Source: Brevundimonas sp. SH203 (GTDB lineage: Bacteria; Pseudomonadota; Alphaproteobacteria; Caulobacterales; Caulobacteraceae). From it: a stretch of 64,000 nucleotides of DNA. Below are positions 1 through 64,000 of this stretch, piece after piece; position 1 is the first letter of the stretch; every line of letters begins with the position of its first letter. Location of the stretch: positions 434,001-498,000 of the forward strand of contig NZ_BDMM01000002.1 of assembly GCF_002157625.1 (NCBI RefSeq), written 5' to 3'. Under the pieces are notes generated by a model. That model made no database searches. It was given only the letters and a program-made list of their open reading frames with translations, and had not been told where the DNA came from. Position numbers and translations under genes: made by a program.

Positions 1-279
1 CAGCATTTCGGACATGACCGGCCCGCTCAGGCCGATGCCGCCCGCCTTGACCGTCGTCTTGGCCATTTCGTCCAGCATGAAGCTGCGCCACGTCTCCTCG
101 GCCTGGCCGCCGCCGAACAGGCCGTCGGTCGACAGGCCGTCGAACATCGGCTTCAGCATCTGCGAGATGAAGGTGGCCTCGAAGGCGCGGGCGGTGTCCT
201 TGATCTTGTCGCGGTTGGCGGCGACGGGCGCGGCCGTGGTCGGGCGCAACAGGTCGGTTGAGACGGTCAGGTCGGTCAT
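1..279 (-). CDS. Rod-binding protein, FlgJ N-terminal/CheL type (3' end outside window)
   Basis: The first 93 codons of a gene that runs off the left edge. The product matches the rod-binding domain at the N-terminus of FlgJ, called CheL in Caulobacter: an N-terminal TARAFEATFISQML segment, then DGLFGGGQAEETWRSF and GGIGLSGPVMSEML. In this family the protein caps the growing flagellar rod in the periplasm; the alphaproteobacterial form usually lacks the muramidase domain, though the missing end means this cannot be checked here. The ATG lies two bases after the stop codon of flgI, so the two genes are almost certainly cotranscribed and translationally coupled. Confidence 0.85.
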   Translation of the reverse strand, partial: MTDLTVSTDLLRPTTAAPVAANRDKIKDTARAFEATFISQMLKPMFDGLSTDGLFGGGQAEETWRSFMLDEMAKTTVKAGGIGLSGPVMSEML

Positions 280-281
280 GC

Positions 282-1397
282 TCACATCACCTCGATGTCG
301 GCCTGCAGGGCGCCGGCGGCCTTGATGGCCTGCAGGATGCTGATCATGTCGCGCGGACTGACGCCCAAGGCGTTCAGGCCGTTGACCAGGGTGGACAGAT
401 TGGCGCCGCCGCCCACCAAACGCATCTGGGTGCCCAGATCTTCCGCGACATTGACCTGGCTGGAGGGGACGACGGCGGTCTGGCCCTGGCTGAAGGGGGC
501 GGGTTGGCTGACGATGGGCTGTTCGTCCACCGATATGGTCAGATTGCCCTGGGCGATGGCGACGCGCGAGATGCGCACGGCGTCGCCCATGACGATGACG
601 CCGTTGACCTCGTCGATGATGACCTTGGCGGGGGTATCGACGCTGACCGGCAGGTTTTCGATGCGGCTGATGAAGCCCGCCATGCCCAGCTGGGCCGGGG
701 CGCGCAGGGCGACGACCGTGCCGTTTTCGGCCAGGGCCGCGCCGGGATAGGCGGCGTTGACGACGGCGGCGACGCGCTGGGCGGTGGTGAAGTCCGGGTT
801 GCGCAGGTTCAGCCGCACCTCGTTCATGTTCGCCATCTGGAAGCCCGTCTCGCGTTCGACCAGGGCGCCCGAGGCGATGCGGCCGGCGGTCGGCACGCCG
901 CGCGTCACCGACGAGCCCGATCCGCCCGAGGCCGAGACGGCGCCGGTCTGAACCGACCCTTGGGCCACCGCATAGACCTGGCCATCGGCGCCCTGCAGGC
1001 TGGTCACGACCAGCGAGCCGCCCAGCAGGCTCTTGGCGTCGCACATTGAGGCGACCGACACGTCGATGCGCGAACCCGGCGTGGCGAAGGCGGGCAGGTC
1101 CGCCGTCACCATCACGGCGGCCATGTTCTTGGTGTTGGCGTTGGAGCCGCGAATATTGACGCCCAGCCGCTCGGTCATGCCCTCCAGCGACTGGCGGGTG
1201 AAGGGGCAGTTGCGCAGGCTGTCGCCCGTGCCGTTCAGCCCCATGACCATGCCGTAGCCGACCAGCTGGTTGCCGCGCACACCTTCGACGGCGGCGATGT
1301 CCTTGATGCGCGACTGCACCTGGGCCAGGGCCGGGCCGGCCGAAACCGTCAGGGCGGCGACGGCGCAGGCGGCAAGGCGGGCAAGCAGATTTTGCAT
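282..1397 (-). CDS. flgI: Flagellar P-ring protein FlgI
   Basis: FlgI forms the periplasmic P ring around the flagellar rod. The protein is about 371 residues, the usual size, with a cleavable signal peptide (MQNLLARLAACAVAALTVSA, then AGPALAQ) and the family signatures GVRGNQLVGYGMVMGLNGTGD near the mature N-terminus and ASLIEDLGTQ-like NVAEDLGTQMRLV followed by LVNGLNALGVSPRDMISILQAIKAAGAL at the C-terminus. I chose the ATG at 1397; a GTG five codons upstream (1412) is in frame and also possible. A sigma-54 type promoter lies about 40 bases upstream, fitting class III/IV flagellar control. The rod-binding gene follows after two bases. Confidence 0.96.
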   Translation of the reverse strand: MQNLLARLAACAVAALTVSAGPALAQVQSRIKDIAAVEGVRGNQLVGYGMVMGLNGTGDSLRNCPFTRQSLEGMTERLGVNIRGSNANTKNMAAVMVTADLPAFATPGSRIDVSVASMCDAKSLLGGSLVVTSLQGADGQVYAVAQGSVQTGAVSASGGSGSSVTRGVPTAGRIASGALVERETGFQMANMNEVRLNLRNPDFTTAQRVAAVVNAAYPGAALAENGTVVALRAPAQLGMAGFISRIENLPVSVDTPAKVIIDEVNGVIVMGDAVRISRVAIAQGNLTISVDEQPIVSQPAPFSQGQTAVVPSSQVNVAEDLGTQMRLVGGGANLSTLVNGLNALGVSPRDMISILQAIKAAGALQADIEVM

Positions 1398-1433
1398 CGG
1401 TCGAACGTCCACGCGGCTTTACGCGCCGATCCA

Positions 1434-1449
1434 TGCCAGGATCGTGCCG
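1434..1449 (-). promoter_or_regulatory. Sigma-54 (-24/-12) promoter for flgI
   Basis: Read on the minus strand the sequence is CGGCACGATCCTGGCA, a close match to the sigma-54 consensus TGGCACG-N4-TTGCW with the required GG-N10-GC spacing. It would start transcription near 1423, leaving a short leader before the flgI ATG at 1397. In Caulobacter the later flagellar genes use sigma-54 with the activator FlbD, which is controlled by FliX, whose gene is divergent here. The match is seen; use as a promoter is inferred. Confidence 0.65.
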
Positions 1450-1454
1450 CGCGA

Positions 1455-1529
1455 TTAACCAAGGGAATTCAACGCCAGCCGATCCATTCGCCCTGACGAT
1501 GCGGCAGGATTTGCCGGGGCGTTAACCAA
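1455..1529. promoter_or_regulatory. Two CtrA-like half sites between flgI and fliX
   Basis: The divergent spacer holds two copies of TTAACCAA, at 1455-1462 and 1522-1529. TTAACC is the better half of the CtrA binding motif (TTAA-N7-TTAA) of Caulobacterales, and class II flagellar genes such as fliX are CtrA targets in that group. Neither copy has a clear second half at the right spacing, so this is suggestive only. Confidence 0.35.
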
Positions 1530-1580
1530 ACAGTCATCGCGGGGCCTCATCCATGGGCTCATGATGCGGAGCAACTGGGC

Positions 1581-2006
1581 ATGAAGGTTGTCGGGCCAAA
1601 CGGCGTCAGCACGCCGACAAGCACGCGCGCGACGCGATCGACCAGCGGCTTTTCGCTGGGTCAGACGGCCGCCGCCGCTGCGCCTTCGGCCGCGACGGCC
1701 AGCGCCGCCGCCGGAGGCGTGTCCGACGTCTCGGCCCTGATGGCCTTGCAGGGGGTGGAGGGGCCGCTGGAGCGTCGGCGTCGCGCCATCCGCCGGGGCG
1801 GCGGCCTGCTGGATCGTCTGGACGAACTGAAGCTGGCGTTGCTGAGCGGCGATGCGGACCAGGCGTCGCTGGACCGGCTGGCGCGCAGCCTGCGCGAGGA
1901 GCGGGCGGATGATGGCGATCCCGGTCTGAACGCTGTGCTGGACCAGATCGACCTGCGCGCCTCGGTCGAACTGGCCAAGGCGGAAATGCGCCGCCCGCGC
2001 GGCTGA
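1581..2006 (+). CDS. fliX: Flagellar assembly regulator FliX
   Basis: A 141-residue protein with the FliX pattern: MKVVGPNG start, a low-complexity Ala/Ser linker, then the conserved core VSDVSALMALQGVE, RRRRAIRRGGGLLDRLDELKLALL and a Leu/Arg-rich helical end. FliX is a cytoplasmic trans-acting factor found in Caulobacterales and relatives; it binds FlbD and links assembly of early flagellar structures to sigma-54 dependent transcription of later ones. The divergent position next to flgI matches Caulobacter. The length equals the family norm. Confidence 0.93.
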   Translation: MKVVGPNGVSTPTSTRATRSTSGFSLGQTAAAAAPSAATASAAAGGVSDVSALMALQGVEGPLERRRRAIRRGGGLLDRLDELKLALLSGDADQASLDRLARSLREERADDGDPGLNAVLDQIDLRASVELAKAEMRRPRG

Positions 2007-2051
2007 AACCGGAAAAAATCCACGAATGTCAGACGGCTAAGCTTGGAGAGT

Positions 2052-2069
2052 GAGTGACATTTGTCACTC
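2052..2069. promoter_or_regulatory. Perfect 18-bp palindrome upstream of dksA
   Basis: GAGTGACA-TT-TGTCACTC is a perfect 8-2-8 inverted repeat about 120 bases before the dksA start and about 47 bases before its predicted -35 box. Such short, tightly spaced dyads are typical of operators for dimeric helix-turn-helix regulators. I cannot assign the regulator. Some gene callers would start a longer dksA frame inside this site (GTG at 2050), which is unlikely. Confidence 0.45.
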
Positions 2070-2115
2070 TCGCCGGGTCGTTCGCCCGATTTGGATCACG
2101 GAATCGAGAACCGCG

Positions 2116-2144
2116 TTGCCGCGACTCGTCAGGCTGACTATACG
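2116..2144 (+). promoter_or_regulatory. Predicted dksA promoter
   Basis: TTGCCG (2116-2121) and TATACG (2139-2144) are separated by 17 bases. This would start transcription around 2151 and give a short leader before the ATG at 2188. The match to the housekeeping consensus is moderate. Confidence 0.4.
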
Positions 2145-2187
2145 GCCAACTGCGCCACAGGGGGGCGTGTTAGAGAGCTTGAGATCG

Positions 2188-2622
2188 ATGAACGCTTTGG
2201 CGTCCGTTGTGACCGACGAATCCGGCCGTTACCGCCCGTCCGACGACGAGCCGTTCATGAATGAACGGCAGCTGGCCTATTCCAAGAAGAAGCTGCTGGA
2301 CTGGAAGGACGACATCCTTCGCGAGTCCAAGGGCACGGTGGTCAATCTGAAGGCCGAGACCGAGAACCACCCCGATCTGGTGGACCGCGCCTCGTCCGAA
2401 TCCGACCGCGCGCTGGAGCTGCGCACCCGTGACCGCCAGCGCAAGCTGATCTCCAAGATCGACGACGCCCTGCGCCGGATCGAGGACGGCTCCTACGGCT
2501 ATTGCGAGGACACCGGCGAACCCATTGGCCTGGGCCGTCTGGAGGCCCGTCCGACCGCGACCCTGTCGGTCGAGGCCCAGGAACGGCACGAGCGCCGCGA
2601 GCGCGTCCACCGCGACGACTGA
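2188..2622 (+). CDS. dksA: RNA polymerase-binding transcription factor DksA (single-Cys type)
   Basis: DksA enters the secondary channel of RNA polymerase and, with ppGpp, adjusts transcription of stable RNA and amino acid genes. The 144-residue product has the coiled coil (NERQLAYSKKKLLDWKDDILRES onward, then LRTRDRQRKLISKIDDALRRI), and the terminal globular motif YGYCEDTGEPIGLGRLEARP. The four zinc-ligand positions of E. coli DksA read C106, T109, S127 and A130, so no zinc site is possible; single-Cys DksA is known in other Alphaproteobacteria such as Rhodobacter sphaeroides. I chose ATG 2188, which gives the usual length; longer in-frame starts add residues unlike the family. Confidence 0.93.
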   Translation: MNALASVVTDESGRYRPSDDEPFMNERQLAYSKKKLLDWKDDILRESKGTVVNLKAETENHPDLVDRASSESDRALELRTRDRQRKLISKIDDALRRIEDGSYGYCEDTGEPIGLGRLEARPTATLSVEAQERHERRERVHRDD

Positions 2623-2701
2623 GGTTTAACGGGCCGACGCCTTGACTTCGCCCGGTTGGGGGGCGACCTAGCCGCCTCGCTTTCGAGGTCGTTGATCCCC
2701 C

Positions 2702-4036
2702 ATGTCCGTCAAGGTTCGTTTCGCCCCGTCGCCCACGGGTAAGCTGCACGTCGGCAATGTCCGCACCGCCCTGGTGAACTGGCTGTTCGCCAAGGGGCAG
2801 GGCGGATCGTTCGTGCTGCGCATCGACGACACCGACCTGGCCCGTTCGACGCCGGAGTTCGAACAGGGGATCGAGGACGATCTGACCTGGTTGGGCATGG
2901 TCTGGGACGAACGCTACAACCAGTCCAAGCGGTTCGACCGCTATGAAGAGGCGGCGGAACGGCTGAAGGCCTCGGGCCGGCTGTATCCCGCCTATGAGAC
3001 GGCGGACGAACTGGATCGTCGCCGCAAGGTGCAACTGTCGCGCGGCCTGCCGCCGATCTACGACCGCGCCGCGCTGGACCTGACCGACGAACAGAAGGCC
3101 GGCTACGAAGCCGAGGGCCGCCGTCCGCACTGGCGCTTCAAGCTGGAAGGCAAGCGCGTCGCCTGGGAAGACTTGGCGCGCGGTCATGCCGAGGTGGACA
3201 CCGCCTCCATGTCCGACCCGGTGCTGATCCGCGAGGACGGGCTTTTCCTCTACACCCTGCCGTCGGTGGTCGACGACATCGACATGGCCATCACCCATAT
3301 CATCCGGGGCGAGGATCACGTCACGAACACCGGCGCCCAGATCGAGATTTTCGAGGCGCTGGGTGCGGCCGTTCCCGGTTTCGCCCATATGCCGCTGCTG
3401 GTCGGCGCGGACGGCGCGGCCCTGTCGAAACGCCTCGGCTCGCTGTCGATCAGCGACATGCGCGAACAGGGCTATGAGCCCATCGCCATCACCAGCCACC
3501 TGGGCCGGATCGGCACGTCCGATCCGCTGGAAGTCGGCGAGTCCATCGCGGCGTTGGGCGCCGGCTTCGCCTTCTCCAAGATGGGCCGTTCGCCGGCGCG
3601 CTACGACACGGCGGATCTGGACCGGCTGAACGCCCAGGCCCTGCACGTCATGGACTACGACACGGCCAGGCCCCGGCTTCAGGCGCTGGGCGCGGACCTT
3701 GGCGAGACCTTCTGGTCGGTGGTGCGCGGCAACCTGAACAAGTTCGGCGATGTCGTTGAAATGGCGAAGATCGTGCAGGGGCCGATCCAGCCGGTGATCG
3801 AGGACGCGGGCTTCATCGACGCGGCCGCCGGCCTTCTGCCGGATGTGATCGACGAGACGGCCTGGTCGACCTGGACCAATGCGGTGAAGACCGAGACGGG
3901 CGCCAAGGGCAAGGCGCTGTTCATGCCGCTGCGTCTGGCGCTGACGGGTCAGGCGCACGGGCCGGACATGGCGGCCCTGGCGCCGCTGATCGGCCGTGAG
4001 ACCATCCAGCGGCGCCTGAGAGGCGAGGCGGCCTGA
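2702..4036 (+). CDS. gltX: Glutamate--tRNA ligase
   Basis: A 444-residue class I aminoacyl-tRNA synthetase that charges tRNA with glutamate in the cytoplasm. The HIGH-type motif is in FAPSPTGKLHVGNVRTAL at residues 7-24, and the KMSKS-type motif is LSKRLGS around residue 242; the GEDHV motif of GluRS is also present (IIRGEDHVTNT). Many Alphaproteobacteria carry two GluRS copies and charge tRNA-Gln with Glu for the GatCAB route; which tRNA this short copy prefers cannot be told here. A TTGACT box at 2642 is a possible promoter element. It stands alone, with a convergent small gene downstream. Confidence 0.96.
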   Translation: MSVKVRFAPSPTGKLHVGNVRTALVNWLFAKGQGGSFVLRIDDTDLARSTPEFEQGIEDDLTWLGMVWDERYNQSKRFDRYEEAAERLKASGRLYPAYETADELDRRRKVQLSRGLPPIYDRAALDLTDEQKAGYEAEGRRPHWRFKLEGKRVAWEDLARGHAEVDTASMSDPVLIREDGLFLYTLPSVVDDIDMAITHIIRGEDHVTNTGAQIEIFEALGAAVPGFAHMPLLVGADGAALSKRLGSLSISDMREQGYEPIAITSHLGRIGTSDPLEVGESIAALGAGFAFSKMGRSPARYDTADLDRLNAQALHVMDYDTARPRLQALGADLGETFWSVVRGNLNKFGDVVEMAKIVQGPIQPVIEDAGFIDAAAGLLPDVIDETAWSTWTNAVKTETGAKGKALFMPLRLALTGQAHGPDMAALAPLIGRETIQRRLRGEAA

Positions 4037-4058
4037 ACCGCCTCGAACCGTCCCGGCG

Positions 4059-4352
4059 TCAGCCGTTGCAGACGGCCAGTTCTTCGGCGCTGAGGGCGAC
4101 GCCCTTGTAGGAGAAGGCGGTCACGGGACCGAACTTCTGGACCACGCGGCGGCAGGCGCGCGTCGCGGGCTGTTGCGTGCCGCCCGAGGCGGTGCAGGTC
4201 GCGCCTTCGCAGGACCAGCGGGCGCCGTCGATGATGGTGGCGCGCGCGGGCGCCTTGGCGGCGTCCGCCAGGGTCAGGCTGGTGGCGGCCGGCGCCTGGG
4301 CCATGGCGGGAGCGGCGGCGAAAAGAACGGCGGCGGCGAACAGGGCGCGCAT
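4059..4352 (-). CDS. Small secreted protein, conserved in Caulobacterales, function unknown
   Basis: A 97-residue protein with a clear signal peptide (MRALFAAAVLFAAAPAMAQA). The mature part is short and has four cysteines (CEGATC, RACRR, AVCNG), consistent with two disulfide bonds in the periplasm, and a conserved-looking stretch ARATIIDGARWSCEGATC. Proteins of this form are common in Caulobacterales and Sphingomonadales and have no known role, to my knowledge. It converges on gltX with a 22-base gap. Its own promoter would be in the AT-richer stretch at 4390-4440. Confidence 0.75.
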   Translation of the reverse strand: MRALFAAAVLFAAAPAMAQAPAATSLTLADAAKAPARATIIDGARWSCEGATCTASGGTQQPATRACRRVVQKFGPVTAFSYKGVALSAEELAVCNG

Positions 4353-4456
4353 GAAAACTCTCCGATAAGAAGAACGGCGTCGTGCCGCTGCGCCCCAATG
4401 TCAGTTTCTGATAAAAACTGTCAATACGTAGTGATGCGAATGTAAGCGGTGATCAC

Positions 4457-5062
4457 TTATCTCAGATCATGTTTCTGCGCCGGCGCGGCGTCGGGCGACT
4501 GGATCAGGGCCAGCGCCTCTTCCACCGTATCGGCGACGGTCCAGGCGTCCAGGAAGGACGGGGGGGTCATGCCCTCGTCAACGCTGTGGCGCATCAGGGC
4601 GAAGAAGCCGTCCCAGAAGCCGTTTAGGTTCAGGAAGACGACCGGCTTGTGGTGCAGGTCCAGCCGCTTCCACGACAGCAGTTCGACCACCTCTTCCAGG
4701 GTGCCGATGCCGCCGGGGGCGACCACGAAGGCGTCGGACTGATCGTACATCAGCTGTTTGCGCTCGTGCATGGAGGTGACGACGACCGTCTCGACCTCGT
4801 CGAACAGGCGCTCGCGGCTGCGCAGGAAGGCCGGCATGATGCCGACGACCCGGCCGCCCGCCTCGTGCGCGCCGCGCGCCGAGGCGCCCATCAGCCCAAC
4901 GCCGCCGCCGCCATAGACCAGCCGCCAGCCCGCCTGGGCCGTCGCGCGACCGAAAGCGTAGGCCGCCTCGGTATAGGCGGGATCGGCGGTCTCGGAGGCG
5001 CCGCAGAACAGGCAGACGGAGGAGCCGTCGAAGGGCTGGAAAGAAACGGGGGGCAGGGACAT
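4457..5062 (-). CDS. LOG family protein (cytokinin riboside 5'-monophosphate phosphoribohydrolase-like)
   Basis: A 201-residue Rossmann-type protein of the LOG (lonely guy) family, which release free base from nucleoside 5'-monophosphates; in bacteria the true substrates are usually untested. The diagnostic motifs are present: YGGGGVGLMG in the first third and PGGIGTLEEVVELLSW in the second, plus the SMHERKQLM helix. I chose ATG 5062, which has GAGG about eight bases upstream; the frame stays open much further upstream but that part has no family similarity and overlaps the divergent lipoprotein gene. Confidence 0.92.
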   Translation of the reverse strand: MSLPPVSFQPFDGSSVCLFCGASETADPAYTEAAYAFGRATAQAGWRLVYGGGGVGLMGASARGAHEAGGRVVGIMPAFLRSRERLFDEVETVVVTSMHERKQLMYDQSDAFVVAPGGIGTLEEVVELLSWKRLDLHHKPVVFLNLNGFWDGFFALMRHSVDEGMTPPSFLDAWTVADTVEEALALIQSPDAAPAQKHDLR

Positions 5063-5173
5063 GGGGCCTCGAACAAAACGAATGCCGGCCTGGCTTATGG
5101 CCAAACCGGCGGCGCTCGCGCTAACACCAGCGCGAGCCGCTGGGTCGCCAGTCCTATATCGTCGAGGCCAAGG

Positions 5174-5923
5174 ATGAAACGTCGGATCAGCGTAACGATC
5201 GTCGCGGCCCTTCTGGCGCCCGGCGTCACGCTTTCGGCCTGTTCGCGGGGCGAGGGCGGCGCGGTCGGGCCGTCCGGGGCGCAAAAGGCCTCGTCTTGGG
5301 TGCGGCCGCCGATGATCGACGGCGTGACGCGCGACGGCGCGGTGCTGGTCGTGCGCGGCGCGGCCGATCCCAACGCCCGCGTGGTTCTGCGGGCGCCGGA
5401 CGTGGCGGCGGTGGCGGTCAATGCGGACGGGGCGGGCCGGTTCGAACTCAGGCTGCCGCCGCTGCATGGCGATGTGCGCCTGACACCCGAGGTTCAGGTG
5501 GGCGAGGACGCCGCCGTCTCGCCCGAGACTCTGGTGGTCATTCAGGGCGGGGCGGGGCCGGTCGCCCTGATCGCCGCCGGCCAGCCGACCCTCCGTCTGG
5601 ATGGATCGGGCGTGTTGAACGCGGTCGATTCGGACGGATCGACCCTGATCGCTTCCGGCCCGGCCGGGTCCAAACCGCCCGTGGTGATGATCGGCGGCGT
5701 GCAAGCCAATGTGGTTCAGGCCGCGCGCGGCCAGTGGCGGGCCATGGTCGGGCGCAGCGGTGCGGTCGGCGTCGCAGTCGACGGTCAGAGCTTCGCCTAT
5801 CCGGGCGATGCGGACGGCGGCGGCTTCTCCATCGCCCGCGCGGGGCAGGGATGGCGGATCATCTGGCCCGTCGCACCGGGCGGTCATCAGAGCGCCTGGC
5901 TGCCGGATCGCGTCGCGCGTTAA
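5174..5923 (+). CDS. Putative lipoprotein with Ig-like fold, function unknown
   Basis: A 249-residue protein starting with a charged n-region (MKRRISVTIVAALL) and a lipobox LSAC, so it should be a lipid-anchored periplasmic protein. After the Cys, residues about 40-100 (RDGAVLVVRGAADPNARVVLR through GRFELRLPP) look like a bacterial Ig-like domain of the type that says a value has no meaning outside its context: short beta strands with G-D-A turns. The rest is also beta-rich, ending in GWRIIWPVAPGGHQSAWLPDR. I recognise no enzyme motif. It is divergent from the LOG gene. Confidence 0.75.
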   Translation: MKRRISVTIVAALLAPGVTLSACSRGEGGAVGPSGAQKASSWVRPPMIDGVTRDGAVLVVRGAADPNARVVLRAPDVAAVAVNADGAGRFELRLPPLHGDVRLTPEVQVGEDAAVSPETLVVIQGGAGPVALIAAGQPTLRLDGSGVLNAVDSDGSTLIASGPAGSKPPVVMIGGVQANVVQAARGQWRAMVGRSGAVGVAVDGQSFAYPGDADGGGFSIARAGQGWRIIWPVAPGGHQSAWLPDRVAR

Positions 5924-5990
5924 GGCATCGGAAACCAATTCGGTTAACGAATGAGGCCAGCCCTCAGGGGCGCCATCACCGAACCTGTAG

Positions 5991-6350
5991 TCAGCCCGGC
6001 AGCTCTCTGTCGGGCTCTTTTTTGTCCGCTTCGGCCTTTTCCGTGCGGTCCCGGAACAGGGCGGCGCGCGCCAGAAGGATCAGCGTCACCGGCGTCGTCA
6101 CCGTCAGGAACAGGCCGATCAGGATTTCGCGCGGCATGAATCGCCGCTCGACCGTGGTGAACCAGACGATGGACGCCAGCAGAATCAGGGCCATGCCCAG
6201 GGTCGCCCCCAGGGTTGCGGCGTGGACGCGCTCGTAAAAGGTCTTCAGCCGTGTCAGTCCGACCGCGCCCAGCAGCGACAGGGTCGAGCCGGCGATGGCC
6301 AGACCGACGACGACAAAGGCGGCCCATGCGGGAACGTCGGCCTGGGTCAT
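5991..6350 (-). CDS. mnhG: Mrp/Mnh cation:proton antiporter subunit G
   Basis: The last gene of the antiporter operon, 119 residues with three transmembrane segments. The family hallmark is GAVGLTRLKTFYERVHAATLGATLG, followed by membrane helices ILLASIVWF and ILIGLFLTVTTPVTLILLARAALF. It is an obligate small subunit of the multi-subunit Na+(K+)/H+ antiporter of the inner membrane. Its ATG overlaps the mnhF stop by four bases. The hydrophilic Lys/Glu-rich tail (TEKAEADKKEPD) is typical. Confidence 0.94.
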   Translation of the reverse strand: MTQADVPAWAAFVVVGLAIAGSTLSLLGAVGLTRLKTFYERVHAATLGATLGMALILLASIVWFTTVERRFMPREILIGLFLTVTTPVTLILLARAALFRDRTEKAEADKKEPDRELPG

Positions 6351-6628
6351 TCGATCACCTCGCCGCGCATCAGGAATTTGGCCAGGGCCACGGTGGCGGC
6401 GAACCCCAGCATGCCGATCACCAGGGCGGCCTCGAAATAGAGCTGGCTGTTGGTGCGGATGCCGAACACCACGATCAGCAGCATCCCGTTCAGATACAGG
6501 GTGTCCATGCCCAGGACGCGATCCTGGGCGCGCGGGCCGTGGATGATCCGCCACGCCGCCAGACCCATGGCGCAGATCAGCATCAGCTGGGCCAGACCCA
6601 GCCCCCAGGTCAGCACCGCCGCTGTCAT
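6347..6628 (-). CDS. mnhF: Mrp/Mnh cation:proton antiporter subunit F
   Basis: A 93-residue, three-helix membrane subunit. The conserved segment RIIHGPRAQDRVLGMDTLYLN between helices 1 and 2 is the MrpF/PhaF signature, including the buried Asp. It overlaps the mnhE stop and the mnhG start by four bases each, so it is made within one coupled message. Confidence 0.94.
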   Translation of the reverse strand: MTAAVLTWGLGLAQLMLICAMGLAAWRIIHGPRAQDRVLGMDTLYLNGMLLIVVFGIRTNSQLYFEAALVIGMLGFAATVALAKFLMRGEVIE

Positions 6629-7113
6629 TCGAAAATCTCCATCAGCCGGCGCTCGTAGCGGTCCTTGATCGTCCGCACCCAGGTCTCCTCGTCGACCAGA
6701 TCGAGGACGTGCAGCAGCAGGCTCCCGGTCGCGGACTCGTATTCGACCCACAGGGTTCCGGGCGTCGAGGTGATGATGATGGCAAGGACCGCCAGCCCGT
6801 ATCGGTCCCTCAGATCCAGCGGGACGTGGATGAAGCCGGACGTGCGCTCATGCCGCCGACGTCCCAGGATGATCTGGGACACCGCCCAGTTGGACCGCAC
6901 CACGTCGGCGACGACATCGACGGCGAGGCTGACCAGGGCCTTGGGCGAGTTCAGCCGCACGCGATCCACGCCTAGCGCCAGCATGATGATCGGCGCCAGC
7001 AGGGCCAGCAGCAGGGCCAGGAGCAGCGAGGGAGGCGCGACCGAGGCGCTGAGCAGGAGGGAGGCCCCAAACAGGCCCAGCGACAGGACGGGGTAGGGCA
7101 CGAGGCGTCTCAT
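6625..7113 (-). CDS. mnhE: Mrp/Mnh cation:proton antiporter subunit E
   Basis: A 162-residue subunit with two N-terminal membrane helices followed by a cytoplasmic domain. The order SPKALVSLAVDVVADVVRSNW, then IHVPLDLRDRYGLAVLAIIITSTPGTLWVEY and the terminal VRTIKDRYERRLMEIFE is that of MrpE/PhaE. It overlaps mnhD and mnhF by four bases. Subunit E helps assembly and activity of the antiporter complex in studied Bacillus and Sinorhizobium systems. Confidence 0.94.
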   Translation of the reverse strand: MRRLVPYPVLSLGLFGASLLLSASVAPPSLLLALLLALLAPIIMLALGVDRVRLNSPKALVSLAVDVVADVVRSNWAVSQIILGRRRHERTSGFIHVPLDLRDRYGLAVLAIIITSTPGTLWVEYESATGSLLLHVLDLVDEETWVRTIKDRYERRLMEIFE

Positions 7114-8705
7114 CGGCCGCCTCCGCCCAGAACCGCTTGGATATAGCCTTGGGGTTCGGCCAGCCAGGCGGCGGTGTGGTCGGTGTAGATCAGGCCCGAA
7201 CCAGCGAAGACGGCCAGAAGGACGCAGGCGCCGAGCAGGCCCGCGACTGCCGTGATCTCGGCCGCCCCGACCACGAAGGCCGGCGCATCGTCGTCCCGTG
7301 TCCAGATGGCGCCGACGCCCAGCCGCGTCAGGCCGATCAGGACGCCCAGGCTGGATGCCGACAGCACCGCCACCAGCATCCACTGCGTCGGCCCGCCGCC
7401 CCTGATCAGGGCGTCGATCATCGACAACTTGCCGACGAAGCCGGCCAGGGGCGGCATACCCGCCACCATCAGTGTGCAGATCAGAAAGGCGCCGCCCAGG
7501 GCCGCCACGGCCGCCGGAATGATCAGGCCGGGCTCGTTGCGTTCGTCGTCGTCGAACGGGTCGCGATATTCGTCGTCGAAGACGGCCCGCGCCTCTCCCA
7601 CATCCGCCTCGCGCCCGCGTTGAAGGATTTCGGCCAGTAGGAACAGGGCCGCGCAGGCCAGGGTGGACCCGATCAGATAGAACAGCGCGCCGCTGAGGGC
7701 CGCCGTATCCCCGACGCCCAGGATGGACAGCACGGTCCCCGACGAGATCATCACCCCGAACCCCGCTGCGCGTGACAGGTCGCGCGAGGCGATCAGGCCG
7801 AAGGTGCCGAAGGCGATGGTCGCCAGGCCGCCGACCATCAGCCAGGACAGGCCGAACCCGGCCGAGGCGCCGGCCTCCGCGCCGAACAGCAGCAGGCTGA
7901 GGCGGATGACCACATAGACCCCGACCTTGGACAGGATGGCGAAAACGGCCGCCGAGGGCGCGCTGGCCGCCGAATAGGTCGAAGTCAGCCAGAAGCCCAC
8001 CGGCCACATGGCGCACTTGATCAGAAAGGCCGTGCCCAGCACCGCCGCCCCGATGTGGAACAGGCCCAGGTCGCCCGCCGCGACGGCCGGCACGCGCAGC
8101 GCCAGATCGGCCATGTTCAAGGTGCCGGTCACGCCATAGATCAGGCTGACGCCGATCAGGAACAGCAGGGAGGCGGTCAGGTTGACGGCGATGTAGATGA
8201 CGCCCGCCCGCACCCTGGCCTCGCCCGATCCATGCAGGGCCAGGCCATACGACGCGGCCAGCATTACCTCGAAGAAGACGAACAGATTGAACAGGTCGCC
8301 GGTCAGAAGCGCGCCGTTCACCCCCATGATCAGCAGCAGGAACAGGGCGTGAAAGCGCGGGCCGGCCCGATCCCATCGCGCCAGGGCGAAGATCAGGGCG
8401 CACCCGCCCAGAACGCTGGTCAGGGCCACCATCATCGTCGACAGCCGGTCGGCGACCAGCACGATGCCATAGGGCGCGGCCCACGACCCCAACCGATAGA
8501 CCCGCGCGGTGTCGCCGCCCCCGACCGCGCCGTTCGCGCTTTCGTGCAGCAGAATCAGGGCCATGATCAGTATGGCCGCCATGGCCGCAAGGCTGAGCGA
8601 CGCCTTCAGGATGCGCCGGCGCTCGTCCACCAGCAGCATGGCCGAAGCGATGATCATGGGCAGGACGATGGGGCCGATGATCAGATGGGCGTGCCAGTCG
8701 GTCAT
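7110..8705 (-). CDS. mnhD: Mrp/Mnh cation:proton antiporter subunit D
   Basis: A 531-residue polytopic membrane protein homologous to the proton-pumping subunits NuoM/NuoN of complex I and forming one of the two ion-channel subunits of the antiporter. The conserved core includes LLTGDLFNLFVFFEVMLAASYGL, with the essential Glu in helix 5, and KCAMWPVGFWL with the lysine of helix 7. A roughly 30-residue acidic insert (around READVGEARAVFDDEYRDPFDDDE) sits in a cytoplasmic loop. It overlaps both neighbours by four bases. Confidence 0.95.
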   Translation of the reverse strand: MTDWHAHLIIGPIVLPMIIASAMLLVDERRRILKASLSLAAMAAILIMALILLHESANGAVGGGDTARVYRLGSWAAPYGIVLVADRLSTMMVALTSVLGGCALIFALARWDRAGPRFHALFLLLIMGVNGALLTGDLFNLFVFFEVMLAASYGLALHGSGEARVRAGVIYIAVNLTASLLFLIGVSLIYGVTGTLNMADLALRVPAVAAGDLGLFHIGAAVLGTAFLIKCAMWPVGFWLTSTYSAASAPSAAVFAILSKVGVYVVIRLSLLLFGAEAGASAGFGLSWLMVGGLATIAFGTFGLIASRDLSRAAGFGVMISSGTVLSILGVGDTAALSGALFYLIGSTLACAALFLLAEILQRGREADVGEARAVFDDEYRDPFDDDERNEPGLIIPAAVAALGGAFLICTLMVAGMPPLAGFVGKLSMIDALIRGGGPTQWMLVAVLSASSLGVLIGLTRLGVGAIWTRDDDAPAFVVGAAEITAVAGLLGACVLLAVFAGSGLIYTDHTAAWLAEPQGYIQAVLGGGGR

Positions 8706-9046
8706 GCGTCCGGCTCCTTGCCGTCGACATGGTCGCTGCCGGTGATGCCGCGCGCCGCCAGGATGACCACCAGGAACAGGGCCGTCAGGGCGAAGCTGAT
8801 GACGATGGCGGTCAGGACCAGGGCCTGGGGCGTCGGGTCGGTGTAACGCGCCGGGTCGGACACGCCGCCCGCCAGCACCGGCGGGGCGCCCGACTTCAGC
8901 CGGCCCATGGCGAAGATGAAGATGTTGACCGCATAGGACAGCAGCGACAGCCCCATGATGACCTGGAAGGTGCGCGGTCGCAGCAGCAGCCAGACGCCGG
9001 AGGCGGCCAGAACGCCGATGGCCAGGGCCAGAACCAGCTCCATCAT
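8702..9046 (-). CDS. mnhC: Mrp/Mnh cation:proton antiporter subunit C
   Basis: A 114-residue three-helix subunit homologous to NuoK. Signature segments are GVWLLLRPRTFQVIMGLSLLSYAVNIFIFAMG and DPTPQALVLTAIVISFALTALFLV, the latter with the conserved TPQALVLTAIVI of MrpC/PhaC. Two ATG codons stand side by side (9046 and 9043); the first overlaps the stop of the upstream fused gene by four bases. Confidence 0.95.
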   Translation of the reverse strand: MMELVLALAIGVLAASGVWLLLRPRTFQVIMGLSLLSYAVNIFIFAMGRLKSGAPPVLAGGVSDPARYTDPTPQALVLTAIVISFALTALFLVVILAARGITGSDHVDGKEPDA

Positions 9047-11961
9047 GACGGCTCTCCTTCCTCGGCGTCCCTCTGTTTGGGTTTTCGCAGCGACTGGTGC
9101 GCCAGGGCCACCAGCGTCAGGACCGTGGCGCCGACCACCAGCACCACGACGCCCAGGTCGAACAGAACCGCGCTGGCCAGCGGCACGCGGCCCAGGATCG
9201 GCAGATCGGCGTACTGGAACCACGAGGTCAGGAACGGATAGCCGAACAGCCATGAGCCGACGCCGCTGAGCGCCGCGATCACCAGACCGGCGCCGATCCA
9301 GACGATGGGCCGGATCGCCAGCCGCTCCTCCACCCAACGCGCGCCCGACGCCATATACTGCAGCACGAAGGCGATCGACAGCGCGACGCCCGCCGCGAAC
9401 CCGCCGCCCGGCAGGTCATGCCCGCGCAGGAACAGATGCACGGCCAACAGGATGATGAAGGGAAACAGCCAGCGCATGACCACGCGGGGGATCAGCATGG
9501 TCTCCTTCAGCGTATCGCCTTCCGACCGGCTCTCGTGCGCGCGATCCGAGGCGTTCTGAACCCGCTGCTGTTTGGGCCCCGACAGGGTGTCGTCGGCGGG
9601 CCGGAACCGGCGCAACAGGGCGAAGACGGTCAGGCCGACGACGCCCAGCACCGTGATCTCTCCGAAGGTGTCGAAGGCGCGGAAGTCGACCAGAATGACG
9701 TTGACGATGTTGCGCCCGCCCGCGTCCTTATAGGCGTGTTCGACGAAGAAACGGGAAATGCCCTCGACCGACGGCCGCGTCATGACGGCGTAGGCGATGG
9801 CGGCCAGAGCGGTCCCGACGGCGGCGGCGATGATCAGGTCGATGCGGCGACGGACGCGGGACCGTTTCTCCATGGCCGGGGGCAGGCGGATGAACTCCAG
9901 CCGTTTGGGCAGCCAGCGCAGACCCAGCAGCAGCAGAACGGTCGTCACCACCTCGACCAGCAACTGGGTCACGGCCAGATCCGGCGCCGACAGCCAGACG
10001 AAGGACAGGCAACTGGCCAGGCCCGCCCCGCCCATCAGCACCACGGCGGCCAGCCGGTGGTATTTCGCCTGCCACGCCGCCGCGACCGCGCAGCCCGCGC
10101 CGATCAGCCACAGACCGGCGAAGGCCCAGTCGGCCAGGCTCGGCGTCGGCAGGATCGGCTGGACGACCAGCCCGCCGCCTGTCGCGGCCAGCCCGCCCGC
10201 CAGCAGGGCGACCAGGACGATGGCGCGCAGCTGCGGCTGCTGGCGCGTCGCCCCGAACAGGCGAACCAGGGCGTCCGACCCCTTGAACAGGCCCGTCATG
10301 GTCTTCTCGAACAGCCAGCCGCCGTTCAGACGTTTCCAGCCCCACGGCCCGCCGCGCGGATTGGCGTTGATGCGTGAGCCGAAGGCGACGTAAAGCGCCA
10401 CGCCGCCGCCCAGGGCGATCAGGCTCAGCACCAGCGGCAGGTTGAACCCGTGCCACAGGGCCAGGCTGTAATAGGGCAGGTTGAAGCCCAGCACCGAGAC
10501 GGCGGCGCTTTTCAGGAACGGCCCCACGGTCACGGCCGGGAAGACGCCGACGACCAGACACAGACCCACCAGCACCTCGACCGGCCGCCGCATCCAGGCC
10601 GGCGGCTCGTGCGGCGTGCGATCCAGCTCGGTCGGCGGCGGGCCGAAGAAGGTCGTGTGGATGAAGCGCAGCGAATACAGGACGCTGAAGGCGCTGGCCA
10701 GGGTGGCCAAGGCGGGCAGCAGCAGGTTCAGCCCGTGGGTGTTCACGCTGGCCACGGCCTCGGCCAGGAACATCTCCTTGGACAGGAAGCCGTTCAGCAG
10801 GGGCACGCCCGCCATCGCCGCCGCCGCCACCATGGCCAGGGTGGCGGTGAAGGGCATGAAGCGGAACAGGCCGCTCAGCTTTCGCATATCCCGCGTGCCG
10901 GCCTCGTGGTCGATGATGCCGGCGGCCATGAAAAGCGACGCCTTGAAGGTGGCGTGGTTCACCGTGTGGAAGATGGCGGCGATACAGCCCAGCGGACTGC
11001 CCAGCCCCAGCAGCAGCACGATCAATCCCAGATGGCTGATGGTCGAATAGGCCAGAAGACCCTTCAGATCGTGCTGGAAGATGGCGCACCAGGCGCCGAG
11101 CAGCAGGGTGGCCAGACCCATGCCCCCGACGATCAGATACCAGCTCTCGGTCCCCGCAAAGACCGGCCAGAACCGGATCAGCAGGAAGACGCCCGCCTTC
11201 ACCATGGTCGCCGAATGCAGATAGGCGCTGACCGGCGTGGGCGCGGCCATGGCGCGGGGCAGCCAGAAGTGGAAGGGGAACTGGGCGCTCTTGGTCATCG
11301 CCCCCGCCAGCAACAGCAGCAGGGCGGGCAGATAGAGCGGGCTGTCTTGGATCGCCTTTCGCGACGCCAGAACGACATCCAGATCGTAGCTGCCGACGAT
11401 CCGTCCGATCAGGATCATCCCGACCAGCAGCGCGATCCCGCCCGTCGCTGTGACGGTCAGGGCCATGCGCGAGCCTTCGCGCGCGGCCGGATTCTGGTGC
11501 CAGTAGCCGATCAGCAGGAAGGAGAAGAGGCTGGTCAGCTCCCAGAAGACCACCAGCTGAATCAGGTTGCCCGACAGCACCACCCCCTGCATCGCCCCCA
11601 TGAAGGCCAACAGGAAGGAGAAGAAGCGCGGCACCGGGTCTTTCGGCGACATATAATAGCGGGCGTACAGCACCACCAAGGCGCCGATGCCCAGGATCAG
11701 GGCGCTGAACAGCCAGGAAAGCCCGTCCAGCCGCAGCGCAAGATTGACCCCCAGCGACGGCAGCCAGGGGATTTCGAACTTCAGCGTCTCGCCGTCCTGG
11801 AACATCGGCCACAGCGCCGCCAGACACCCCAGGCTGATCAGGGCCACGATCCACGACAGGATGGCGGCGGCCGTTCGGGCGTGACGCGGCAGACCGGCCG
11901 CCGCGATCGCGCCCATGAAGGGCAAAATCAGGATGATCAGAAGGAGAAAGCTGATGGACAT
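9043..11961 (-). CDS. mnhA: Fused Mrp/Mnh antiporter subunits A and B (PhaAB type)
   Basis: A 972-residue membrane protein, the first gene of the operon. Residues 1 to about 800 are MrpA: a NuoL-like N-terminal antiporter domain (LVVFWELTSLFSFLLIGYWHQ, KSAQFPFHFWLPRAMAAPTPVSAYLHSATMVKAG) and the NuoJ-like C-terminal extension. From about residue 822 (MLIPRVVMRWLFPF) an MrpB domain follows with the hallmark RGHDLPGGGFAAGVALSIAFVLQYMASG. Fusion of A and B is the known arrangement in group 2 Mrp (Pha) systems of Alphaproteobacteria. Whether the ion is Na+ or K+ cannot be read from sequence alone. Confidence 0.95.
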   Translation of the reverse strand: MSISFLLLIILILPFMGAIAAAGLPRHARTAAAILSWIVALISLGCLAALWPMFQDGETLKFEIPWLPSLGVNLALRLDGLSWLFSALILGIGALVVLYARYYMSPKDPVPRFFSFLLAFMGAMQGVVLSGNLIQLVVFWELTSLFSFLLIGYWHQNPAAREGSRMALTVTATGGIALLVGMILIGRIVGSYDLDVVLASRKAIQDSPLYLPALLLLLAGAMTKSAQFPFHFWLPRAMAAPTPVSAYLHSATMVKAGVFLLIRFWPVFAGTESWYLIVGGMGLATLLLGAWCAIFQHDLKGLLAYSTISHLGLIVLLLGLGSPLGCIAAIFHTVNHATFKASLFMAAGIIDHEAGTRDMRKLSGLFRFMPFTATLAMVAAAAMAGVPLLNGFLSKEMFLAEAVASVNTHGLNLLLPALATLASAFSVLYSLRFIHTTFFGPPPTELDRTPHEPPAWMRRPVEVLVGLCLVVGVFPAVTVGPFLKSAAVSVLGFNLPYYSLALWHGFNLPLVLSLIALGGGVALYVAFGSRINANPRGGPWGWKRLNGGWLFEKTMTGLFKGSDALVRLFGATRQQPQLRAIVLVALLAGGLAATGGGLVVQPILPTPSLADWAFAGLWLIGAGCAVAAAWQAKYHRLAAVVLMGGAGLASCLSFVWLSAPDLAVTQLLVEVVTTVLLLLGLRWLPKRLEFIRLPPAMEKRSRVRRRIDLIIAAAVGTALAAIAYAVMTRPSVEGISRFFVEHAYKDAGGRNIVNVILVDFRAFDTFGEITVLGVVGLTVFALLRRFRPADDTLSGPKQQRVQNASDRAHESRSEGDTLKETMLIPRVVMRWLFPFIILLAVHLFLRGHDLPGGGFAAGVALSIAFVLQYMASGARWVEERLAIRPIVWIGAGLVIAALSGVGSWLFGYPFLTSWFQYADLPILGRVPLASAVLFDLGVVVLVVGATVLTLVALAHQSLRKPKQRDAEEGEPS

Positions 11962-12236
11962 CGAGGCGGCGCGTCTCTCCGAATGATCGCGGGTGGCTTT
12001 GGCGAACGCTCAAGGTTCGCCATGGTTCTCACCTACGGACTGGAAAGCGGGGCGTCAAAGCGACACCAGGGCGCGGCTGGTTGGCGGTTTTCAAGGTCAG
12101 AGACGCGCTGAACACGCCATCGCGAATCGATGAACCGGATTCGTCGGGCGATCTTCACAAGTGAAGTGGCGAATACTGAAACGAACTTTTGAATGTCTGG
12201 TCCCGGCGACCACGCCTGACGACCTTTACACCAGAG

Positions 12237-12311
12237 TGGCTCCGCAGGTAGGATTCGAACCTACGACCAGCCGATTAACAGTCGGCTGCTCTACCACTGA
12301 GCTACTGCGGA
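12237..12311 (-). tRNA. tRNA-Asn (GTT)
   Basis: A 75-nt cloverleaf on the minus strand. The acceptor stem pairs TCCGCAG with CTGCGGA, followed by discriminator G and an encoded CCA. The D arm is GCTCAGTGGTAGAGC, the anticodon loop CTGTTAA gives anticodon GTT, and the T arm carries GGTTCGAATCC. All stems are intact. Confidence 0.97.
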
Positions 12312-12360
12312 ACATCTGCTCGGGAGGCGGGCCTATAGCAGCGGGTGTTCCGATCTTGCA

Positions 12361-13185
12361 ATGGGAAATCGAACCATCGAGCCGATAATTGTCGAAGACC
12401 CCGAGGACCCGCGCGTCGCCGCCTATCGCGACATTCGCGAGCGCGATCTGACGGGGCGCCAGGGCCTGTTCATCGCGGAAGGGGAGGTGGTGGTGCGCGG
12501 TCTGGCGTCCGGCGCCTCGCGCTGTCGACCCCTGTCGCTGCTGCTGGCGGAAAAGCGCGTGGCCGCCTTGGACGACGTCATCCGGGCGCTGCCGGCGGAC
12601 GCGCCGGTCTATGTCGCGCGTCAGGCGGTGCTGGATCGGATCGCCGGGTTCGAACTGCACCGGGGCATTCTGGCCCTGGGCGAAAAGCCCGCGCCGCCGC
12701 CGTTGCAGGCCCTGCTGGCGGACGTGGCGGCGGACGATGTCTTCGTCGTCGCCAGCGGAATCGGCAATCACGACAATATGGGCGGTCTGTTCCGCAACGC
12801 CGCCGCCTTCGGGGCCAGGGCCGTGCTGCTGGATTCGACCTGCTGCGATCCCTTCTATCGCAAGGCCATCCGGGTTTCGGTCGGGGCGGTGTTGCGCACG
12901 CCGTTCGCCGTCGCCCCTTCGTCCGACATTCTGGACGCCTTGACCCGGGCGCGTGTCGAGGTCCTGGCCCTGACCCCTTCGGCGGGCCAGCGTCTGGCGG
13001 ATTATCGACGCAAGGGGCCGGTCGCGGTGGTGCTGGGGTCGGAGGGGCCGGGCCTGCCGCAGGCGGTCATCGACCGCTGTCGCCCCATCGGCATCGCCAT
13101 GGCGGGGGGATTCGATTCGCTGAACGTCGCGGCGACCAGCGCGGTCGCCCTGCATCATCTGACCACGACGGTTCTGGAGGCCTGA
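12361..13185 (+). CDS. SpoU (TrmH) family RNA 2'-O-methyltransferase
   Basis: A 274-residue SPOUT-superfamily enzyme that methylates a ribose 2'-OH of rRNA or tRNA. The three knot motifs are present in the C-terminal half: GIGNHDNMGGLFRNAAAFG (motif 1), VLGSEGPGLP (motif 2) and FDSLNVAATSAVALHHL (motif 3). The N-terminal 100 residues form the SpoU substrate-binding domain (GLFIAEGEVVVRGL). The target nucleotide cannot be assigned. The gene sits between two tRNA genes of the opposite strand and ends in a clear terminator. Confidence 0.93.
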   Translation: MGNRTIEPIIVEDPEDPRVAAYRDIRERDLTGRQGLFIAEGEVVVRGLASGASRCRPLSLLLAEKRVAALDDVIRALPADAPVYVARQAVLDRIAGFELHRGILALGEKPAPPPLQALLADVAADDVFVVASGIGNHDNMGGLFRNAAAFGARAVLLDSTCCDPFYRKAIRVSVGAVLRTPFAVAPSSDILDALTRARVEVLALTPSAGQRLADYRRKGPVAVVLGSEGPGLPQAVIDRCRPIGIAMAGGFDSLNVAATSAVALHHLTTTVLEA

Positions 13186-13191
13186 AACGAA

Positions 13192-13215
13192 AAGGCCGCC
13201 CCTGGGGGCGGCCTT
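13192..13215 (+). terminator. Intrinsic terminator after the SpoU methyltransferase
   Basis: An 11-bp GC-rich stem, AAGGCCGCCCC paired with GGGGCGGCCTT, with a two-base loop. The A and T ends make it usable in both directions, so it could also end transcripts from the tRNA-Cys side. Confidence 0.75.
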
Positions 13216-13232
13216 CGTCCGTATCGTCGCAA

Positions 13233-13306
13233 TGGAGGCCTGACCGGGAATCGAACCCGGGTGCAAGGATTTGCAGTCCTCTGCGTCACCACTCCGCCAT
13301 CAGGCC
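13233..13306 (-). tRNA. tRNA-Cys (GCA)
   Basis: A 74-nt cloverleaf on the minus strand with acceptor stem GGCCTGA/TCAGGCC, discriminator T and encoded CCA. The anticodon loop CTGCAAA gives GCA. The T arm is CCGGGTTCGATTCCCGG and the D arm GGCGGAGTGGTGACGC. It is separated from the SpoU gene terminator by 17 bases. Confidence 0.97.
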
Positions 13307-13367
13307 GCTTTTGATCCCCGATTTCTCGGAGGCGGTCATTGCGAGGGGCGTTCGCTATCAGATCGGA

Positions 13368-13396
13368 TTGTCCGCTGCAACGCACGGACCTATAAG
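13368..13396 (+). promoter_or_regulatory. Predicted promoter for the PCMT-like gene
   Basis: TTGTCC (13368-13373) and TATAAG (13391-13396) are 17 bases apart, and the -10 context CCTATAAGC resembles the Caulobacter housekeeping -10 element GCTANAWC. It would begin the message near 13403, 38 bases before the ATG at 13441. Confidence 0.5.
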
Positions 13397-13440
13397 CGCG
13401 CGAGTTTTCCTCCCGGATTATCGTTGAAGGCTGCCCACAG

Positions 13441-14070
13441 ATGGATTTCACCGCCGAGCGCAAGGCTATGGTCGACTCGCAGGTGCGGGTGAACGACGTG
13501 ACGGATCGCGCGATTCACTTGGCCATGATGGCCGTGCCGCGCGAACAGTTCTGTGCGCCCGACCGCGCCTTCGCCGCCTATTCCGAAGAGGCCCTGCCCA
13601 TCGCCGGGGATCGCCGCCTGATGCCGGCGCGCGACGTGGCCAAGCTGTTGCAGGCCGCCGATGCGCGGGAAGGGGGAAAGGCCCTGGCCGTCGCCGCCCC
13701 CTACGCCGCCGCCCTTCTGGCCCGGATGGGTTTGACCGTCACGGCCCAGGAATCGGACGAGGCCGTGTTCGGCATTGTCGGAGAGGCCCTGTCCGCAGAG
13801 GGTGTCGCAACGATGGTTCAGCCGCTTTCGCAGCCGGCCGGCGAAAACTGGGATCTGATCGTGTCCGAGGGCGGGGTCGCGGCCCTGCCCGAATCGTGGA
13901 GCGCCGCGCTGCGTCCCGGCGGGCGCATCGTGGTGGTCGAGCGTCGCGGCGCCATCGGCAAGGCGGCCCTGTTCGTGAAGACGCCCGAGGGGCTGTCGCG
14001 CCGCGAACTGTTCGATTCCTCGCCGGCGGTCCTTGCCGAGTTGACGCCGGCGCCTACCTTCGCGCTGTAG
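13441..14070 (+). CDS. Protein-L-isoaspartate O-methyltransferase-like protein, cofactor motif degenerate
   Basis: A 209-residue member of the PCMT fold family. The N-terminal helices (ERKAMVDSQVRVNDVTDRAI, then VPREQFCAP) and the segments following the sheet (LIVSEGGVAALPESWSAALRPGGRIVVVE) fit. However, the SAM-binding glycine motif expected as EIGTGSGY-like is replaced by ALAVAAPYAAALLARMG, so methyltransferase activity is doubtful. In Caulobacter a gene of this kind precedes the TolC-family gene next to popZ, as here. It probably shares a transcript with the tolC gene 136 bases downstream. Confidence 0.75.
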   Translation: MDFTAERKAMVDSQVRVNDVTDRAIHLAMMAVPREQFCAPDRAFAAYSEEALPIAGDRRLMPARDVAKLLQAADAREGGKALAVAAPYAAALLARMGLTVTAQESDEAVFGIVGEALSAEGVATMVQPLSQPAGENWDLIVSEGGVAALPESWSAALRPGGRIVVVERRGAIGKAALFVKTPEGLSRRELFDSSPAVLAELTPAPTFAL

Positions 14071-14206
14071 TGGCGCCATCGCCGAGCGACGCATCGCGCG
14101 CCGGCGACCGTGAATAAAACTTAACTGGCGTGTGGTTCAGTCAGGCCGCAGTTACGCCTGAGAAACATTCGGGCGTTCCTTTCGGGGCGTCGGGCAAGGA
14201 CGGACA

Positions 14207-15742
14207 ATGTTGAAACGCTCGCGTGTGCTGGCTTCGGCCGCAGTTGTCGCCGTGATGACCGGCCTGGGCGCGCCGGCCTGGGCCGAGACGCTTCAGGACG
14301 CCATCGCCCTGGCCTATCGCACCAATCCCAACCTGCTGGCTCAGCGCGCCAGCCAGCGCGCGCTGGACGAGACGGTGGTTCAGGCGCGTTCGGGCCTGCG
14401 CCCGACGCTCAGCGCCTCGGCCGGGGTCGACTATTCCCGCAACGACTTCCCCGCCGTGACCCAGTTCGTCGACACCAACAACGACGGCATCCCGGACACC
14501 CAGGTCTCGACCTCCTCGTCCGAGACACAGGGCGCCAATGTCGGCGTCAGCCTGAGCCAGAATCTGTGGACCGGCGGCCGCACGGCGCGCGCCATCGACC
14601 AGGCCCGCGCCGGCGTTCTGGCCGGTCGCGAAAACCTGCGTCAGATCGAACAGTCGGTCATGCTGTCGGTCATCCAGGCCTATGTGAACGTGACCCGCGA
14701 CATGGAGATCCTGCGTATCCGCCAGGAGAACCTCAGCGTCCTGCAACGCCAGCTGGAAGAGACCAGCGCCCGCTTCGAGGTGGGGGAGATCACCCGCACC
14801 GACGTCGCCCAGGCCGAGGCGTCCCAGGCCCAGTCCGAGGCCGATCTGGCCAACGCCCAGGCGCAACTGGCCACCTCGCGCGCCGCCTACGCCGCCGTCG
14901 TGGGCCAGTCGCCGACTGATCTGGAGGCCGCGCCGACCCTGCCGGACGTGCCGACCGACTTCGACGTCGCCATGGAGACGGCGTTGCAGCGCAATCCCGG
15001 CATCCTGGCCGCTACGTATCAGTTGCAGGGGGCCGAGGCCGCCGTCGCCGCCGCCCGTTCGGAATATATGCCGTCGGTGCGCGCCACCGCCTCCTATGGC
15101 GGATCGTCCAACGATCTGGGCGACCTGGGCCAGCTTGCCGACCGCCGCAGCTTCACCGCCGGCGCCACCCTGTCGGTGCCGCTGTTCACCGGCGGGCTGA
15201 ACCAGTCGCGCGTGGCACAGGCGCTGGAGCGCGCCAACGCCGCCCAGATGGCCATCGAGGGCGAACGCCGCACCGTGCTTCAGAACGTCAGCTCGGCCTA
15301 CGCCCAGGTCCTGTCGACCCGCGCCAATGTGACGGCCGGGACGGAGGCGGTGCGCGCCGCCTCCGTCGCCGCCGAGGGCGTCCGTCAGGAGGCGCAGGTG
15401 GGCCTGCGCACCACCCTGGACGTGCTGAACCAGGAAGTGACGCTGCGCGCCTCCCAGACCGCCGTGGCCAGCGCCCGCGCCGCCGAATACGTCGCCCGCG
15501 CCTCTCTGCTGGCCGCCATGGGCCAGCTGGAAGGACCGGCGCTGAACCCGACCGTCGACGCCTACGACCCCAAGACCAACTACGATCAGGTCCAGGGTCG
15601 CGGCGGCCTGCCGTGGGACGGCGTGATCGAAGGCCTGGACCGCGTCGCCTCGCCGCCCATCGTGGGCGCCTTGGACGCGCCAGACGCGCCCATCGACACC
15701 CAGCTGAAGGGCGAGACGGTGCGCACCGCGCCCCGCAACTGA
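14207..15742 (+). CDS. TolC family outer membrane efflux/secretion protein
   Basis: A 511-residue outer membrane factor with a signal peptide ending PAWA-ETLQDAIALA. Two repeats of the OEP fold are visible: LAYRTNPNLLAQRASQRALDE and its partner LQRNPGILAATYQLQGAEAAVAAARSEYMP, each followed by barrel strands and long helices rich in Ala/Gln. It forms the trimeric outer-membrane channel of type I secretion or RND efflux systems. By position next to popZ it corresponds to RsaFb of Caulobacter, one of two TolC-like proteins for S-layer protein export there; the partner here is unknown because no ABC exporter or membrane fusion gene is adjacent. Confidence 0.93.
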   Translation: MLKRSRVLASAAVVAVMTGLGAPAWAETLQDAIALAYRTNPNLLAQRASQRALDETVVQARSGLRPTLSASAGVDYSRNDFPAVTQFVDTNNDGIPDTQVSTSSSETQGANVGVSLSQNLWTGGRTARAIDQARAGVLAGRENLRQIEQSVMLSVIQAYVNVTRDMEILRIRQENLSVLQRQLEETSARFEVGEITRTDVAQAEASQAQSEADLANAQAQLATSRAAYAAVVGQSPTDLEAAPTLPDVPTDFDVAMETALQRNPGILAATYQLQGAEAAVAAARSEYMPSVRATASYGGSSNDLGDLGQLADRRSFTAGATLSVPLFTGGLNQSRVAQALERANAAQMAIEGERRTVLQNVSSAYAQVLSTRANVTAGTEAVRAASVAAEGVRQEAQVGLRTTLDVLNQEVTLRASQTAVASARAAEYVARASLLAAMGQLEGPALNPTVDAYDPKTNYDQVQGRGGLPWDGVIEGLDRVASPPIVGALDAPDAPIDTQLKGETVRTAPRN

Positions 15743-15816
15743 CCCCCTAACCCGCGCCCCGCGAACGCAGCCCGTTGATTCCAGCGGGCGAAGATGCGAC
15801 GACAAGACAGAGATTC

Positions 15817-15840
15817 CAGACGATCCGTCGTCTGTCTTTG
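15817..15840 (+). terminator. Possible terminator between tolC and popZ
   Basis: A 7-bp stem CAGACGA / TCGTCTG with a four-base loop, followed by TCTTTG. Flanking bases (AAGACAGA and TCTGTCTT) can extend the pairing outward in an alternative fold. The U-tract is weak, so it may instead be an attenuator or processing site ahead of popZ. Confidence 0.35.
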
Positions 15841-15908
15841 TCCCGTTCGCGGCGCGCGGATCGTTCCGTGAGCCATCTTTCGTCCCAGGCCTCGCCCAAG
15901 GTTGCGCC

Positions 15909-16523
15909 ATGACCGATCAGTCCGCCCAGGAACCGACCATGGAAGAGATTCTGGCGTCGATTCGCCGGATCATCTCCGAAGACGAGGCGCCCGCCGAAAC
16001 CCCGGCCGCCGAATCGGCGCCTGAGGTCGAAACGCCGGCCGAAGTCGCAGCCGAGGCCCCGGCCGCTGCGGCCGAAACCGTCTTCGCCGCCCCTTTCGAG
16101 GCCGAAGCGGCGCCCGCCGTCGAGGACGATGTGCTGGACCTGACCGATCGTTACGAGCCCACGCCGGTCGAGACCATCGGCGACCTGGATGTCAGCCCGG
16201 TCGAACCCTATCAGGCGCCTGAGCCGCCCGCCGCTCCGTCCGTCGCCCCGGCTTCGGAGCCGGCCTACGACACTCTGGTCGGCGACAGCGCCGCCGCCAG
16301 CGCCGCCTCGGCCTTCGCGGGCCTGGCCGCCAGCTTCAAGAAGCCGGAACCCGCGCCGGCCGCCTCGACCGGCGACCTGCCCTTCGTCAGCGGCAATACG
16401 GTGGAGGCCATGGTCGCCGAAATGCTGCGGCCCATGCTGAAGGACTGGCTGGACGCCAATCTGCCGGCCATCGTCGAGGCCCAGGTACGCAAGGAAGTCG
16501 AACGCATCGCGCGCAGCGCCTAG
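15909..16523 (+). CDS. popZ: Polar organizing protein PopZ (DUF2497)
   Basis: A 204-residue protein with the three PopZ parts: the N-terminal partner-binding helix (QEPTMEEILASIRRIISEDE), a Pro/Glu/Ala-rich acidic disordered middle of about 120 residues, and a C-terminal oligomerization region (VSGNTVEAMVAEMLRPMLKDWLDANLPAIVEAQVRKEVERI). In Caulobacter PopZ forms polar condensates that anchor ParB-parS and recruit cell-cycle signalling proteins, including those around DivK and PleD, both encoded about 20 kb away in this window. The TolC/popZ/valS order is as in Caulobacter. Confidence 0.95.
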   Translation: MTDQSAQEPTMEEILASIRRIISEDEAPAETPAAESAPEVETPAEVAAEAPAAAAETVFAAPFEAEAAPAVEDDVLDLTDRYEPTPVETIGDLDVSPVEPYQAPEPPAAPSVAPASEPAYDTLVGDSAAASAASAFAGLAASFKKPEPAPAASTGDLPFVSGNTVEAMVAEMLRPMLKDWLDANLPAIVEAQVRKEVERIARSA

Positions 16524-16550
16524 CCCTTCGCCTCAGCCCAGACTAATCCG

Positions 16551-16579
16551 AGGGGCGGCTCCTGAAGGGGCCGCCCTTT
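16551..16579 (+). terminator. Intrinsic terminator after popZ
   Basis: GGGCGGC (16553-16559) pairs with GCCGCCC (16570-16576) around a ten-base loop and is followed by TTT. It lies 26 bases before the valS start, so valS may depend on read-through or on a promoter inside this short gap. Confidence 0.6.
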
Positions 16580-16604
16580 CGCATTTTGCAAAAGACCAGA
16601 CGTC

Positions 16605-19337
16605 ATGCTTGAGAAGACTTTCGAACCCCAGGCCGCCGAGCCTCGCCTCTATGCCCAGTGGGAGGAGAGCGGCCTGTTCGCGCCCCGTACCGAAGGGGCC
16701 GAGGGCGCCTATTCGATCGTCATTCCGCCGCCGAACGTGACGGGCAGCCTGCACATCGGTCACGCGCTGAACAACACGCTTCAGGACATCCTGGCCCGCT
16801 ATCACCGGATGAAGGGCAAGGCGGTGCTGTGGCTGCCCGGCACGGACCACGCCGGCATCGCCACCCAGATGGTGGTCGAGCGTCAGCTGGCCGCGGCCGG
16901 CAATGTCGGCCGCCGCGACATGGGCCGCGAGGCCTTCATCGATAAGGTCTGGCAATGGAAAGCCGAATCCGGCGGGACCATCGTGCGCCAGTTGCGCCGC
17001 CTCGGCGCATCGTGCGACTGGTCGCGTGAGCGGTTCACCCTGGACGAGGGGCTGAACGCCGCCGTCCGCAAGGTCTTCGTGCAACTGCACAAGGACGGCC
17101 TGATTTATCGCGACAAGCGGCTGGTGAACTGGGACCCGCATTTCCAGACCGCCATTTCCGACCTGGAGGTCGAGCAGCGCGAGGTGGACGGCGCCTATTG
17201 GCACTTCGCCTATTCGCTGGCCGACGGGGTCACCTACGCACACCCGGTCGCTTTCGACGAGGACGGCAAGGCGACCGAGTGGGAGACGCGCGACTTCATC
17301 GTCGTCGCCACGACCCGACCCGAGACCATGCTGGGCGACACCGGCGTCGCCGTTCACCCCGACGACGAACGCTATGCCGGTCTGGTCGGCAAGTTCGTGA
17401 CCCTGCCCATCGTGGGCCGTCGCATCCCCATCGTCGCCGACGACTATGCCGATCCGACCAAGGGCTCGGGCGCGGTGAAGATCACGCCAGCCCATGATTT
17501 CAATGACTTCGGCGTTGGGAAGCGCGCCGGTCTGCCGTCGCTGAACATTCTGGACGCTTTCGGCCGCGTCACCGACGCCGACACGTCGGACGTGCCGTCG
17601 GACTATGTTGGGCAAGACCGCTTCGCCGCGCGCAAGGCTATCGTCGCCCGCGCCGAGGCAGAGGGCTGGCTGCGCGAGATCGAGAAGACCAAACACGTCG
17701 TCCCGCACGGCGACCGCTCCGGCGTGGTCATCGAGCCGTGGCTGACGGACCAGTGGTACGTCGACGCCAAGGTCTTGGCCCAGCCCGCGCTGAAGGCGGT
17801 GGAGCAGGGCGACACGGTGTTCGAGCCCAAGTCCTACGAGAAGATCTATTTCGAATGGCTGAGGAACATCGAGCCGTGGTGCATTTCGCGCCAGCTGTGG
17901 TGGGGCCACCGCATCCCGGCCTGGTACGGCCCGAACGGCGAAATCTATGTCGCCGAAACGGAGGAGGACGCCCGCGAACAGGCGATGGCGGACTATGATT
18001 CCGAGGTCGCCCTGACCCAGGACGAGGACGTTCTGGACACCTGGTTCTCCTCGGCTCTGTGGCCGTTCTCGACCATGGGCTGGCCCGAGAAGACCGAGGA
18101 TCTGGAGCGGTTCTATCCGACCAGCGATCTGGTCACGGCGGCGGACATCATCTTCTTCTGGGTCGCCCGGATGATGATGATGGGCCTGCACTTCATGGAC
18201 GGCCAGGCTCCGTTCAAGCGGGTCATCATCAACGGTCTGGTCCGCGACGAGAAGGGCCAGAAGATGTCAAAATCCAAGGGGAACGTCATCGACCCCCTGG
18301 GCATCATCGACGAGCTGGGCGCCGATCCGTTGCGCTTCACCATGGCCATCCTGTCGGGCACGCGCGACATCAAACTGTCGAAACAGCGGATCGAGGGCTA
18401 TCGCAACTTCGGCACCAAGCTGTGGAACGCAGCCCGCTTCAGCCAGATGAACGAGGCGCGCCGCGTCGACGGTTTCGATCCCGCAACCGTCGAACAGACG
18501 ATCAACCGCTGGATCAGAGGCGAACTGACCAAGACCGAACGCGCCGTGTCCGACGCCATCGAAGGCGGTCGGTTCGATGATGCGGCGGGCGCCCTGTACC
18601 GCTTCGTCTGGAACGTCTTCTGCGACTGGTATCTGGAACTGGCCAAGCCGGTGTTCCAGGGATCGGACGAGGCGGCCAAGGCCGAGACCCGCGCCATGAC
18701 CGCCTGGACGCTGGACCAGACGCTGAAACTGCTGCACCCGGTCATGCCCTTCATCACCGAGGAGTTGTGGGCCGAACTGGGCAAGGAAGGCCCGGCACGC
18801 GAGTCCTTGCTGATCGGCGCCGAATGGCCGGTGCTGCCGGACGCCTTCATCGACGCCTCGGCCGAGGCCGAGATCGGCTGGCTGGTCGATCTGGTTGGTG
18901 AAATCCGGGGTCTGCGCGCCGAGATGAACGTACCGCCGTCGGCCAAGCCGCCGCTGGCCTTCGTCGCGCCCGACGCCGTGACCGCCGAACGCGCCGCCCG
19001 CCACCGCGACCTGATCCTGACCCTGGGCCGCGTGTCAGAGGTCGGATCGGCGGACGCGGCCCCGACCGGCGCCGTGACCTACGTCTCGGGCGGTTCGACC
19101 GTCGCCCTGTCGCTGGCGGGCATTATAGACCTGACCGCCGAACGGGCGCGTCTGGAGAAGGAGATCGCCGCCTTCGACAGCGACATCGGCCATGTGAACA
19201 AGAAGTTGGGCAACCCCAACTTCGTCGCCCGCGCCGCGCCGGAAGTGGTGGACGAACAGCGCGCCAAACTGACCGAGGCCGAGGCTGGCAAGGTCAAGCT
19301 GCAGGCGGCGCTGGCCCGGCTCAGCGAGATCGGGTGA
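16605..19337 (+). CDS. valS: Valine--tRNA ligase
   Basis: A 910-residue class I aminoacyl-tRNA synthetase. The HIGH motif lies in [18 protein letters not shown] (about residues 42-60) and the KMSKS motif in [16 protein letters not shown] (about residue 555). The editing domain between them includes the GTGAV-like [18 protein letters not shown]. The C-terminal 65 residues form the ValRS coiled-coil arm ([40 protein letters not shown]). The tlyA gene follows with overlapping stop and start codons. Confidence 0.97.
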
Positions 19338-20065
19338 AGTCCCGCATCGATCAGCTTCTGGTCGCACGCGGTCTGTTCGACAGCCGCGCGCGGGCCAGGG
19401 CGGCGATCGAGGCCGGTCTGGTCCTCGCCGACGGCGTGGCGGTGCAAAAGCCGTCCGAGCAGGTGGACGAAGAGGCGGTGCTGGAGGCCCAGCCCGCGCA
19501 TCGCTGGGTCGGACGCGGCGCGCTGAAACTGGACCATGCGCTGGGCCTGTGGCCGATCGCGGTCGAGGGGCGGGTGGCGCTGGACGTCGGCGCCTCGACC
19601 GGCGGCTTCACCGAGGTCTGTCTGGATCGCGGCGCGGCGTGCGTCTTCGCCGTCGATGTCGGTTTCGGCCAGATGCACGACCGGGTCGCCGACGATCCGC
19701 GCGTGGTCAATCTGGAGCGGACGGACGCCCGCGACCTGAACCCTGACCTGATCCCGCAGGCGCCGTCTCTGATCGTCTGCGACGCCAGTTTCATCAGCCT
19801 GTCGAAGGTGCTGCCCGCCGCCTTGGCGCTGGCGGCGGACGACGCCGATCTGGTGACGCTGGTGAAGCCCCAGTTCGAGGCGGACGGCCCGGGCGGCGTC
19901 GGCAAGAAGGGCGTAGTCAAGAACCCTGAGGCCCATGCGGCGGCGGTTCGGCGCGTCTCCGACTGGCTGGACAGCGTCGGCTGGACCGTCCAGGCCACGG
20001 CTGAAAGCCCCATTACCGGCGGCGACGGCAACGTCGAATTCCTGCTCTGGGCAAAGCGCGCCTAG
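19334..20065 (+). CDS. tlyA: TlyA family rRNA 2'-O-methyltransferase/putative hemolysin
   Basis: A 243-residue protein with an N-terminal S4 RNA-binding domain ([28 protein letters not shown], then [11 protein letters not shown]) and an RrmJ-like methyltransferase domain with SAM motif [19 protein letters not shown] and the conserved CDASFISL and VKPQFEA segments. TlyA proteins 2'-O-methylate cytidines in 16S and/or 23S rRNA. The start codon is GTG at 19334, which overlaps the valS TGA by four bases and so implies coupling. The length is typical. Confidence 0.92.
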
Positions 20066-20090
20066 CAGAGCGACCATGCGACAGGCCCAC

Positions 20091-20129
20091 TAACAAAGAG
20101 AAACCGCCGGAGGACTGATCCTCCGGCGG
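20091..20129 (-). terminator. Terminator for the glycine-zipper gene
   Basis: A perfect 11-bp stem, CCGCCGGAGGA / TCCTCCGGCGG, with a four-base loop (20104-20129). On the minus strand it is followed by TTTCTCTTTGT, so it is oriented to end the minus-strand gene at 20167. It may also stop tlyA transcripts. Confidence 0.75.
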
Positions 20130-20166
20130 CTCCCGTCACATCGTCGATCGACAGGGGGGCTGAAAA

Positions 20167-20832
20167 TTAATCGACGACGCGATAGCGGCCGTACTGGTCG
20201 GGGCAGGTGCGGACATAGCGGGTGTCCGTGCGACCATCGGGCAGACGGATCTGGCTCTCGGCCAGGCGGCATCCGTCGGAGTTGCGATAGGAATCGACCG
20301 GGCGCGAACGGTCGTCGTAATAGCCGCCGCCGTCATAGGCGTAGTCGGAACGACGGTCGTAGTCGTCGTAGCGATAGCCCTGATCGCCGGTGTAGCGGTT
20401 GTCGTAGTAGCCGTAGGTCGGCTGGCTATAGCCCTGGTTATAGTAACCGCTGGAGCCATAGCTGCTCTGATAGCTGCGGCAGGCGTCGGAGCTGGAACGC
20501 CCGACCTGCGAACCGACCACGGCGCCGAGAACGCCGCCCAGGATGCTGCCTTCGGTGCGACGACCGCGCGCGGCCAGTTGCGATCCGATGACGGCGCCCG
20601 CGCCGCCGCCGATCACCGCGCCGGCGCCGGTTCGACCCTGACGCTCACGCGCGCACGGGTCGTAGGACGGGTAGCCGCGACCGTAGTTGTAGGACGGCGC
20701 ATAGGCCCCGGTGCCGTAGTTCTGGCTGTAGCCGTAGCCATAGTAGTTCTGAGCCGAGGCCGCCATCGGGGCGGCCGTGACGCCGAGGGCCAGGGCGGCC
20801 GCGGCGGCGAGCGAAGACTTGGAGAGACGCAT
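20167..20832 (-). CDS. Glycine-zipper 2TM domain protein, secreted, Tyr/Gly-rich
   Basis: A 221-residue envelope protein. It has a signal peptide (MRLSKSSLAAAAALALGVTAA, then PMAASAQ), a Tyr/Gly/Asn-rich segment, and a glycine-zipper of Rick_17kDa_Anti/2TM type (GAGAVIGGGAGAVIGSQLA, then EGSILGGVLGAVVGSQVG). A second Tyr/Asp/Arg-rich low-complexity region follows, then a C-terminal piece with Cys residues (SDGCRLAESQIRLPDGR and RYVRTCPDQYGRYRVVD). Glycine-zipper proteins of this type associate with the outer membrane or peptidoglycan; the role is unknown. ATG 20832 gives the clean signal peptide. Confidence 0.8.
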   Translation of the reverse strand: MRLSKSSLAAAAALALGVTAAPMAASAQNYYGYGYSQNYGTGAYAPSYNYGRGYPSYDPCARERQGRTGAGAVIGGGAGAVIGSQLAARGRRTEGSILGGVLGAVVGSQVGRSSSDACRSYQSSYGSSGYYNQGYSQPTYGYYDNRYTGDQGYRYDDYDRRSDYAYDGGGYYDDRSRPVDSYRNSDGCRLAESQIRLPDGRTDTRYVRTCPDQYGRYRVVD

Positions 20833-21034
20833 TTTTTCAACCCTTCCGAGGACCGAACGATTTCCGTCAACGGTTAACGGCAAGCCTCGTGTCTCGTTGC
20901 AGTCCGATTTAAGACAGCGAAGCTGAACGGCATTTGAGCGCCTTGTTCATCTTCGTTCATCTTTCAGGCGAGTGGCGCGTAGTCGAGCCCGCCGCGACTT
21001 GAGCGGCCTTTCGGCGGCGGCTAGAAGCCCGGCG

Positions 21035-22279
21035 ATGGAGACCTTCATCATCGACCGCGTCGGCGGCCAGGGCGACGGCGTCGCCCGCACGCCTGCGGGG
21101 CCGGTGTTCGCCGGCCTGACCCTGCCCGGCGAAACCGTGCGCGGTCAGGTCGTGGACGGTCGGCTGGAAGGCGTCGAGATCGTCACGCCCAGCCCGGATC
21201 GGATCGCGCCGGTCTCGCCGCAATATGGCGACTGCGGCGGCTGTTCGCTGCAGCACTGGGCCGAAGGGCCTTATCTGGACTGGAAGCGCGAGCAGGTGCG
21301 ACTGGCCCTGGCGCGCGAACGGATCGAGACGGAGATCGAGGCGACCATCGCCACCCCGCCCGGCAGCCGCCGCCGCGTGGCCCTTCATGCCCGGCGCGAC
21401 GCCGACGGCCGGGTGGTGCTGGGGTTCAAGGCGCGGCGGTCCTGGCGGCTGGTCGAGGTCACGGCCTGCCCGGTGGCCGACCCTCGCATCGTTCAGGCGA
21501 TTCCCGTTCTGGCGCAGGTGGCGGCGGCCTTCTTCGAACATCCGAAATCCGCGCCGACGCTACACGTCACCTGGACCCTGACAGGGCTGGACGTCGATGT
21601 GACGGGGGTGGAGCGGCGTTCGGGCGGCGGTCTGTCCGCCGACGCCCGCACCCAGGCGGTGCAGGCCGCGCATCGGGCGGACCTGGCGCGGTTGAGCCTA
21701 GCGGGCGAGATTCTGGTGATGGCGCGCCAACCGACGGTGGCCTTTGGACTCGCGACGGTCGCCCTGCCGGCCGGCGGCTTCCTGCAAGCGGCGCCCCCAG
21801 CAGAGGCGGCCATGACGGCCCGCGCCGTCGCGGCGGTGAAGGGCGCGAAGAAGGTCGCCGATCTGTTCTGCGGGGCCGGAACCTTCACCTTCCCCCTGGC
21901 GACGGTCGCTCCGGTGATCGCGGCCGACGCCTCCAAACCCGGCATCGACGCCCTGAAATCCGCCGTCGGTTCGGCCAGGGGCATGAAGGCGATCACCGCC
22001 GAGGCGCGGGACCTGTTCCGCCGTCCGATGACGCCCTATGACCTGAAGGGCTGCGACGCCATCGTCTTCGACCCGCCCCGCGCCGGCGCAATCGAACAGA
22101 CGGCCCAGATCGCCACGACCAAGGCCGCCGTGGTCGTCGGCGTATCGTGCAATCCGCAGACCTTCGCGCGCGACGCCCGCGTCCTGATCGACGCCGGCTT
22201 CCGGCTGGATGCGGTGACGCCCATCGACCAGTTCCTGTGGTCCGCCCACGTCGAACTGGTCGCGGTTTTCAGGCGATAG
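21035..22279 (+). CDS. Class I SAM-dependent RNA m5U methyltransferase (RlmD/RumA family), altered Fe-S site
   Basis: A 414-residue enzyme of the uracil-C5 RNA methyltransferase family. It has an N-terminal TRAM-like domain, the SAM motif ADLFCGAGTFTFPLA, the DPPRAGA loop and the catalytic Cys in VSCNPQTFARD (C372). RlmD proteins bind a [4Fe-4S] cluster through C-x5-C-x2-C and a distant Cys. Here the first position is S61, with C67 and C70 kept and ACPV further on, so the cluster may be incomplete. The rRNA or tRNA target cannot be assigned. The next small gene starts eight bases after the stop. Confidence 0.88.
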   Translation: METFIIDRVGGQGDGVARTPAGPVFAGLTLPGETVRGQVVDGRLEGVEIVTPSPDRIAPVSPQYGDCGGCSLQHWAEGPYLDWKREQVRLALARERIETEIEATIATPPGSRRRVALHARRDADGRVVLGFKARRSWRLVEVTACPVADPRIVQAIPVLAQVAAAFFEHPKSAPTLHVTWTLTGLDVDVTGVERRSGGGLSADARTQAVQAAHRADLARLSLAGEILVMARQPTVAFGLATVALPAGGFLQAAPPAEAAMTARAVAAVKGAKKVADLFCGAGTFTFPLATVAPVIAADASKPGIDALKSAVGSARGMKAITAEARDLFRRPMTPYDLKGCDAIVFDPPRAGAIEQTAQIATTKAAVVVGVSCNPQTFARDARVLIDAGFRLDAVTPIDQFLWSAHVELVAVFRR

Positions 22280-22287
22280 GACAGATC

Positions 22288-22695
22288 ATGACCGAGATGA
22301 CCGACGACCTTGGCGAGGAAGACGGCGGCGGCTTCGACGCCGACGACTGGGGCCGGCTGAAGCCGTTCATTGGGGCGGTCGCGACGCTGGACGACGTGCA
22401 GGCGCGCCGCGCCATCTTCGCGCTTGGCGACACCGACGATCCGCGCCCCATTGCGATGGACCTGCCCCAGCCGGTGATCTGGTGGGACGATGACGGCGAA
22501 CAGGCGGCGGTCGCCGTTCAGGCCGAAAGCCATCTGGGTTCGGACGGCGAGGAGATGGAGATACTGGGTCTGGTCCTGCCGGACGGGGAGGGGGCGGTCG
22601 CCCTGCTGGAGGACGTCGATCTGGTCGACGACAGCGACCCGACCTGGCGCGATCTCGTCACCCGCGCCATCGATCCCTCGGCCGCCGACGATTAG
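22288..22695 (+). CDS. Acidic hypothetical protein
   Basis: A 135-residue, strongly acidic protein with no signal peptide or membrane segment. It starts MTEMTDDLGEEDGGGF and contains PVIWWDDDGEQAAVAVQAESH and a very acidic end. No family is recognised. It follows the methyltransferase gene closely and is probably cotranscribed. Its stop codon overlaps the end of the convergent hydrolase gene by four bases. Confidence 0.7.
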   Translation: MTEMTDDLGEEDGGGFDADDWGRLKPFIGAVATLDDVQARRAIFALGDTDDPRPIAMDLPQPVIWWDDDGEQAAVAVQAESHLGSDGEEMEILGLVLPDGEGAVALLEDVDLVDDSDPTWRDLVTRAIDPSAADD

Positions 22696-23525
22696 TTCAG
22701 GGCTGCTCCGACGCGCGCGGCGAAGTCGGGCTGGTCGGGAATGTCGCCGTGGCCCGCGCGCGGGAAGACCAGGCGCCGGACGTCCACCCCGCGCGTTTCC
22801 ATATCCCTGGCCAGGATGCGGCTGAGCGCGGGCGGCAGGGTCTGGTCGCGACCGGCCTCCAGCACCACGACACGGCCGGTATAGCCGTTCAGCACGGCCG
22901 GCACGTCGATGGCGGCCAGAGGCGCGGCCATCTGGACGCGGATCAGGGGCCGCCACAGGCCCAGCATCTGATCCACCGCCGCGCGAGCGGTCGGGGTCGT
23001 GGCCTCCAGAACCACGGCGTCGGCGCGAATCAGGCGTGCGGCCTCGGCGCAAACCGGGCCGCCCAGCGAATGGCCCCAGGCGATCAGCCGGCGCCCTTCG
23101 GCATCGGCCTGGGCGCGGGCGCTGGCGGCGACGACCTGTCCGGCGGCGCGGTAGGTGGCGAAATCGGCCTGGCCCGGCGTGTCGCCCGATCCGGGATAGT
23201 CGAACATCAGCACATCGCCGAAGGGCGCCAGCTCGCGCGCGACCGCCGCCCCGTTGACGCCGCGCCGAAACAGATTGCCGCCGCAGTACAGGATCAGAGG
23301 CGCGTCCGCCCGGCCCGTTCTGACCCGCGTCGCGGCGACCGCGCCGCCGGAATAGGGCAGGGACAGGGTCTCGCCGCCCGCCACGGCGGGGCCGGGCGTC
23401 AGGACCATGTTCTCGGCCTTCACCCGCGCGTCGGGATAGAAGAACTCACCCTCCGGCACCTCCACGGTGACGCAGCCGGACAGAAGCGCGGCTGCGCCCA
23501 ACAGCGCCGATAGACGTTTGATCAT
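22692..23525 (-). CDS. Alpha/beta hydrolase, predicted lipoprotein
   Basis: A 277-residue alpha/beta-hydrolase fold protein. The N-terminus (MIKRLSALLGAAALLSGC) is a lipoprotein signal with lipobox LSGC. The nucleophile elbow is GHSLGG; an oxyanion-side motif GGN (LILYCGGNLF), the DYPGSGDTPG loop and the terminal His in RAGHGDIPDQ complete the likely catalytic set, with Asp in EAGRDQTLP. It resembles serine aminopeptidase/lysophospholipase-like hydrolases; the substrate is unknown. Confidence 0.85.
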   Translation of the reverse strand: MIKRLSALLGAAALLSGCVTVEVPEGEFFYPDARVKAENMVLTPGPAVAGGETLSLPYSGGAVAATRVRTGRADAPLILYCGGNLFRRGVNGAAVARELAPFGDVLMFDYPGSGDTPGQADFATYRAAGQVVAASARAQADAEGRRLIAWGHSLGGPVCAEAARLIRADAVVLEATTPTARAAVDQMLGLWRPLIRVQMAAPLAAIDVPAVLNGYTGRVVVLEAGRDQTLPPALSRILARDMETRGVDVRRLVFPRAGHGDIPDQPDFAARVGAALN

Positions 23526-23567
23526 GATGTCCCCCAGGATCAGGGACGCTAACCGCAAGCGCGGCCG

Positions 23568-24665
23568 TCAGGCAATCCCGACTTCGGGCATGGCCTGCAG
23601 CAGGTCGAACAGGTCCATCTGCGGTCGCGCATCCGGCGGCACGCGGAACTGCGTCTCGTCCAGCAGGCGGCGAGGCGTGTCCAGGCCATAGCGTTTGATC
23701 GCCGCCTTGAACCGCGCTCCGATCAGTTCGGCGACCGGGCCGGCGCCCTTCATCCGCTGGGACCAGTCGGCGTCGTAATCCTTGCCGCCGCGCGTCTGGC
23801 GGATCAGGGACATGACGCGCGCGGCCCGGTCGGGACGGGCGTCTGCCAGCCATTCGCGGAACAGATCCTTGATCTCCAGAGGCAGGCGCAGCGTCACATA
23901 CATGGCGCGCGTGGCGCCTGCCTTGGCCGCCGCCTCCAGAATCGATTCCAGTTCGTGGTCGTTCAGGCCGGGAATGACCGGAGCGAAGCCCACCCCCACC
24001 GGACAGCCTGCATCGGCCAGCCTGGAAATAGCCTCCAGCCGCTTGGCGGGGGTGGAGGCGCGCGGCTCCATCGCCCGGGCCAGTCCCCGGTCCAGGGTGG
24101 TGATGGAGACGAAGGCGGAGGCCAGACCCGCCTTGCCCATCGGTCCCAGGATGTCGGCGTCGCGTCCGATCAGCACCGACTTGGTGATGATGCTGAACGG
24201 ATGGTTGAACCGCTGCATCACCTCCAGGATCGCGCGCGTCGATCCCAGTTCACGCTCGACCGGCTGATAGGGGTCGGTGTTGCCGCCTATGTGGATGCGC
24301 TTGCATCGGTATCGGGGTGCGAGAAACGCCTGTTCCAGCAGACGTGCGGCCTGGGGCTTGAAGAAGATCCTGCTCTCGAAATCCAGGCCCGGGGATAGGC
24401 CCATCCAGGCATGGGACGGACGGGCGTAACAGTAGATGCAGCCATGTTCGCAACCTTTGTACGGGTTGATGGAGCGGTCGAATCCGATGTCCGGGCTGTC
24501 GTTCCGGGCGATGATCGTGCGGGCGTGTTCCGGCGTGAGGGTGGTGCGCAGAGGCGCGGGCTCGGCGTCGTCGCGCGTCCAGCCGTCATCGAACGACACA
24601 TGCTGTTCAGGTTCGTAGCGGCCTGTGGCATTCGAACGCGCGCCTCTTCCCTTGGCGGTTTCCAT
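23568..24665 (-). CDS. Radical SAM protein, PA0069 family
   Basis: A 365-residue radical SAM enzyme. The cluster motif is GCEHGCIYCYARPSH (CxxxCxxC), preceded by the family block DIGFDRSINPYKGC and followed by the SAM-binding segments IHIGGNTDPYQPVE and PVGVGFAPVIPGLND. PA0069-type proteins are related to spore photoproduct lyase and are widespread, with no settled reaction. It stands between the hydrolase gene and the D,D-carboxypeptidase gene, all on the minus strand. Confidence 0.9.
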   Translation of the reverse strand: METAKGRGARSNATGRYEPEQHVSFDDGWTRDDAEPAPLRTTLTPEHARTIIARNDSPDIGFDRSINPYKGCEHGCIYCYARPSHAWMGLSPGLDFESRIFFKPQAARLLEQAFLAPRYRCKRIHIGGNTDPYQPVERELGSTRAILEVMQRFNHPFSIITKSVLIGRDADILGPMGKAGLASAFVSITTLDRGLARAMEPRASTPAKRLEAISRLADAGCPVGVGFAPVIPGLNDHELESILEAAAKAGATRAMYVTLRLPLEIKDLFREWLADARPDRAARVMSLIRQTRGGKDYDADWSQRMKGAGPVAELIGARFKAAIKRYGLDTPRRLLDETQFRVPPDARPQMDLFDLLQAMPEVGIA

Positions 24666-24730
24666 AGGAAGGACGATGGATCATTGACCGGAACAAAGCA
24701 AGAACATTTGTTCCGGTCGCGACAGGCGCG

Positions 24731-26206
24731 TCAGTTGGGGCCGATCACCATGCAGGTGACGCGCCGTTCGGCCAGGGCCTCGCACGCCGACTTGGCGCCC
24801 GTCTCCGTCAGGCCCGTGAAGCGCGAGCGATACCAGTCGCCGGCGGTCTGGACGTTGCGCTCGGCCGTAGCGAACTGGGTGCGGAAGCGGCGGTTCAGTT
24901 CGGTCAGCCAGTCGTTGGCGACCTTTTCGTCGCGGAAGGCGCCGACCTGAACCGCCCATCGGCCGGCGGGCGCGCGGGCGGCGGCGCGGGCCGGCTCGCG
25001 GGAGGGCGGCGGCGTGGTGCGGCGCGGCGTTGTCGAAGGGGCCGCGACGGCGCTCGCGGGCGCGCCGTTCAGAGAGGCGGTGACGTTGTGCGGCGCGCGG
25101 GGCGCGGCGGCGGCTTGGCCCGCCGCCTGGGCGGTCGCGGCGGCGCGCTGGCTGGCCGCGCGTTCGGACGGCGAGGGCGCGACGCGGGTCGGCAGGACCG
25201 CCGGCGCCGGGGCGGCCGTATAGGCGACGGCGGTGGAGCCCGGGGCCTCTCCCTCCTCGTCGTCGCGGATCGAGGCGTAGGCGATGGGGGCGTCGCCTGT
25301 CGCGGATTCCCCGCCGAGGCCGAAGCCGCGCTGTTCGAAGAAGGTCTGGGCGACCTGAATGCGTTCGCCCTGGGCGCGGCGGCGTTCGACCTCGAACCCG
25401 GTGTCCATCAGTTCGGCGACGTGGGCGTTGCGGCTGGCTGTCGAGCGGCCGCCCAGAACGATGGTGATCAGTCGCCGTCCGTCGCGCACGGCCGACGCCG
25501 CCAGATTGTAGCCCGAGGCGTTGGTGTAGCCGGTCTTCATCCCGTCATAGCCGCGTCCCGTCGGCAGCAGGCCGTTGGTGTTGCGATAGGTGCGCCCGTT
25601 GTAAGCCCAGTCGTGCAGGCCGAAATAGCTGTAATACTGGGGGAAATCGCGCATGATGGCCCGCGCCAGGATCGCCTGGTCGCGCGCCGAGGTCAGCTGG
25701 CGCGCATCGGGCAGGCCGTTGGCGGTGACGTAGCGCGTCTGGGTCATGCCCAGCTGTTCGGCCTTCATCGTCATCATATTGGTGAAGCGCGCCTCGGACC
25801 CGCCGATATGCTCGCCGATGGCCAGGGCCATGTCGTTGGCCGAACGGACCGCCGTGGCCCGCATGGCGTTGTCCAGGGTGATGGTCTGCCCCGCCGCCAG
25901 GCCCAGTTTCGACGGGGGTTGAGACGCCGCGCGCGGCGAAATCGTCAGTACGTCGTTCAGGTGCGCCTTGCCCTGCTCCAGCGCCTCGAAAGTCAGATAC
26001 AGGGTCATCATCTTGGTCAGGGATGCAGGATAGCGGCGGCTGTCGGCGTGGCGGGCGAACAGCACCTCTCCGGTCGCCGCATCGATCACGATGGCTGCGT
26101 AACGGCTGCTTTCCTGCGACTGGGCCTCGATCGGGCGGACATGGACGCCCAGCACCAGCGAGGCGGCGAGGAGGGCGAACAGTCCGCGGCGGAGGAAGGC
26201 GATCAT
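24731..26206 (-). CDS. D-alanyl-D-alanine carboxypeptidase (S11) with C-terminal SPOR domain
   Basis: A 491-residue penicillin-binding protein of the DacA type that trims the terminal D-Ala from peptidoglycan stem peptides in the periplasm. Motifs: S62-L-T-K65 (SxxK), SAN in RSANDMALAIGEHIG, and K224-T-G. After the catalytic part comes an Ala/Pro-rich linker of about 130 residues, then a SPOR domain (GRWAVQVGAFRDEKVANDW to the end) that binds denuded glycan strands at the septum. The architecture suggests division-site recruitment. The start at 26206 gives a clean signal peptide. Confidence 0.93.
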   Translation of the reverse strand: MIAFLRRGLFALLAASLVLGVHVRPIEAQSQESSRYAAIVIDAATGEVLFARHADSRRYPASLTKMMTLYLTFEALEQGKAHLNDVLTISPRAASQPPSKLGLAAGQTITLDNAMRATAVRSANDMALAIGEHIGGSEARFTNMMTMKAEQLGMTQTRYVTANGLPDARQLTSARDQAILARAIMRDFPQYYSYFGLHDWAYNGRTYRNTNGLLPTGRGYDGMKTGYTNASGYNLAASAVRDGRRLITIVLGGRSTASRNAHVAELMDTGFEVERRRAQGERIQVAQTFFEQRGFGLGGESATGDAPIAYASIRDDEEGEAPGSTAVAYTAAPAPAVLPTRVAPSPSERAASQRAAATAQAAGQAAAAPRAPHNVTASLNGAPASAVAAPSTTPRRTTPPPSREPARAAARAPAGRWAVQVGAFRDEKVANDWLTELNRRFRTQFATAERNVQTAGDWYRSRFTGLTETGAKSACEALAERRVTCMVIGPN

Positions 26207-26382
26207 GGGCGATACAACCCCTTGGTAATCAAGCCCTTGGCGAGCAGGGTGCGGCAGGCCCCCCGGCCGACGCGATGAAAGGGTTAGCATAGGAACCGGG
26301 GGTTTCATGGTGGTTAACCGCCCGTCAACGCGAATTTGACCCGCCTATCGGGGTTATGCCTTCCAGCTTATCGACGATCACA

Positions 26383-26446
26383 TTGTGCAGCGCACAAGGC
26401 GGCCTTGCATTCTCTTCGCACATGCAGCATATTGCGGTTCTGCGAG
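26383..26446. promoter_or_regulatory. TGC-rich dyad upstream of phasin gene, possible PhaR operator
   Basis: Within the 309-base spacer between the carboxypeptidase and phasin genes, TTGTGC-AGC-GCACAA (26383-26397) is a perfect dyad. It is followed by TTGCA (26405), CGCACATGCAGCA (26417-26429) and TTGCGG. PhaR, the polyhydroxybutyrate-sensing repressor of Alphaproteobacteria, binds TGC-rich dyads ahead of phasin genes. The motif is seen; PhaR binding is inferred. I see no gene in the rest of this spacer. Confidence 0.4.
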
Positions 26447-26515
26447 GGTTCGCCTCGCATCAGATTTCCGCACCGCCGTCCTCCCCCAAAGGCGGGCAAT
26501 CACCGGAGAGACATC

Positions 26516-26986
26516 ATGGCCGACGCCGCCGAAACGATGAAGAAGACCGCCGATCAGACCGCCGCCAAGGTCAAGGCCCAGGCCGAAACCCTCCAGGCCG
26601 CCGGAACCCAGGCTTTCCGCGAAGGCATCGACAAGTCGGTCGCCTCGCTGGGCGAACTGAACGCCCACGGCAAGAAGAACCTGGACGCCATGGTCGAGTC
26701 GGCCACCGTCGCCCAGAAGGGCGCCGAGGCCCTGTCGCAACAGGCCCTGGGCTTCGCCAAAACCTCGTGGGAAGAAGGCGTCGCCGCCTCCAAGGAACTG
26801 TCGACCGCCCGTTCGGTGCAGGAGTTCTTCGAACTGCAGACCGTCTGGGCCAAGAAGTCCATGGAACGCTACGTCGCCGAAATGACCAAGACGAACGAGA
26901 TCGTCGCCAACACGGTCAAGGACAGCCTGAAGCCCCTGAACGAGCGCGTCACCGCCTCGGTCGAAAGCTTCCAGGCCGCGCGCTAA
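26516..26986 (+). CDS. Phasin family protein
   Basis: A 156-residue, almost wholly helical, Ala/Lys/Glu-rich protein of the alphaproteobacterial phasin family. Typical segments are KVKAQAETLQAAGTQAFREGIDKSVASLGELNAHGKKNLDAMVESATVAQKGAEAL and VQEFFELQTVWAKKSMERYVAEMTKTNEIVANTVKDSLKPLNERV. Phasins coat polyhydroxyalkanoate granules in the cytoplasm. I chose ATG 26516, with GGAGAG five bases upstream. The gene ends in a strong terminator. Confidence 0.9.
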   Translation: MADAAETMKKTADQTAAKVKAQAETLQAAGTQAFREGIDKSVASLGELNAHGKKNLDAMVESATVAQKGAEALSQQALGFAKTSWEEGVAASKELSTARSVQEFFELQTVWAKKSMERYVAEMTKTNEIVANTVKDSLKPLNERVTASVESFQAAR

Positions 26987-27010
26987 GCCACAGCGACATT
27001 ATAATCGAAG

Positions 27011-27042
27011 AAGGCCCCGGGGTTCGCTCCGGGGCCTTTTTT
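27011..27042 (+). terminator. Strong intrinsic terminator after the phasin gene
   Basis: A 10-bp stem AAGGCCCCGG / CCGGGGCCTT with an eight-base loop, followed by TTTT. Textbook rho-independent form. Confidence 0.9.
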
Positions 27043-27154
27043 CGTTCTGCATCCGTGATTTGCCATTCACGTAATCCGTGACTGGACGCCGCTTCAAATC
27101 AGGCCATCATTCCCTATCTGTTAGCCAAGACGACTCCCCGATTACGGAACACGA

Positions 27155-27484
27155 ATGCCCATTCAAAGGCCCGGTGAGACCGGCGGCGGACAAGGAACCG
27201 CCGTCGTCACCGAAACCAAGCCGAAGCTTCAGAGACCCTCGCTGTATCGGGTGCTGATTCTGAACGACGATTATTCGCCGATGGAATTCGTCGTCTATGT
27301 GCTGGAGCGGTTCTTCCAGAAGAGCCGCGAGGAAGCGACCCGCATCATGCTGCATGTGCATCAGCATGGCGTGGGGGTCTGCGGCGTCTTCACCTACGAG
27401 GTCGCCGAAACCAAGGTCGCCCAGGTCATCGAGACCGCGCGCCGCCACCAGCACCCTCTGCAATGCACGATGGAAAAGGACTGA
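27155..27484 (+). CDS. clpS: ATP-dependent Clp protease adapter ClpS
   Basis: A 109-residue adapter that delivers N-degron substrates to ClpAP. The ClpS core is clear: [24 protein letters not shown], then [25 protein letters not shown] and a terminal [11 protein letters not shown] short disordered N-terminus precedes it, as usual. clpA begins 13 bases after the stop, forming the conserved clpS-clpA pair. Confidence 0.96.
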
Positions 27485-27497
27485 GAGGAGCCTCCCG

Positions 27498-29804
27498 ATG
27501 CCTTCATTTTCCCGTCCTCTCGAAGAAACCCTGCACCGCGCGGTGGGATACGCCAATGCGCGCAGGCACGAATACGCCACGCTGGAGCATCTGCTGCTGG
27601 CGCTGATCGACGACCCGGATGCGTCCGGCGTCATGGGCGCCTGCAACGTCGATCTGAATGCGCTGAAGGCGGCGCTGACCCTCTATGTCGACAACGATCT
27701 GGCCGCCCTGGCCACCGCCGACGGCGAGGACGCCAAGCCGACCGCCGGCTTCCAGCGCGTGATCCAGCGCGCGGTGATCCACGTCCAGTCGTCCGGCCGC
27801 GAGGAAGTGTCCGGCGCCAACGTCCTGGTCGCCATCTTCTCCGAGCGCGAGAGCCACGCCGCCTATTTCCTGCAGGAGCAGGACATGACGCGCTATGACG
27901 CGGTGAACTTCATCGCCCACGGCATCGCCAAAAAGGCCGGCGCGTCCGAGGCCAAGCCCGCCAAGGGCGCATCGCCCGAGGAGGCCGAGGACCAGTCGGC
28001 CGTCAAACAGGGCGGCGAGGCGCTGGAGGCCTATTGCGTCGACCTCAACGAGAAGTCGCGCCAGGGCAAGGTCGATCCCCTGATCGGTCGTCAGGCCGAG
28101 GTCGAACGCTCGATCCAGATCCTGTGCCGCCGCACCAAGAACAATCCGCTGCTGGTCGGCGATCCGGGCGTCGGCAAGACCGCCATCGCCGAGGGGCTGG
28201 CCCGCAAGATCGTCAACGGCGAGGTGCCCGACGTTCTGAAGGACGCCACCATCTATTCGCTGGACATGGGCGCGCTCCTGGCCGGAACCCGCTATCGCGG
28301 CGACTTCGAGGAGCGGCTGAAACAGGTGGTCAAGGAGCTGGAGAACCACGACAACGCGGTCCTCTTCATCGACGAGATCCACACGGTGATCGGCGCGGGC
28401 GCGACCTCGGGCGGGGCGATGGACGCCTCCAACCTGCTGAAACCCGCCCTGGCGTCCGGCACCCTGCGCTGCATGGGGTCGACGACCTATAAGGAATATC
28501 GCCAGCACTTCGAGAAGGACCGCGCCCTGGTGCGGCGCTTCCAGAAGATCGACGTCAACGAGCCGACGGTCGAGGATACGGTCAAGATCCTGAAGGGCCT
28601 CAAGACCTATTACGAGCAGCACCACAAGGTCCGCTACACCGACAGCGCCATCCGCACGGCGGTCGAACTGTCGGCCCGCTACATGACCGACCGCAAACTG
28701 CCGGACAAGGCGATCGACGTGATCGACGAGGCCGGGGCGTCGCAGATGCTGCTGACCGAATCCAAGCGCAAGAAGGTCATCGGCCAGAAGGAGGTCGAGG
28801 CCGTCATCGCCAAGATGGCCCGCATCCCGGCCAAGTCGGTGTCCAAGTCCGACACCGAAAGCCTGCGCGAGCTGGAAACCGATCTGAAGCGCGTCGTCTT
28901 CGGTCAGGAACAGGCCATCGAACAGGTCTCGGCGGCGATGAAGCTGGCGCGGGCCGGTCTTCGCGATCCGAACAAGCCCATCGGCAGCTTCCTGTTCAGC
29001 GGCCCGACCGGCGTGGGCAAGACCGAGGTGGCCAAGCAGCTCGCCGCCACCCTGGGCATCGAGATGCAGCGCTTCGACATGTCGGAATATATGGAGCGGC
29101 ATACGGTCAGCCGTCTGATCGGTGCGCCTCCGGGCTATGTGGGCCATGACCAGGGCGGCCTGCTGACCGACGCGGTGGACCAGCATCCGCACGCCGTCAT
29201 CCTGCTGGACGAGATCGAGAAGGCGCACCCGGACGTTTACAACATACTGCTGCAGGTGATGGACAATGGGATGCTGACCGATGCGGTCGGCAAGAAGGTC
29301 GACTTCAGGAACGTCATCCTGATCATGACCACCAACGCCGGCGCCGCCGACAACGCCCGCGCCTCCATCGGCTTCGGCCGGGGCAAGGTCGAGGGCGAGG
29401 ACGACAAGGCCATCCAGCGCCTGTTCGCGCCCGAGTTCAGGAACCGCCTGGACGCCATCGTGGCCTTCAAGTCGCTGGGCGCCGAGACGATCCGTTCGGT
29501 CGTGACCAAGTTCGTGCTGCAGCTGGAAGCCCAGCTGGCGGATCGCAACATCACCATCGAACTGACCGACGAAGCCGCGGACTGGCTGGCCAAGAACGGC
29601 TTCGACGAACTGTATGGCGCGCGTCCCCTGGCGCGGGTCATTCAGGACTCGATCAAGAAGCCGCTGGCCGACGACATCCTGTTCGGCCGCCTGACACGTG
29701 GCGGACACGTCAAGGTCCAGCTGAAGGACGGCAAGATCGACTTCGACATCGCCGGCCCCTCGGGCGCCCCGGCCAAGTCGGAAGAGGAAGAAGAGACGGC
29801 CTGA
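27498..29804 (+). CDS. clpA: ATP-dependent Clp protease ATP-binding subunit ClpA
   Basis: A 768-residue class I Clp/Hsp100 unfoldase that feeds proteins to ClpP. It has two N-terminal Clp repeats (residues 1-145), a first AAA+ module with Walker A GDPGVGKT (about residue 221) and [15 protein letters not shown], and a second with GPTGVGKT (about 502) and [13 protein letters not shown]. The tail ends in an acidic SEEEEETA. An SD-like GAGGAG lies seven bases before ATG 27498. The ClpP-binding IGL-type loop is expected in the second half, at KVIEGEDD-adjacent [10 protein letters not shown]. Confidence 0.97.
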
Positions 29805-29826
29805 CCGCCGGCAGGCGAGACGGCGG

Positions 29827-29857
29827 AAGGCCCGGCTGGAAACAGCCGGGCCTTTTT
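29827..29857 (+). terminator. Intrinsic terminator after clpA
   Basis: A perfect 12-bp stem, AAGGCCCGGCTG / CAGCCGGGCCTT, with a GAAA tetraloop followed by TTT. Confidence 0.92.
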
Positions 29858-29881
29858 CTTTGTCGTGATCGTCGAACGCTC

Positions 29882-29975
29882 GGTTCATCACAACGAACAC
29901 GACGGGACACAGCGATCACAACGGAGCGGATCTCGCTGTGTTCGTCGTGCCTCGCTGTGCGCGTTGTGATGAACC
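29882..29975. repeat. 94-bp imperfect palindrome between clpA and the GNAT gene
   Basis: The ends GGTTCATCACAACG and CGTTGTGATGAACC are perfect 14-bp inverted repeats. Further inward, ACACAGCGA pairs with TCGCTGTGT, and CACGACG/CGTCGTG pairs can also form, so most of the 94 bp can fold as one interrupted hairpin. It lies after the clpA terminator, in a convergent gap, and unlike a terminator it has no U-tract. It is likely one copy of a dispersed intergenic repeat, but no second copy is in this window. Confidence 0.65.
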
Positions 29976-30012
29976 CATCCGTCCCGCTATCGCGGGATCA
30001 GGCCGTCAAAAC

Positions 30013-31164
30013 TCAATGCGAGCCCTGTTTGAACGGCGATAGTTCGGCGGTCATCGCGGCCCTCTGTTCCTCGACCGCCGGGCCTTCGCCCTCTAGGTAG
30101 CGGGCGACGGGCTCGCGCAGGGCTGGGTCGGCGATGAAGTGGGCGGAATAGACGGGGGAGGGCAGGTAGCCGCGCGCGATCTTGTGCTCGCCCTGCGCCC
30201 CCGCCTCGACGCGGGACAGGCCGCGCGCGATGGCGAAGTCGATGGCCCGATAGTAGCACAGCTCGAAATGCAGGAAGGGCACGTCGTCCAGCGTGCCCCA
30301 CTGGCGGCCGTACAGGGCGTCGCGGCCGATGAAGTTCAGGGCGCCGGCGATGGGCGTGTCGTCCCGAAACGCCATGACCAGGGCGATGCGGTCGGCCATC
30401 GTCGCCCCGACACGGGCGAAGAAGTCCCGCGTCAGATAGGGTCGCCCCCATTTGCGCGAGCCGGTGTCCATGTAGAAGGCGAAGAAGGCGTCCCAATGCG
30501 CCTCGGTGATGTCGGCGCCGGTCAGGATGCGGATGTCCAGGCCCGCCTGGGCGTCGCGCCGCTCACGCCGGATCGACTTGCGGCGGTTGGCCGACAGGGC
30601 GGCCAGAAAATCGTCGAAGGTCCGATAGCCGTCGTTGCGCCAGATGAACTGGATGTCCTGACGCGGCAGCAGGCCCGCCTCGGTCATGGCCGCCCATTCC
30701 GGCTGGGTCGGGAAGTTGACGTGCAGGGACGAGACGCCCAGCCGCTGCACCAGGGTCAGGGCGCTCTGCAGCAGGGCCTGACGCACCGTCGCGGCGTCCG
30801 CGTCGGGATGGTTCAGGAGGCGCGGCCCGGTCGCAGGCGTGAAGGGCACGGCGCCCAGCAGCTTGGGATAGTACCGCCCGCCGGCCCGCTCATAGGCGTC
30901 GGCCCAGCTGTGGTCGAAGACATATTCGCCCTGGCTGTTTCCCTTCAGATACAGGGGCATGACGCCGAGGACGGCGTTGTCGTCATCGCGCAGGGCCAGA
31001 TGGCGCGGCGCCCATCCCTGACGCGGCGCTGCGCTCTCGGACGCCTCGCAGGCGTAGAGGAAGTCGTAGGAGACGAAGGGATCTCCGGTGGAACGCGCGC
31101 AGACGTCCCAGGCCTCGCGGCCGATGTCGGCGATCCCGTCGTGAACGGTGATGTGAAAACTCAT
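30013..31164 (-). CDS. GNAT/FemAB-like acyltransferase (DUF482, peptidogalycan biosynthesis-type)
   Basis: A 383-residue protein with two tandem GNAT folds of the FemAB-like kind. Segments typical of the family are DPFVSYDFLYACEASESA at the N-terminus, LSANRRKSIRRERRDA in the middle, DTGSRKWGRPYLTRDFF, and ARVEAGAQGEHKIARGYLPSPVYSAHF-like VEAGAQGEHKIARGY near the end. Such proteins transfer acyl or aminoacyl groups; the substrate is unknown. The ATG at 31164 touches the edge of a palindromic repeat, whose terminal CGGGGATGAG is duplicated right at the start codon. Confidence 0.85.
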   Translation of the reverse strand: MSFHITVHDGIADIGREAWDVCARSTGDPFVSYDFLYACEASESAAPRQGWAPRHLALRDDDNAVLGVMPLYLKGNSQGEYVFDHSWADAYERAGGRYYPKLLGAVPFTPATGPRLLNHPDADAATVRQALLQSALTLVQRLGVSSLHVNFPTQPEWAAMTEAGLLPRQDIQFIWRNDGYRTFDDFLAALSANRRKSIRRERRDAQAGLDIRILTGADITEAHWDAFFAFYMDTGSRKWGRPYLTRDFFARVGATMADRIALVMAFRDDTPIAGALNFIGRDALYGRQWGTLDDVPFLHFELCYYRAIDFAIARGLSRVEAGAQGEHKIARGYLPSPVYSAHFIADPALREPVARYLEGEGPAVEEQRAAMTAELSPFKQGSH

Positions 31165-31167
31165 CCC

Positions 31168-31292
31168 CGCTCATCCCCGCGAAGGCGGGGACCCAGTGCT
31201 TTTGGCGAACCCACTCGTCCCTTCGTTCCCGCTGGTCGTCCCAATACTGGCGGCGCGGAAAAACTGGGTCCCCGCCTTCGCGGGGATGAGCG
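31168..31292. repeat. Dispersed palindromic repeat, CATCCCCGCGAAGG family, copy 1
   Basis: Perfect 30-bp inverted arms (31168-31197 and 31263-31292) begin CGCTCATCCCCGCGAAGG and flank a 65-bp unique centre. Each arm itself contains the short dyad CCCCGCGAAGGCGGGG. A second copy is at 61260-61387. It fills the space between the RidA and GNAT genes and forms the leader of the GNAT gene. Confidence 0.9.
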
Positions 31293-31309
31293 GATCATAA
31301 GGTCGCCGA

Positions 31310-31768
31310 TCAGCGGATCTCCACGATCGCGTCGATCTCGACGGCGAAGCCCAGCGGCAGCTTATAGACGCCGACGGCCGAACGGGCGTGCTTGCCCGCG
31401 TCGCCGAAGACCTGGACCATCAGGTCCGAGCAGCCGTTGATGACGGCGGGAATGGCCTCGAAGTCCGGCCCGGCCTGGACGAACCCGCCCAGTTTGACGA
31501 TGCGGACCACCCGGTTCAGGTCGCCGTCGCAGGCGGCCTTGATCTGGGCGATCAGGTTCAGGCCGCACAGACGGGCCGCGTCCACGGCCTGTTCCGGCGT
31601 CACGTCCACGCCGACCGTGCCCTTGATCCCGCCGTTGGCGTCGTTCGACAGCTGGCCCGAAATGGTGATCTGATCGCCCGAGCGGACGAAGGAGACATAG
31701 CTGGCCACCGGCTTGGCGGGTTCCGGCAGGGTGAGGCCGAGTTCGGCGATGCGGGCTTCGATGCTCAT
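31310..31768 (-). CDS. RidA family protein (YjgF/YER057c)
   Basis: A 152-residue RidA-superfamily protein; canonical RidA hydrolyses reactive enamine/imine intermediates from PLP enzymes. Segments YVSFVRSGDQITISGQLSND, EQAVDAARLCGLNLIAQIKAACDGDLNRVVRIVKLGGFV and the C-terminal ARSAVGVYKLPLGFAVEIDAIVEI match the longer subgroup. That subgroup has Val-Gly-Val-Tyr-Lys-Leu-Pro where RidA proper has the catalytic Arg (R105 in the E. coli protein); the Arg of ARSAVG may be equivalent, so deaminase activity is uncertain. Confidence 0.9.
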   Translation of the reverse strand: MSIEARIAELGLTLPEPAKPVASYVSFVRSGDQITISGQLSNDANGGIKGTVGVDVTPEQAVDAARLCGLNLIAQIKAACDGDLNRVVRIVKLGGFVQAGPDFEAIPAVINGCSDLMVQVFGDAGKHARSAVGVYKLPLGFAVEIDAIVEIR

Positions 31769-31859
31769 GGCGGCTCCTGTTGATCTGGGCGCGGTTTAGC
31801 GCGCGGCGGGGGCGGCGTCACGCCTTCACGGGTTAAAGGTTCGCCAACCGCTGTGTGCC

Positions 31860-32771
31860 ATGCTGGCGAACATGGATATGCACCTGACCCCCGACGTCGC
31901 CGCCTTCCATGCCGTCCTGGCGCGCCTGTCGCCCGACGACCGGGCGCGGGTCGACGCCGCCGCCGGACCGGCCGCGCAAAAGGCCGCGGAGGCCGCGCCC
32001 CACTGGGATTTCGAAATGCCGGCCAAGGCGGTCGACGCCCTGCTGGGGCCGGGCGCCTCGGACGACGTGCGACGCGGCCTGATCGCCGCTTGGGCGCTGC
32101 AGCTGCCCGACCGCGCAGCGGCGATGCGCCTGCCGCCCCAGGTCATGGCCCTCTATCCCTATTGGATCGAACAACTGGCGGCGTTTCTGGACAAGGCCGA
32201 GGGCGACTATGTCTTCGATCATTGGTCCAAGGACGTGCGCTTCACCCTGGCGCTCAGCGTGCCGGGGGCCAAGAGCCAGGTCATCGACCTGTCGTCGCCG
32301 GTCGGGCCGGGCCAGATCGTCAAACACGTCCGTGACGGCTGGGGCCTCAAGCCGCTGTTCCGTTATCTGGCGGCGGGGGCCAAACGCGAGCCGTGGCTGG
32401 AGGTCCATACCGAAAGCCGCTGGCTGCGCGGCTTCAACGAGGACGGCTGGAACGAGGCCTGGGCGACGGCGGCGGAACTGTGCCGGGCGCGTCCCGAACT
32501 GGCGGGCATGATCGGCTCCAGCTGGTTCTACGACCCGCCCCTGACCGAGATCAGCCCGCGCCTGGCCCACCTGCGGCTAAACCCCCTGAACGGCGGCGCC
32601 TTCATGGTCCATCAGGGCCCGGCCCCGATCCACACCGAACGCGCCGGCACGGCCTCGCCATCCAGGAAGGCGCTGATCGACACCGGCGAATACACCGCCC
32701 GCTCATGGCTGATGGTCTGGCCCCGCAAGGAGCTGATCGCCTGGGCGGATCGGCGGAAGGCGGCCGCTTGA
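31860..32771 (+). CDS. Hypothetical cytoplasmic protein, 303 residues
   Basis: A 303-residue protein without signal peptide or membrane helix. The N-terminal third is helical and Ala/Asp-rich. The C-terminal part has Trp-rich, conserved-looking blocks: ESRWLRGFNEDGWNEAW, MIGSSWFYDPPLTEISPRLAHLRL and a terminal EYTARSWLMVWPRKELIAW. No fold or enzyme motif is recognised. It lies next to the FemAB-like and deacetylase genes, which suggests but does not prove an envelope-glycan link. ATG 31872 (MDMHLTPDV) is a possible alternative start. Confidence 0.75.
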   Translation: MLANMDMHLTPDVAAFHAVLARLSPDDRARVDAAAGPAAQKAAEAAPHWDFEMPAKAVDALLGPGASDDVRRGLIAAWALQLPDRAAAMRLPPQVMALYPYWIEQLAAFLDKAEGDYVFDHWSKDVRFTLALSVPGAKSQVIDLSSPVGPGQIVKHVRDGWGLKPLFRYLAAGAKREPWLEVHTESRWLRGFNEDGWNEAWATAAELCRARPELAGMIGSSWFYDPPLTEISPRLAHLRLNPLNGGAFMVHQGPAPIHTERAGTASPSRKALIDTGEYTARSWLMVWPRKELIAWADRRKAAA

Positions 32772-32779
32772 CCCACCTC

Positions 32780-32886
32780 CGTCATCCTCGGGCCTGACCC
32801 GAGGATCGGACGCTGATCGGGCCGTGCATCGCCGTTGGCGCAATGCGGCGGGACGCTCGGCCCTCGGGTCAAGCCCGAGGGTGACG
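32780..32886. repeat. Dispersed palindromic repeat, CGTCATCCTCGGG family, copy 1
   Basis: A 107-bp element with inverted ends (CGTCATCCTCGGGCCTGACC at the left; the right ends CCCGAGGGTGACG). The centre (CGCTGATCGGGC, then GCGCAATGCGGC) is shared with the copy at 38264-38370 in the same orientation. It lies between the convergent ends of the 303-residue gene and the deacetylase gene. Confidence 0.88.
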
Positions 32887-32890
32887 CATC

Positions 32891-33631
32891 CTATTGGGTC
32901 GCCAACCGCCACGCCGCCGCGACCGGCTGGATGTCCAGATCGGCGGCCTTGGCCAGGCGGATCAGGCGGTCGATGTCCTCGGGACGACAGCCGTAAGGCG
33001 TGGGCGCGTCGCTGACGTCGTGGCCATAGGCGATCAGCCAGCCCTTCGACGCCGCCGTCTCCGCCACCAGCGCTTCCAGATCGTAACCAGGCAGGCGACG
33101 GCTCTCCAGACCCACGGCCTGCAGCAGGTTTCGGTCGGCCCTGGCGCGGTTCACACCGTCGCGCACGCCGCGCCCGCACAGGAACCGCCTGTCGATGACC
33201 GGCTTGGCCCCCAAGGCGCAGTCGCCGAACGGATAGGCGAAGGTCGCCATCTGATGACCGTCCAGCCGCTCGGCGACCCAGGCGGCGTTGCGCGCCAGGC
33301 TGGCGTCCAGTTCGGCCGGCGTCAGGGTCAGGGTCGAGACATGTTCATAGGTATGGCACCCGACCTCATGCCCGGCGGCGTGGAGGGCCTGCAGATGCTC
33401 GACCTCGAACTGGGGCAGGTCCATATTGCGCCCGCCCGACAGGCCGCCGCAGACATAATAGGTCGCCTTGATCCCATGCTGGGCCAGGATCGGCCCGGCC
33501 TCGGTCCAGGCCGAGGCGGGGATGTCGTCGAACGACAGGCTGAGGATGCCGCGCGCCGGGCGAACGGCGACGGGGCGGACGTCCAGATAGCGGCCGGCGC
33601 GGCGGCGCATCTTGTCGATGAAGGCGTTCAT
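32891..33631 (-). CDS. Polysaccharide deacetylase family protein (NodB homology)
   Basis: A 246-residue protein of the carbohydrate esterase 4 fold. Motif 1 is LSFDDIPAS (the SFDD metal/catalytic Asp pair), motif 2 is HEVGCHTYEHVSTL (metal-binding H-x3-H), and later motifs are FAYPFGD and the terminal AYGHDVS with its His. The family removes N- or O-acetyl groups from polymers such as peptidoglycan or capsule. There is no obvious signal peptide, so the protein may act in the cytoplasm or use another route. Confidence 0.88.
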   Translation of the reverse strand: MNAFIDKMRRRAGRYLDVRPVAVRPARGILSLSFDDIPASAWTEAGPILAQHGIKATYYVCGGLSGGRNMDLPQFEVEHLQALHAAGHEVGCHTYEHVSTLTLTPAELDASLARNAAWVAERLDGHQMATFAYPFGDCALGAKPVIDRRFLCGRGVRDGVNRARADRNLLQAVGLESRRLPGYDLEALVAETAASKGWLIAYGHDVSDAPTPYGCRPEDIDRLIRLAKAADLDIQPVAAAWRLATQ

Positions 33632-33667
33632 GTCCGCCTTATGACCTGCCGGCCTTAAGGGCGGGTT

Positions 33668-34963
33668 TCACACCGTGACGGGCTGGGCCGTCAGGCCGCG
33701 CACGCCGAACACGCGGCGATAGCGTTCGATCTCGGCCGGATCGCCCACGGCCTTGGCCGGATTGTCCGACAGCTTGACGGCGGGGCGTCCGCCTGCCTCG
33801 ACCACCTTGCAGACCAGCGAGATCGGCTCCAACTCGGGCGCGAAGGCGGGCGAGCAGTCGCGGAAGTCGTTGGTCAGATTGGTGCCCCAGCCGAAGCTGA
33901 GGCGGGCGCGGCCGTGGAAATGGGCGTGGGTCGCCTCGATGCCGTCGATGTCCATGCCGTCGGAAAAGATCAGCAGCTTCTCCCTCGGATCGCGGCCCTT
34001 GGCCTTCCACCAGTCGATCAGACGCTCGCCCGCCGGGATGGGCGGGGCGGAATCGGGACGGAAGCCGGTCCAGTCGGCCACCCAGTCGGGCGCCTGTTCC
34101 AGAAACGCCTCGGTGCCGAAGGCGTCGGGCAGGACGATCAGCAGATTGCCCGCATAATGCCGACGCCATTCGTCCAGCACGGCGTAGGGCGTCCGCGCCA
34201 GGGCCGCGTCGTCGGGCGCCAGGGCCGCCAGCACCATCGGCAGTTCATGCCCGTTGGTGCCGATGGCCTCCAGATCGTTCTCCATCGCGTGCAGCACGTT
34301 GGAGGTGCCGATGAAGGACGACCCCAGCCCCTCCTTCAGCGCCTGGATGCACCAGCTTTGCCACAGGAAGCCGTGCCGCCGCCGGGTGCCGAAGTCGGAC
34401 AGGGCCAGGTCGGGCAGGGTCCGCAGCCGCTCCACCTTGGACCACAGCCGGGTCTTGGCGCGCGAATACAGGATGTCCAGCTCGAACCGGCCCAGCCGCC
34501 GCATTCCGACCCGGCAACGCAGCTCGTTCAGTATGGCCAGCGCCGGGATTTCCCACAGGGTCACATCGGCCCAGCCGCCGGAAAATGTCAGCACATACTG
34601 CCCGTCCTGAACCGACAGGTCGTAGTCCGGCAGTCGATAGTCGGTCAGCCAGGCGATGAAGTCGGGCGAGAAAATCTGCTTCACCCCATAGAAGCTGTTG
34701 CCCGCCAGCCAGACCAGTTCCTTGTTGGTGAAGCGCAGGGTCCGGGCGTGATCCAGCTGTTCGCGCAGGGCGTCGATGTCGACCTCGTCGGCCAGACGGA
34801 CGGTCTTGGTCCGGTTGATGACCTGAAACACGACCGGCACGTCGCGATGCTCGCGCCAGATCATCTGCAGCATCAGCAGCTTGTAGAAGTCGGTGTCCAG
34901 CAGGCTGCGGACGATCGGGTCCAGGCGAAAGCCGTGGTCATAGGCGCGTTTGGCGAGGTCCAT
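33668..34963 (-). CDS. pncB: Nicotinate phosphoribosyltransferase
   Basis: A 431-residue enzyme that makes nicotinate mononucleotide from nicotinate and PRPP (with ATP), the first step of NAD salvage. Family blocks are [16 protein letters not shown] at the N-terminus, [47 protein letters not shown]-type active-site His region, and [11 protein letters not shown] followed by [11 protein letters not shown]. The length matches type I PncB. A palindromic repeat lies upstream of it. Confidence 0.95.
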
Positions 34964-35037
34964 CCGGGCATTTGAGCCGATAGAGCGAGGGAGCGCACGT
35001 TCTTTCCGCCCATACTCCCGTCATCTCACCCCCTCTC

Positions 35038-35143
35038 CGTCATCCTCGGGCTTGACCCGAGGATCGGAGGTTCAGCCGCATTGCGCTTGAGGTGAGGCGC
35101 GATCTGTCGAACGCCCGATCCTCGGATCAAGCCTGAGGATGAA
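35038..35143. repeat. Dispersed palindromic repeat, CGTCATCCTCGGG family, copy 2 (inverted)
   Basis: Same family as the elements at 32780 and 38264 but in the opposite orientation. The core GGAGGTTCAGCCGCATTGCG is the reverse complement of the core in the 38264 copy. Ends pair imperfectly (CCTCGGGCTTGACCCGAGGATC against GATCCTCGGATCAAGCCTGAGG). It separates dinB from pncB. Confidence 0.88.
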
Positions 35144-35155
35144 GGGTAAGGGTGA

Positions 35156-36424
35156 TCACCCCTTCAACGCCCGGCCCGCCACCACCGCATCCTTGCCGAA
35201 CTTTTCGCGCAGGGCGTCGATGGCCCGTTCGGTCTTCAGGGCGCGGGTCTCGGTGGTCTGGAACAGGCCGGCGGGCGCGTCCTCGGCGTCCTGAACGTCG
35301 GCCATGCCGATGCCGATCAGGCGATAGGGGCGGCCAAGTTCGGGCTTCAGCAGGTCGCGCCCGGCCGCGAACAGGGCGCGCGCCGTCTGGACCGGATCGG
35401 GCAGGGTGATGCGGCGGGTCACGATCTTGAAGTCCGCGCGCCGCAGCTTCAGCACCAGGACGCGGCTGGCCACCCCGTCGCGGCGCGCCTTGGACGCCAG
35501 CTTTTCGCACAGGGGCCACAACTCGGCCTCCAGCGCCTCGGCTGTGGTCAGGTCCTCGTTGAAGGTGGTCTCGGCGCTCATCCCCTTGCGATCCCGTTCG
35601 GGGTTCACGGCGCGGGCGTCGCGGGCGTGGGCCAGGTCGTGCAGGCGCAGCCCCGATTCGCCATAGCGTTTGACCAGATCGCGCACGTCCGCCCGCGCCA
35701 GATCGCCGATGGTCGAATAGCCGTCGCTGCGCAACGCCTTGCCGAACACCGGCCCGACGCCGGGCAGGGCGGTGACGGGGCGCGGCGCCAGCAGGCTTTG
35801 CGCGTTCGCCGCCCCCACGACGGAAAAGCCCCGCGGCTTGTCCATCTCGGACGCCATCTTGGCCAGGAAGCGATTGGGCGCCAGGCCGATGGAGACGGTC
35901 AGGCCGGTCTCGTCCTCGATCTGTTTCTGGAAGCGGATCAGCTGCAACGCCGGCGGGCCGCCGTTCAGCCGCTCCGTGCCCGACAGATCGACCCATGCCT
36001 CGTCCAGCGACAGGGGCTGGATCAGCGGCGTCAGCTGGCCCAAGGCGCCCAGGATGCGTTGGGATTCGAAGACATATTTGGCGAAGTCGGGCTTGATGAC
36101 CACGGCCTCGGGACAGGCCTTCAGCGCCTTGAACATCGGCATGGCCGAGCCGACGCCGTACTGGCGCGCGACATAGCAGGCGGTGGAGACCACGCCGCGC
36201 TTGCCCCCGCCGACGATGACCGGCCGGTCGCGCAACTCGGGCCGGTCGCGCTTCTCCACCGAGGCGTAGAAGGCGTCGCAGTCCATATGGGCGATGGACA
36301 ACTGGTCCAGTTCGGGGTCCGCGACGATCCGACGCGACCCGCACGACGGACAGCGCCGGTCGGGCGGGCCGGCGGGGTCTTGGCCGGTCCACAGACAGTC
36401 GCGGCAGATGGCCTTGATGGCCAC
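35156..36424 (-). CDS. dinB: DNA polymerase IV with N-terminal Cys4 zinc-ribbon-like extension
   Basis: A 422-residue Y-family translesion DNA polymerase. The catalytic motifs are [14 protein letters not shown] (Asp48, Asp50) and [14 protein letters not shown], with steric-gate Tyr/Phe in the first. A helix-hairpin-helix follows ([15 protein letters not shown]), then the little finger. Before the polymerase, C7-x2-C10 and C25-x2-C28 form a likely zinc ribbon of about 30 residues, an extension seen in some alphaproteobacterial DinB proteins. A C-terminal clamp-binding motif is not obvious; QTTETRAL is the nearest candidate. Confidence 0.92.
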
Positions 36425-36527
36425 GTTTAAGGTCTCCGTAAGTTTGGCTTCACCCCAACTTAAGACTGGCCGCCTACGAATGCGACCAACGAGGCGTCCC
36501 GCGTTCCAGGGGCGCGCAGGTCAGGTG

Positions 36528-36896
36528 ATGATGTCCAAGAAAGTCCTCATCGTCGAGGATAACGAGCTGAACATGAAGCTTTTTCATGATCTGCTCGATT
36601 CCCAGGGCTATGAGACCCTTCAGACCCGTGAGGGCCTGCAGGCGCTCGCCCTGGCCCGCGCCCACCACCCCGACCTGATCCTGATGGACATTCAGCTGCC
36701 CGAGATTTCGGGGTTGGAAGTCACCAAATGGCTGAAGGACGACGAGGAGCTGAACCACATCCCCGTCATCGCCGTGACCGCCTTCGCCATGAAGGGCGAC
36801 GAGGAGCGCATCCGTCAGGGCGGGTGCGAGGCCTATATCTCCAAGCCCATCTCGGTCATGCATTTCCTCGACACCATCCGGCAGCATCTGGGATGA
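36528..36896 (+). CDS. divK: Single-domain response regulator DivK
   Basis: A roughly 122-residue receiver domain with no output domain: [20 protein letters not shown] (acidic pocket), [16 protein letters not shown] (phospho-acceptor Asp), [15 protein letters not shown] and [15 protein letters not shown]. In Caulobacter DivK is phosphorylated by DivJ and dephosphorylated by PleC, and it controls cell fate through DivL/CckA-CtrA. The sequence is close to Caulobacter DivK throughout. Two ATGs are adjacent (36528, 36531). Its TGA overlaps the pleD ATG by four bases, the classic divK-pleD operon. Confidence 0.97.
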
Positions 36897-38254
36897 GCGC
36901 GCGCATCCTCGTGGTCGACGACGTGGACGTGAACGTCCGCCTGCTGGAGGCCAAGCTGACGGTCGAATACTACGACGTCCTGACCTGCAACGACGGGGCG
37001 ACCGCCCTGGCGATGGCGGTGGAGCATCAGCCCGACCTGATCCTGCTGGATGTCATGATGCCCGGCATGGACGGGTTCGAGACGTGCCGGCGATTGAAGG
37101 CCGAGGCCCGGACGCGCCATATCCCTGTCGTTCTGGTCACGGCCCTGGACGGACGACAGGACCGCATCCGGGGGCTGGAGGCGGGCGCCGACGACTTCCT
37201 GACCAAACCCATCGACGACGTGATCCTGTTCGCGCGGGTCAAGTCGCTGACGCGGCTGAAGCAGGTGATGGACGAATTGCGGGAACGCGAGGAAAGCGGC
37301 CGGCGCCTGGGCGTCGATGCCGAAGGAGCGGCCCGTCTGCGTAGCGAGGGCGGCCGCGTGATGATCGTCGATGACGACCTGCGCCAGGCCGAAAAGATCG
37401 GGCGGGAGCTGGGCGCCGAACACCGCGTCACCATCGAATCCGATCCCGAGGCCGCCTTGGCGGCGGCGCGCGGCGCGCTGGACCTGATCATCGTCGATGT
37501 GACGGCGGCGGCGTTCGACGGTCTGAGGATCGTGGCCCAGGCCAAGTCCGGCGACGCCCGACGCGCGCCGATCCTGGCCATCGTCGACCCGACCGACCGG
37601 CCCCGCATGGTCAAGGCGCTGGAGCTGGGCGCCGCCGACATCCTGCCGCGCCCGGTCGACACCGAGGAGCTGTCGGCCCGCGTCCGCACCCAGATCCGGC
37701 GCAAACGCTACACCGACTTCCTGCGCCATAAGCTGGACAGCAGCATGGAGATGGCCGTCACCGACGCCCTGACCGGCCTGCATAACCGCCGCTACATGAC
37801 CGGCCAGCTTCAGGCCCTGGTGGGGCGCGCGGCCCAGGGCGGGGCCCAGGTCGCCGTGCTGGTGCTGGACATCGACCACTTCAAGTCCGTCAACGACGGC
37901 TTCGGCCACGATGCGGGCGACGAGGTTCTGGTCGAGTTCGCCGTGCGCCTGGCCACCAATGTCCGCGCCGTGGACCTGCCGTGCCGCATGGGCGGCGAGG
38001 AATTCGTGGTGGTCATGCCGGGCGCCAGCCTGGAGGACGCCGGCCGCGTCGCCGAACGCATCCGTCGCGACGTCGCCTCCGCCCCCTTCCGCGTCATGGG
38101 CGGCAAGGAGCAGATCACCATCACCATCTCCATCGGCGTGGCCGCCACCGTCGGCGACGGCGACACGCCCGAGGGCCTGCTGAAACGCGCCGACGAGGGC
38201 GTCTATGAGGCCAAGGCCGCCGGCCGCAACAAGGTCATCGCCAAGGCGGCCTGA
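36893..38254 (+). CDS. pleD: Diguanylate cyclase response regulator PleD
   Basis: A 453-residue protein with two receiver domains and a GGDEF-type output. The first receiver has the phospho-acceptor D53 in [14 protein letters not shown]; the second (from about 155) is degenerate and serves in dimerization. The output has active-site GGEEF at 367-371 and an intact inhibitory I-site, R358-x-x-D361, nine residues upstream. PleD makes c-di-GMP at the stalked pole during the swarmer-to-stalked change. The start overlaps the divK stop. Confidence 0.97.
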
Positions 38255-38263
38255 GGTTAGACC

Positions 38264-38370
38264 CGTCATCCTCGGGCTTGACCCGAGGACCGGGCGCTGA
38301 TCGGGCTATGCGTCGCCTCAAGCGCAATGCGGCTGAACCTCCGGTCCTTGGGTCAAGCCCGAGGATGACG
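38264..38370. repeat. Dispersed palindromic repeat, CGTCATCCTCGGG family, copy 3
   Basis: A 107-bp element with near-perfect inverted ends (CGTCATCCTCGGGCTTGACC on the left; GGTCAAGCCCGAGGATGACG on the right). The core is shared with 32780 (same orientation) and 35038 (inverted). It lies just after pleD and before the rpmG terminator. Confidence 0.9.
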
Positions 38371-38379
38371 GTAGAAACG

Positions 38380-38414
38380 AAAAAACGCCCGGGTGGAGAC
38401 CAGCCGGGCGTTTT
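38380..38414 (-). terminator. Intrinsic terminator after rpmG
   Basis: An 11-bp stem, AAAACGCCCGG / CCGGGCGTTTT, with an 11-base loop; on the minus strand it runs into further T residues. It can work for both rpmG and the convergent pleD message. Confidence 0.85.
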
Positions 38415-38435
38415 CGATTTCAGCCGATCAAGGAT

Positions 38436-38603
38436 TTACTTGATCTTGCCTTCCTTGAACTCGACGTGCTTGCGCACGACCGGGTCGTACTTCTTGACGA
38501 CCATCTTTTCGGTCATGGTGCGGGCGTTCTTCTTGGTGACGTAGAAGAAGCCGGTGTCGGCCGTGGAGTTCAGGCGGATCTTGATGGAAGCCGGTTTGGC
38601 CAT
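38436..38603 (-). CDS. rpmG: 50S ribosomal protein L33
   Basis: A 55-residue basic protein reading [20 protein letters not shown], then [35 protein letters not shown]. This is the Cys-less L33 type (no CxxC zinc pairs), as usual in Alphaproteobacteria. It stands alone with its own promoter and terminator. Confidence 0.97.
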
Positions 38604-38651
38604 CGGAATTACCTCTGCGACGGCGAAAGCCGCTTAAAATAAGAGGCGCGG

Positions 38652-38679
38652 AACATACTCAGGATCGCTCCAAAGTCAA
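38652..38679 (-). promoter_or_regulatory. rpmG promoter
   Basis: On the minus strand, TTGACT (38679-38674) is followed after 16 bases by TATGTT (38657-38652). Transcription would begin near 38645, 42 bases before the rpmG ATG. Confidence 0.6.
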
Positions 38680-38729
38680 CGGGCGCGATGCCGCGTTGAT
38701 ACGGGCGGATGCACAGATAGGGTGACGCC

Positions 38730-39296
38730 ATGAAAATCGCATCCCTGCTGGCCGCTGCGGCCTTGCTTTCCCTGTCGTTCGCCGGCGCTGCGGCCGCGTC
38801 TTCCGCTCCGGCGCAGGACGATTTCATGGCGCGCCTGAACGCCCTGTGCGGCCAGCGATTCGAAGGCCGTATCGTCACCACCGACGCTGCCGACGCCAGG
38901 TTCGCCAGCGAGCGTCTCGTCATGCATGTGCGCGACTGTTCGCCGGACGAGGTTCGCATTCCCTTCGCCGTGGGGGCGGATCGGTCGCGCACCTGGGTCG
39001 TCACCCGCACCGACGCGGGTTTGAGGCTGAAGCACGATCACAGGCACGAGGACGGCGCGACCGACGTGCTGCACTGGTACGGCGGCGACACGGTCGATGA
39101 AGGCGCGGCGGAGCGTCAGGAATTCCCGGTCGACGCCGAATCGATCGCCCTGTTCAACGCCAACGACGCCTCGGTCTCGACCACCAACGTCTGGGCGATG
39201 GAGGTCCATCCGACGCGGATGTTCGCCTATGAACTGCGCCGCCCAAACCGGCATTTCCGTGTCGAATTCGACCTGACCCGGCCGCTGGCGGACTGA
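38730..39296 (+). CDS. Hypothetical secreted protein
   Basis: A 188-residue protein with a signal peptide (MKIASLLAAAALLSLSFAGA, then AAASSA). The mature part contains two cysteines (NALCGQRFEG and VRDCSPDEV, likely one disulfide), HDHRHEDGATDVLHWYGGDT and a terminal RPNRHFRVEFDLTRPLAD that looks like a beta-strand edge. I recognise no named family. It is divergent from rpmG and stands in front of the convergent NUDIX gene. Confidence 0.75.
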   Translation: MKIASLLAAAALLSLSFAGAAAASSAPAQDDFMARLNALCGQRFEGRIVTTDAADARFASERLVMHVRDCSPDEVRIPFAVGADRSRTWVVTRTDAGLRLKHDHRHEDGATDVLHWYGGDTVDEGAAERQEFPVDAESIALFNANDASVSTTNVWAMEVHPTRMFAYELRRPNRHFRVEFDLTRPLAD

Positions 39297-39311
39297 GGGT
39301 CGGGCGGGGCG

Positions 39312-40022
39312 TCATTCCCTGTGATCGACCAAATGCCGCCCATGCACCATTCGCACGAAGGGCAGGGGACGGTTCGGCTGGTCCAGCCGTTCGGCCAGTT
39401 CCCCCAGCACGAACCGGGTGATGGCCGGCAGGTCCAGCGCCCGCGCCTGATCCAGCGGCAACCAGGCGATCTCGTCCAGCTCGCCCGATCCGGCCGTCGG
39501 TTCGGGCGTCAGCAGGGCCTCGGCCGGCGCCATGAAGAACCGTGCGTCGAACCGGCGCGTGCGGCCGGGCGGAGTGATGGCGCGCGCGACATAGGACAGG
39601 ACCGACAGGTCGGGCAGGGCGCCCGCCTGGCGATACTCCCGCCACGGCCCGGCGACCGAGGCGCGGGGCGCCGACCGGCCCAGGATCAGGCCCGTCTCCT
39701 CGAACGTCTCGCGCACCGCCGTCAGGGCCAGGGCGCGGGCGCGCCGCGTCGGCAGTTCGCCCTCCAGCCGCCGGGCGACGTCCGACGACAGATCGCCGGT
39801 CGCGGCGGCGGTGAAGTCGCTGCGGTCGATTCGACCGCCCGGAAACACCCATTTCGACGCCATGAACACATGTCCCGGCGCGCGTCGCCCCATCAGCACC
39901 TCGGGCCGCTCACCCCCCCGTGTCAGGATCAGGGTCGCGGCGTCTTTTGGCCTCTGCCGCGCCCCCGCCACGCGCGGGGCGTCGGCCAAGTCCTGAGCGG
40001 CGTCGAAGGGTTGATCGCTCAT
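39312..40022 (-). CDS. NUDIX hydrolase
   Basis: A 236-residue NUDIX-fold hydrolase. The box is spread: GGRIDRSDF, an insert of about 20 residues, then RALALTAVRETFEETGLILG with the REx2EE metal-binding helix. This form with an insert after the GG resembles CoA/acyl-CoA-type pyrophosphatases (NUDT7/19-like). I chose ATG 40022. A GTG at 40052 overlaps the rnr TGA by four bases and has a GAGGAAGG stretch upstream, so it may be the real start. Cotranscribed with rnr. Confidence 0.87.
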   Translation of the reverse strand: MSDQPFDAAQDLADAPRVAGARQRPKDAATLILTRGGERPEVLMGRRAPGHVFMASKWVFPGGRIDRSDFTAAATGDLSSDVARRLEGELPTRRARALALTAVRETFEETGLILGRSAPRASVAGPWREYRQAGALPDLSVLSYVARAITPPGRTRRFDARFFMAPAEALLTPEPTAGSGELDEIAWLPLDQARALDLPAITRFVLGELAERLDQPNRPLPFVRMVHGRHLVDHRE

Positions 40023-40048
40023 TCCGCCGGGATGAGCGGATGTCCGGG

Positions 40049-42358
40049 TCACTTCCTTTTGCCCTTCCTCACGCCTTTCAGGCCGCCGGAGGGTTTGGCG
40101 CCGTTGCGGGGCTTAGGGCCGCCGGGGCGGTTCTTGCCGCGCATGGGCGGGCCGTCGCCGCCCCGTCCACGGATGCCATAGCGGGGCGCCGGAGCGTTGG
40201 GGTCGCGAGGTTCGGGCTCGCTGAGCATTTCGAACACCAGTCCGCCGGTGACGGGGGTGGCCTCGCGCAGTTTGACCTCGACCATCCGGCCCAGGGTGAA
40301 GCGTTTGCCGGTGCGTTCGCCGACCAGGGCGTGGGCGCGGTCGTCGTGGGTGAAATATTCGCTGCCCAGCGTCGAGACGGGAACCAGACCGTCCGCGCCC
40401 GTGTCCTCCAGCCGGATGAACAGGCCGAACCGGGTGACGCCGGTGATGCGCCCCTTGAAGGTCGCGCCGATGTGCTCCTCCAGATAGGCGGCGATGTAGC
40501 GGTCCATGGCGTCGCGCTCGGCGGCCATGGAGCGGCGCTCGGTCGTCGTCACCTGTTCGGCGATGGCGGGCAGTTCTGCGATCTCGCGATCCGTCAGCCC
40601 GTCCTTGCCAAGGCCCAGCGCGCGGATCAGGCCGCGATGCACGATCAGGTCGGAATAGCGCCGGATCGGCGAGGTGAAGTGGGCGTAGCGGTCCAGGTTC
40701 AGGCCGAAGTGACCCACGTTCTCGGGGCTGTAGATGGCCTGCATCTGGGTGCGCAGGACGACCTCGTTGACCACGTCGGCGTGTTCGGTGTCGCGCGTCT
40801 CGTCCAGCAGCTTGTTGAACCGTTTGGTCGTGCCCGGCTCGCCCTTGTTCCACGGCTTGCCGATGGTGGACAGGAAGTCGGCCAGGTTGAAGATCTTCTC
40901 CTGACTGGGCGCGTCGTGGATGCGATAGATCAGGGGCGTCTTTTTCTGCTCCAGCGTCTCGGCGGCGCAGACATTGGCCTGGATCATCATCTCCTCGATC
41001 AGCCGGTGCGCCTCCAGCGACGTGCGCTTCTCGATGGAGGCGATGCCGCCGTCCGGCGCCATGCGGATGCGGCGTTCGGCCGATTCGATCTGCAGCGGGC
41101 TGCGCTTCAGCCGGCCCTTCAGCATGGCGTGATAGGCGTTCCACAGCGGATAGAGGATGGCCTCCATGATCGGGCCGGTCGCATCGTCCGGCGCCCTGTC
41201 TATGGCCGCCTGCGCCTGTTCGTAGGACAGTTTGGCGTGCGACCGCATCAGGCCGCGCACGAACCTGTGGCCGGTCTTGCGGCCCTCCTTGTCGAAGACC
41301 ATCCGCACGGCCAGACAGGCGCGGTTCTCGCCCTCCTTCAGGCTGCACAGGCCGTTCGACAGCACTTCCGGCAGCATCGGCTCGACCCGGTCGGGGAAAT
41401 AGGTCGAATTGCCCTTGTCGCGGGCCTCGCGATCCAGCTGCGAGCCGGGGCGGACATAGGCGGCGACATCGGCTATGGCGACCCAGACGATCCAGCCGCC
41501 GGGGTTCTTCGGGTCTTCGTCACGGGCGGCATAGACGGCGTCGTCGTGGTCGCGCGCATCGGCGGGGTCGATGGTGATGAAGGGAACCTCGCGCAGGTCT
41601 TCGCGCCCCTTCAGCGTCGGCAGTTCCTGATCCTCGGCCTCGCGCTCGACGGCCTCGGAGAAGCCGGTCGGGATGCTGTGGGCGTAGATGGCGATCAGGG
41701 AGGCGGCGCGGGGATCGTCCTCCTTGCCGATATGCTCCAGAATCTTGCCCCGCTTGGGACCATAACGATGGTCGCCCTTCTCGACGGCGGCCAGCACCAG
41801 ATCGCCGTCACGCAGGTCGCCGGACTGGGCCTGGGGCACCAGCAGAACGTCCTTGGATCGGCGGTCGACCGGCTCCACGCGGGTCTCACGCGCCGATTTG
41901 CGGATGACGCCCAGGACGCGGTTGGTCCCCACGTCCAGCTTCTTGATCAGCCGGGCCTCCCAGCCTTCCGCGCCGTGCTGGAACTTGACCAGCAGGCGGT
42001 CGCCCAGACCGGGCGCGGTCCTGGACTTGTCGGGCATCAGCAGGGCGCGCGGGGCGTCGGGGCTGGCCTCGACCAGGCGAACATACAGTTCGCCCTCGCC
42101 GTCGCGCTCGATCACATCGGCGACGCCGACGGGGGGCAGGGCGCCGGCTTCGGAAAAGCCCTTGCGGCCGCGCTTGCCCAGCCGGCCTTCGGCCTCCAGT
42201 TCGCGGATCATTTCGCGCAAGGCCCGGCGGTCGCCGCCCTTCAGCCCGAAATGGCGCGCGATGTCGGTCTTCTCGGCCGATCCGGCCTCGCGCAGGAAGG
42301 CGACGAGCGTGTCTTTGTCGGGGAGACCGGCGGGCGGTCTCTTGGATGATTTGGTCAT
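40049..42358 (-). CDS. rnr: Ribonuclease R
   Basis: A 769-residue RNB-family 3'-5' exoribonuclease. It has an N-terminal winged-helix region (DKDTLVAFLREAGSAEKTDIARHFGLKG), cold-shock domains, the RNB catalytic domain with FITIDPADARDHDDAVYA (metal-binding Asp residues) and HFTSPIRRYSDLIVHRGL, an S1 domain (GRITGVTRFGLFIRLEDTGADGLVP) and a basic low-complexity tail (KPRNGAKPSGGLKGVRKGKRK). RNase R degrades structured RNA and assists rRNA and tmRNA processing. Confidence 0.96.
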   Translation of the reverse strand: MTKSSKRPPAGLPDKDTLVAFLREAGSAEKTDIARHFGLKGGDRRALREMIRELEAEGRLGKRGRKGFSEAGALPPVGVADVIERDGEGELYVRLVEASPDAPRALLMPDKSRTAPGLGDRLLVKFQHGAEGWEARLIKKLDVGTNRVLGVIRKSARETRVEPVDRRSKDVLLVPQAQSGDLRDGDLVLAAVEKGDHRYGPKRGKILEHIGKEDDPRAASLIAIYAHSIPTGFSEAVEREAEDQELPTLKGREDLREVPFITIDPADARDHDDAVYAARDEDPKNPGGWIVWVAIADVAAYVRPGSQLDREARDKGNSTYFPDRVEPMLPEVLSNGLCSLKEGENRACLAVRMVFDKEGRKTGHRFVRGLMRSHAKLSYEQAQAAIDRAPDDATGPIMEAILYPLWNAYHAMLKGRLKRSPLQIESAERRIRMAPDGGIASIEKRTSLEAHRLIEEMMIQANVCAAETLEQKKTPLIYRIHDAPSQEKIFNLADFLSTIGKPWNKGEPGTTKRFNKLLDETRDTEHADVVNEVVLRTQMQAIYSPENVGHFGLNLDRYAHFTSPIRRYSDLIVHRGLIRALGLGKDGLTDREIAELPAIAEQVTTTERRSMAAERDAMDRYIAAYLEEHIGATFKGRITGVTRFGLFIRLEDTGADGLVPVSTLGSEYFTHDDRAHALVGERTGKRFTLGRMVEVKLREATPVTGGLVFEMLSEPEPRDPNAPAPRYGIRGRGGDGPPMRGKNRPGGPKPRNGAKPSGGLKGVRKGKRK

Positions 42359-42476
42359 TATGTCTTTCGTAGCGCGGAACAGCGCCCTTGAGTAAATCTT
42401 GAGGGGTCAAATCTTGCGTGAGTTGACCACGTGAAGGCGGGGCTTCAGCTTCCGCCCGCCCCGAATGGAGTTTTCG

Positions 42477-43877
42477 ATGTCCCTCAACGCCCCCGCCCTG
42501 AGCGCGACCGTCTCGTCGCCGCTGGATCTGATCGGCAAGACGCCGATGGTGGAGGTGACGAAGATCGACACCGGCCCGTGCCGCCTGCTGCTCAAGCTGG
42601 AGTCCCAGAACCCCGGCGGTTCGATCAAGGACCGGATCGCGGTGGAGATGCTGGATGCGGCCGAGCGGGAAGGCTGGCTGAAGGAAGGCGGCACGATCGT
42701 CGAGGCGACGGCCGGCAACACGGGCCTGGCCCTGACGCTGGTGGGCCGGGCGCGCGGATATAAGGTGCTTCTGGTCATCCCGGACAAGATGTCCAAGGAA
42801 AAGATTCAGCATCTTCGGGCCATGGGCGCCGATGTCCGCCTGACCCGTTCGGACGTGCCGCATGGCCACCCGGAATACTACACCGACATGGCCGAACGCC
42901 TGTCGCAGGCCATTCCGGGCGCCTATTACGTCAATCAGTTCGCCAATCAGTCGAACGCCGACGCCCATGTGAAGACGACGGGGCCGGAAATCTGGGAACA
43001 GGCGGGCGGCGACATCGACGCCTTCGTCGCCGGCATCGGCTCGGGCGGCACCATCACCGGCGTCGCCCGCTATCTGAAAAGCGTGGGATCGAAGGCCCAG
43101 ATCATCCTGGCCGACCCGGTCGGCTCGACCCTGGCGGGCATCGTCAACGACGGCGTTCCGGGGCCGGAGGGCGGCTATACGGTCGAGGGCATCGGCCAGA
43201 ACTTCGTGCCCGACACGGCCGACATGGGCCTGATCGACAGGGCCTATTCGATCCCCGACGCCGAGGCCATCGCCACGGCGCGCGAACTGCTGCTGAAAGA
43301 GGGCATTCTGGCGGGCTCGTCGTCCGGCACATTGATCGCCACGGCCCTGCGCTGGTGCCGTGAGCAGACGGAAGCCAAGACCTGCGTCACCTTCGTCTGC
43401 GACACCGGAGCCAAATACCTGTCCAAGGTCTATAACGACGCTTGGCTGGCCGATCAGGGGCTGGGCGAGCGCGAAATCCACGGCGACCTGTCGGACCTGA
43501 TCAACCGCAAATACGAGAAGGGCGACGTGATCGTCGCCGGCCCCGGCGACACGCTTGACACGGCCTTCAAGCGGATGAAGGGCGCCGACGTGTCGCAACT
43601 GCCGATCATCGAGGACGGCCGCCTGGTCGGTATTCTGGACGAGAGCGACCTGATCCAGGTGATGAACACCGACGAGATCACGCGCAAGGAACGGTTCGCC
43701 AAACCCGTGTCCTCGGCCATGACGCGCGATTTGGACACGGTTCAGGTCAACGAGCCTCTGGACGCCCTGATCCCCGTCTTCGACCGCGACCGCGTGGCCA
43801 TCGTGCTGGACGGCGAAACCTTCGTCGGCCTGATCACCCGCACCGACCTGATCAACCACCTGAGCCTGAATCGGTAG
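42477..43877 (+). CDS. Cystathionine beta-synthase (PLP domain plus CBS-domain pair)
   Basis: A 466-residue fold-type II PLP enzyme. The PLP lysine is in NPGGSIKDRIAVEML and the phosphate loop is GSGGTITG. Residues about 340-466 form a Bateman module of two CBS domains (PGDTLDTAFKRMKGADVSQLPIIEDGRLVGILDESDL and the closing VAIVLDGETFVGLITRTDLINHL). It condenses serine and homocysteine to cystathionine, or acts as an O-acetylserine sulfhydrylase-like enzyme. I chose ATG 42477 because GGAG sits six bases upstream; the upstream ATG at 42465 would consume that site. Confidence 0.93.
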   Translation: MSLNAPALSATVSSPLDLIGKTPMVEVTKIDTGPCRLLLKLESQNPGGSIKDRIAVEMLDAAEREGWLKEGGTIVEATAGNTGLALTLVGRARGYKVLLVIPDKMSKEKIQHLRAMGADVRLTRSDVPHGHPEYYTDMAERLSQAIPGAYYVNQFANQSNADAHVKTTGPEIWEQAGGDIDAFVAGIGSGGTITGVARYLKSVGSKAQIILADPVGSTLAGIVNDGVPGPEGGYTVEGIGQNFVPDTADMGLIDRAYSIPDAEAIATARELLLKEGILAGSSSGTLIATALRWCREQTEAKTCVTFVCDTGAKYLSKVYNDAWLADQGLGEREIHGDLSDLINRKYEKGDVIVAGPGDTLDTAFKRMKGADVSQLPIIEDGRLVGILDESDLIQVMNTDEITRKERFAKPVSSAMTRDLDTVQVNEPLDALIPVFDRDRVAIVLDGETFVGLITRTDLINHLSLNR

Positions 43878-43885
43878 GCTGGCCC

Positions 43886-44113
43886 ATGGTGACATTGCAC
43901 CGAGCGCCGGCCTGGAAGATCGCTGTCTATGGCCGCGATCATGGCGTGCCGCACTTCCATGTCGAAGGGCGCGGCTGGCGGTGCTCGGTTGCAATCGCCA
44001 CCCTGGAGGTCATCATAGGCACCTATGATGCCAGATCGCTGGCCGCCGCCATCGCCTGGGCCAGCGCGCGGCGGGCGGAGTTGGCGGACACCTGGAACGA
44101 GTTGAACCCATGA
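43886..44113 (+). CDS. DUF4160 domain protein
   Basis: A 75-residue protein matching DUF4160: the core motif WKIAVYGRDHGVPHFHVEGRGWRCSVAI (the family's D-H-x-P-H-x-H-V pattern) and a C-terminal helical part. It starts eight bases after the synthase gene and overlaps the following DUF2442 gene by four bases. DUF4160-DUF2442 pairs are widespread and have been suggested as toxin-antitoxin-like modules; function is unproven. Confidence 0.88.
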   Translation: MVTLHRAPAWKIAVYGRDHGVPHFHVEGRGWRCSVAIATLEVIIGTYDARSLAAAIAWASARRAELADTWNELNP

Positions 44114-44547
44114 TGGGCGTCGAAGACCAACATGAACTGACTGCGGTGAAAGCGTCCGCGCCCTGCTGGCTGGATTTACGCTGGGGCGACGGCCGCGAGG
44201 CGAGAATCGACCTGACCAGGACGCTGGAGAACAAGGCGTTCGAGGCGTTGCGCGATCCGGCCGTCTTCACGGCCGTCGATCTGGGCGACTGGGGCCACAG
44301 TCTGGTCTGGTCCGACGACATCGAAATCGGCGCCGATTCCCTTTGGCTCGACAGCCTGTCGGCCTGGGGCAGGGAGGACACGCGGTCGTTCCTGGAATGG
44401 CGTCTTCGCAACGGCTTCTCCGCCACGGCGGCGGCCGAAGCCCTGGGCATCTCGCGGGCCAGCGTGATCCGATATTCGACCGAGGCCACGGTGCCTCGCT
44501 CCATTCAACTGGCCTGCAAGGGCTGGGATGCGTTGAAAGCCGCGTAA
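44110..44547 (+). CDS. DUF2442 protein with C-terminal helix-turn-helix
   Basis: A 145-residue protein. Residues about 20-90 match DUF2442 (LDLRWGDGREARIDLTRTL, FTAVDLGDWGHSLVW, IEIGADSLW), and the C-terminal third is a helix-turn-helix-like segment (FSATAAAEALGISRASVIRYSTEATVPRSIQLACKGWDAL). This is the layout of DUF2442 antitoxin-like partners with their own DNA-binding part. Its stop (TAA) and the start of the next gene share a base (TAATG), so it is embedded in one operon with the two PLP enzymes. Confidence 0.88.
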   Translation: MMGVEDQHELTAVKASAPCWLDLRWGDGREARIDLTRTLENKAFEALRDPAVFTAVDLGDWGHSLVWSDDIEIGADSLWLDSLSAWGREDTRSFLEWRLRNGFSATAAAEALGISRASVIRYSTEATVPRSIQLACKGWDALKAA

Positions 44548-45710
44548 TGACTGACAAGAAGAACAGCCAGGGTTTCTCGACCCGCGCCATCCATGCCGGC
44601 CAGCGTCCCGATCCGACGACGGGGGCGGTGATGACGCCGATCTACGCCACCTCGACCTACGCCCAGGAAAGCCCCGGCGTGAACAAGGGCTATGAGTATG
44701 CGCGGGGCAAGAACCCCACGCGCGAGGCGTTCGAGGCCTGTGTCGCCGATCTGGAGGGCGGGACGCACGGCTTCGGCTTCGGTTCGGGCATGGCGGCGAC
44801 CTCGACGGCGCTGGAACTGCTGGACGCGGGCGATCATGTCGTGACCGGCGACGACCTGTACGGCGGATCGTGGCGGCTGTTCGAACGGGTGCGTCGGCGC
44901 TCGATGGGGCTGGACTTCGCCTATGTAGACCTGAGCGACATTGCGGCGGTCGAGGCGGCGATCACGCCCAAGACCAAGATGCTGTGGGTCGAGACGCCGA
45001 CCAATCCGCTGATGAAGCTGGCCGACATCGCCGCCCTGTCCAAGGTGGCCAAGGCGCACGGCCTCTTGCTGATCGTGGACAACACCTTCGCCACCCCCTT
45101 CTGCCAGCAGCCGCTTAGCCTGGGGGCGGACGTTGTCATGCACTCGGCGACCAAATATCTGAACGGCCATTCCGACATCATCGGCGGGGTGCTGGTCACG
45201 GGCGACGCCGATCTGGCGACGCGCATCAAGTTCCTGCAGAACTCGGTCGGCGGGGTCATGGGGCCGTTCGACGCCTTCCTGGCCAACCGCGGCCTGAAGA
45301 CCCTGGCGCTGCGGATGAAGGCGCACTGCGAGAACGCCCTGACCATCGCCCGCTGGCTGGAGACGCGGGCGGGGATCGCCAGGGTGATCTATCCCGGCCT
45401 GATCGCCCATCCGCAGCACGAACTGGCCGCGCGCCAGATGCACGGCGGCTTCGGCGGCATGGTGACGGTGATCCTGGACGGCGACCTGGAACGCACCAAA
45501 CGGGTGCTGGAGCGGGTGCAGGTCTTCACCCTGGCGGAATCGCTGGGCGGGGTCGAAAGCCTGGTCAACCACCCGGCCATCATGACCCACGCCTCGGTGC
45601 CGAAAGAGGTCCGCGAGGCGGGCGGCGTGACCGACAATCTGATCCGGCTGTCGGTCGGCGTCGAGGACGTCGCGGACCTGATCGCCGACCTGGATCAGGC
45701 GCTGGGCTGA
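44547..45710 (+). CDS. Cystathionine gamma-lyase/synthase family PLP enzyme
   Basis: A 387-residue fold-type I PLP enzyme of Cys/Met metabolism. Key segments are YEYARGKNPTREAFEACVADLEGG, FGSGMAATSTAL, DDLYGGSWRLFERV, LWVETPTNPL, VDNTFATPF and VMHSATKYLNGHSD with the PLP lysine. With the upstream beta-synthase it makes a reverse transsulfuration route from homocysteine to cysteine; gamma-lyase is therefore the likely role, though gamma-synthases look alike. The ATG overlaps the DUF2442 stop. Confidence 0.92.
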   Translation: MTDKKNSQGFSTRAIHAGQRPDPTTGAVMTPIYATSTYAQESPGVNKGYEYARGKNPTREAFEACVADLEGGTHGFGFGSGMAATSTALELLDAGDHVVTGDDLYGGSWRLFERVRRRSMGLDFAYVDLSDIAAVEAAITPKTKMLWVETPTNPLMKLADIAALSKVAKAHGLLLIVDNTFATPFCQQPLSLGADVVMHSATKYLNGHSDIIGGVLVTGDADLATRIKFLQNSVGGVMGPFDAFLANRGLKTLALRMKAHCENALTIARWLETRAGIARVIYPGLIAHPQHELAARQMHGGFGGMVTVILDGDLERTKRVLERVQVFTLAESLGGVESLVNHPAIMTHASVPKEVREAGGVTDNLIRLSVGVEDVADLIADLDQALG

Positions 45711-45714
45711 CCCG

Positions 45715-46428
45715 TCAGAAGTCGTAGGCGACCTTGGCCACCAGCGCCTGCTTGTACTGCTCGCCATAGGTGTCGGCGTCGGTGTCGTGATAGCGGACGT
45801 CCAGCGACAGGGCGTCGGTCAGGTCATAGGTCACGCCCGCGTTCCAGCCGGTGTAGTCGGGGCCGCCGTCCTGCTCGCGCCGTCCCACCGCCGCCGTGCC
45901 GTTCAGCCGGGGGGTGAAGTCCCAGCCGAGCCGCGCCTCGACCCAGGTGAAGGCGCGCGTCGCGCCGGCGGCGTCGGGCGAATACTGGACCTGCAGCCGG
46001 GCGTCGGCCGGGCCGATGGCGCGGCTGACGTTGCCGGTCAGCTCCCACGTGTCCTGATCGTAGCCGGCGTCGGCCCCCAGCCGGTTCTTGTAGGCGAGGT
46101 TGAAGTCGAACCGATAGCCGAACGCCTCGGGCTGATAGCCGGCGACGAACTCGGCCTCGATCCTAGAGCCGCCCGACTGGATCGTGTCGAAGCCGGGGCC
46201 GGCGTAGAACAGGCCGTTCGCGCTCTGCCAGGTCGCCGAGCCGAAGGCGTAGCCGTCGTTGCCCGATTTGGAGGCGTTCTTGGAGCGGTTGTCCGTCCCG
46301 GCCCCCAGTTCGAACGACCAGGCGTCCCGCGCCGAGGGACCGGATGCCGCCTGGGCCGCGACGGGCGAGGCGGCCAGGGCGGCGAAAAGGCCCAGGGCGG
46401 CGAACGTGGGGACGGCGGTGCGGATCAT
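45715..46428 (-). CDS. TorF family putative porin
   Basis: A 237-residue outer membrane protein with signal peptide (MIRTAVPTFAALGLFAALAA, then SPVAAQA) and alternating beta strands: WSFELGAGTDNRSK, FYAGPGFDTI, IEAEFVAGYQ, YRFDFNLAYKN, TWELTGNVSRAI, TWVEARLGWDF, LSLDVRYHDTD, ending with the barrel signature VAKVAYDF. It fits the gcw_chp/TorF barrel group of unknown solute. It is convergent with the PLP enzyme gene, four bases apart. Confidence 0.82.
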   Translation of the reverse strand: MIRTAVPTFAALGLFAALAASPVAAQAASGPSARDAWSFELGAGTDNRSKNASKSGNDGYAFGSATWQSANGLFYAGPGFDTIQSGGSRIEAEFVAGYQPEAFGYRFDFNLAYKNRLGADAGYDQDTWELTGNVSRAIGPADARLQVQYSPDAAGATRAFTWVEARLGWDFTPRLNGTAAVGRREQDGGPDYTGWNAGVTYDLTDALSLDVRYHDTDADTYGEQYKQALVAKVAYDF

Positions 46429-46463
46429 GACGGCTCCAACGCGCGAAATGCGGTTCGGCGCCT

Positions 46464-47396
46464 TTAGCGCGCTCCGGTCTTGATGGCGAATTGATCCGTG
46501 GCCTGAGTGAACTCCTGTCGCAGGCGCGCGACCAGTTCGGCGGTCGGCAGGACGTCGTGGACGGCGCCCGCGCCTTGTCCGGCGGACCAGACGGTCTTCC
46601 AGGCCTTGGCCTCGTCGCCCATGTCCAGCTTGTGTTCGGGCAGGTGTTTGGGGTCGATGCCGTTCTCGATCAACGACTTGCTCATGAAGTTGGCCGGGAT
46701 GCCCGAGACGGCGGGGGTGTGGACGATGTCGGTCGAGCCGCTGTCGACGATCATCTGCTTGTAGGCGTCGGCCGCCATGGCCTCGGTCGTGTTGATGAAA
46801 CGGGTGCCCATATAGGCGAAGTCGGCGCCCAGCATCAGGGCGGCGGCCACGTCCTGACCCGTCGAGATCGCGCCCGACAGGATGATGGTCCCGTCGAAGA
46901 AGCTGCGCACCTCGTTGACCAGGGCGAAGGGGTTGATGATCCCCGCATGGCCGCCCGCGCCGTTGGCGACCAGGATCAGCCCGTCCACGCCCGCCTCGGC
47001 CGCCTTCCGCGCATGGCGGATGTTGGCGATGTCGTGGAAGACCTGACCGCCATAGCCATGCACCGCGTCCACCACGTCGCGCACCGCGCCCAGAGAGGTG
47101 ATGATCAGCGGCACCTTTTCCTCGACCGACACCATCATGTCGGCCATCAGCCGGGGATTGGTCGGATGGACGATGTGGTTGACGCCGAAGGCGGCGGCCT
47201 CGGGCTTCAGCCGGCCCTTGATCTCGTGAATCCAGTCGCGATAGCCCTCGGTCGTGCGCTGGTTCAGCGACGGAAAGGTGCCGATGACGCCCGCGTTGCA
47301 GGCCTCCACCACCAGATCCGGCCCCGACACCAGGAACATGGGCGCCGAAATCACCGGCAGGGTCAGGCCCTTTTGCAGCGAAGCGGGAATGGCCAC
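46464..47396 (-). CDS. Nitronate monooxygenase family FMN protein
   Basis: A 310-residue TIM-barrel flavoprotein of the NMO/2-nitropropane dioxygenase family. FMN-binding and active-site segments are LPVISAPMFLVSGPDLVVEA, VDGLILVANGAGGHAG (with the conserved His), IILSGAISTGQDVAAALMLGADFAYMGTRFI. Class II NMO members and related enoyl reductases share this layout, so nitronate as substrate is not certain. It lies divergent from queF with a 374-base spacer full of repeats between them. Confidence 0.9.
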   Translation of the reverse strand: MAIPASLQKGLTLPVISAPMFLVSGPDLVVEACNAGVIGTFPSLNQRTTEGYRDWIHEIKGRLKPEAAAFGVNHIVHPTNPRLMADMMVSVEEKVPLIITSLGAVRDVVDAVHGYGGQVFHDIANIRHARKAAEAGVDGLILVANGAGGHAGIINPFALVNEVRSFFDGTIILSGAISTGQDVAAALMLGADFAYMGTRFINTTEAMAADAYKQMIVDSGSTDIVHTPAVSGIPANFMSKSLIENGIDPKHLPEHKLDMGDEAKAWKTVWSAGQGAGAVHDVLPTAELVARLRQEFTQATDQFAIKTGAR

Positions 47397-47462
47397 GAGC
47401 GTCTCCTTGGTTTTCTTTCGCTACGCATAGCGGGCTGTCGTGGGGGAAGGCAATCGGGGCGT

Positions 47463-47603
47463 TTTCAGACGGTGGTCGGAAAAAACACCGTCTGAAACGT
47501 CTGAATCGTCTGAAATCGGGACGGGGCGAAATTGCACTGCACCGGCGAAAAAAGGTGCAAAGTGCAAGATGGTCCAATTCGCGGGGCTTCCAATCGTCTG
47601 AAA
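47463..47603. repeat. Cluster of five CGTCTGAAA 9-bp repeats upstream of queF
   Basis: Three head-to-tail copies, CGTCTGAAA (47489), CGTCTGAAT (47498) and CGTCTGAAA (47507), occupy 47489-47515. An inverted copy (TTTCAGACG) is at 47463-47471, making CAGACGGTG-N11-CACCGTCTG a 9-bp dyad, and a fifth direct copy is at 47595-47603. The repeats lie 260-310 bases before queF and within 210 bases of the nitronate monooxygenase start. The layout is like an array of operators or iterons. Most of the spacer 47397-47770 has no gene that I can support. Confidence 0.8.
47532..47567. promoter_or_regulatory. Second dyad upstream of queF
   Basis: TTGCACTGCACC and GGTGCAAAGTGCAA face each other around GGCGAAAAAA. 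The arms match with a two-base insertion in the right arm. Together they could form an RNA hairpin or bind a dimeric regulator. It sits between the fourth and fifth CGTCTGAA repeats. Confidence 0.5.
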
Positions 47604-47714
47604 CCGCCCATCGTACAGCCGTTTGCAGTCGTGGATGGTCGATTGACGCTGGCGCCGGGCAGGGCGTTGAAACGACGCGGGAAGTTCGCGACCGATAGGA
47701 TGGCTGGGAACCGC

Positions 47715-47739
47715 ATCCTTCCCGATGGGGAAGGATTTT
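47715..47739 (+). promoter_or_regulatory. Terminator-like hairpin in the queF leader
   Basis: A perfect 9-bp stem, ATCCTTCCC / GGGAAGGAT, with loop GATG, followed by TTTC, ends 32 bases before the queF ATG. It could be a terminator of an upstream transcript or an attenuator. queF genes are often controlled by preQ1 riboswitches, but I see no preQ1 consensus here. Confidence 0.45.
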
Positions 47740-47770
47740 CATGTGCGCCGCAAGCGCCTAAATCCCACCC

Positions 47771-48232
47771 ATGACCCATTACACCGACAACCTGAGCCAA
47801 CTGGGCGCTCAGACCGCCGCGCCGACCAGCCCGGAAACCGCCGTGCTGGAGCGGGTGCCGAACCCGCACGCGGACACCCTGTATCTGGCGCGGTTCACGG
47901 CGCCGGAGTTCACCAGCCTGTGCCCCGTAACGGGCCAGCCCGACTTCGCCCACATCGTCATCGACTATGCGCCCGGCGAGTGGTTGGTCGAATCCAAGAG
48001 CCTGAAACTGTACCTGACCAGTTTCCGCAACCACGGCGCCTTCCACGAGGACTGCACCGTCGCCATCGGCCGCAAGCTGGCCGACCTGCTTCAGCCGAAA
48101 TGGCTGCGCATCGGCGGCTACTGGTACCCGCGCGGCGGCATCCCCATCGACGTCTTCTGGCAGACCGGCGCCCCGCCCGAGGGACTGTGGCTGCCCGACC
48201 AGGGCGTGCCGACCTATCGCGGGCGGGGATAA
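47771..48232 (+). CDS. queF: preQ0 reductase QueF (type I)
   Basis: A 153-residue NADPH-dependent enzyme that reduces 7-cyano-7-deazaguanine to preQ1 in queuosine synthesis. The tunnel-fold catalytic residues are C51 and D58 in [10 protein letters not shown], and the QueF motif is [15 protein letters not shown], with GAFHEDC following. It is the short unimodular form. The other queuosine genes are not in this window. Confidence 0.96.
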
Positions 48233-48300
48233 CTCGACGCGCTGGCAACTTTAGTGAACACTGCGATGGGAGCTTATCCAAGCCAGTTCAGAGGGCCATC

Positions 48301-48996
48301 GTGATCGCAATCTTCTTGGCCACCGCAATCGCGATCTCGATCCCCGGCCAGGAGAGCAACGAACTCCGCGTGCCAGTAAGTTGGGCCGATACGCCCTTCG
48401 TTGAGCCGTCCCAAGCCTTTCTAAATCAGGGAGGGGAAGGCGTCGTGCACCTCGCATGCGACGTGACGACTGAGGGACAAGCAAGTTCCTGTGTCGTGAT
48501 TGATGAAAGCCCCTCTGGATTAGGCCTCGGAGACGCAGCGCTTGCGGCTCGGCCCAACTTTAAGTTCAATCCAGCCACGATAGGCGGCGTTCCAGTGGCG
48601 GACAGGATCACCTTCGCCGTAGCTTTCAGAGCGTCCGTGCCCGAGCCGCGCCGTGAGGGCGCACGTAGGGCGACACCCGAGATGGAGCGGGCTTTCGCTC
48701 CAACTGATTTTTACGGTTTTACAGCCGGTTCTTGCGCCGCGTATCTGACTCAGGACGAGCGCGATCGTCTCCAAGCGGGCTTGGTGCAGTTCAACGAAAA
48801 CCAGAAGGCGTTGCCCGTATTCGATCAGGTCTTATTCGGAGCCTATGGTCGCGGACTTAAGGACAGCCATTTGTCGAACCGGACCGAGGATTACTGCGTC
48901 GCCGCACTTTCGTCGGCAAAGGCAAGACTCGAAAACGCCGCCGATGTGATTGCGTCTGTGGAGGCTTCGTTTCCGCCAGCTGGGCGTCGCCAGTAA
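48301..48996 (+). CDS. TonB C-terminal-like domain protein of unusual composition
   Basis: A 231-residue protein with one N-terminal membrane segment (VIAIFLATAIAISI). Residues about 35-110 resemble a TonB C-terminal domain (EGVVHLACDVTTEGQASSCVVIDESPSGLGLGDAALAARPNFKFNPATIGGVPVADRITFAVAF). The rest has no recognised family and holds several Cys residues. The GC content is visibly lower than the neighbours and at least two rare TTA leucine codons occur, which suggests acquisition. GTG 48301 is chosen because GAGGG lies six bases before it. Confidence 0.72.
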   Translation: MIAIFLATAIAISIPGQESNELRVPVSWADTPFVEPSQAFLNQGGEGVVHLACDVTTEGQASSCVVIDESPSGLGLGDAALAARPNFKFNPATIGGVPVADRITFAVAFRASVPEPRREGARRATPEMERAFAPTDFYGFTAGSCAAYLTQDERDRLQAGLVQFNENQKALPVFDQVLFGAYGRGLKDSHLSNRTEDYCVAALSSAKARLENAADVIASVEASFPPAGRRQ

Positions 48997-49049
48997 TGGC
49001 GTATGCTTTCAGCGGCCATGAAGCGGCGCAATAATCTCGTCTGTTTGAA

Positions 49050-49931
49050 ATGACGCATCGTTCGCAATCCCTGCCGCTCGAAACCTGGGGCCGCCGTCTG
49101 ATGATGCGGGCGGAAACGTGGGCCGACCAATCCCGCGCTCGTCGCCATGCCTACGAGTTTCTGTGGTTCGGGCTGAAGCAGGGGTGGGCGTGTCTGTTCG
49201 GGGGGCTGATGCTGGCCCTGATCCTGGGGACGTTTCTGCTTTGGCCGGAGGGGGCGCCGGTGTCGCGTTACGATTTCCTGGCGGTCGGGGCGGTGGTGAT
49301 CCAGGCGGCGATGCTGGCGTTCCGGCTGGAGAGCTGGGAGGAGGCGCGGGTCATCTTCCTGTTCCATGTCGCGGGGACGATCATGGAGCTGTTCAAGACC
49401 GCGCACGGGTCGTGGGTCTATCCCGAGGACAGTCTGCTGCGGATCGGCGCGGTGCCGCTGTTCTTGGGCTTCATGTATGCGGCGGTGGGCAGCTATATCG
49501 CGCGGGTGCAGCGTATCTTCCATATCCGGGTGCGCGGCTATCCGCCGATGTGGACGACCTGGGTGCTGGCGGCGGCCATCTACGTCAACTTCTTCGCCCA
49601 TCACTGGCTGCCGGACGTGCGGATCGCGCTGTTCGTGGCGACCGCGCTGTTGTTCGGGCGAGGGTGGTTCTATTTCACGGCGGACCGCAGGCGCAGGTCG
49701 ATGCCGCTGCTGCTGGGTTATGGGCTGGTGGCCCTGTTCATCTGGTTCGCCGAGAACCTGGGCACGCTGGGGCGGGCCTGGGTCTATCCGGGGCAGGCGG
49801 ACGGATGGGAGATGGTGTCCCTGGCCAAGCTGGGCAGCTGGTTCCTGCTGATGATCATCTCGGTCGTGCTGGTGTCCATCGTACACAAGCCGGAGGACGA
49901 GATCAGCGGCTCTCCAGCGCCCCGCGCATGA
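49050..49931 (+). CDS. DUF817 family integral membrane protein
   Basis: A 293-residue protein with about eight transmembrane helices. The DUF817 pattern is clear: RRHAYEFLWFGLKQGWACLFGGLMLAL, FLFHVAGTIMELFKTAHGSWVYPEDSLLRIG, VPLFLGFMYAAVGSYIARVQRIF and FAENLGTLGRAWVYPGQADGWEMVSLAKLGSWFLLMIISVVLVSIVHKP. Function is unknown. Its last 29 bases overlap the convergent DedA gene. Confidence 0.92.
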   Translation: MTHRSQSLPLETWGRRLMMRAETWADQSRARRHAYEFLWFGLKQGWACLFGGLMLALILGTFLLWPEGAPVSRYDFLAVGAVVIQAAMLAFRLESWEEARVIFLFHVAGTIMELFKTAHGSWVYPEDSLLRIGAVPLFLGFMYAAVGSYIARVQRIFHIRVRGYPPMWTTWVLAAAIYVNFFAHHWLPDVRIALFVATALLFGRGWFYFTADRRRRSMPLLLGYGLVALFIWFAENLGTLGRAWVYPGQADGWEMVSLAKLGSWFLLMIISVVLVSIVHKPEDEISGSPAPRA

Positions 49932-50565
49932 CGGCGGACTTGCGGCTCATGCGGGTCTTGAGCAGGCGGTAGGCGACGGCGACGATCAGGATGGCCAAGG
50001 CGATGGCGCCGATCAGCAGGGTGGGGCCGTGGGCCTCGCTGAGCAGCTCCATCCGGGCCAGGCCCTTGGCCGCCAGATAGCCGGGCGCCAGCATGGCCAC
50101 GACCCAGACGATCCCGGACGTGACATTGCCGAACTGGAAGGCGCGCTGGCGCATCCTGAGCATACCCAGCGTCAGGGGCACGAAGGCCCGCAGGGGGCCG
50201 AAGAAGCGGCCGACGAAGATCGACATGACGCCGTAGCGGCGGCAGTACAGGCGCGTCCAGGCGATGCGGCGACGATGCGGCTTGAACATCGGGCGCTGCA
50301 GGAACCGCACGCCCAGGCGCCGCCCGGCCCAGTAGGACACGGCGTCGCCGATCACCGCGCCCACGACGCAGCCGACGATGACGTTGACCGGGTCCAGCAC
50401 CCCGGCCGCGATCAGGCCGCCCGCCGCGACCAGCAGGCCGGTGGCGGGCACGAAGGCCCCCACGACCGCCAGCGATTCGAAGAAGGTGATCAGGCCCAGC
50501 AGGACGCCGGCCCACATATGGTTGCGGGCGATGAAGTCGCCCACGGCTTGCAACAGGGAATCCAT
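49903..50565 (-). CDS. DedA family (VTT domain) inner membrane protein
   Basis: A 220-residue membrane protein of the DedA/SNARE-associated family, members of which move undecaprenyl phosphate or other lipids across the inner membrane. Conserved segments are LITFFESLAVVGAFVPATGLLVAAGGLIA (re-entrant helix with the family Glu), GAVIGDAVSYWAGRRLG and FVGRFFGPLRAFVPLTLGMLRM with the essential Arg and the FxGRFxxPxR motif. The ends of this gene and the DUF817 gene overlap by 29 bases. Confidence 0.92.
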   Translation of the reverse strand: MDSLLQAVGDFIARNHMWAGVLLGLITFFESLAVVGAFVPATGLLVAAGGLIAAGVLDPVNVIVGCVVGAVIGDAVSYWAGRRLGVRFLQRPMFKPHRRRIAWTRLYCRRYGVMSIFVGRFFGPLRAFVPLTLGMLRMRQRAFQFGNVTSGIVWVVAMLAPGYLAAKGLARMELLSEAHGPTLLIGAIALAILIVAVAYRLLKTRMSRKSAVMRGALESR

Positions 50566-50637
50566 ACGAAGGCCTTGGGGGAGAAAGGCGGGGTCGGTCG
50601 AGGTCGAACCGACGCAGGGCGACCTTATGTCACCGGC

Positions 50638-51231
50638 TTACGGCAGGCGTGTGACCTTGGCGGACATCTCCGGGCGGGGACGCTCCAGGGCCGGTTCGTT
50701 CAGCGTGCCGATGTGGATGAAGCCCGCGACGCTCTCGCCCTCGCCCACGCCGAACAGGGGCAGGGCCTGCGGATCGTAGCTGTACCAGTCGGTGATCCAG
50801 CTGGCGGAATAGCCGAAGCCGCCGGCGGCGTGTTCCAGGTTCATGCAGACCGCGCCGGCCGAAAGCTGCTGCTCCCAGATCGGCTTGGCGCCGGGGACGG
50901 GGCTGGACACGACCAGGATGGTGACGGGCGCGGCCGTCAGCTTGGCCAGCACCGCCTGATCCTTGGCCGGGCCGTTCCTGAGTTCGACCAAGCTCGCCAG
51001 ACGGGACGCGATCTCGGCGCGCGACTGCGGCCCCAGGACCACGAACCGCCAGGGAAACAGCTTGCCGTGATCCGGCGTGCGGGCGCCCAGGGCCAGGATG
51101 TGGTCCAACTCGGCCTGCGACGGGCCGGGCGTGGTCAGGGCCTGGGCCGGGGCCGAACGGCGCAGGGCCAGCCGGTCCAGAAAAGCCTTGGACGGAACGG
51201 GCGGAGGGAGGGGCTCGTTAAGCGCGGTCAT
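50638..51231 (-). CDS. Nitroreductase family protein
   Basis: A 197-residue FMN-dependent oxidoreductase. The family blocks are LALRRSAPAQALTTPGPSQAELDHILALGARTPDHGKLFPWRFVVL (the FMN-binding RRS and the PDHG...PWRF active region), GAVCMNLEHAAGGFGYSASWITDWYSY and VAGFIHIGT. It is close to the YdjA-like small nitroreductases. Substrate not determined. Divergent from a NUDIX gene. Confidence 0.9.
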   Translation of the reverse strand: MTALNEPLPPPVPSKAFLDRLALRRSAPAQALTTPGPSQAELDHILALGARTPDHGKLFPWRFVVLGPQSRAEIASRLASLVELRNGPAKDQAVLAKLTAAPVTILVVSSPVPGAKPIWEQQLSAGAVCMNLEHAAGGFGYSASWITDWYSYDPQALPLFGVGEGESVAGFIHIGTLNEPALERPRPEMSAKVTRLP

Positions 51232-51276
51232 GCCGTCTAGCTAGGCTTTCAACCCCCCATCCGCCATAGGTGGCCC

Positions 51277-51906
51277 ATGCGCAAAAGCGACGAACCGAAA
51301 TGGGCCGAAGGGCGGACCAGGCCGCCGGCCTGGCGCAGCGACGGAACCGAGACGCTGTTCGACAGCCCTTGGATGGCCCTGACGCGGCATCCGGCGACGG
51401 CGCCCACGGGGATGAAGGCCGACTACGCCGTGGTGCGGTTCAAGAATGTGGGCACCGGCGTCCTGCCCGTCCACGACGACGGGACCGTGACCCTGGTGGG
51501 CCAGCAGCGGTTCGCCCTGGCCAACTATAGCTGGGAAATGCCCGAGGGCGGGGCGCCGCTGGACGAAGACCCGTTCGACGGGGTGCGGCGCGAACTGGCG
51601 GAAGAGGCGGGGCTGCACGCCGAACACTGGGCGCCGGCGCTGACGATCGAGATGTCCAACTCCATCACCGACGAGATCGGCCGGACCTGGATCGCCTGGG
51701 GCCTGTCGCTTGTTCCGACCGCGCCCGATCCGACCGAGATCATCGCCGTCGCGCGCGTGCCGTTCCTGGATCTGCTGGACGAGATCGGGCGCGGGACGGT
51801 GCGCGACGGACTGACGGTGGCGACGGCCTACAAGGCCTACCATATGGCGCAGAACGGCGACCTGCCCGAGACGCTGGCGCAGGCGATGCTGAGGCGGGTA
51901 GGATGA
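51277..51906 (+). CDS. NUDIX hydrolase, ADP-ribose pyrophosphatase-like
   Basis: A 209-residue protein with a complete NUDIX box: GGAPLDEDPFDGVRRELAEEAGL matches Gx5Ex7REUxEExGU in full. The preceding domain (LFDSPWMALTRHPATAPTG, YAVVRF) is as in ADP-sugar pyrophosphatases (NUDT5/YffH type). It probably hydrolyses ADP-ribose or a similar nucleotide sugar. The cysE gene follows 17 bases later. Confidence 0.92.
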   Translation: MRKSDEPKWAEGRTRPPAWRSDGTETLFDSPWMALTRHPATAPTGMKADYAVVRFKNVGTGVLPVHDDGTVTLVGQQRFALANYSWEMPEGGAPLDEDPFDGVRRELAEEAGLHAEHWAPALTIEMSNSITDEIGRTWIAWGLSLVPTAPDPTEIIAVARVPFLDLLDEIGRGTVRDGLTVATAYKAYHMAQNGDLPETLAQAMLRRVG

Positions 51907-51923
51907 GGGGGAAGGAGCCGATC

Positions 51924-52751
51924 ATGGCCAAACTGGAAGTCGTCGCGGAAACCCAGGTCGACAGCGTGTGGCGACAGCTGCGCGCCTCGGCCGAGGCCGC
52001 CTCGCGCGAGGAGCCGCAGCTGGGCTCGCAGATGAATGCGGTGATCCTGTCGCATGACGATCTGGCGGGCGCGCTCAGCTTCCAGATCGCGCGCAAACTG
52101 GCCGATGGCGAAATGAGCGCCATGTCGGTGCGCGAGGTCTGCCTGTCGGCGTTCAAGGCCGACGCCGCGATGGTCGAGGCGGCGGAAGCCGACCTTCAGG
52201 CCGTCGCCGAGCGCGATCCGGCCATCCGCAACCTGTTGCAGCCCTTCCTCTATTTCAAAGGCTTCCAGGCGCTGCAGGCCTGGCGCGTGGCCCATTGGCT
52301 GTGGGGGCAGGGGCGCGAGACCCTGGCCTTCCATTTCCAGAGCCGGATTTCGGAACTGTTCCAGCTGGACATCCACCCGGCGGCGCGGCTGGGCAAGGGG
52401 CTGTTTCTGGACCACGGCACGGGCATCGTGATCGGTGAGACGGCGGTGGTCGCCGACGACGTCTCCATGCTGCACAACGTCACACTGGGCGGCACGGGCG
52501 CCGAGCGGGGCGATCGTCACCCCAAGATCGGCAAAGGCGTCCTGCTGGGCGCGGGGGCCAAGGTGCTGGGCAATATCCACGTCGGCGACTACGCCAAGGT
52601 GGCCTCGGGCTCGGTGGTGCTGAAGGCCGTGCCGTCCGGTTGCACCGTGGCGGGCGTGCCCGCGCGCCTGGTCAACTGCCCGACCGGCGCCGAACCGGCG
52701 CGGACGATGGACCACACCCTGGCCGACGTGGTCTATGATTTCGTGATCTGA
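51924..52751 (+). CDS. cysE: Serine O-acetyltransferase
   Basis: A 275-residue enzyme that makes O-acetylserine from serine and acetyl-CoA, the first step of cysteine synthesis. It has the long N-terminal helical domain and a C-terminal left-handed beta-helix: LFQLDIHPAARLGKGLFLDHGTGIVIGETAVVADDVSMLHNVTLGGTGAERGDRHPKIGKGVLLGAGAKVLGNI. Catalytic His and Asp are in LDHGTG and MLHNVTLGG. Start at 51924, with GAAGGAG seven bases upstream. Cysteine feedback through the tail is typical. Confidence 0.96.
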   Translation: MAKLEVVAETQVDSVWRQLRASAEAASREEPQLGSQMNAVILSHDDLAGALSFQIARKLADGEMSAMSVREVCLSAFKADAAMVEAAEADLQAVAERDPAIRNLLQPFLYFKGFQALQAWRVAHWLWGQGRETLAFHFQSRISELFQLDIHPAARLGKGLFLDHGTGIVIGETAVVADDVSMLHNVTLGGTGAERGDRHPKIGKGVLLGAGAKVLGNIHVGDYAKVASGSVVLKAVPSGCTVAGVPARLVNCPTGAEPARTMDHTLADVVYDFVI

Positions 52752-52757
52752 ACGGGA

Positions 52758-52898
52758 TCAGCCGTTCGAGATCGGCCCGTGATGGAACAGGGCCAGGGCC
52801 GTGACCGCACAGGCCAGGATGACCGGCGAGGCCAGAAGCGCCCGCCGACAGCGGTGAGCGATATAGAGCGCTTCGCCGACCATGATCGACAACAGCAT
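52758..52898 (-). CDS. Possible small membrane protein, 46 residues
   Basis: A 46-residue reading frame, MLLSIMVGEALYIAHRCRRALL followed by ASPVILACAVTALALFHHGPISNG. It has a single strong hydrophobic helix near its C-terminus and a basic centre, which suits a small inner membrane protein. GGGGGA lies 8-13 bases upstream of the ATG. The 324-base gap between cysE and the DUF3126 gene otherwise holds no gene. Codon usage is ordinary; expression is not certain. Confidence 0.4.
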   Translation of the reverse strand: MLLSIMVGEALYIAHRCRRALLASPVILACAVTALALFHHGPISNG

Positions 52899-53075
52899 CT
52901 GCGTTTCCCCCGAAACGAACGGTGACACTTATTTGACGTCGCCGCGCGCCGGGGGCCGTAAAGGAAAATGAACGGTGACGCGCATTTTTCTTTCGCGGTC
53001 GCCGCGGTGGAAAATGACCGTCGGCGGTTCCCCTGACCCCCGGACTTCTCTAGGGTCCGCCGCCAATCCAGGACT

Positions 53076-53297
53076 ATGAGGCCATCCGTGAAAGACACCG
53101 ACCTGAAGCGCATCGAGGGCCACCTCAAGCGCACCTTCAACACCGGCGGCATCATCGTGAAGGCCCGCCCCAAGCAGAACGATTCGGCCGAGGTCTATGT
53201 CGGCGACGAGTTCATCGGCATCGTCTTCGAGGACGAGGACGAAGAAGGCTCCTTCATGTTCGAAATGGCCATCCTGTCCGAAGACCTGCCGGACTGA
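53076..53297 (+). CDS. DUF3126 family protein
   Basis: A 73-residue acidic protein. The whole length matches DUF3126, a small alphaproteobacterial family of unknown role: KDTDLKRIEGHLKRTFNTGGIIVKARPKQNDSAEVYVGDEFIGIVFEDEDEEGSFMFEMAILSEDL. The gene is usually found near cysE in this class, as here. A GTG at codon 5 is the alternative start. Confidence 0.9.
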   Translation: MRPSVKDTDLKRIEGHLKRTFNTGGIIVKARPKQNDSAEVYVGDEFIGIVFEDEDEEGSFMFEMAILSEDLPD

Positions 53298-53320
53298 CGA
53301 TCATAAGCCCCGCCTGACCT

Positions 53321-54121
53321 TCAGCCCGCGTGCGCGATGAAGGTCAGGGTGTGGGTGTAGCTGCGCCAGGGCGTGGCGGCGCCGGGCGGGGCGGCGATGC
53401 GGTGACGCACCTGGGTCATATAGGCGCCCGGTTCGGCGACCCTCAGCGTGATCCGGCCCGAGGCGTCGGTGCGGGTTTCGCTCTCGATCTTCTTGCCGTC
53501 GTATTGGCCCGCCTCGCGAAATACGGTCACGTCGGCGCCTGCGACCGGCCGGCCGTCGAACAGCAGGCGGAAGGGCGCGTCCTCGCCCGCCACGATGTCG
53601 CCGGGCTGGATCAGGGGCTGAAGCTCCAGCCCCTGGCCCGAGGGTTTCAGCGCCGCCTCGTCCGGCGCGCCGCGCACCACATAGACGTCCGCGACCGTGA
53701 TGCTCTGCACATCGACCAGTTCGGCGCCGGGCGGGGGCGGCGCATCCTCCTCGCCGACCATCTTCCAGCCCGAGGGGGTCTGGTACATCTTGGCCGCCCG
53801 ACCCTCGCGCGCGCCGGACGACAGGCGATACAGGCCGTCCACCGGCGTCGGCGCCTCGAACACCGCCAGGTCGCGCAGATAGGTGACGGTGGTGATCGGC
53901 GTGTCGCCGTTCGGCCCCACGACATGGAAGTGATCCGAGCGCATGACCACCTCGGCGTTGAACACGTCCTCGGTGAAGGCCGCCTCGACCGTCACATGGT
54001 CGCGGTTGGTGGCGTCGAAGACGTTGGGTCGCAGATAGGGCGAATGGGCCTGGGCGGCGCCGGCGCTCCATACGGCCAGCAGGCTAGCCAGAAGACTGGC
54101 GTGGAGGATGGGTCTGCTCAT
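53321..54121 (-). CDS. DUF4198 domain periplasmic protein
   Basis: A 266-residue secreted protein with signal peptide (MSRPILHASLLASLLAVWSA, cut after AAQA) and then HSPYLRPNVF, the usual DUF4198 beginning where the mature N-terminal His could bind metal. It ends in a carboxypeptidase-regulatory-like beta domain (GRPVAGADVTVFRE, TDASGRITLRVAEPGAYMTQVRHRI). Members sit near metal or TonB-dependent uptake genes, and metal handling has been proposed. It is divergent from the AIM24-like gene. Confidence 0.87.
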   Translation of the reverse strand: MSRPILHASLLASLLAVWSAGAAQAHSPYLRPNVFDATNRDHVTVEAAFTEDVFNAEVVMRSDHFHVVGPNGDTPITTVTYLRDLAVFEAPTPVDGLYRLSSGAREGRAAKMYQTPSGWKMVGEEDAPPPPGAELVDVQSITVADVYVVRGAPDEAALKPSGQGLELQPLIQPGDIVAGEDAPFRLLFDGRPVAGADVTVFREAGQYDGKKIESETRTDASGRITLRVAEPGAYMTQVRHRIAAPPGAATPWRSYTHTLTFIAHAG

Positions 54122-54247
54122 GCTGCTGCGCCTCTCGCGTTCGCGCGAACAATATAAGATTGAGAGGCGTTTGCAACATTAAGGGCTTGCCTAACCCAAC
54201 CCTGTTCGCCCAGGCTCGACCTCCCCGAAACCACCTCCGAGGTCGTC

Positions 54248-54949
54248 ATGCCCGTCAAAACCGTCGCCGAGTTCGTCGCCGACTACAAGGAAAAGGACGT
54301 CAGTCCCGAAGCCTTCGAACTGGAGAACGCCTATCTGCTGGAAGTCCGGCTGAACGGCTCGGTCTGGGCCAAGTCCGGGGCCATGGTAGCGCGCACCGGA
54401 CAGGTGAAGTTCACCCGTCAGGGCCTGATGGAGCAGGGGCTCGGCAACCTGCTGAAGAAGGCCGTCAGCGGCGAGGGCATGGTGCTGATGAAGATGGAGG
54501 GCCAGGGGCGCGTCTATCTGGCCGACACCGGCAAGAAGATCACCCTGCTGCGGCTGGACAACGAGACCATCTTCGTCAACGGCAACGACGTGCTGGCGCT
54601 GGAAAACGGCGTCAGCAACCAGATCACCATGATGAAGCGCGTCGCGGGCATGCTGTCCGGCGGCCTGTTCAACGTGAAGCTGAGCGGCAGCGGCATCGTG
54701 GCCATCACCTCTCACTACGAGCCGCTGATCCTGAAGGTCAGCGCGGCGACCGGCCCGGTCTTCACCGACCCGAACGCCACCGTGGCCTGGTCGGGCGGCC
54801 TGTCGCCCGAAATCGCCACCGACATCTCTCTGAAGACCCTGGTGGGCCGAGGCTCGGGCGAAAGCATCCAGATGAAGTTCGCCGGCGAGGGCTGGGTCGT
54901 GGTCCAGCCCTACGAGGAAACCTATATGCAGGCCAACAGCGGCGGCTGA
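54248..54949 (+). CDS. AIM24 family protein (TIGR00266-like)
   Basis: A 233-residue, beta-rich soluble protein of the AIM24/TIGR00266 family. Gly-rich strands such as LEVRLNGSVWAKSGAMVARTG, GKKITLLRLDNETIFVNGNDVLALENGVSNQI, and TVAWSGGLSPEI are typical; the fold is related to a tryptophan-RNA-attenuation-like beta-barrel. Function in bacteria is unknown. It stands alone with a palindromic repeat downstream. Confidence 0.9.
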   Translation: MPVKTVAEFVADYKEKDVSPEAFELENAYLLEVRLNGSVWAKSGAMVARTGQVKFTRQGLMEQGLGNLLKKAVSGEGMVLMKMEGQGRVYLADTGKKITLLRLDNETIFVNGNDVLALENGVSNQITMMKRVAGMLSGGLFNVKLSGSGIVAITSHYEPLILKVSAATGPVFTDPNATVAWSGGLSPEIATDISLKTLVGRGSGESIQMKFAGEGWVVVQPYEETYMQANSGG

Positions 54950-54963
54950 CGGACCAAATCAAT

Positions 54964-55092
54964 CGTCATTCCGGGGCTGAGCGAAGCGAAGAACCCGGAA
55001 CCCAGGGCCAAGAACACGCTGCTGGCTCCATCCAACGCCTTGTGCCCGCCTCCTGGGTTCCGGGTTCGTCCTTCGGACGCCCCGGAATGACG
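54964..55092. repeat. Dispersed palindromic repeat, CGTCATTCCGGGG type
   Basis: A 129-bp element whose ends are CGTCATTCCGGGG and CCCCGGAATGACG, with nested arms ACCCGGAACCCAGG and CCTGGGTTCCGGGT. Short inner dyads (GAGCGAAGCGAAG and CGTCCTTCGGACG) sit between outer and inner arms. It lies between the AIM24-like and DUF2164 gene ends, in a convergent gap, with no other gene there. Only one copy in the window. Confidence 0.85.
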
Positions 55093-55173
55093 TCATCAGG
55101 CTGAATGTCGTTTGAACCTGACCCCTCGGTCGTCATCCGCGTTCTTGTGGCCAGGAGAGGGGGCCGGGCGGCG

Positions 55174-55416
55174 TCACTCCGCCCGTTCCAGGCCGGCGAC
55201 CGCCTCGGCGAGGTCGTCGGCCTTCTTCTTCAGCACGGCCTGGGCGTCATAGAGGGCGCGGTTGTAGAAGAAGGGGCCGATCTCGCGGGCCAGGAAGTCG
55301 ATCAGCATCTCGGCCGGCAGGTCGCGCAGTTCGACATCCATTTCGTCGCGGAAATAGGGGCGCAGCTTCGCCGTGATGGCGGCGACCTCCTCGCGGCTGA
55401 AGCGGATCGGCGTCAT
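55174..55416 (-). CDS. DUF2164 family protein
   Basis: An 80-residue protein matching DUF2164 in full: IRFSREEVAAITAKLRPYFRDEMDVELRDLPAEMLIDFLAREIGPFFYNRALYDAQ. Cytoplasmic, helical, unknown function. Its ATG overlaps the stop of the ABC-F gene by four bases, so it is translated from the same message. Confidence 0.9.
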   Translation of the reverse strand: MTPIRFSREEVAAITAKLRPYFRDEMDVELRDLPAEMLIDFLAREIGPFFYNRALYDAQAVLKKKADDLAEAVAGLERAE

Positions 55417-57335
55417 GCGACCTCGGCCAGGGCTTCCTCGGCCGCGACCCAGGCGGCTTCGGCGGCGGCGAGATCGGCCTCGGTCTTGGCGCGGGCGCGG
55501 GTCAGGCCCTCCAGCGCCTTGGGATTGCTGACCGAGGCCGTGGCCATGTCGTCGTCGATGCGGGCGATCTCGGCGGTCAGGCGGTTCATGGTCTCCTCGG
55601 CCTTCTTGACCGCGTGACGGAGAGTGGACGGCGAGGGACCGGATCGCTTCTTGTTGCCCCTATCGTTCGCGCCCCCGACTTTCGAAGAATTGGCGCTCTC
55701 TGCTTGAGGGGCGCCTGAGCTCGCCTTGGCTTCTTCCTTCTTGATCTGGCTAGGCTTGGCGATGGCCTGTTTGGCGCGGTCGAGGACGAACTTGGCGTAG
55801 TCGTCCATGTCGCCGTCGAACGGCTTCACCGTGCCGTCGGCGGCCAGCCACAGCCGGTCGGCCACCATCTCCATCAGCGAACGGTCGTGGGTGATCAGGA
55901 TGACGGCGCCGGAATAGTCGTTCAGCGCGTCCAGCAGGGCCCGGCGGCTGTCGATGTCCAGGTGGTTGGTCGGTTCGTCCAGGATCAGGACGTGGGGCGC
56001 ATCCATCGCCACCATGTTCAGCAGCAGGCGCGCGCGCTCGCCGCCCGACAGGCTGTCGACCGTGGTTTCCTGCTTCTCATAGCCCAGGCCGAACTGGGCC
56101 AGTTTTGAGCGGCGGGCGCTTTCGGGCGCGTCCGGCATGGCGCGGCGGATGATCTCCAGCGGCGTGTCCGTCGGGTCCATCGCCTCGATCTGATGCTGGT
56201 GGAACCAGCCGACGCGCATCTTCCTGTCGCGGTGCAGTTCGCCCTCGGACACGTCCAAGGCGCCGGCGATCATCTTGGCGAAGGTCGACTTGCCCGCGCC
56301 GTTGACGCCCAGCAGGCCGATCCGGTCGTCCAGGTCCATCCGCAGGTTCAGGTTCCGCAGGATGGGCTTGCCCGGCTCATAGCCGACATTGGCCCGCTCC
56401 AGCCGGATCAAAGGCGGCGCCAGCGGACGCGGCGGCGAGGGCAGGGTGAAGGGGGCGACGCGCTCCTCGATGGTGGTCGCCACCGGCTGCATCTTCTCCA
56501 GCCGCTTCATGCGCGACTGGGCCTGGGCGGCCTTGGACGCCTTGGCCTTGAACCGGTCCACGAAGGCCTGAAGGTGGGCGCGTTCGGCGTCCTGCTTGGC
56601 CTTGGCCGACAGCTGCAGCCGGGCCTTCTCGGCGCGGGCCTTTTCGAAGGCGTCGTAGTTGCCGGTGTAGAGGGTCAGGGTGTGGTTCGCGAGGTGCAGG
56701 ATGTGGGTGCAGACCTCGTTGAGCATTTCCCGGTCGTGGGAGATGATCAGGGCGGTGTGCGGGTATTTCTTCAGCCGCGCCTCCAGCCACAGGGCGCCCT
56801 CCAGGTCGAGGTAGTTGGTCGGTTCGTCCAGCAGCAGCATGTCCGGCTCGGCGAACAGGGCCGCCGCCAAAGCGACGCGCATCCGCCAGCCGCCTGAGAA
56901 CTCTGACATCGGCCGGGCCTGGTTCTCCTGATCGAAGCCCAGACCGACGAGGATTTCGGCCGCGCGCGCCGGGGCGGCGTCGGCGTCGATCTCGATCAGG
57001 CGCGACCAGATCTCGCCCATCTCCTCCGGTTCGGCGGTTTCCAGACGGCCCAGCAGGGTGTGGCGCTCGACATCGGCCTCAAGGATGGTGTCGATGACGC
57101 TGACGGGCGTGGCCGGATGCTCCTGATCGACCGAGCCGATGCGGGCGGTCTTGGGCAGGCTGATCTCGTCGCCATTGGCGTTCAGTTCGCCCAGGATCAG
57201 CTTGAACAGCGTCGATTTGCCGATGCCGTTGCGCCCCACCAGCCCCACCTTGGACCCCGGCGGCAGGCTGACGGAGGCGTCCACGAGGAATTTGCGGCCC
57301 CAGGCGTTGAAGGTCAGGTCGGTGATCTGGAGCAT
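55413..57335 (-). CDS. ABC-F family ATPase (Uup/YheS type)
   Basis: A 640-residue protein with two ABC domains and no membrane part, the mark of ABC-F translation factors and ribosome-protection relatives. Walker A sites: GRNGIGKST and GVNGAGKST; signatures FSGGWRMRVALAAALF and LSGGERARLLLNMV; Walker B LLLDEPTNYLDL and LILDEPTNHLDI. The linker between them (KARAEKARLQLSAKAKQ) and a C-terminal coiled coil after a Lys/Ser-rich spacer fit YheS/Uup-like proteins. Start chosen at 57335; a start at 57365 would lie inside the toxin-antitoxin operator. Confidence 0.92.
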   Translation of the reverse strand: MLQITDLTFNAWGRKFLVDASVSLPPGSKVGLVGRNGIGKSTLFKLILGELNANGDEISLPKTARIGSVDQEHPATPVSVIDTILEADVERHTLLGRLETAEPEEMGEIWSRLIEIDADAAPARAAEILVGLGFDQENQARPMSEFSGGWRMRVALAAALFAEPDMLLLDEPTNYLDLEGALWLEARLKKYPHTALIISHDREMLNEVCTHILHLANHTLTLYTGNYDAFEKARAEKARLQLSAKAKQDAERAHLQAFVDRFKAKASKAAQAQSRMKRLEKMQPVATTIEERVAPFTLPSPPRPLAPPLIRLERANVGYEPGKPILRNLNLRMDLDDRIGLLGVNGAGKSTFAKMIAGALDVSEGELHRDRKMRVGWFHQHQIEAMDPTDTPLEIIRRAMPDAPESARRSKLAQFGLGYEKQETTVDSLSGGERARLLLNMVAMDAPHVLILDEPTNHLDIDSRRALLDALNDYSGAVILITHDRSLMEMVADRLWLAADGTVKPFDGDMDDYAKFVLDRAKQAIAKPSQIKKEEAKASSGAPQAESANSSKVGGANDRGNKKRSGPSPSTLRHAVKKAEETMNRLTAEIARIDDDMATASVSNPKALEGLTRARAKTEADLAAAEAAWVAAEEALAEVA

Positions 57336-57345
57336 GGGCGGCGCA

Positions 57346-57374
57346 TGGACTTTCTGACTGGTCATCTCTATATG
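57346..57374 (+). promoter_or_regulatory. Toxin-antitoxin promoter
   Basis: TGGACT (57346-57351), a 17-base spacer, and TATATG (57369-57374). The expected first base is at or next to the A of the antitoxin ATG (57382), so the message may be leaderless; no SD-like sequence precedes that ATG. Confidence 0.55.
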
Positions 57375-57381
57375 ACCAGTC
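57356..57381. promoter_or_regulatory. Toxin-antitoxin operator
   Basis: GACTGGTCAT-N6-ATGACCAGTC, a perfect 10-bp inverted repeat ending one base before the antitoxin ATG and covering its -10 box. This is the expected position for an autoregulatory Phd/YefM site. The site is also about 20 bases upstream of the ABC-F gene start. Confidence 0.7.
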
Positions 57382-57723
57382 ATGACGTATGATCTTGTAA
57401 GCGGCGAGGTCGTCATAACGGCGACGGAGTTCAAGGCCAAGTGTCTGGACCTGCTGGACCGCGTGAACTCGGGCGAGATCCGCAAGGTTCATATCACCAA
57501 GCGGGGCAAGGAGGCCGCCGTTCTGGTCGCCCCTGAAGCCGCGACCAAGGAGCCTTGGGACCCCCGCAGCATGTTCGGCAGCATGAAGGGCTCGCTGACC
57601 ATCGACCCAGGCATTGATCTGGCGAAGCCCATTTACAAACAGGTGTTCGGAACGACGGTCGAGGCCGATATGGACCTGAACGATCCTGACTATGACCTCG
57701 GTCTTGGGCTGCGCGAGGAATGA
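57382..57723 (+). CDS. Type II antitoxin, Phd/YefM family
   Basis: A 113-residue antitoxin. The N-terminal Phd/YefM DNA-binding part is VVITATEFKAKCLDLLDRVNSGEIRKVHITKRGKEAAVLVAP, and the longer C-terminal part (FGSMKGSLTIDPGIDLAKPIYKQ, then acidic VEADMDLNDPDYDLG) would wrap the toxin. Its stop overlaps the toxin ATG by four bases, the usual coupling. A palindrome directly upstream suits autorepression. Confidence 0.92.
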   Translation: MTYDLVSGEVVITATEFKAKCLDLLDRVNSGEIRKVHITKRGKEAAVLVAPEAATKEPWDPRSMFGSMKGSLTIDPGIDLAKPIYKQVFGTTVEADMDLNDPDYDLGLGLREE

Positions 57724-58139
57724 GCGACGGTGTGCTGCTTGACACCCACGCCTTGATCTGGACCGTTCTGGGGGAGCCTATCCGTCAGGAAGCCGCGACT
57801 GCGATCGTGGCGGCCAGCACCGGCGGCGGTGTCCATGTTTCCGCAGCAACGGCTTGGGAGCTTGGAATCATCAGCCAGAAACGGTCATTGGAGGTTGTGA
57901 TCGCCGGAGATGTCAGGGGCTGGCTGGCCAAGGCTGTCAGGGCCACGCGCGCGCGACTGCTGGCGCTTGATTTCGATCTCATGATCGATGTGGGCGAGTT
58001 GCCCGATCTGGCGCACAGAGATCCGGCGGATCGGATGCTGATCGCAACGGCGCGATCTCACGACCTGATCCTCGTCACCCGCGACCGGGCCATTCTGGCC
58101 TATGCGGAGGCCGGTCATGTGCGGGCGATCGCCTGCTGA
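57720..58139 (+). CDS. PIN domain toxin (VapC type)
   Basis: A 139-residue PIN-fold ribonuclease toxin. The acidic residues of the metal site are in LLDTHALIW (Asp8), the conserved Glu in SAATAWELGI, and the Asp pair in HRDPADRMLIATA and VTRDRAI. PIN toxins cut specific RNAs such as tRNA or rRNA. Together with the Phd-type antitoxin it forms a complete, intact module with no sign of decay. Confidence 0.92.
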   Translation: MSDGVLLDTHALIWTVLGEPIRQEAATAIVAASTGGGVHVSAATAWELGIISQKRSLEVVIAGDVRGWLAKAVRATRARLLALDFDLMIDVGELPDLAHRDPADRMLIATARSHDLILVTRDRAILAYAEAGHVRAIAC

Positions 58140-58161
58140 AGACAGCGGCTTGGCGCGGGGG

Positions 58162-58190
58162 TTGGCGCAGGTGCGGCGCGTCGCTATAAG
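58162..58190 (+). promoter_or_regulatory. ndk promoter
   Basis: TTGGCGC (58162-58168), 14 bases, then GCTATAAG (58183-58190) fit the Caulobacter housekeeping consensus TTGACGS-N10-14-GCTANAWC well. The message would start near 58197, leaving a 35-base leader with AAAGAAG before the ndk ATG. Confidence 0.6.
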
Positions 58191-58231
58191 CCCGCGACCC
58201 TCAATCGACTAAAACAAAAGAAGTCACTCCC

Positions 58232-58651
58232 ATGACCGAACGCACCTTCTCGATCATCAAGCCCGACGCCACGCGCCGCAACCTGACCGGCGCGATCAAC
58301 GCCGTGATCGAAGGCGCCGGCCTGCGCATCGTCGCCCAACGCCGCGTCAAGCTGACGACCGAGCAAGCCAAGAAGTTCTACGAAGTCCACGCCGAGCGTC
58401 CGTTCTACGGCGAGCTGGTCGAACAGATGACCGCCGAGCCGGTCGTGGTTCAGGTTCTGGAAGGCGACAACGCCGTCGCCGCCTATCGCGAAGTCATGGG
58501 CGCCACCAACCCGGAACAGGCCGCCGAAGGCACCATCCGCAAGCAATTCGCGCTGTCGATCGGCGAAAACTCGGTCCACGGCTCGGACAGCCAGGACAAC
58601 GCCAAGATCGAGATCGCCCAGTTCTTCACCGACGACCAGATCGTCGGCTAA
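58232..58651 (+). CDS. ndk: Nucleoside diphosphate kinase
   Basis: A 139-residue NDP kinase that transfers the terminal phosphate from ATP to NDPs through a phosphohistidine. The protein starts [19 protein letters not shown], and the active-site His is about residue 117 in [10 protein letters not shown]. Length and spacing are standard. Its own promoter and terminator are visible. Confidence 0.97.
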
Positions 58652-58751
58652 GGCGCTGGGGCCGCGCTCGGGACCGCGTCCCGAGCATGGCGACAAGATG
58701 CTCGCTCAAGTCGTGAGGCGCCGCGCGCCGAACATAGCGACACCTCTCATG

Positions 58752-58787
58752 AAAGGCCCGCGTTCGGAACCGGACGCGGGCCTTTTC
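58752..58787 (+). terminator. Intrinsic terminator after ndk
   Basis: A 12-bp stem, AAAGGCCCGCGT / ACGCGGGCCTTT, with a 10-base loop, ending in TTTT. It lies 100 bases after the ndk stop. Confidence 0.85.
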
Positions 58788-58830
58788 AGTTCGGTCAACA
58801 TCGTCCCCCTCGCTGTCTCGGAGAAGACTC

Positions 58831-59031
58831 ATGAAGACCCTCATCAAACTGGCCCCCGTCGTCGGCGTCGTGGCCCTGCTGGCCGCCTGTGGTCAGACCA
58901 TGGAACAACGCGCCGCCACCGGCGCCCTGGGCGGCGCGGTCGCCGGTCAGGTCATTGGCGGCAACACCGGCTCGACCGTGGCGGGCGCCGCCATCGGCGC
59001 CGTCGCCGGCGCGGCGACCAAGCCCCGCTGA
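58831..59031 (+). CDS. Small glycine-zipper lipoprotein
   Basis: A 66-residue protein with a lipoprotein signal (LIKLAPVVGVVALLAAC, Cys20) and a glycine-zipper body (GALGGAVAGQVIGGNTGSTVAGAAIGAVAGAA). Proteins of this shape (YMGG/Rick_17kDa-like) sit at the outer membrane. Role unknown. It has its own terminator directly after. Confidence 0.85.
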   Translation: MKTLIKLAPVVGVVALLAACGQTMEQRAATGALGGAVAGQVIGGNTGSTVAGAAIGAVAGAATKPR

Positions 59032-59056
59032 TCGCGGGCTAAAACCCCGGATGACA

Positions 59057-59088
59057 AAAAGGCCCGGAGCGTTCGCTCTGGGCCTTTT
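59057..59088 (+). terminator. Intrinsic terminator after the small lipoprotein
   Basis: AAAGGCCC (59058-59065) pairs with GGGCCTTT (59080-59087), extended by GAGC/GCTC inside, with a short loop, then TTTT. It also faces the end of the M13 peptidase gene. Confidence 0.85.
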
Positions 59089-59110
59089 CCACGTCCGAGA
59101 TCCGGCGCGC

Positions 59111-61162
59111 TTACCAGATGCGCGCGCGGGCGTCGGGCGCGATATATTCCTTCTGGTCGGGCGACACGCCGAAGGCGGCGTACCAGGCGTCGATGTTGCG
59201 CGGCGAGGTGGCGGCGCGCACCGGGCCGGGCGAGTGCGGATCGGTGGTCAGCTGTTCCTTCATCGCCGCCTCGCGCGACTTCTCGCGCCAGACCTGCGCC
59301 CAGCCCAGGAAGACGCGCTGATCGCCCGTCAGGCCGTCGATGACCGGCGCCGGCTGGCCGTTCAGCGACTTGTGATAGGCGTCCAGCGCCAGCAGCAGGC
59401 CGCCCAGGTCGGCGATGTTCTCACCCATGGTCAGGTCGCCGTTGACGTGCATGCCGGGGATCGGCTCCAGCTTGTCGTAGATGGCGCCCAGCACCTTGGC
59501 GCGTTCTTCGAAGCGGGCGGCGTCTTCCGGCGTCCACCAGTCGCGCAGCACGCCGTCGCCGTCGGACTTGCGGCCCTGGTCGTCGAAGCCGTGGGTGATC
59601 TCGTGACCGATCACCGCGCCGATGCCGCCATAGTTGATGGCCGGGTCCGCGTTCGGATCGAAGAAGGGCGCCTGCAGGATGGCGGCCGGGAAGACGATCT
59701 CGTTGCGCGGCGGGTTGTAATAGGCGTTCACCGTCTGGGGCGTCATACCCCATTCCAGCGGATCGACGGGTTTGCCGATCTTGCCGCGCTGCCACGCCCA
59801 TTCGAAGGCGGCGGCGCGTTCGACGTTGCCGTACAGGTCGCCGGACGTCAGCTCCAGCCCGTCATAGCTGCGCCATTTGTCGGGATAACCGATCTTCACC
59901 CCGAACCTGGACATCTTGTAGAGGGCCTGTTCGCGCGTCGGCTCGCTCATCCAGTCCAGGGTCTTCAGCCGCTCGGTCATGGCGTCGCGGATGTTGCCGA
60001 CCAGGGCGTCCATCTGGGCCTTGGACGAGGCCGGGAAGTGCAGGCGGACGTATTCCTGGCCCAGGACTTCGCCCAGCTGGCCGTCGACCAGGGCCACGCC
60101 CCGGTTCCAGCGCGGACGGTTCTGCGGCTGGCCGCGCAGCGTCTTGCCGCGGAAGTCGAAGCGGGCGTCCACGAAGGCCTTGGACAGATAGGGGCTGGCC
60201 TGATCGACGATCTGCGTCGCCTGCCAGGCCTTCAGCGTCTCGACGGGCGTGTCGGCGAACACCTGGGCGATGGCCGGAATGGCGGTGTTCTCGGCTAGGA
60301 CGAAGTTTTCGACATCCGCGACCTGGGCGCCGGTCAGGAAGGCGCGCCAGTCGAAGCCGGGGGCCAGGGTCGGCAGGTCGGACGCCTTGGCGGGATTGTA
60401 CAGCTTGTCGATCTGGCGACGCTCGACCTGGCTCCACTGCTTCTCGGCGACCTTGGTTTCGAAGGCCACGATGTCGGCGGCGGTCTTGGCCGGATCGGTC
60501 CAGCCGATGGCGGTCAGGGTGGTGGTCAGATAGGCCAGATAGGCCTCGCGCTGGGCGGCGAAATCAGGCTTCAGATAATAGTCGCGATCCGGCAGGCCCA
60601 GCGAGCCCTGGCTGATATAGGCGGTGTTGATCTTGGGATCGCGCAGGTCTTCCGACACGCTGATACCGAACAGGGAGCCGCCGAAGCCGGAGTGGCTCTC
60701 GCCCATCAGGCGGGCCATGTCGGCGTGATCCTTGACCGCCTTGACGGCCGCGAGGTCGGCGGCCAGCGGCGTCGCGCCCAGCTGTTCGATCCGGGCCTCG
60801 TCCATGAAGCTGGCGTAGAGGGCGCCGACCTTCTGGGCGTTGGCGTTGACGGGGTTGGCGGCGCTGGCCTCGATGATCGACTTCAGCTGGGCCTGGGCGT
60901 TTTCATACAGGACGTCGAACGGGCCGAACCGGGCCTTGTCCGCCGGGATTTCGGTCGTGCGCAGATATGTGCCGTTGGCGTATTCGTTGAAGTCGTCACC
61001 CGGCTTCACCGTCATGTCGCGCCCGGCCAGGTCGAAGCCCCAGGCGCCGAAAGGATGCGCGGCGGCGGCGCCGTGCGAATGGTCCTGAGCCGAGGCCGCG
61101 CCGCCGGTCAGGGCGACGACGATGCAGGCCGAGCAGGCGGCCATCAGACGAATGCGAGTCAT
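59111..61162 (-). CDS. M13 family metallopeptidase (neprilysin/PepO type)
   Basis: A 683-residue zinc endopeptidase exported by a signal peptide (MTRIRLMAACSACIVVALTG, cut near ASAQ). The mature start contains DHSHGAAAAH. Zinc motif GHEITHGFDDQG lies about residue 520 and the third ligand is in GENIADLGG; NAYYNPPRNEIVFPAAILQ is the substrate-binding block. The C-terminal RIW is the usual end (xRxW). It is a periplasmic oligopeptidase. A palindromic repeat lies upstream. Confidence 0.94.
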   Translation of the reverse strand: MTRIRLMAACSACIVVALTGGAASAQDHSHGAAAAHPFGAWGFDLAGRDMTVKPGDDFNEYANGTYLRTTEIPADKARFGPFDVLYENAQAQLKSIIEASAANPVNANAQKVGALYASFMDEARIEQLGATPLAADLAAVKAVKDHADMARLMGESHSGFGGSLFGISVSEDLRDPKINTAYISQGSLGLPDRDYYLKPDFAAQREAYLAYLTTTLTAIGWTDPAKTAADIVAFETKVAEKQWSQVERRQIDKLYNPAKASDLPTLAPGFDWRAFLTGAQVADVENFVLAENTAIPAIAQVFADTPVETLKAWQATQIVDQASPYLSKAFVDARFDFRGKTLRGQPQNRPRWNRGVALVDGQLGEVLGQEYVRLHFPASSKAQMDALVGNIRDAMTERLKTLDWMSEPTREQALYKMSRFGVKIGYPDKWRSYDGLELTSGDLYGNVERAAAFEWAWQRGKIGKPVDPLEWGMTPQTVNAYYNPPRNEIVFPAAILQAPFFDPNADPAINYGGIGAVIGHEITHGFDDQGRKSDGDGVLRDWWTPEDAARFEERAKVLGAIYDKLEPIPGMHVNGDLTMGENIADLGGLLLALDAYHKSLNGQPAPVIDGLTGDQRVFLGWAQVWREKSREAAMKEQLTTDPHSPGPVRAATSPRNIDAWYAAFGVSPDQKEYIAPDARARIW

Positions 61163-61259
61163 GAAGAAAAGAGGTCCCGATTTTGAACGGCCGCACCATC
61201 GCGCCGGTGCGGCGGTCTGTCGCATGACGTTTTCGTAATGTTCGATCGTCCTCCCCATC

Positions 61260-61387
61260 CGCTCATCCCCGCGAAGGCGGGGACCCAGTTCTGTCGCAGG
61301 ATGGGTTGTCGTGGATTTCTGGACAGACCCGCATCCAAACACTGGAGCGCCCAAAACACTGGGTCCCCGCCTTCGCGGGGATGAACG
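61260..61387. repeat. Dispersed palindromic repeat, CATCCCCGCGAAGG family, copy 2
   Basis: Inverted arms of 30 bp (61260-61289 and 61358-61387) carry the same sequence as the copy at 31168-31292, with one mismatch (GATGAACG for GATGAGCG) in the right arm. The 68-bp centre is unrelated to that of the other copy. It lies between the M13 peptidase start and the purN stop. Confidence 0.9.
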
Positions 61388-61420
61388 GGCAGGGAGGGGG
61401 CTAGCGAATGGAGAAAGGGC

Positions 61421-62023
61421 TCAGCCCCGCTCCAGATCCCGGCAAAACGCAGCCAGCATGCGCGGATAAAGCTCATGCTCGGCCGTCTTCACCCGTTCGG
61501 CCAGGGCTTCCGGCGTATCGCCCGCCACGATCGCCACGCGCGCCTGGCCCAGGATCGGGCCTTCATCGACGCCTTCCGTCACCAGATGCACGGTGCAGCC
61601 CGCTTCGGCGTCGCCGGCGGCGATGGCGCGGGCGTGGGTGTCCAGGCCCGGATAGAGGGGCAACAGGCTGGGGTGGATGTTCAGCATCCGCCCGCGCCAG
61701 CCGCCGACCAGCCAGGAAGTCAGCACGCGCATGTATCCAGCCAGGGCCACGACCTCGATCCCGGCGTCCCGCAGCACGGCGTCCACGGCCCGCTCGTGCG
61801 CCTCGCGGTCCTTGCCGAACGGCCTGTGCGGCGCCGTCGCCGTCGCCACGCCCTTCGCCGCCGCAACGGCCAGACCGCCCGCGCCCTCGATATTGGACAG
61901 CACCAGCGCGACCTCATAGCCGCTGTCCGTCTGCTGCGCCGCATCGATCAGGGCGGCCATGTTCGATCCGGTCCCGGAAATCAGGACGGCGACGCGGACG
62001 GGTGTGACGGCTTGGGACGACAT
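61421..62023 (-). CDS. purN: Phosphoribosylglycinamide formyltransferase
   Basis: A 200-residue enzyme of de novo purine synthesis that formylates GAR with 10-formyl-THF. Motifs: VLISGTGSNMAALI (phosphate loop), NIHPSLLPLYPGLDTHARAI (catalytic His) and TEGVDEGPILGQ (catalytic Asp). Length is standard. purM normally precedes purN but is not here; a repeat lies on its downstream side. Confidence 0.96.
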   Translation of the reverse strand: MSSQAVTPVRVAVLISGTGSNMAALIDAAQQTDSGYEVALVLSNIEGAGGLAVAAAKGVATATAPHRPFGKDREAHERAVDAVLRDAGIEVVALAGYMRVLTSWLVGGWRGRMLNIHPSLLPLYPGLDTHARAIAAGDAEAGCTVHLVTEGVDEGPILGQARVAIVAGDTPEALAERVKTAEHELYPRMLAAFCRDLERG

Positions 62024-62163
62024 GGCCCCGCATTGGCCGGGCGGGCGACGCTTGGCAAGGCGAAACGCGAATGGCCCTTGTCGTCGGCTGCGCCGGGACG
62101 TTAGCGTGTAACGTCGATCGCGCGGCGAGGGGTTGCGGGTCGGCGCGTACAGGGGAGTATCGC

Positions 62164-63774
62164 ATGAACAGACTGATCTGCCTCGCGGCCATCGCCGCGA
62201 TGCTGGGTGCGCCCGTGGCGGCGCTGGCTCAGGACAGCGGCGCCAACAGCAGCAGCACCAACGGCGGGGGCGCGTCCATGCGCTCGGCGGCCGACCGTTT
62301 CCGCAACGCCAACGCCGAGGTCATCGAGAAGGACTGGGCCCGCGCCCCGGTGCAGGAAACCGAGGTCGTCACCGCCCATTCGGTCAACGCCCACGGCAAG
62401 ACCCTGCGCTATCATGCGACGGCGGGGACGCTGACCATTCGCGACGATGCGGGAATGCCGACCGCCAGCCTGTTCTACACCGCCTATACGCTGGATGGTC
62501 AGCCCGTGGGGACGCGGCCTGTGACCTATTTGTACAACGGCGGGCCGGGCTCTCCGACCGTGTGGCTGCACATGGGGTCGTTCGGGCCGATGCGGGTCCA
62601 GACCGACGAGCCGACCGTGGTGCGGCCCGCCCCCTTCGCCTTCGGTCCCAACGACCAGACCTTGCTGGACCAGACGGACCTGGTCTTCATCGACATGGTG
62701 GGGGCGGGCTTCTCGCGCCCGCTGGGCGAGACGCCGGGTTCGACCTTCTGGGGCGTGGACGGCGACGCCGACGCCTTCGCCCGCGCCATCATGCGCTACA
62801 CGACCAAGTTCAGCCGCTGGTCCAGCCCGAAATACATCATCGGCGAATCCTACGGCACCCTGCGGACCGGCGCTGTGGCCTTCCAGCTGGAAGACCGGGG
62901 GATGTCGCTGAACGGGGTGGTGCTGCTGTCCTCGATCATGAACTACGGCGTGCGCCAGCCGGGCTATCCTCAGAACTATGTGACCCTGCTGCCGACCTAT
63001 GCGGCGACCGCCTGGTATCACCGCAAGCTGGCCAATCCCGCCGCGACCGTGGAGGAGCAGGTCCAGCGGGCGCGCGACTTCGCCCTGGGCCCCTACGCCT
63101 CGGCACTGGCCAAGGGGCATATGATCTCGGACGCCGAACGCGCCCAGATCGTGCGCCAGATGAGTGAGCTGACCGGCCTGTCGACCACCTTCATCGACAA
63201 CGCCAATATGCGGGTGGACCTGAGCGCCTTCCGCAAGGAGCTTCTGCGCGACCGGCGCCAGACCATCGGCCGTCTGGACACCCGCTATCTGGGTCTGGAC
63301 GAGGACGCCTCGGGCGGCGAGCCGGAGGACGATCCGTCCAGCTCGGCGGTCACGGGGGCCTATTTCGGCATCTTCCGCGACTATGTGGCCAATCAGCTGA
63401 ACTACAAGACCGACGTGGAATATCGGATGTCGGCGCGGGGCCTGCCCGGTTTCAACTGGAACTGGAGCCACCGTCCGCCGGTCGGCGGGCCGCAGACGAC
63501 GCCGAACACGGCCATCGATCTGGCCACGGCGATGCGGCGGAATCCGTATCTGAAAGTGATGTCGCTGAACGGCTATTACGACGCCGCCACGCCCTTCTTC
63601 TCGACCGAGTTCGACCTGGCGCAGATGATGCTGGAGCCCAGCCTGCGGCCGAATCTGGCGTTCACCTACTACGAGGGCGGGCACATGATGTACCTGAGCC
63701 ACGACGCCCTGGTGAAGCTGCACACGGACCTGTCCCGCTTCTACGCCGAGACGGCGAACGGCGGGGTTCGGTAA
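62164..63774 (+). CDS. S10 family serine carboxypeptidase-like peptidase
   Basis: A 536-residue exported peptidase with signal peptide (MNRLICLAAIAAMLGAPVAALAQ-type end at ALAQ). The alpha/beta-hydrolase triad is S229 (GESYGT), D473 (NGYYDAATPF) and H507 (EGGHMMY); the N-terminal block TYLYNGGPGSPTVWLHMGSFGP is the S10 signature with the oxyanion Gly residues. An acidic insert (DEDASGGEPEDDPSSS) sits in the cap. Likely periplasmic peptide breakdown, like the M13 enzyme nearby. Confidence 0.93.
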   Translation: MNRLICLAAIAAMLGAPVAALAQDSGANSSSTNGGGASMRSAADRFRNANAEVIEKDWARAPVQETEVVTAHSVNAHGKTLRYHATAGTLTIRDDAGMPTASLFYTAYTLDGQPVGTRPVTYLYNGGPGSPTVWLHMGSFGPMRVQTDEPTVVRPAPFAFGPNDQTLLDQTDLVFIDMVGAGFSRPLGETPGSTFWGVDGDADAFARAIMRYTTKFSRWSSPKYIIGESYGTLRTGAVAFQLEDRGMSLNGVVLLSSIMNYGVRQPGYPQNYVTLLPTYAATAWYHRKLANPAATVEEQVQRARDFALGPYASALAKGHMISDAERAQIVRQMSELTGLSTTFIDNANMRVDLSAFRKELLRDRRQTIGRLDTRYLGLDEDASGGEPEDDPSSSAVTGAYFGIFRDYVANQLNYKTDVEYRMSARGLPGFNWNWSHRPPVGGPQTTPNTAIDLATAMRRNPYLKVMSLNGYYDAATPFFSTEFDLAQMMLEPSLRPNLAFTYYEGGHMMYLSHDALVKLHTDLSRFYAETANGGVR

Positions 63775-63789
63775 GGCAACCCAACCTTC

Positions 63790-63923
63790 CGTCACCCTCG
63801 GGCTTGTCCCGAGGGCCCACGGTGGATGCAGATAATAGCCTTTGGAGTGTCTGACAGTTGCTTGCCCCATTACCCATCGTTCCGCAGGAACGGTGGGCCC
63901 TCGGGACAAGCCCGAGGGTGACG
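63790..63923. repeat. Dispersed palindromic repeat, CGTCATCCTCGGG family, variant copy 4
   Basis: A 134-bp element with perfect 31-bp inverted ends; the left end begins CGTCACCCTCGGGCTTGTCC. The arms are a sequence variant of the family, and the 72-bp centre is different from the other three. It lies just after the S10 peptidase gene. Confidence 0.88.
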
Positions 63924-63932
63924 AGGTGATGT

Positions 63933-64000
63933 TTAGGCCGCTTCCAGCTGGCCGCAGACGAAGGCGACTTCGCCGGCGTTGAGGAGGGCGGCGAGGACCG
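63933..64000 (-). CDS. Unknown protein, C-terminal fragment
   Basis: The last 22 codons of a minus-strand gene that continues past the right edge, ending VLAALLNAGEVAFVCGQLEAA before TAA at 63935-63933. The fragment is too short to identify. It is convergent with the S10 peptidase gene. Confidence 0.5.
   Translation of the reverse strand, partial: VLAALLNAGEVAFVCGQLEAA

Follow-up and report, generated by a model that had tools for sequence, protein, structure and literature searches.

A DUF4160/DUF2442 gene pair set between two PLP-enzyme genes of Brevundimonas sp. SH203 is, in our assessment, probably a laterally exchanged type II toxin–antitoxin (TA) module, captured behind the promoter of a cystathionine beta-synthase-like (CBS) gene and deprived of its own switch in the group of genomes to which this strain belongs, here called clade A (G000, the genome of the DNA analysed, with G008, G080, G115 and G017). 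We studied 64,000 nt of contig NZ_BDMM01000002.1 (positions 434,001–498,000, forward strand), referred to as the window, together with related genomes and loci.

In its free form, such a module would make a small toxin first, which the DUF2442-helix-turn-helix (HTH) antitoxin would neutralise. Its sigma-70-like promoter would hold, in a 17-bp spacer, a palindromic operator bound by the antitoxin HTH, providing autoregulation. In Brevundimonas, the module would have been captured precisely between the CBS stop codon and the start of a cystathionine gamma-synthase/lyase-family (CGS) gene. In clade A, the promoter-operator would then have been deleted, so that the pair would be transcribed only with CBS and CGS, starting at the CBS promoter; in the window, overlapping start and stop codons link toxin, antitoxin and CGS. 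Under purifying selection, the pair would survive as an accessory element that is exchanged laterally; addiction to the locus, or a response to stress or phage, are possible fitness roles. Largely within one genus, the loci compared here form a natural series of free TA with operator, operon TA with operator, operon TA without operator, and empty site. This series makes the losses of a TA module turned housekeeping-operon passenger directly testable, and the palindrome provides a predicted operator for DUF2442-HTH antitoxins, for which the literature retrieved on these domains yielded none.

Gene order and overlaps at the CBS–CGS locus

The locus comprises the following features, in window coordinates:

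40049–42358, − strand: RNB-family exoribonuclease gene, divergent from the CBS gene
42359–42476, + strand: intergenic region between the exoribonuclease and CBS genes, holding the presumed operon promoter, with a TTGACC element in GGTCAAATCTTGCGTGAGTTGACC
42477–43877, + strand: CBS gene with PALP and CBS domains (Pfam); the ORF may begin at 42465; stop codon at 43875–43877
43878–43885, + strand: 8-nt gap between the CBS and DUF4160 genes; the clade B counterpart has 34 nt with a putative promoter-operator, none of which is seen here
43886–44113, + strand: DUF4160 gene, predicted toxin of 75 aa (Pfam 42.5 bits, cut-off 23)
44011–44030, + strand: palindrome CATCATAGG-CA-CCTATGATG within the toxin gene, a weak candidate for a displaced operator
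44110–44113, + strand: ATGA, the 4 nt in which the toxin gene ends and the antitoxin gene begins, with probable translational coupling
44110–44547, + strand: DUF2442-HTH gene, predicted antitoxin/repressor of 145 aa (Pfam 33.3 bits, cut-off 23.9), matching PDB 2AUW by sequence and fold
44455–44478, + strand: predicted recognition helix, residues 116–123, RASVIRYS (AlphaFold2 model)
44547–45710, + strand: CGS gene (Pfam Cys_Met_Meta_PP), its start overlapping the antitoxin stop by 1 nt

An initial annotation of this DNA had given the coordinates of the DUF4160 and DUF2442 genes and their 4-base overlap exactly, and had correctly noted that the second gene has one base in common with the next start codon; this base, 44547, is the last A of the TAA stop codon of the DUF2442 gene. 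Pfam domains agree with its placement of the pair between CBS and a gamma-lyase-like gene, and the family label of the latter is fair, the protein passing the NCBIfam cystathionine gamma-synthase model at 532 bits (cut-off 513). Toxin and antitoxin genes overlap by 4 nt in eight of the nine Brevundimonas pairs and by 11 nt in G043, and antitoxin and CGS genes overlap by 1–4 nt in five of the nine genomes and are separated by 1–4 nt in the remaining four. Plasmid homologues with an identical 4-nt overlap, together with the conservation of both genes (dN/dS about 0.06–0.33), indicate that the arrangement goes beyond chance.

Upstream of CBS (42359–42476), many relatives, both carriers of the DUF4160/DUF2442 pair and genomes lacking it, retain an inverted pair GGTCAA...TTGACC, which may belong to the promoter or bind some other regulator. 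Transcription of the pair could also start within the CBS or toxin coding sequence, or at a more distant promoter. Shine-Dalgarno energies, calculated with an assumed anti-SD sequence, showed no clear pattern.

The pair resembles published toxin–antitoxin modules

The two domains and the toxin-first overlapping bicistron are those of a published kind of type II TA module, in support of the TA-like nature that the initial annotation had suggested. In dhiTA of Dickeya dadantii 3937, a DUF4160/DUF2442 pair, the toxin gene comes first, its product inhibits growth in Dickeya and E. coli and is neutralised, and the antitoxin represses the promoter by about 50%, the complex more strongly (PMC8198452). 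As far as the available part of that report describes dhiTA, the window pair shares its domains, toxin-first order and overlapping genes, and an antitoxin repressor with a toxin co-repressor fits the operator found in the relatives of the window pair. Unlike dhiTA, the window pair lies inside an enzyme operon, has no promoter of its own that we could see, and scores below the NCBIfam DhiT/DhiA equivalogs (NF048015, NF048016), at 35.2 bits for the DUF4160 protein (cut-off 100) and 13.9 bits for the antitoxin (cut-off 200). Since these cut-offs are far from reached, TA activity is transferred here across distant homology. Where the Dickeya operon has a self-controlled promoter immediately ahead of its toxin gene, the window has the 8-nt gap with no palindrome; this lowers the case for a typical dhiTA operon, not the case for a pair that works like a TA module.

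A plasmid-borne DUF4160/DUF2442 'PEM' module of Thermus thermophilus is reported to raise plasmid persistence; in Thermus, no transformants were obtained when the second ORF was missing from the plasmid, whereas in E. coli both deletion plasmids were maintained, with no effect of either ORF (PMC12724237). The domain pair and order are those of the window, and the second ORF is needed to tolerate the first. According to the part of the report available, its antitoxin has 92 aa, whereas the window antitoxin has 145 aa with an HTH end and is encoded in a chromosomal enzyme operon. Closer relatives occur in Sphingobium, Novosphingobium and Sphingopyxis on plasmids of 13–67 kb, with an HTH-bearing antitoxin about 51% identical to that of the window. 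Four such plasmid stretches contain integrase or transposase genes, and some of them also a gene for replication or one RelB/YafQ pair. The plasmid pairs L126, L127, L128 and L131 have the 4-nt overlap of the window pair; unlike in the window, an operator directly precedes the toxin gene and a histidine phosphatase gene follows in place of CGS. In titles and opening lines of abstracts, we found no related literature on TA pairs within CBS or metabolic operons, Brevundimonas included.

The DUF4160 protein is predicted with high confidence by AlphaFold2 (mean pLDDT 95.6), and residues H19, P22-H23-F24-H25, G45, W58 and W70 are invariant in 17 aligned homologues. The model has no convincing fold match in the PDB (best Foldseek E value 0.28, best VIA-align Z score 4.5) and thus no toxin mechanism can be read from the structure, though related folds may well exist. 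The toxin frame is intact in all nine Brevundimonas pairs. In two other loci, L118 and L119 (4777–4998 in both), the toxin frame is broken by stops beside an antitoxin match of nearly full length, which fits the toxin being a burden; at L123 (340–567), a DUF4160 frame interrupted by a stop at codon 11, although the gene may start after it, lies beside an antitoxin match. Within the window toxin gene, the stretch 43980–44030 contains, in addition to the palindrome, rare codons that are conserved in clade A: GTT GCA in all five genomes and ATA in four of them.

For the second protein, the HTH C-terminus proposed in the initial annotation falls below every Pfam HTH cut-off when taken alone (best score 17.7, cut-off 27), but the whole protein matches NE0471 of Nitrosomonas europaea (PDB 2AUW, 'putative DNA binding protein') by sequence (5e-20), profile (6e-26) and fold (Foldseek, 2e-10). 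NE0471 is the same two-domain protein at 37% identity; its structure is listed as unpublished, and no function is given for it in the available part of a paper on Aca10, a repressor of anti-CRISPR operons whose DALI list includes NE0471 (PMC9410881). That part mentions no DUF2442 domain in Aca10 and gives another operator sequence, both unlike the window antitoxin and its relatives, and the annotations of the plasmid stretches examined include no anti-CRISPR gene. By published residue numbers alone, antitoxin residues 117, 120 and 121 may resemble the DNA contacts of Aca2. Neither protein had a match in the phage collection; among viral contigs there was one distant relative (L125, 32% identity). 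Neither protein hit any PADLOC model at E ≤ 10, so the pair matches no anti-phage defence system known to PADLOC.

The CBS–CGS junction has three states

Of the 131 genomes of the genus, 120 have CBS and CGS together on a single contig and strand; among the 11 left out, one of the two genes was absent or on a different contig in 8, and both were absent in 3. The two genes abut at 71 junctions (distance 4–19 nt, including the stop codon), enclose the DUF4160/DUF2442 pair at 9, and enclose at least one alpha/beta hydrolase gene at 40. G075 is counted as abutting by the distance from a second, partial CBS copy that adjoins CGS; this copy lies between the full CBS gene and CGS (contig C77, 4175–6660). 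Inserts at the 49 occupied junctions measure 672–4056 nt. One ORF cluster is common to all 40 non-pair inserts (L023–L062) and absent from the nine pair loci; five of its members, from four loci, were run against Pfam and all pass the dienelactone hydrolase cut-off. By a rough count, about half of the 40 inserts have more than one hydrolase copy in tandem. Some of these hydrolases have N-termini that look secreted by eye.

All nine antitoxin homologues among the 131 genus genomes are located at the CBS–CGS junction. Found at 9 of 120 junctions, against 40 with other inserts, the pair is accessory and occupies a site open to other cargo as well. The conserved four-gene order that the initial annotation had proposed to look for is therefore a minority state in the genus, and it was not seen elsewhere in the wider-family sample. 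There, the antitoxin occurs in 12 of 390 sampled genomes, namely the nine Brevundimonas and three of one other genus (L163, L164, L165), and the stretches fetched around these three contain no CBS or CGS. At L165 the antitoxin is interrupted; at L164 the pair is present, with no operator within one mismatch in the fetched stretch. L163 holds a DUF4160/DUF2442-HTH pair near 2775 (reverse complement) with a zero-mismatch operator. The antitoxin was found in 5 of 385 genomes of the class sample (E ≤ 1e-20) and 16 of 349 of the phylum sample (E ≤ 1e-12), G000 included in both.

G000 has a second DUF4160/DUF2442 pair (L010:1230–2721; contig C1 near 191093–191531, − strand). A porphobilinogen synthase gene (484 bits, cut-off 297) precedes it with 0 nt between them, so each of the two pairs directly follows a metabolic gene; on the assimilation reading weighed below, this kind of module would repeatedly turn into an operon passenger of metabolic genes.

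A palindrome before the toxin gene is absent from clade A

In Sphingomonad plasmids, many other Proteobacteria and four Brevundimonas genomes, DUF4160 is preceded by a palindrome, GTGCA-N5-TGCAC, usually extended to TRGTGCA-N5-TGCACTA. In clade B (G043, G045, G076 and G102), as in the closest group, its first base is 26 nt upstream of the start codon and a TTGNNN and a TATNNT-like hexamer flank it; it would therefore fill the 17-bp −35/−10 spacer of a sigma-70-like promoter, as we infer from the hexamers. The palindrome is probably an autoregulatory operator for the antitoxin HTH. We scanned 150 nt before DUF4160, which was found in 26 of the 31 non-Brevundimonas loci; L118, L119, L129, L136 and L142 were set aside because the profile did not find DUF4160 there, although by eye the motif is exact in L118 and has one mismatch in L119. 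Among the 26 loci, several of which are close kin (L126 and L131 are identical), the motif has 0–1 mismatches in 14, 2 in 4, and at least 3 in 8; the 2-mismatch operators are individually weak, 13–19 of 300 shuffles being as good. At L137, L138, L139, L146 and L149, the motif lies 59–77 nt upstream and does not adjoin the gene.

All four clade B genomes carry the operator with 0 mismatches in the 34-nt gap behind the CBS stop codon. It is present in none of the five clade A genomes, where the gap is 7–12 nt and the best hits (3–4 mismatches) are at shuffle level. The strict pattern TRGTGCANNNNNTGCACYA is absent from the five whole clade A genomes, a pattern that also misses G076 and G102, in which the outer bases vary. 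Expression of the clade A pair thus seems to rely on the CBS promoter, in line with the co-expression with cysteine metabolism that the initial annotation had proposed.

The recognition helix of the antitoxin differs along with the operator. Among 22 operator-bearing homologues (18 non-Brevundimonas loci and the 4 of clade B), 14 have the helix SRR[MTI]xAYY and the remainder have variants such as STRSIAYY and SRRTVANY. The five clade A proteins have SR[APS]SV[IV][RK]YS and are alone in this among the aligned rows; distant homologues with no recognisable operator also tend to deviate in the helix (for example, ARSISRY in L134). That operator and helix changed together supports the palindrome as the HTH target and suggests that the clade A antitoxin has lost or altered its operator specificity.

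Phylogeny, exchange and selection

We built a host tree from CBS and CGS of 51 chosen genomes, 9 with the pair, 36 with an empty junction and 6 with hydrolase genes. The distribution of the pair on this tree requires at least 7 changes, hardly fewer than the mean of 8.4 for shuffled labels, with 51 of 500 shuffles as low. Three pair carriers have pair-less sisters: G080 (sister G082), G115 (G058) and G102 (G137). In the tree of the pair itself, clade A forms one group with support of 99/92. The enzymes of G017 are distant from those of the other members, yet its pair groups with theirs. A single clade of all nine Brevundimonas pairs is neither rejected nor supported (p-AU 0.495), and both one capture followed by loss and two captures at one site are compatible with the tree. 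A quick tree puts clade A beside the plasmid group (88), a placement that a careful tree leaves unsettled.

Synonymous divergence was compared with that of neighbouring orthologs, from a list that includes a few overlong ORFs. Between G000 and G008, dS of toxin and antitoxin is 0.20 and 0.21, at the neighbourhood median of 0.21 (29 orthologs). Between G000 and G080, the values are 0.56 and 0.58 against a median of 0.27 and a maximum of 0.59, above 29 of 30 orthologs, and between G000 and G115 they reach 0.76 and 1.01 against a median of 0.42 and a maximum of 0.71, above all 15. For G008 and G080, the toxin gives only 0.33 and the antitoxin 0.53, both being short genes. The raised dS of the pair in G080 and G115 points to lateral exchange; it could derive in part from weaker codon bias (GC3 0.79–0.82, against 0.88–0.90 in the flanks) and from the shortness of the genes. 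Third-position identity has no obvious step across CBS and CGS, and no recombination breakpoint is visible in the flanks. The proteins of the pair diverge faster than those of its neighbours. With dN/dS of about 0.06–0.23 for the toxin, where some comparisons had saturated or undefined dS, and 0.09–0.33 for the antitoxin, the aligned sequences indicate purifying selection on both.

Alternative explanations

The initial annotation had also raised the possibility that the HTH protein regulates the operon from before 42477. The DUF2442-HTH protein would then be a dedicated CBS–CGS transcription factor with DUF4160 as partner or sensor, and the pair would belong to transsulfuration control. Tight placement, start/stop overlaps, the HTH fold and the constraint on the HTH within clade A would all suit such a role, which we nonetheless consider very unlikely, given that 71 of 120 junctions are empty and 40 hold hydrolase genes, and given plasmid pairs that have none of these enzymes in the stretches viewed. 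The pair is missing from close relatives in which both PLP genes are adjacent, one part of the outcome that the annotation had itself named as adverse; this argues against an operon regulator, not against a TA module. The region upstream of CBS gives no sign of such control. Over the 150 nt before CBS, the window is identical to pair-less G057 at 146 of 150 positions, and pair-carrying G080 to its pair-less sister G082 at 148 of 150. The other three of the five pair-carrying/pair-less comparisons are less alike (G115/G058, 108/150; G102/G137, 131/151; G008/G057, 127/150), and no palindrome special to pair carriers was found in any of the five; G017 and G000 have different types of upstream region. 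Near-identity with and without the pair speaks against a site that arrived with it, and the antitoxin could instead use a pre-existing sequence upstream of CBS. A search of the 4.1-kb clade A loci for gapped palindromes with 6-nt half-sites gave five half-site/spacer classes present in at least four of the five genomes, of which two also occur in clade B and two form the toxin-gene palindrome, not clearly beyond chance. CCTTCA with spacer 6, present in all five loci, was rejected as a pair-specific site: it lies in CBS coding sequence, and 24 of 42 pair-less genomes have it as well.

Capture of a TA module that still works must also be weighed against readings of what clade A has become. A decaying or neutral remnant with no working TA would account for the missing operator and the fast protein divergence, and the broken toxins of L118 and L119 indicate that such decay occurs; we regard it as unlikely in view of the nine intact Brevundimonas toxin frames, the low dN/dS, the invariant toxin core motifs and a recognition helix still constrained within clade A. 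That same helix, changed yet constrained, would suit self-control by another route, through an altered HTH on a new site such as 44011–44030 or through an internal antitoxin promoter, and the palindrome with its rare ATA codon in four of the five clade A genomes and the conserved rare GTT GCA nearby point the same way. We hold this route to be quite unlikely, because synonymous recoding of the window toxin gene produced palindromes with arms of at least 8 nt in 69 of 400 and 101 of 400 cases (17–25%) and the palindrome is degenerate in G017. It is unlikely, too, that a plasmid-type TA module has been assimilated into a central metabolic operon, in the sense that its self-repressed promoter was dropped, its helix was retargeted, possibly to the toxin-gene palindrome, cysteine-metabolism output sets the amount of toxin and antitoxin, and CGS translation is tied to that of the antitoxin.

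As a replacement site, the toxin-gene palindrome is a weak lead, not clearly beyond chance. It is present in G000, G008 and G080 and shorter in G115; arms of at least 9 nt arise in 28 of 400 and 44 of 400 of the synonymous recodings, and the ATA within it is a rare codon, accounting for 1.4% of Ile.
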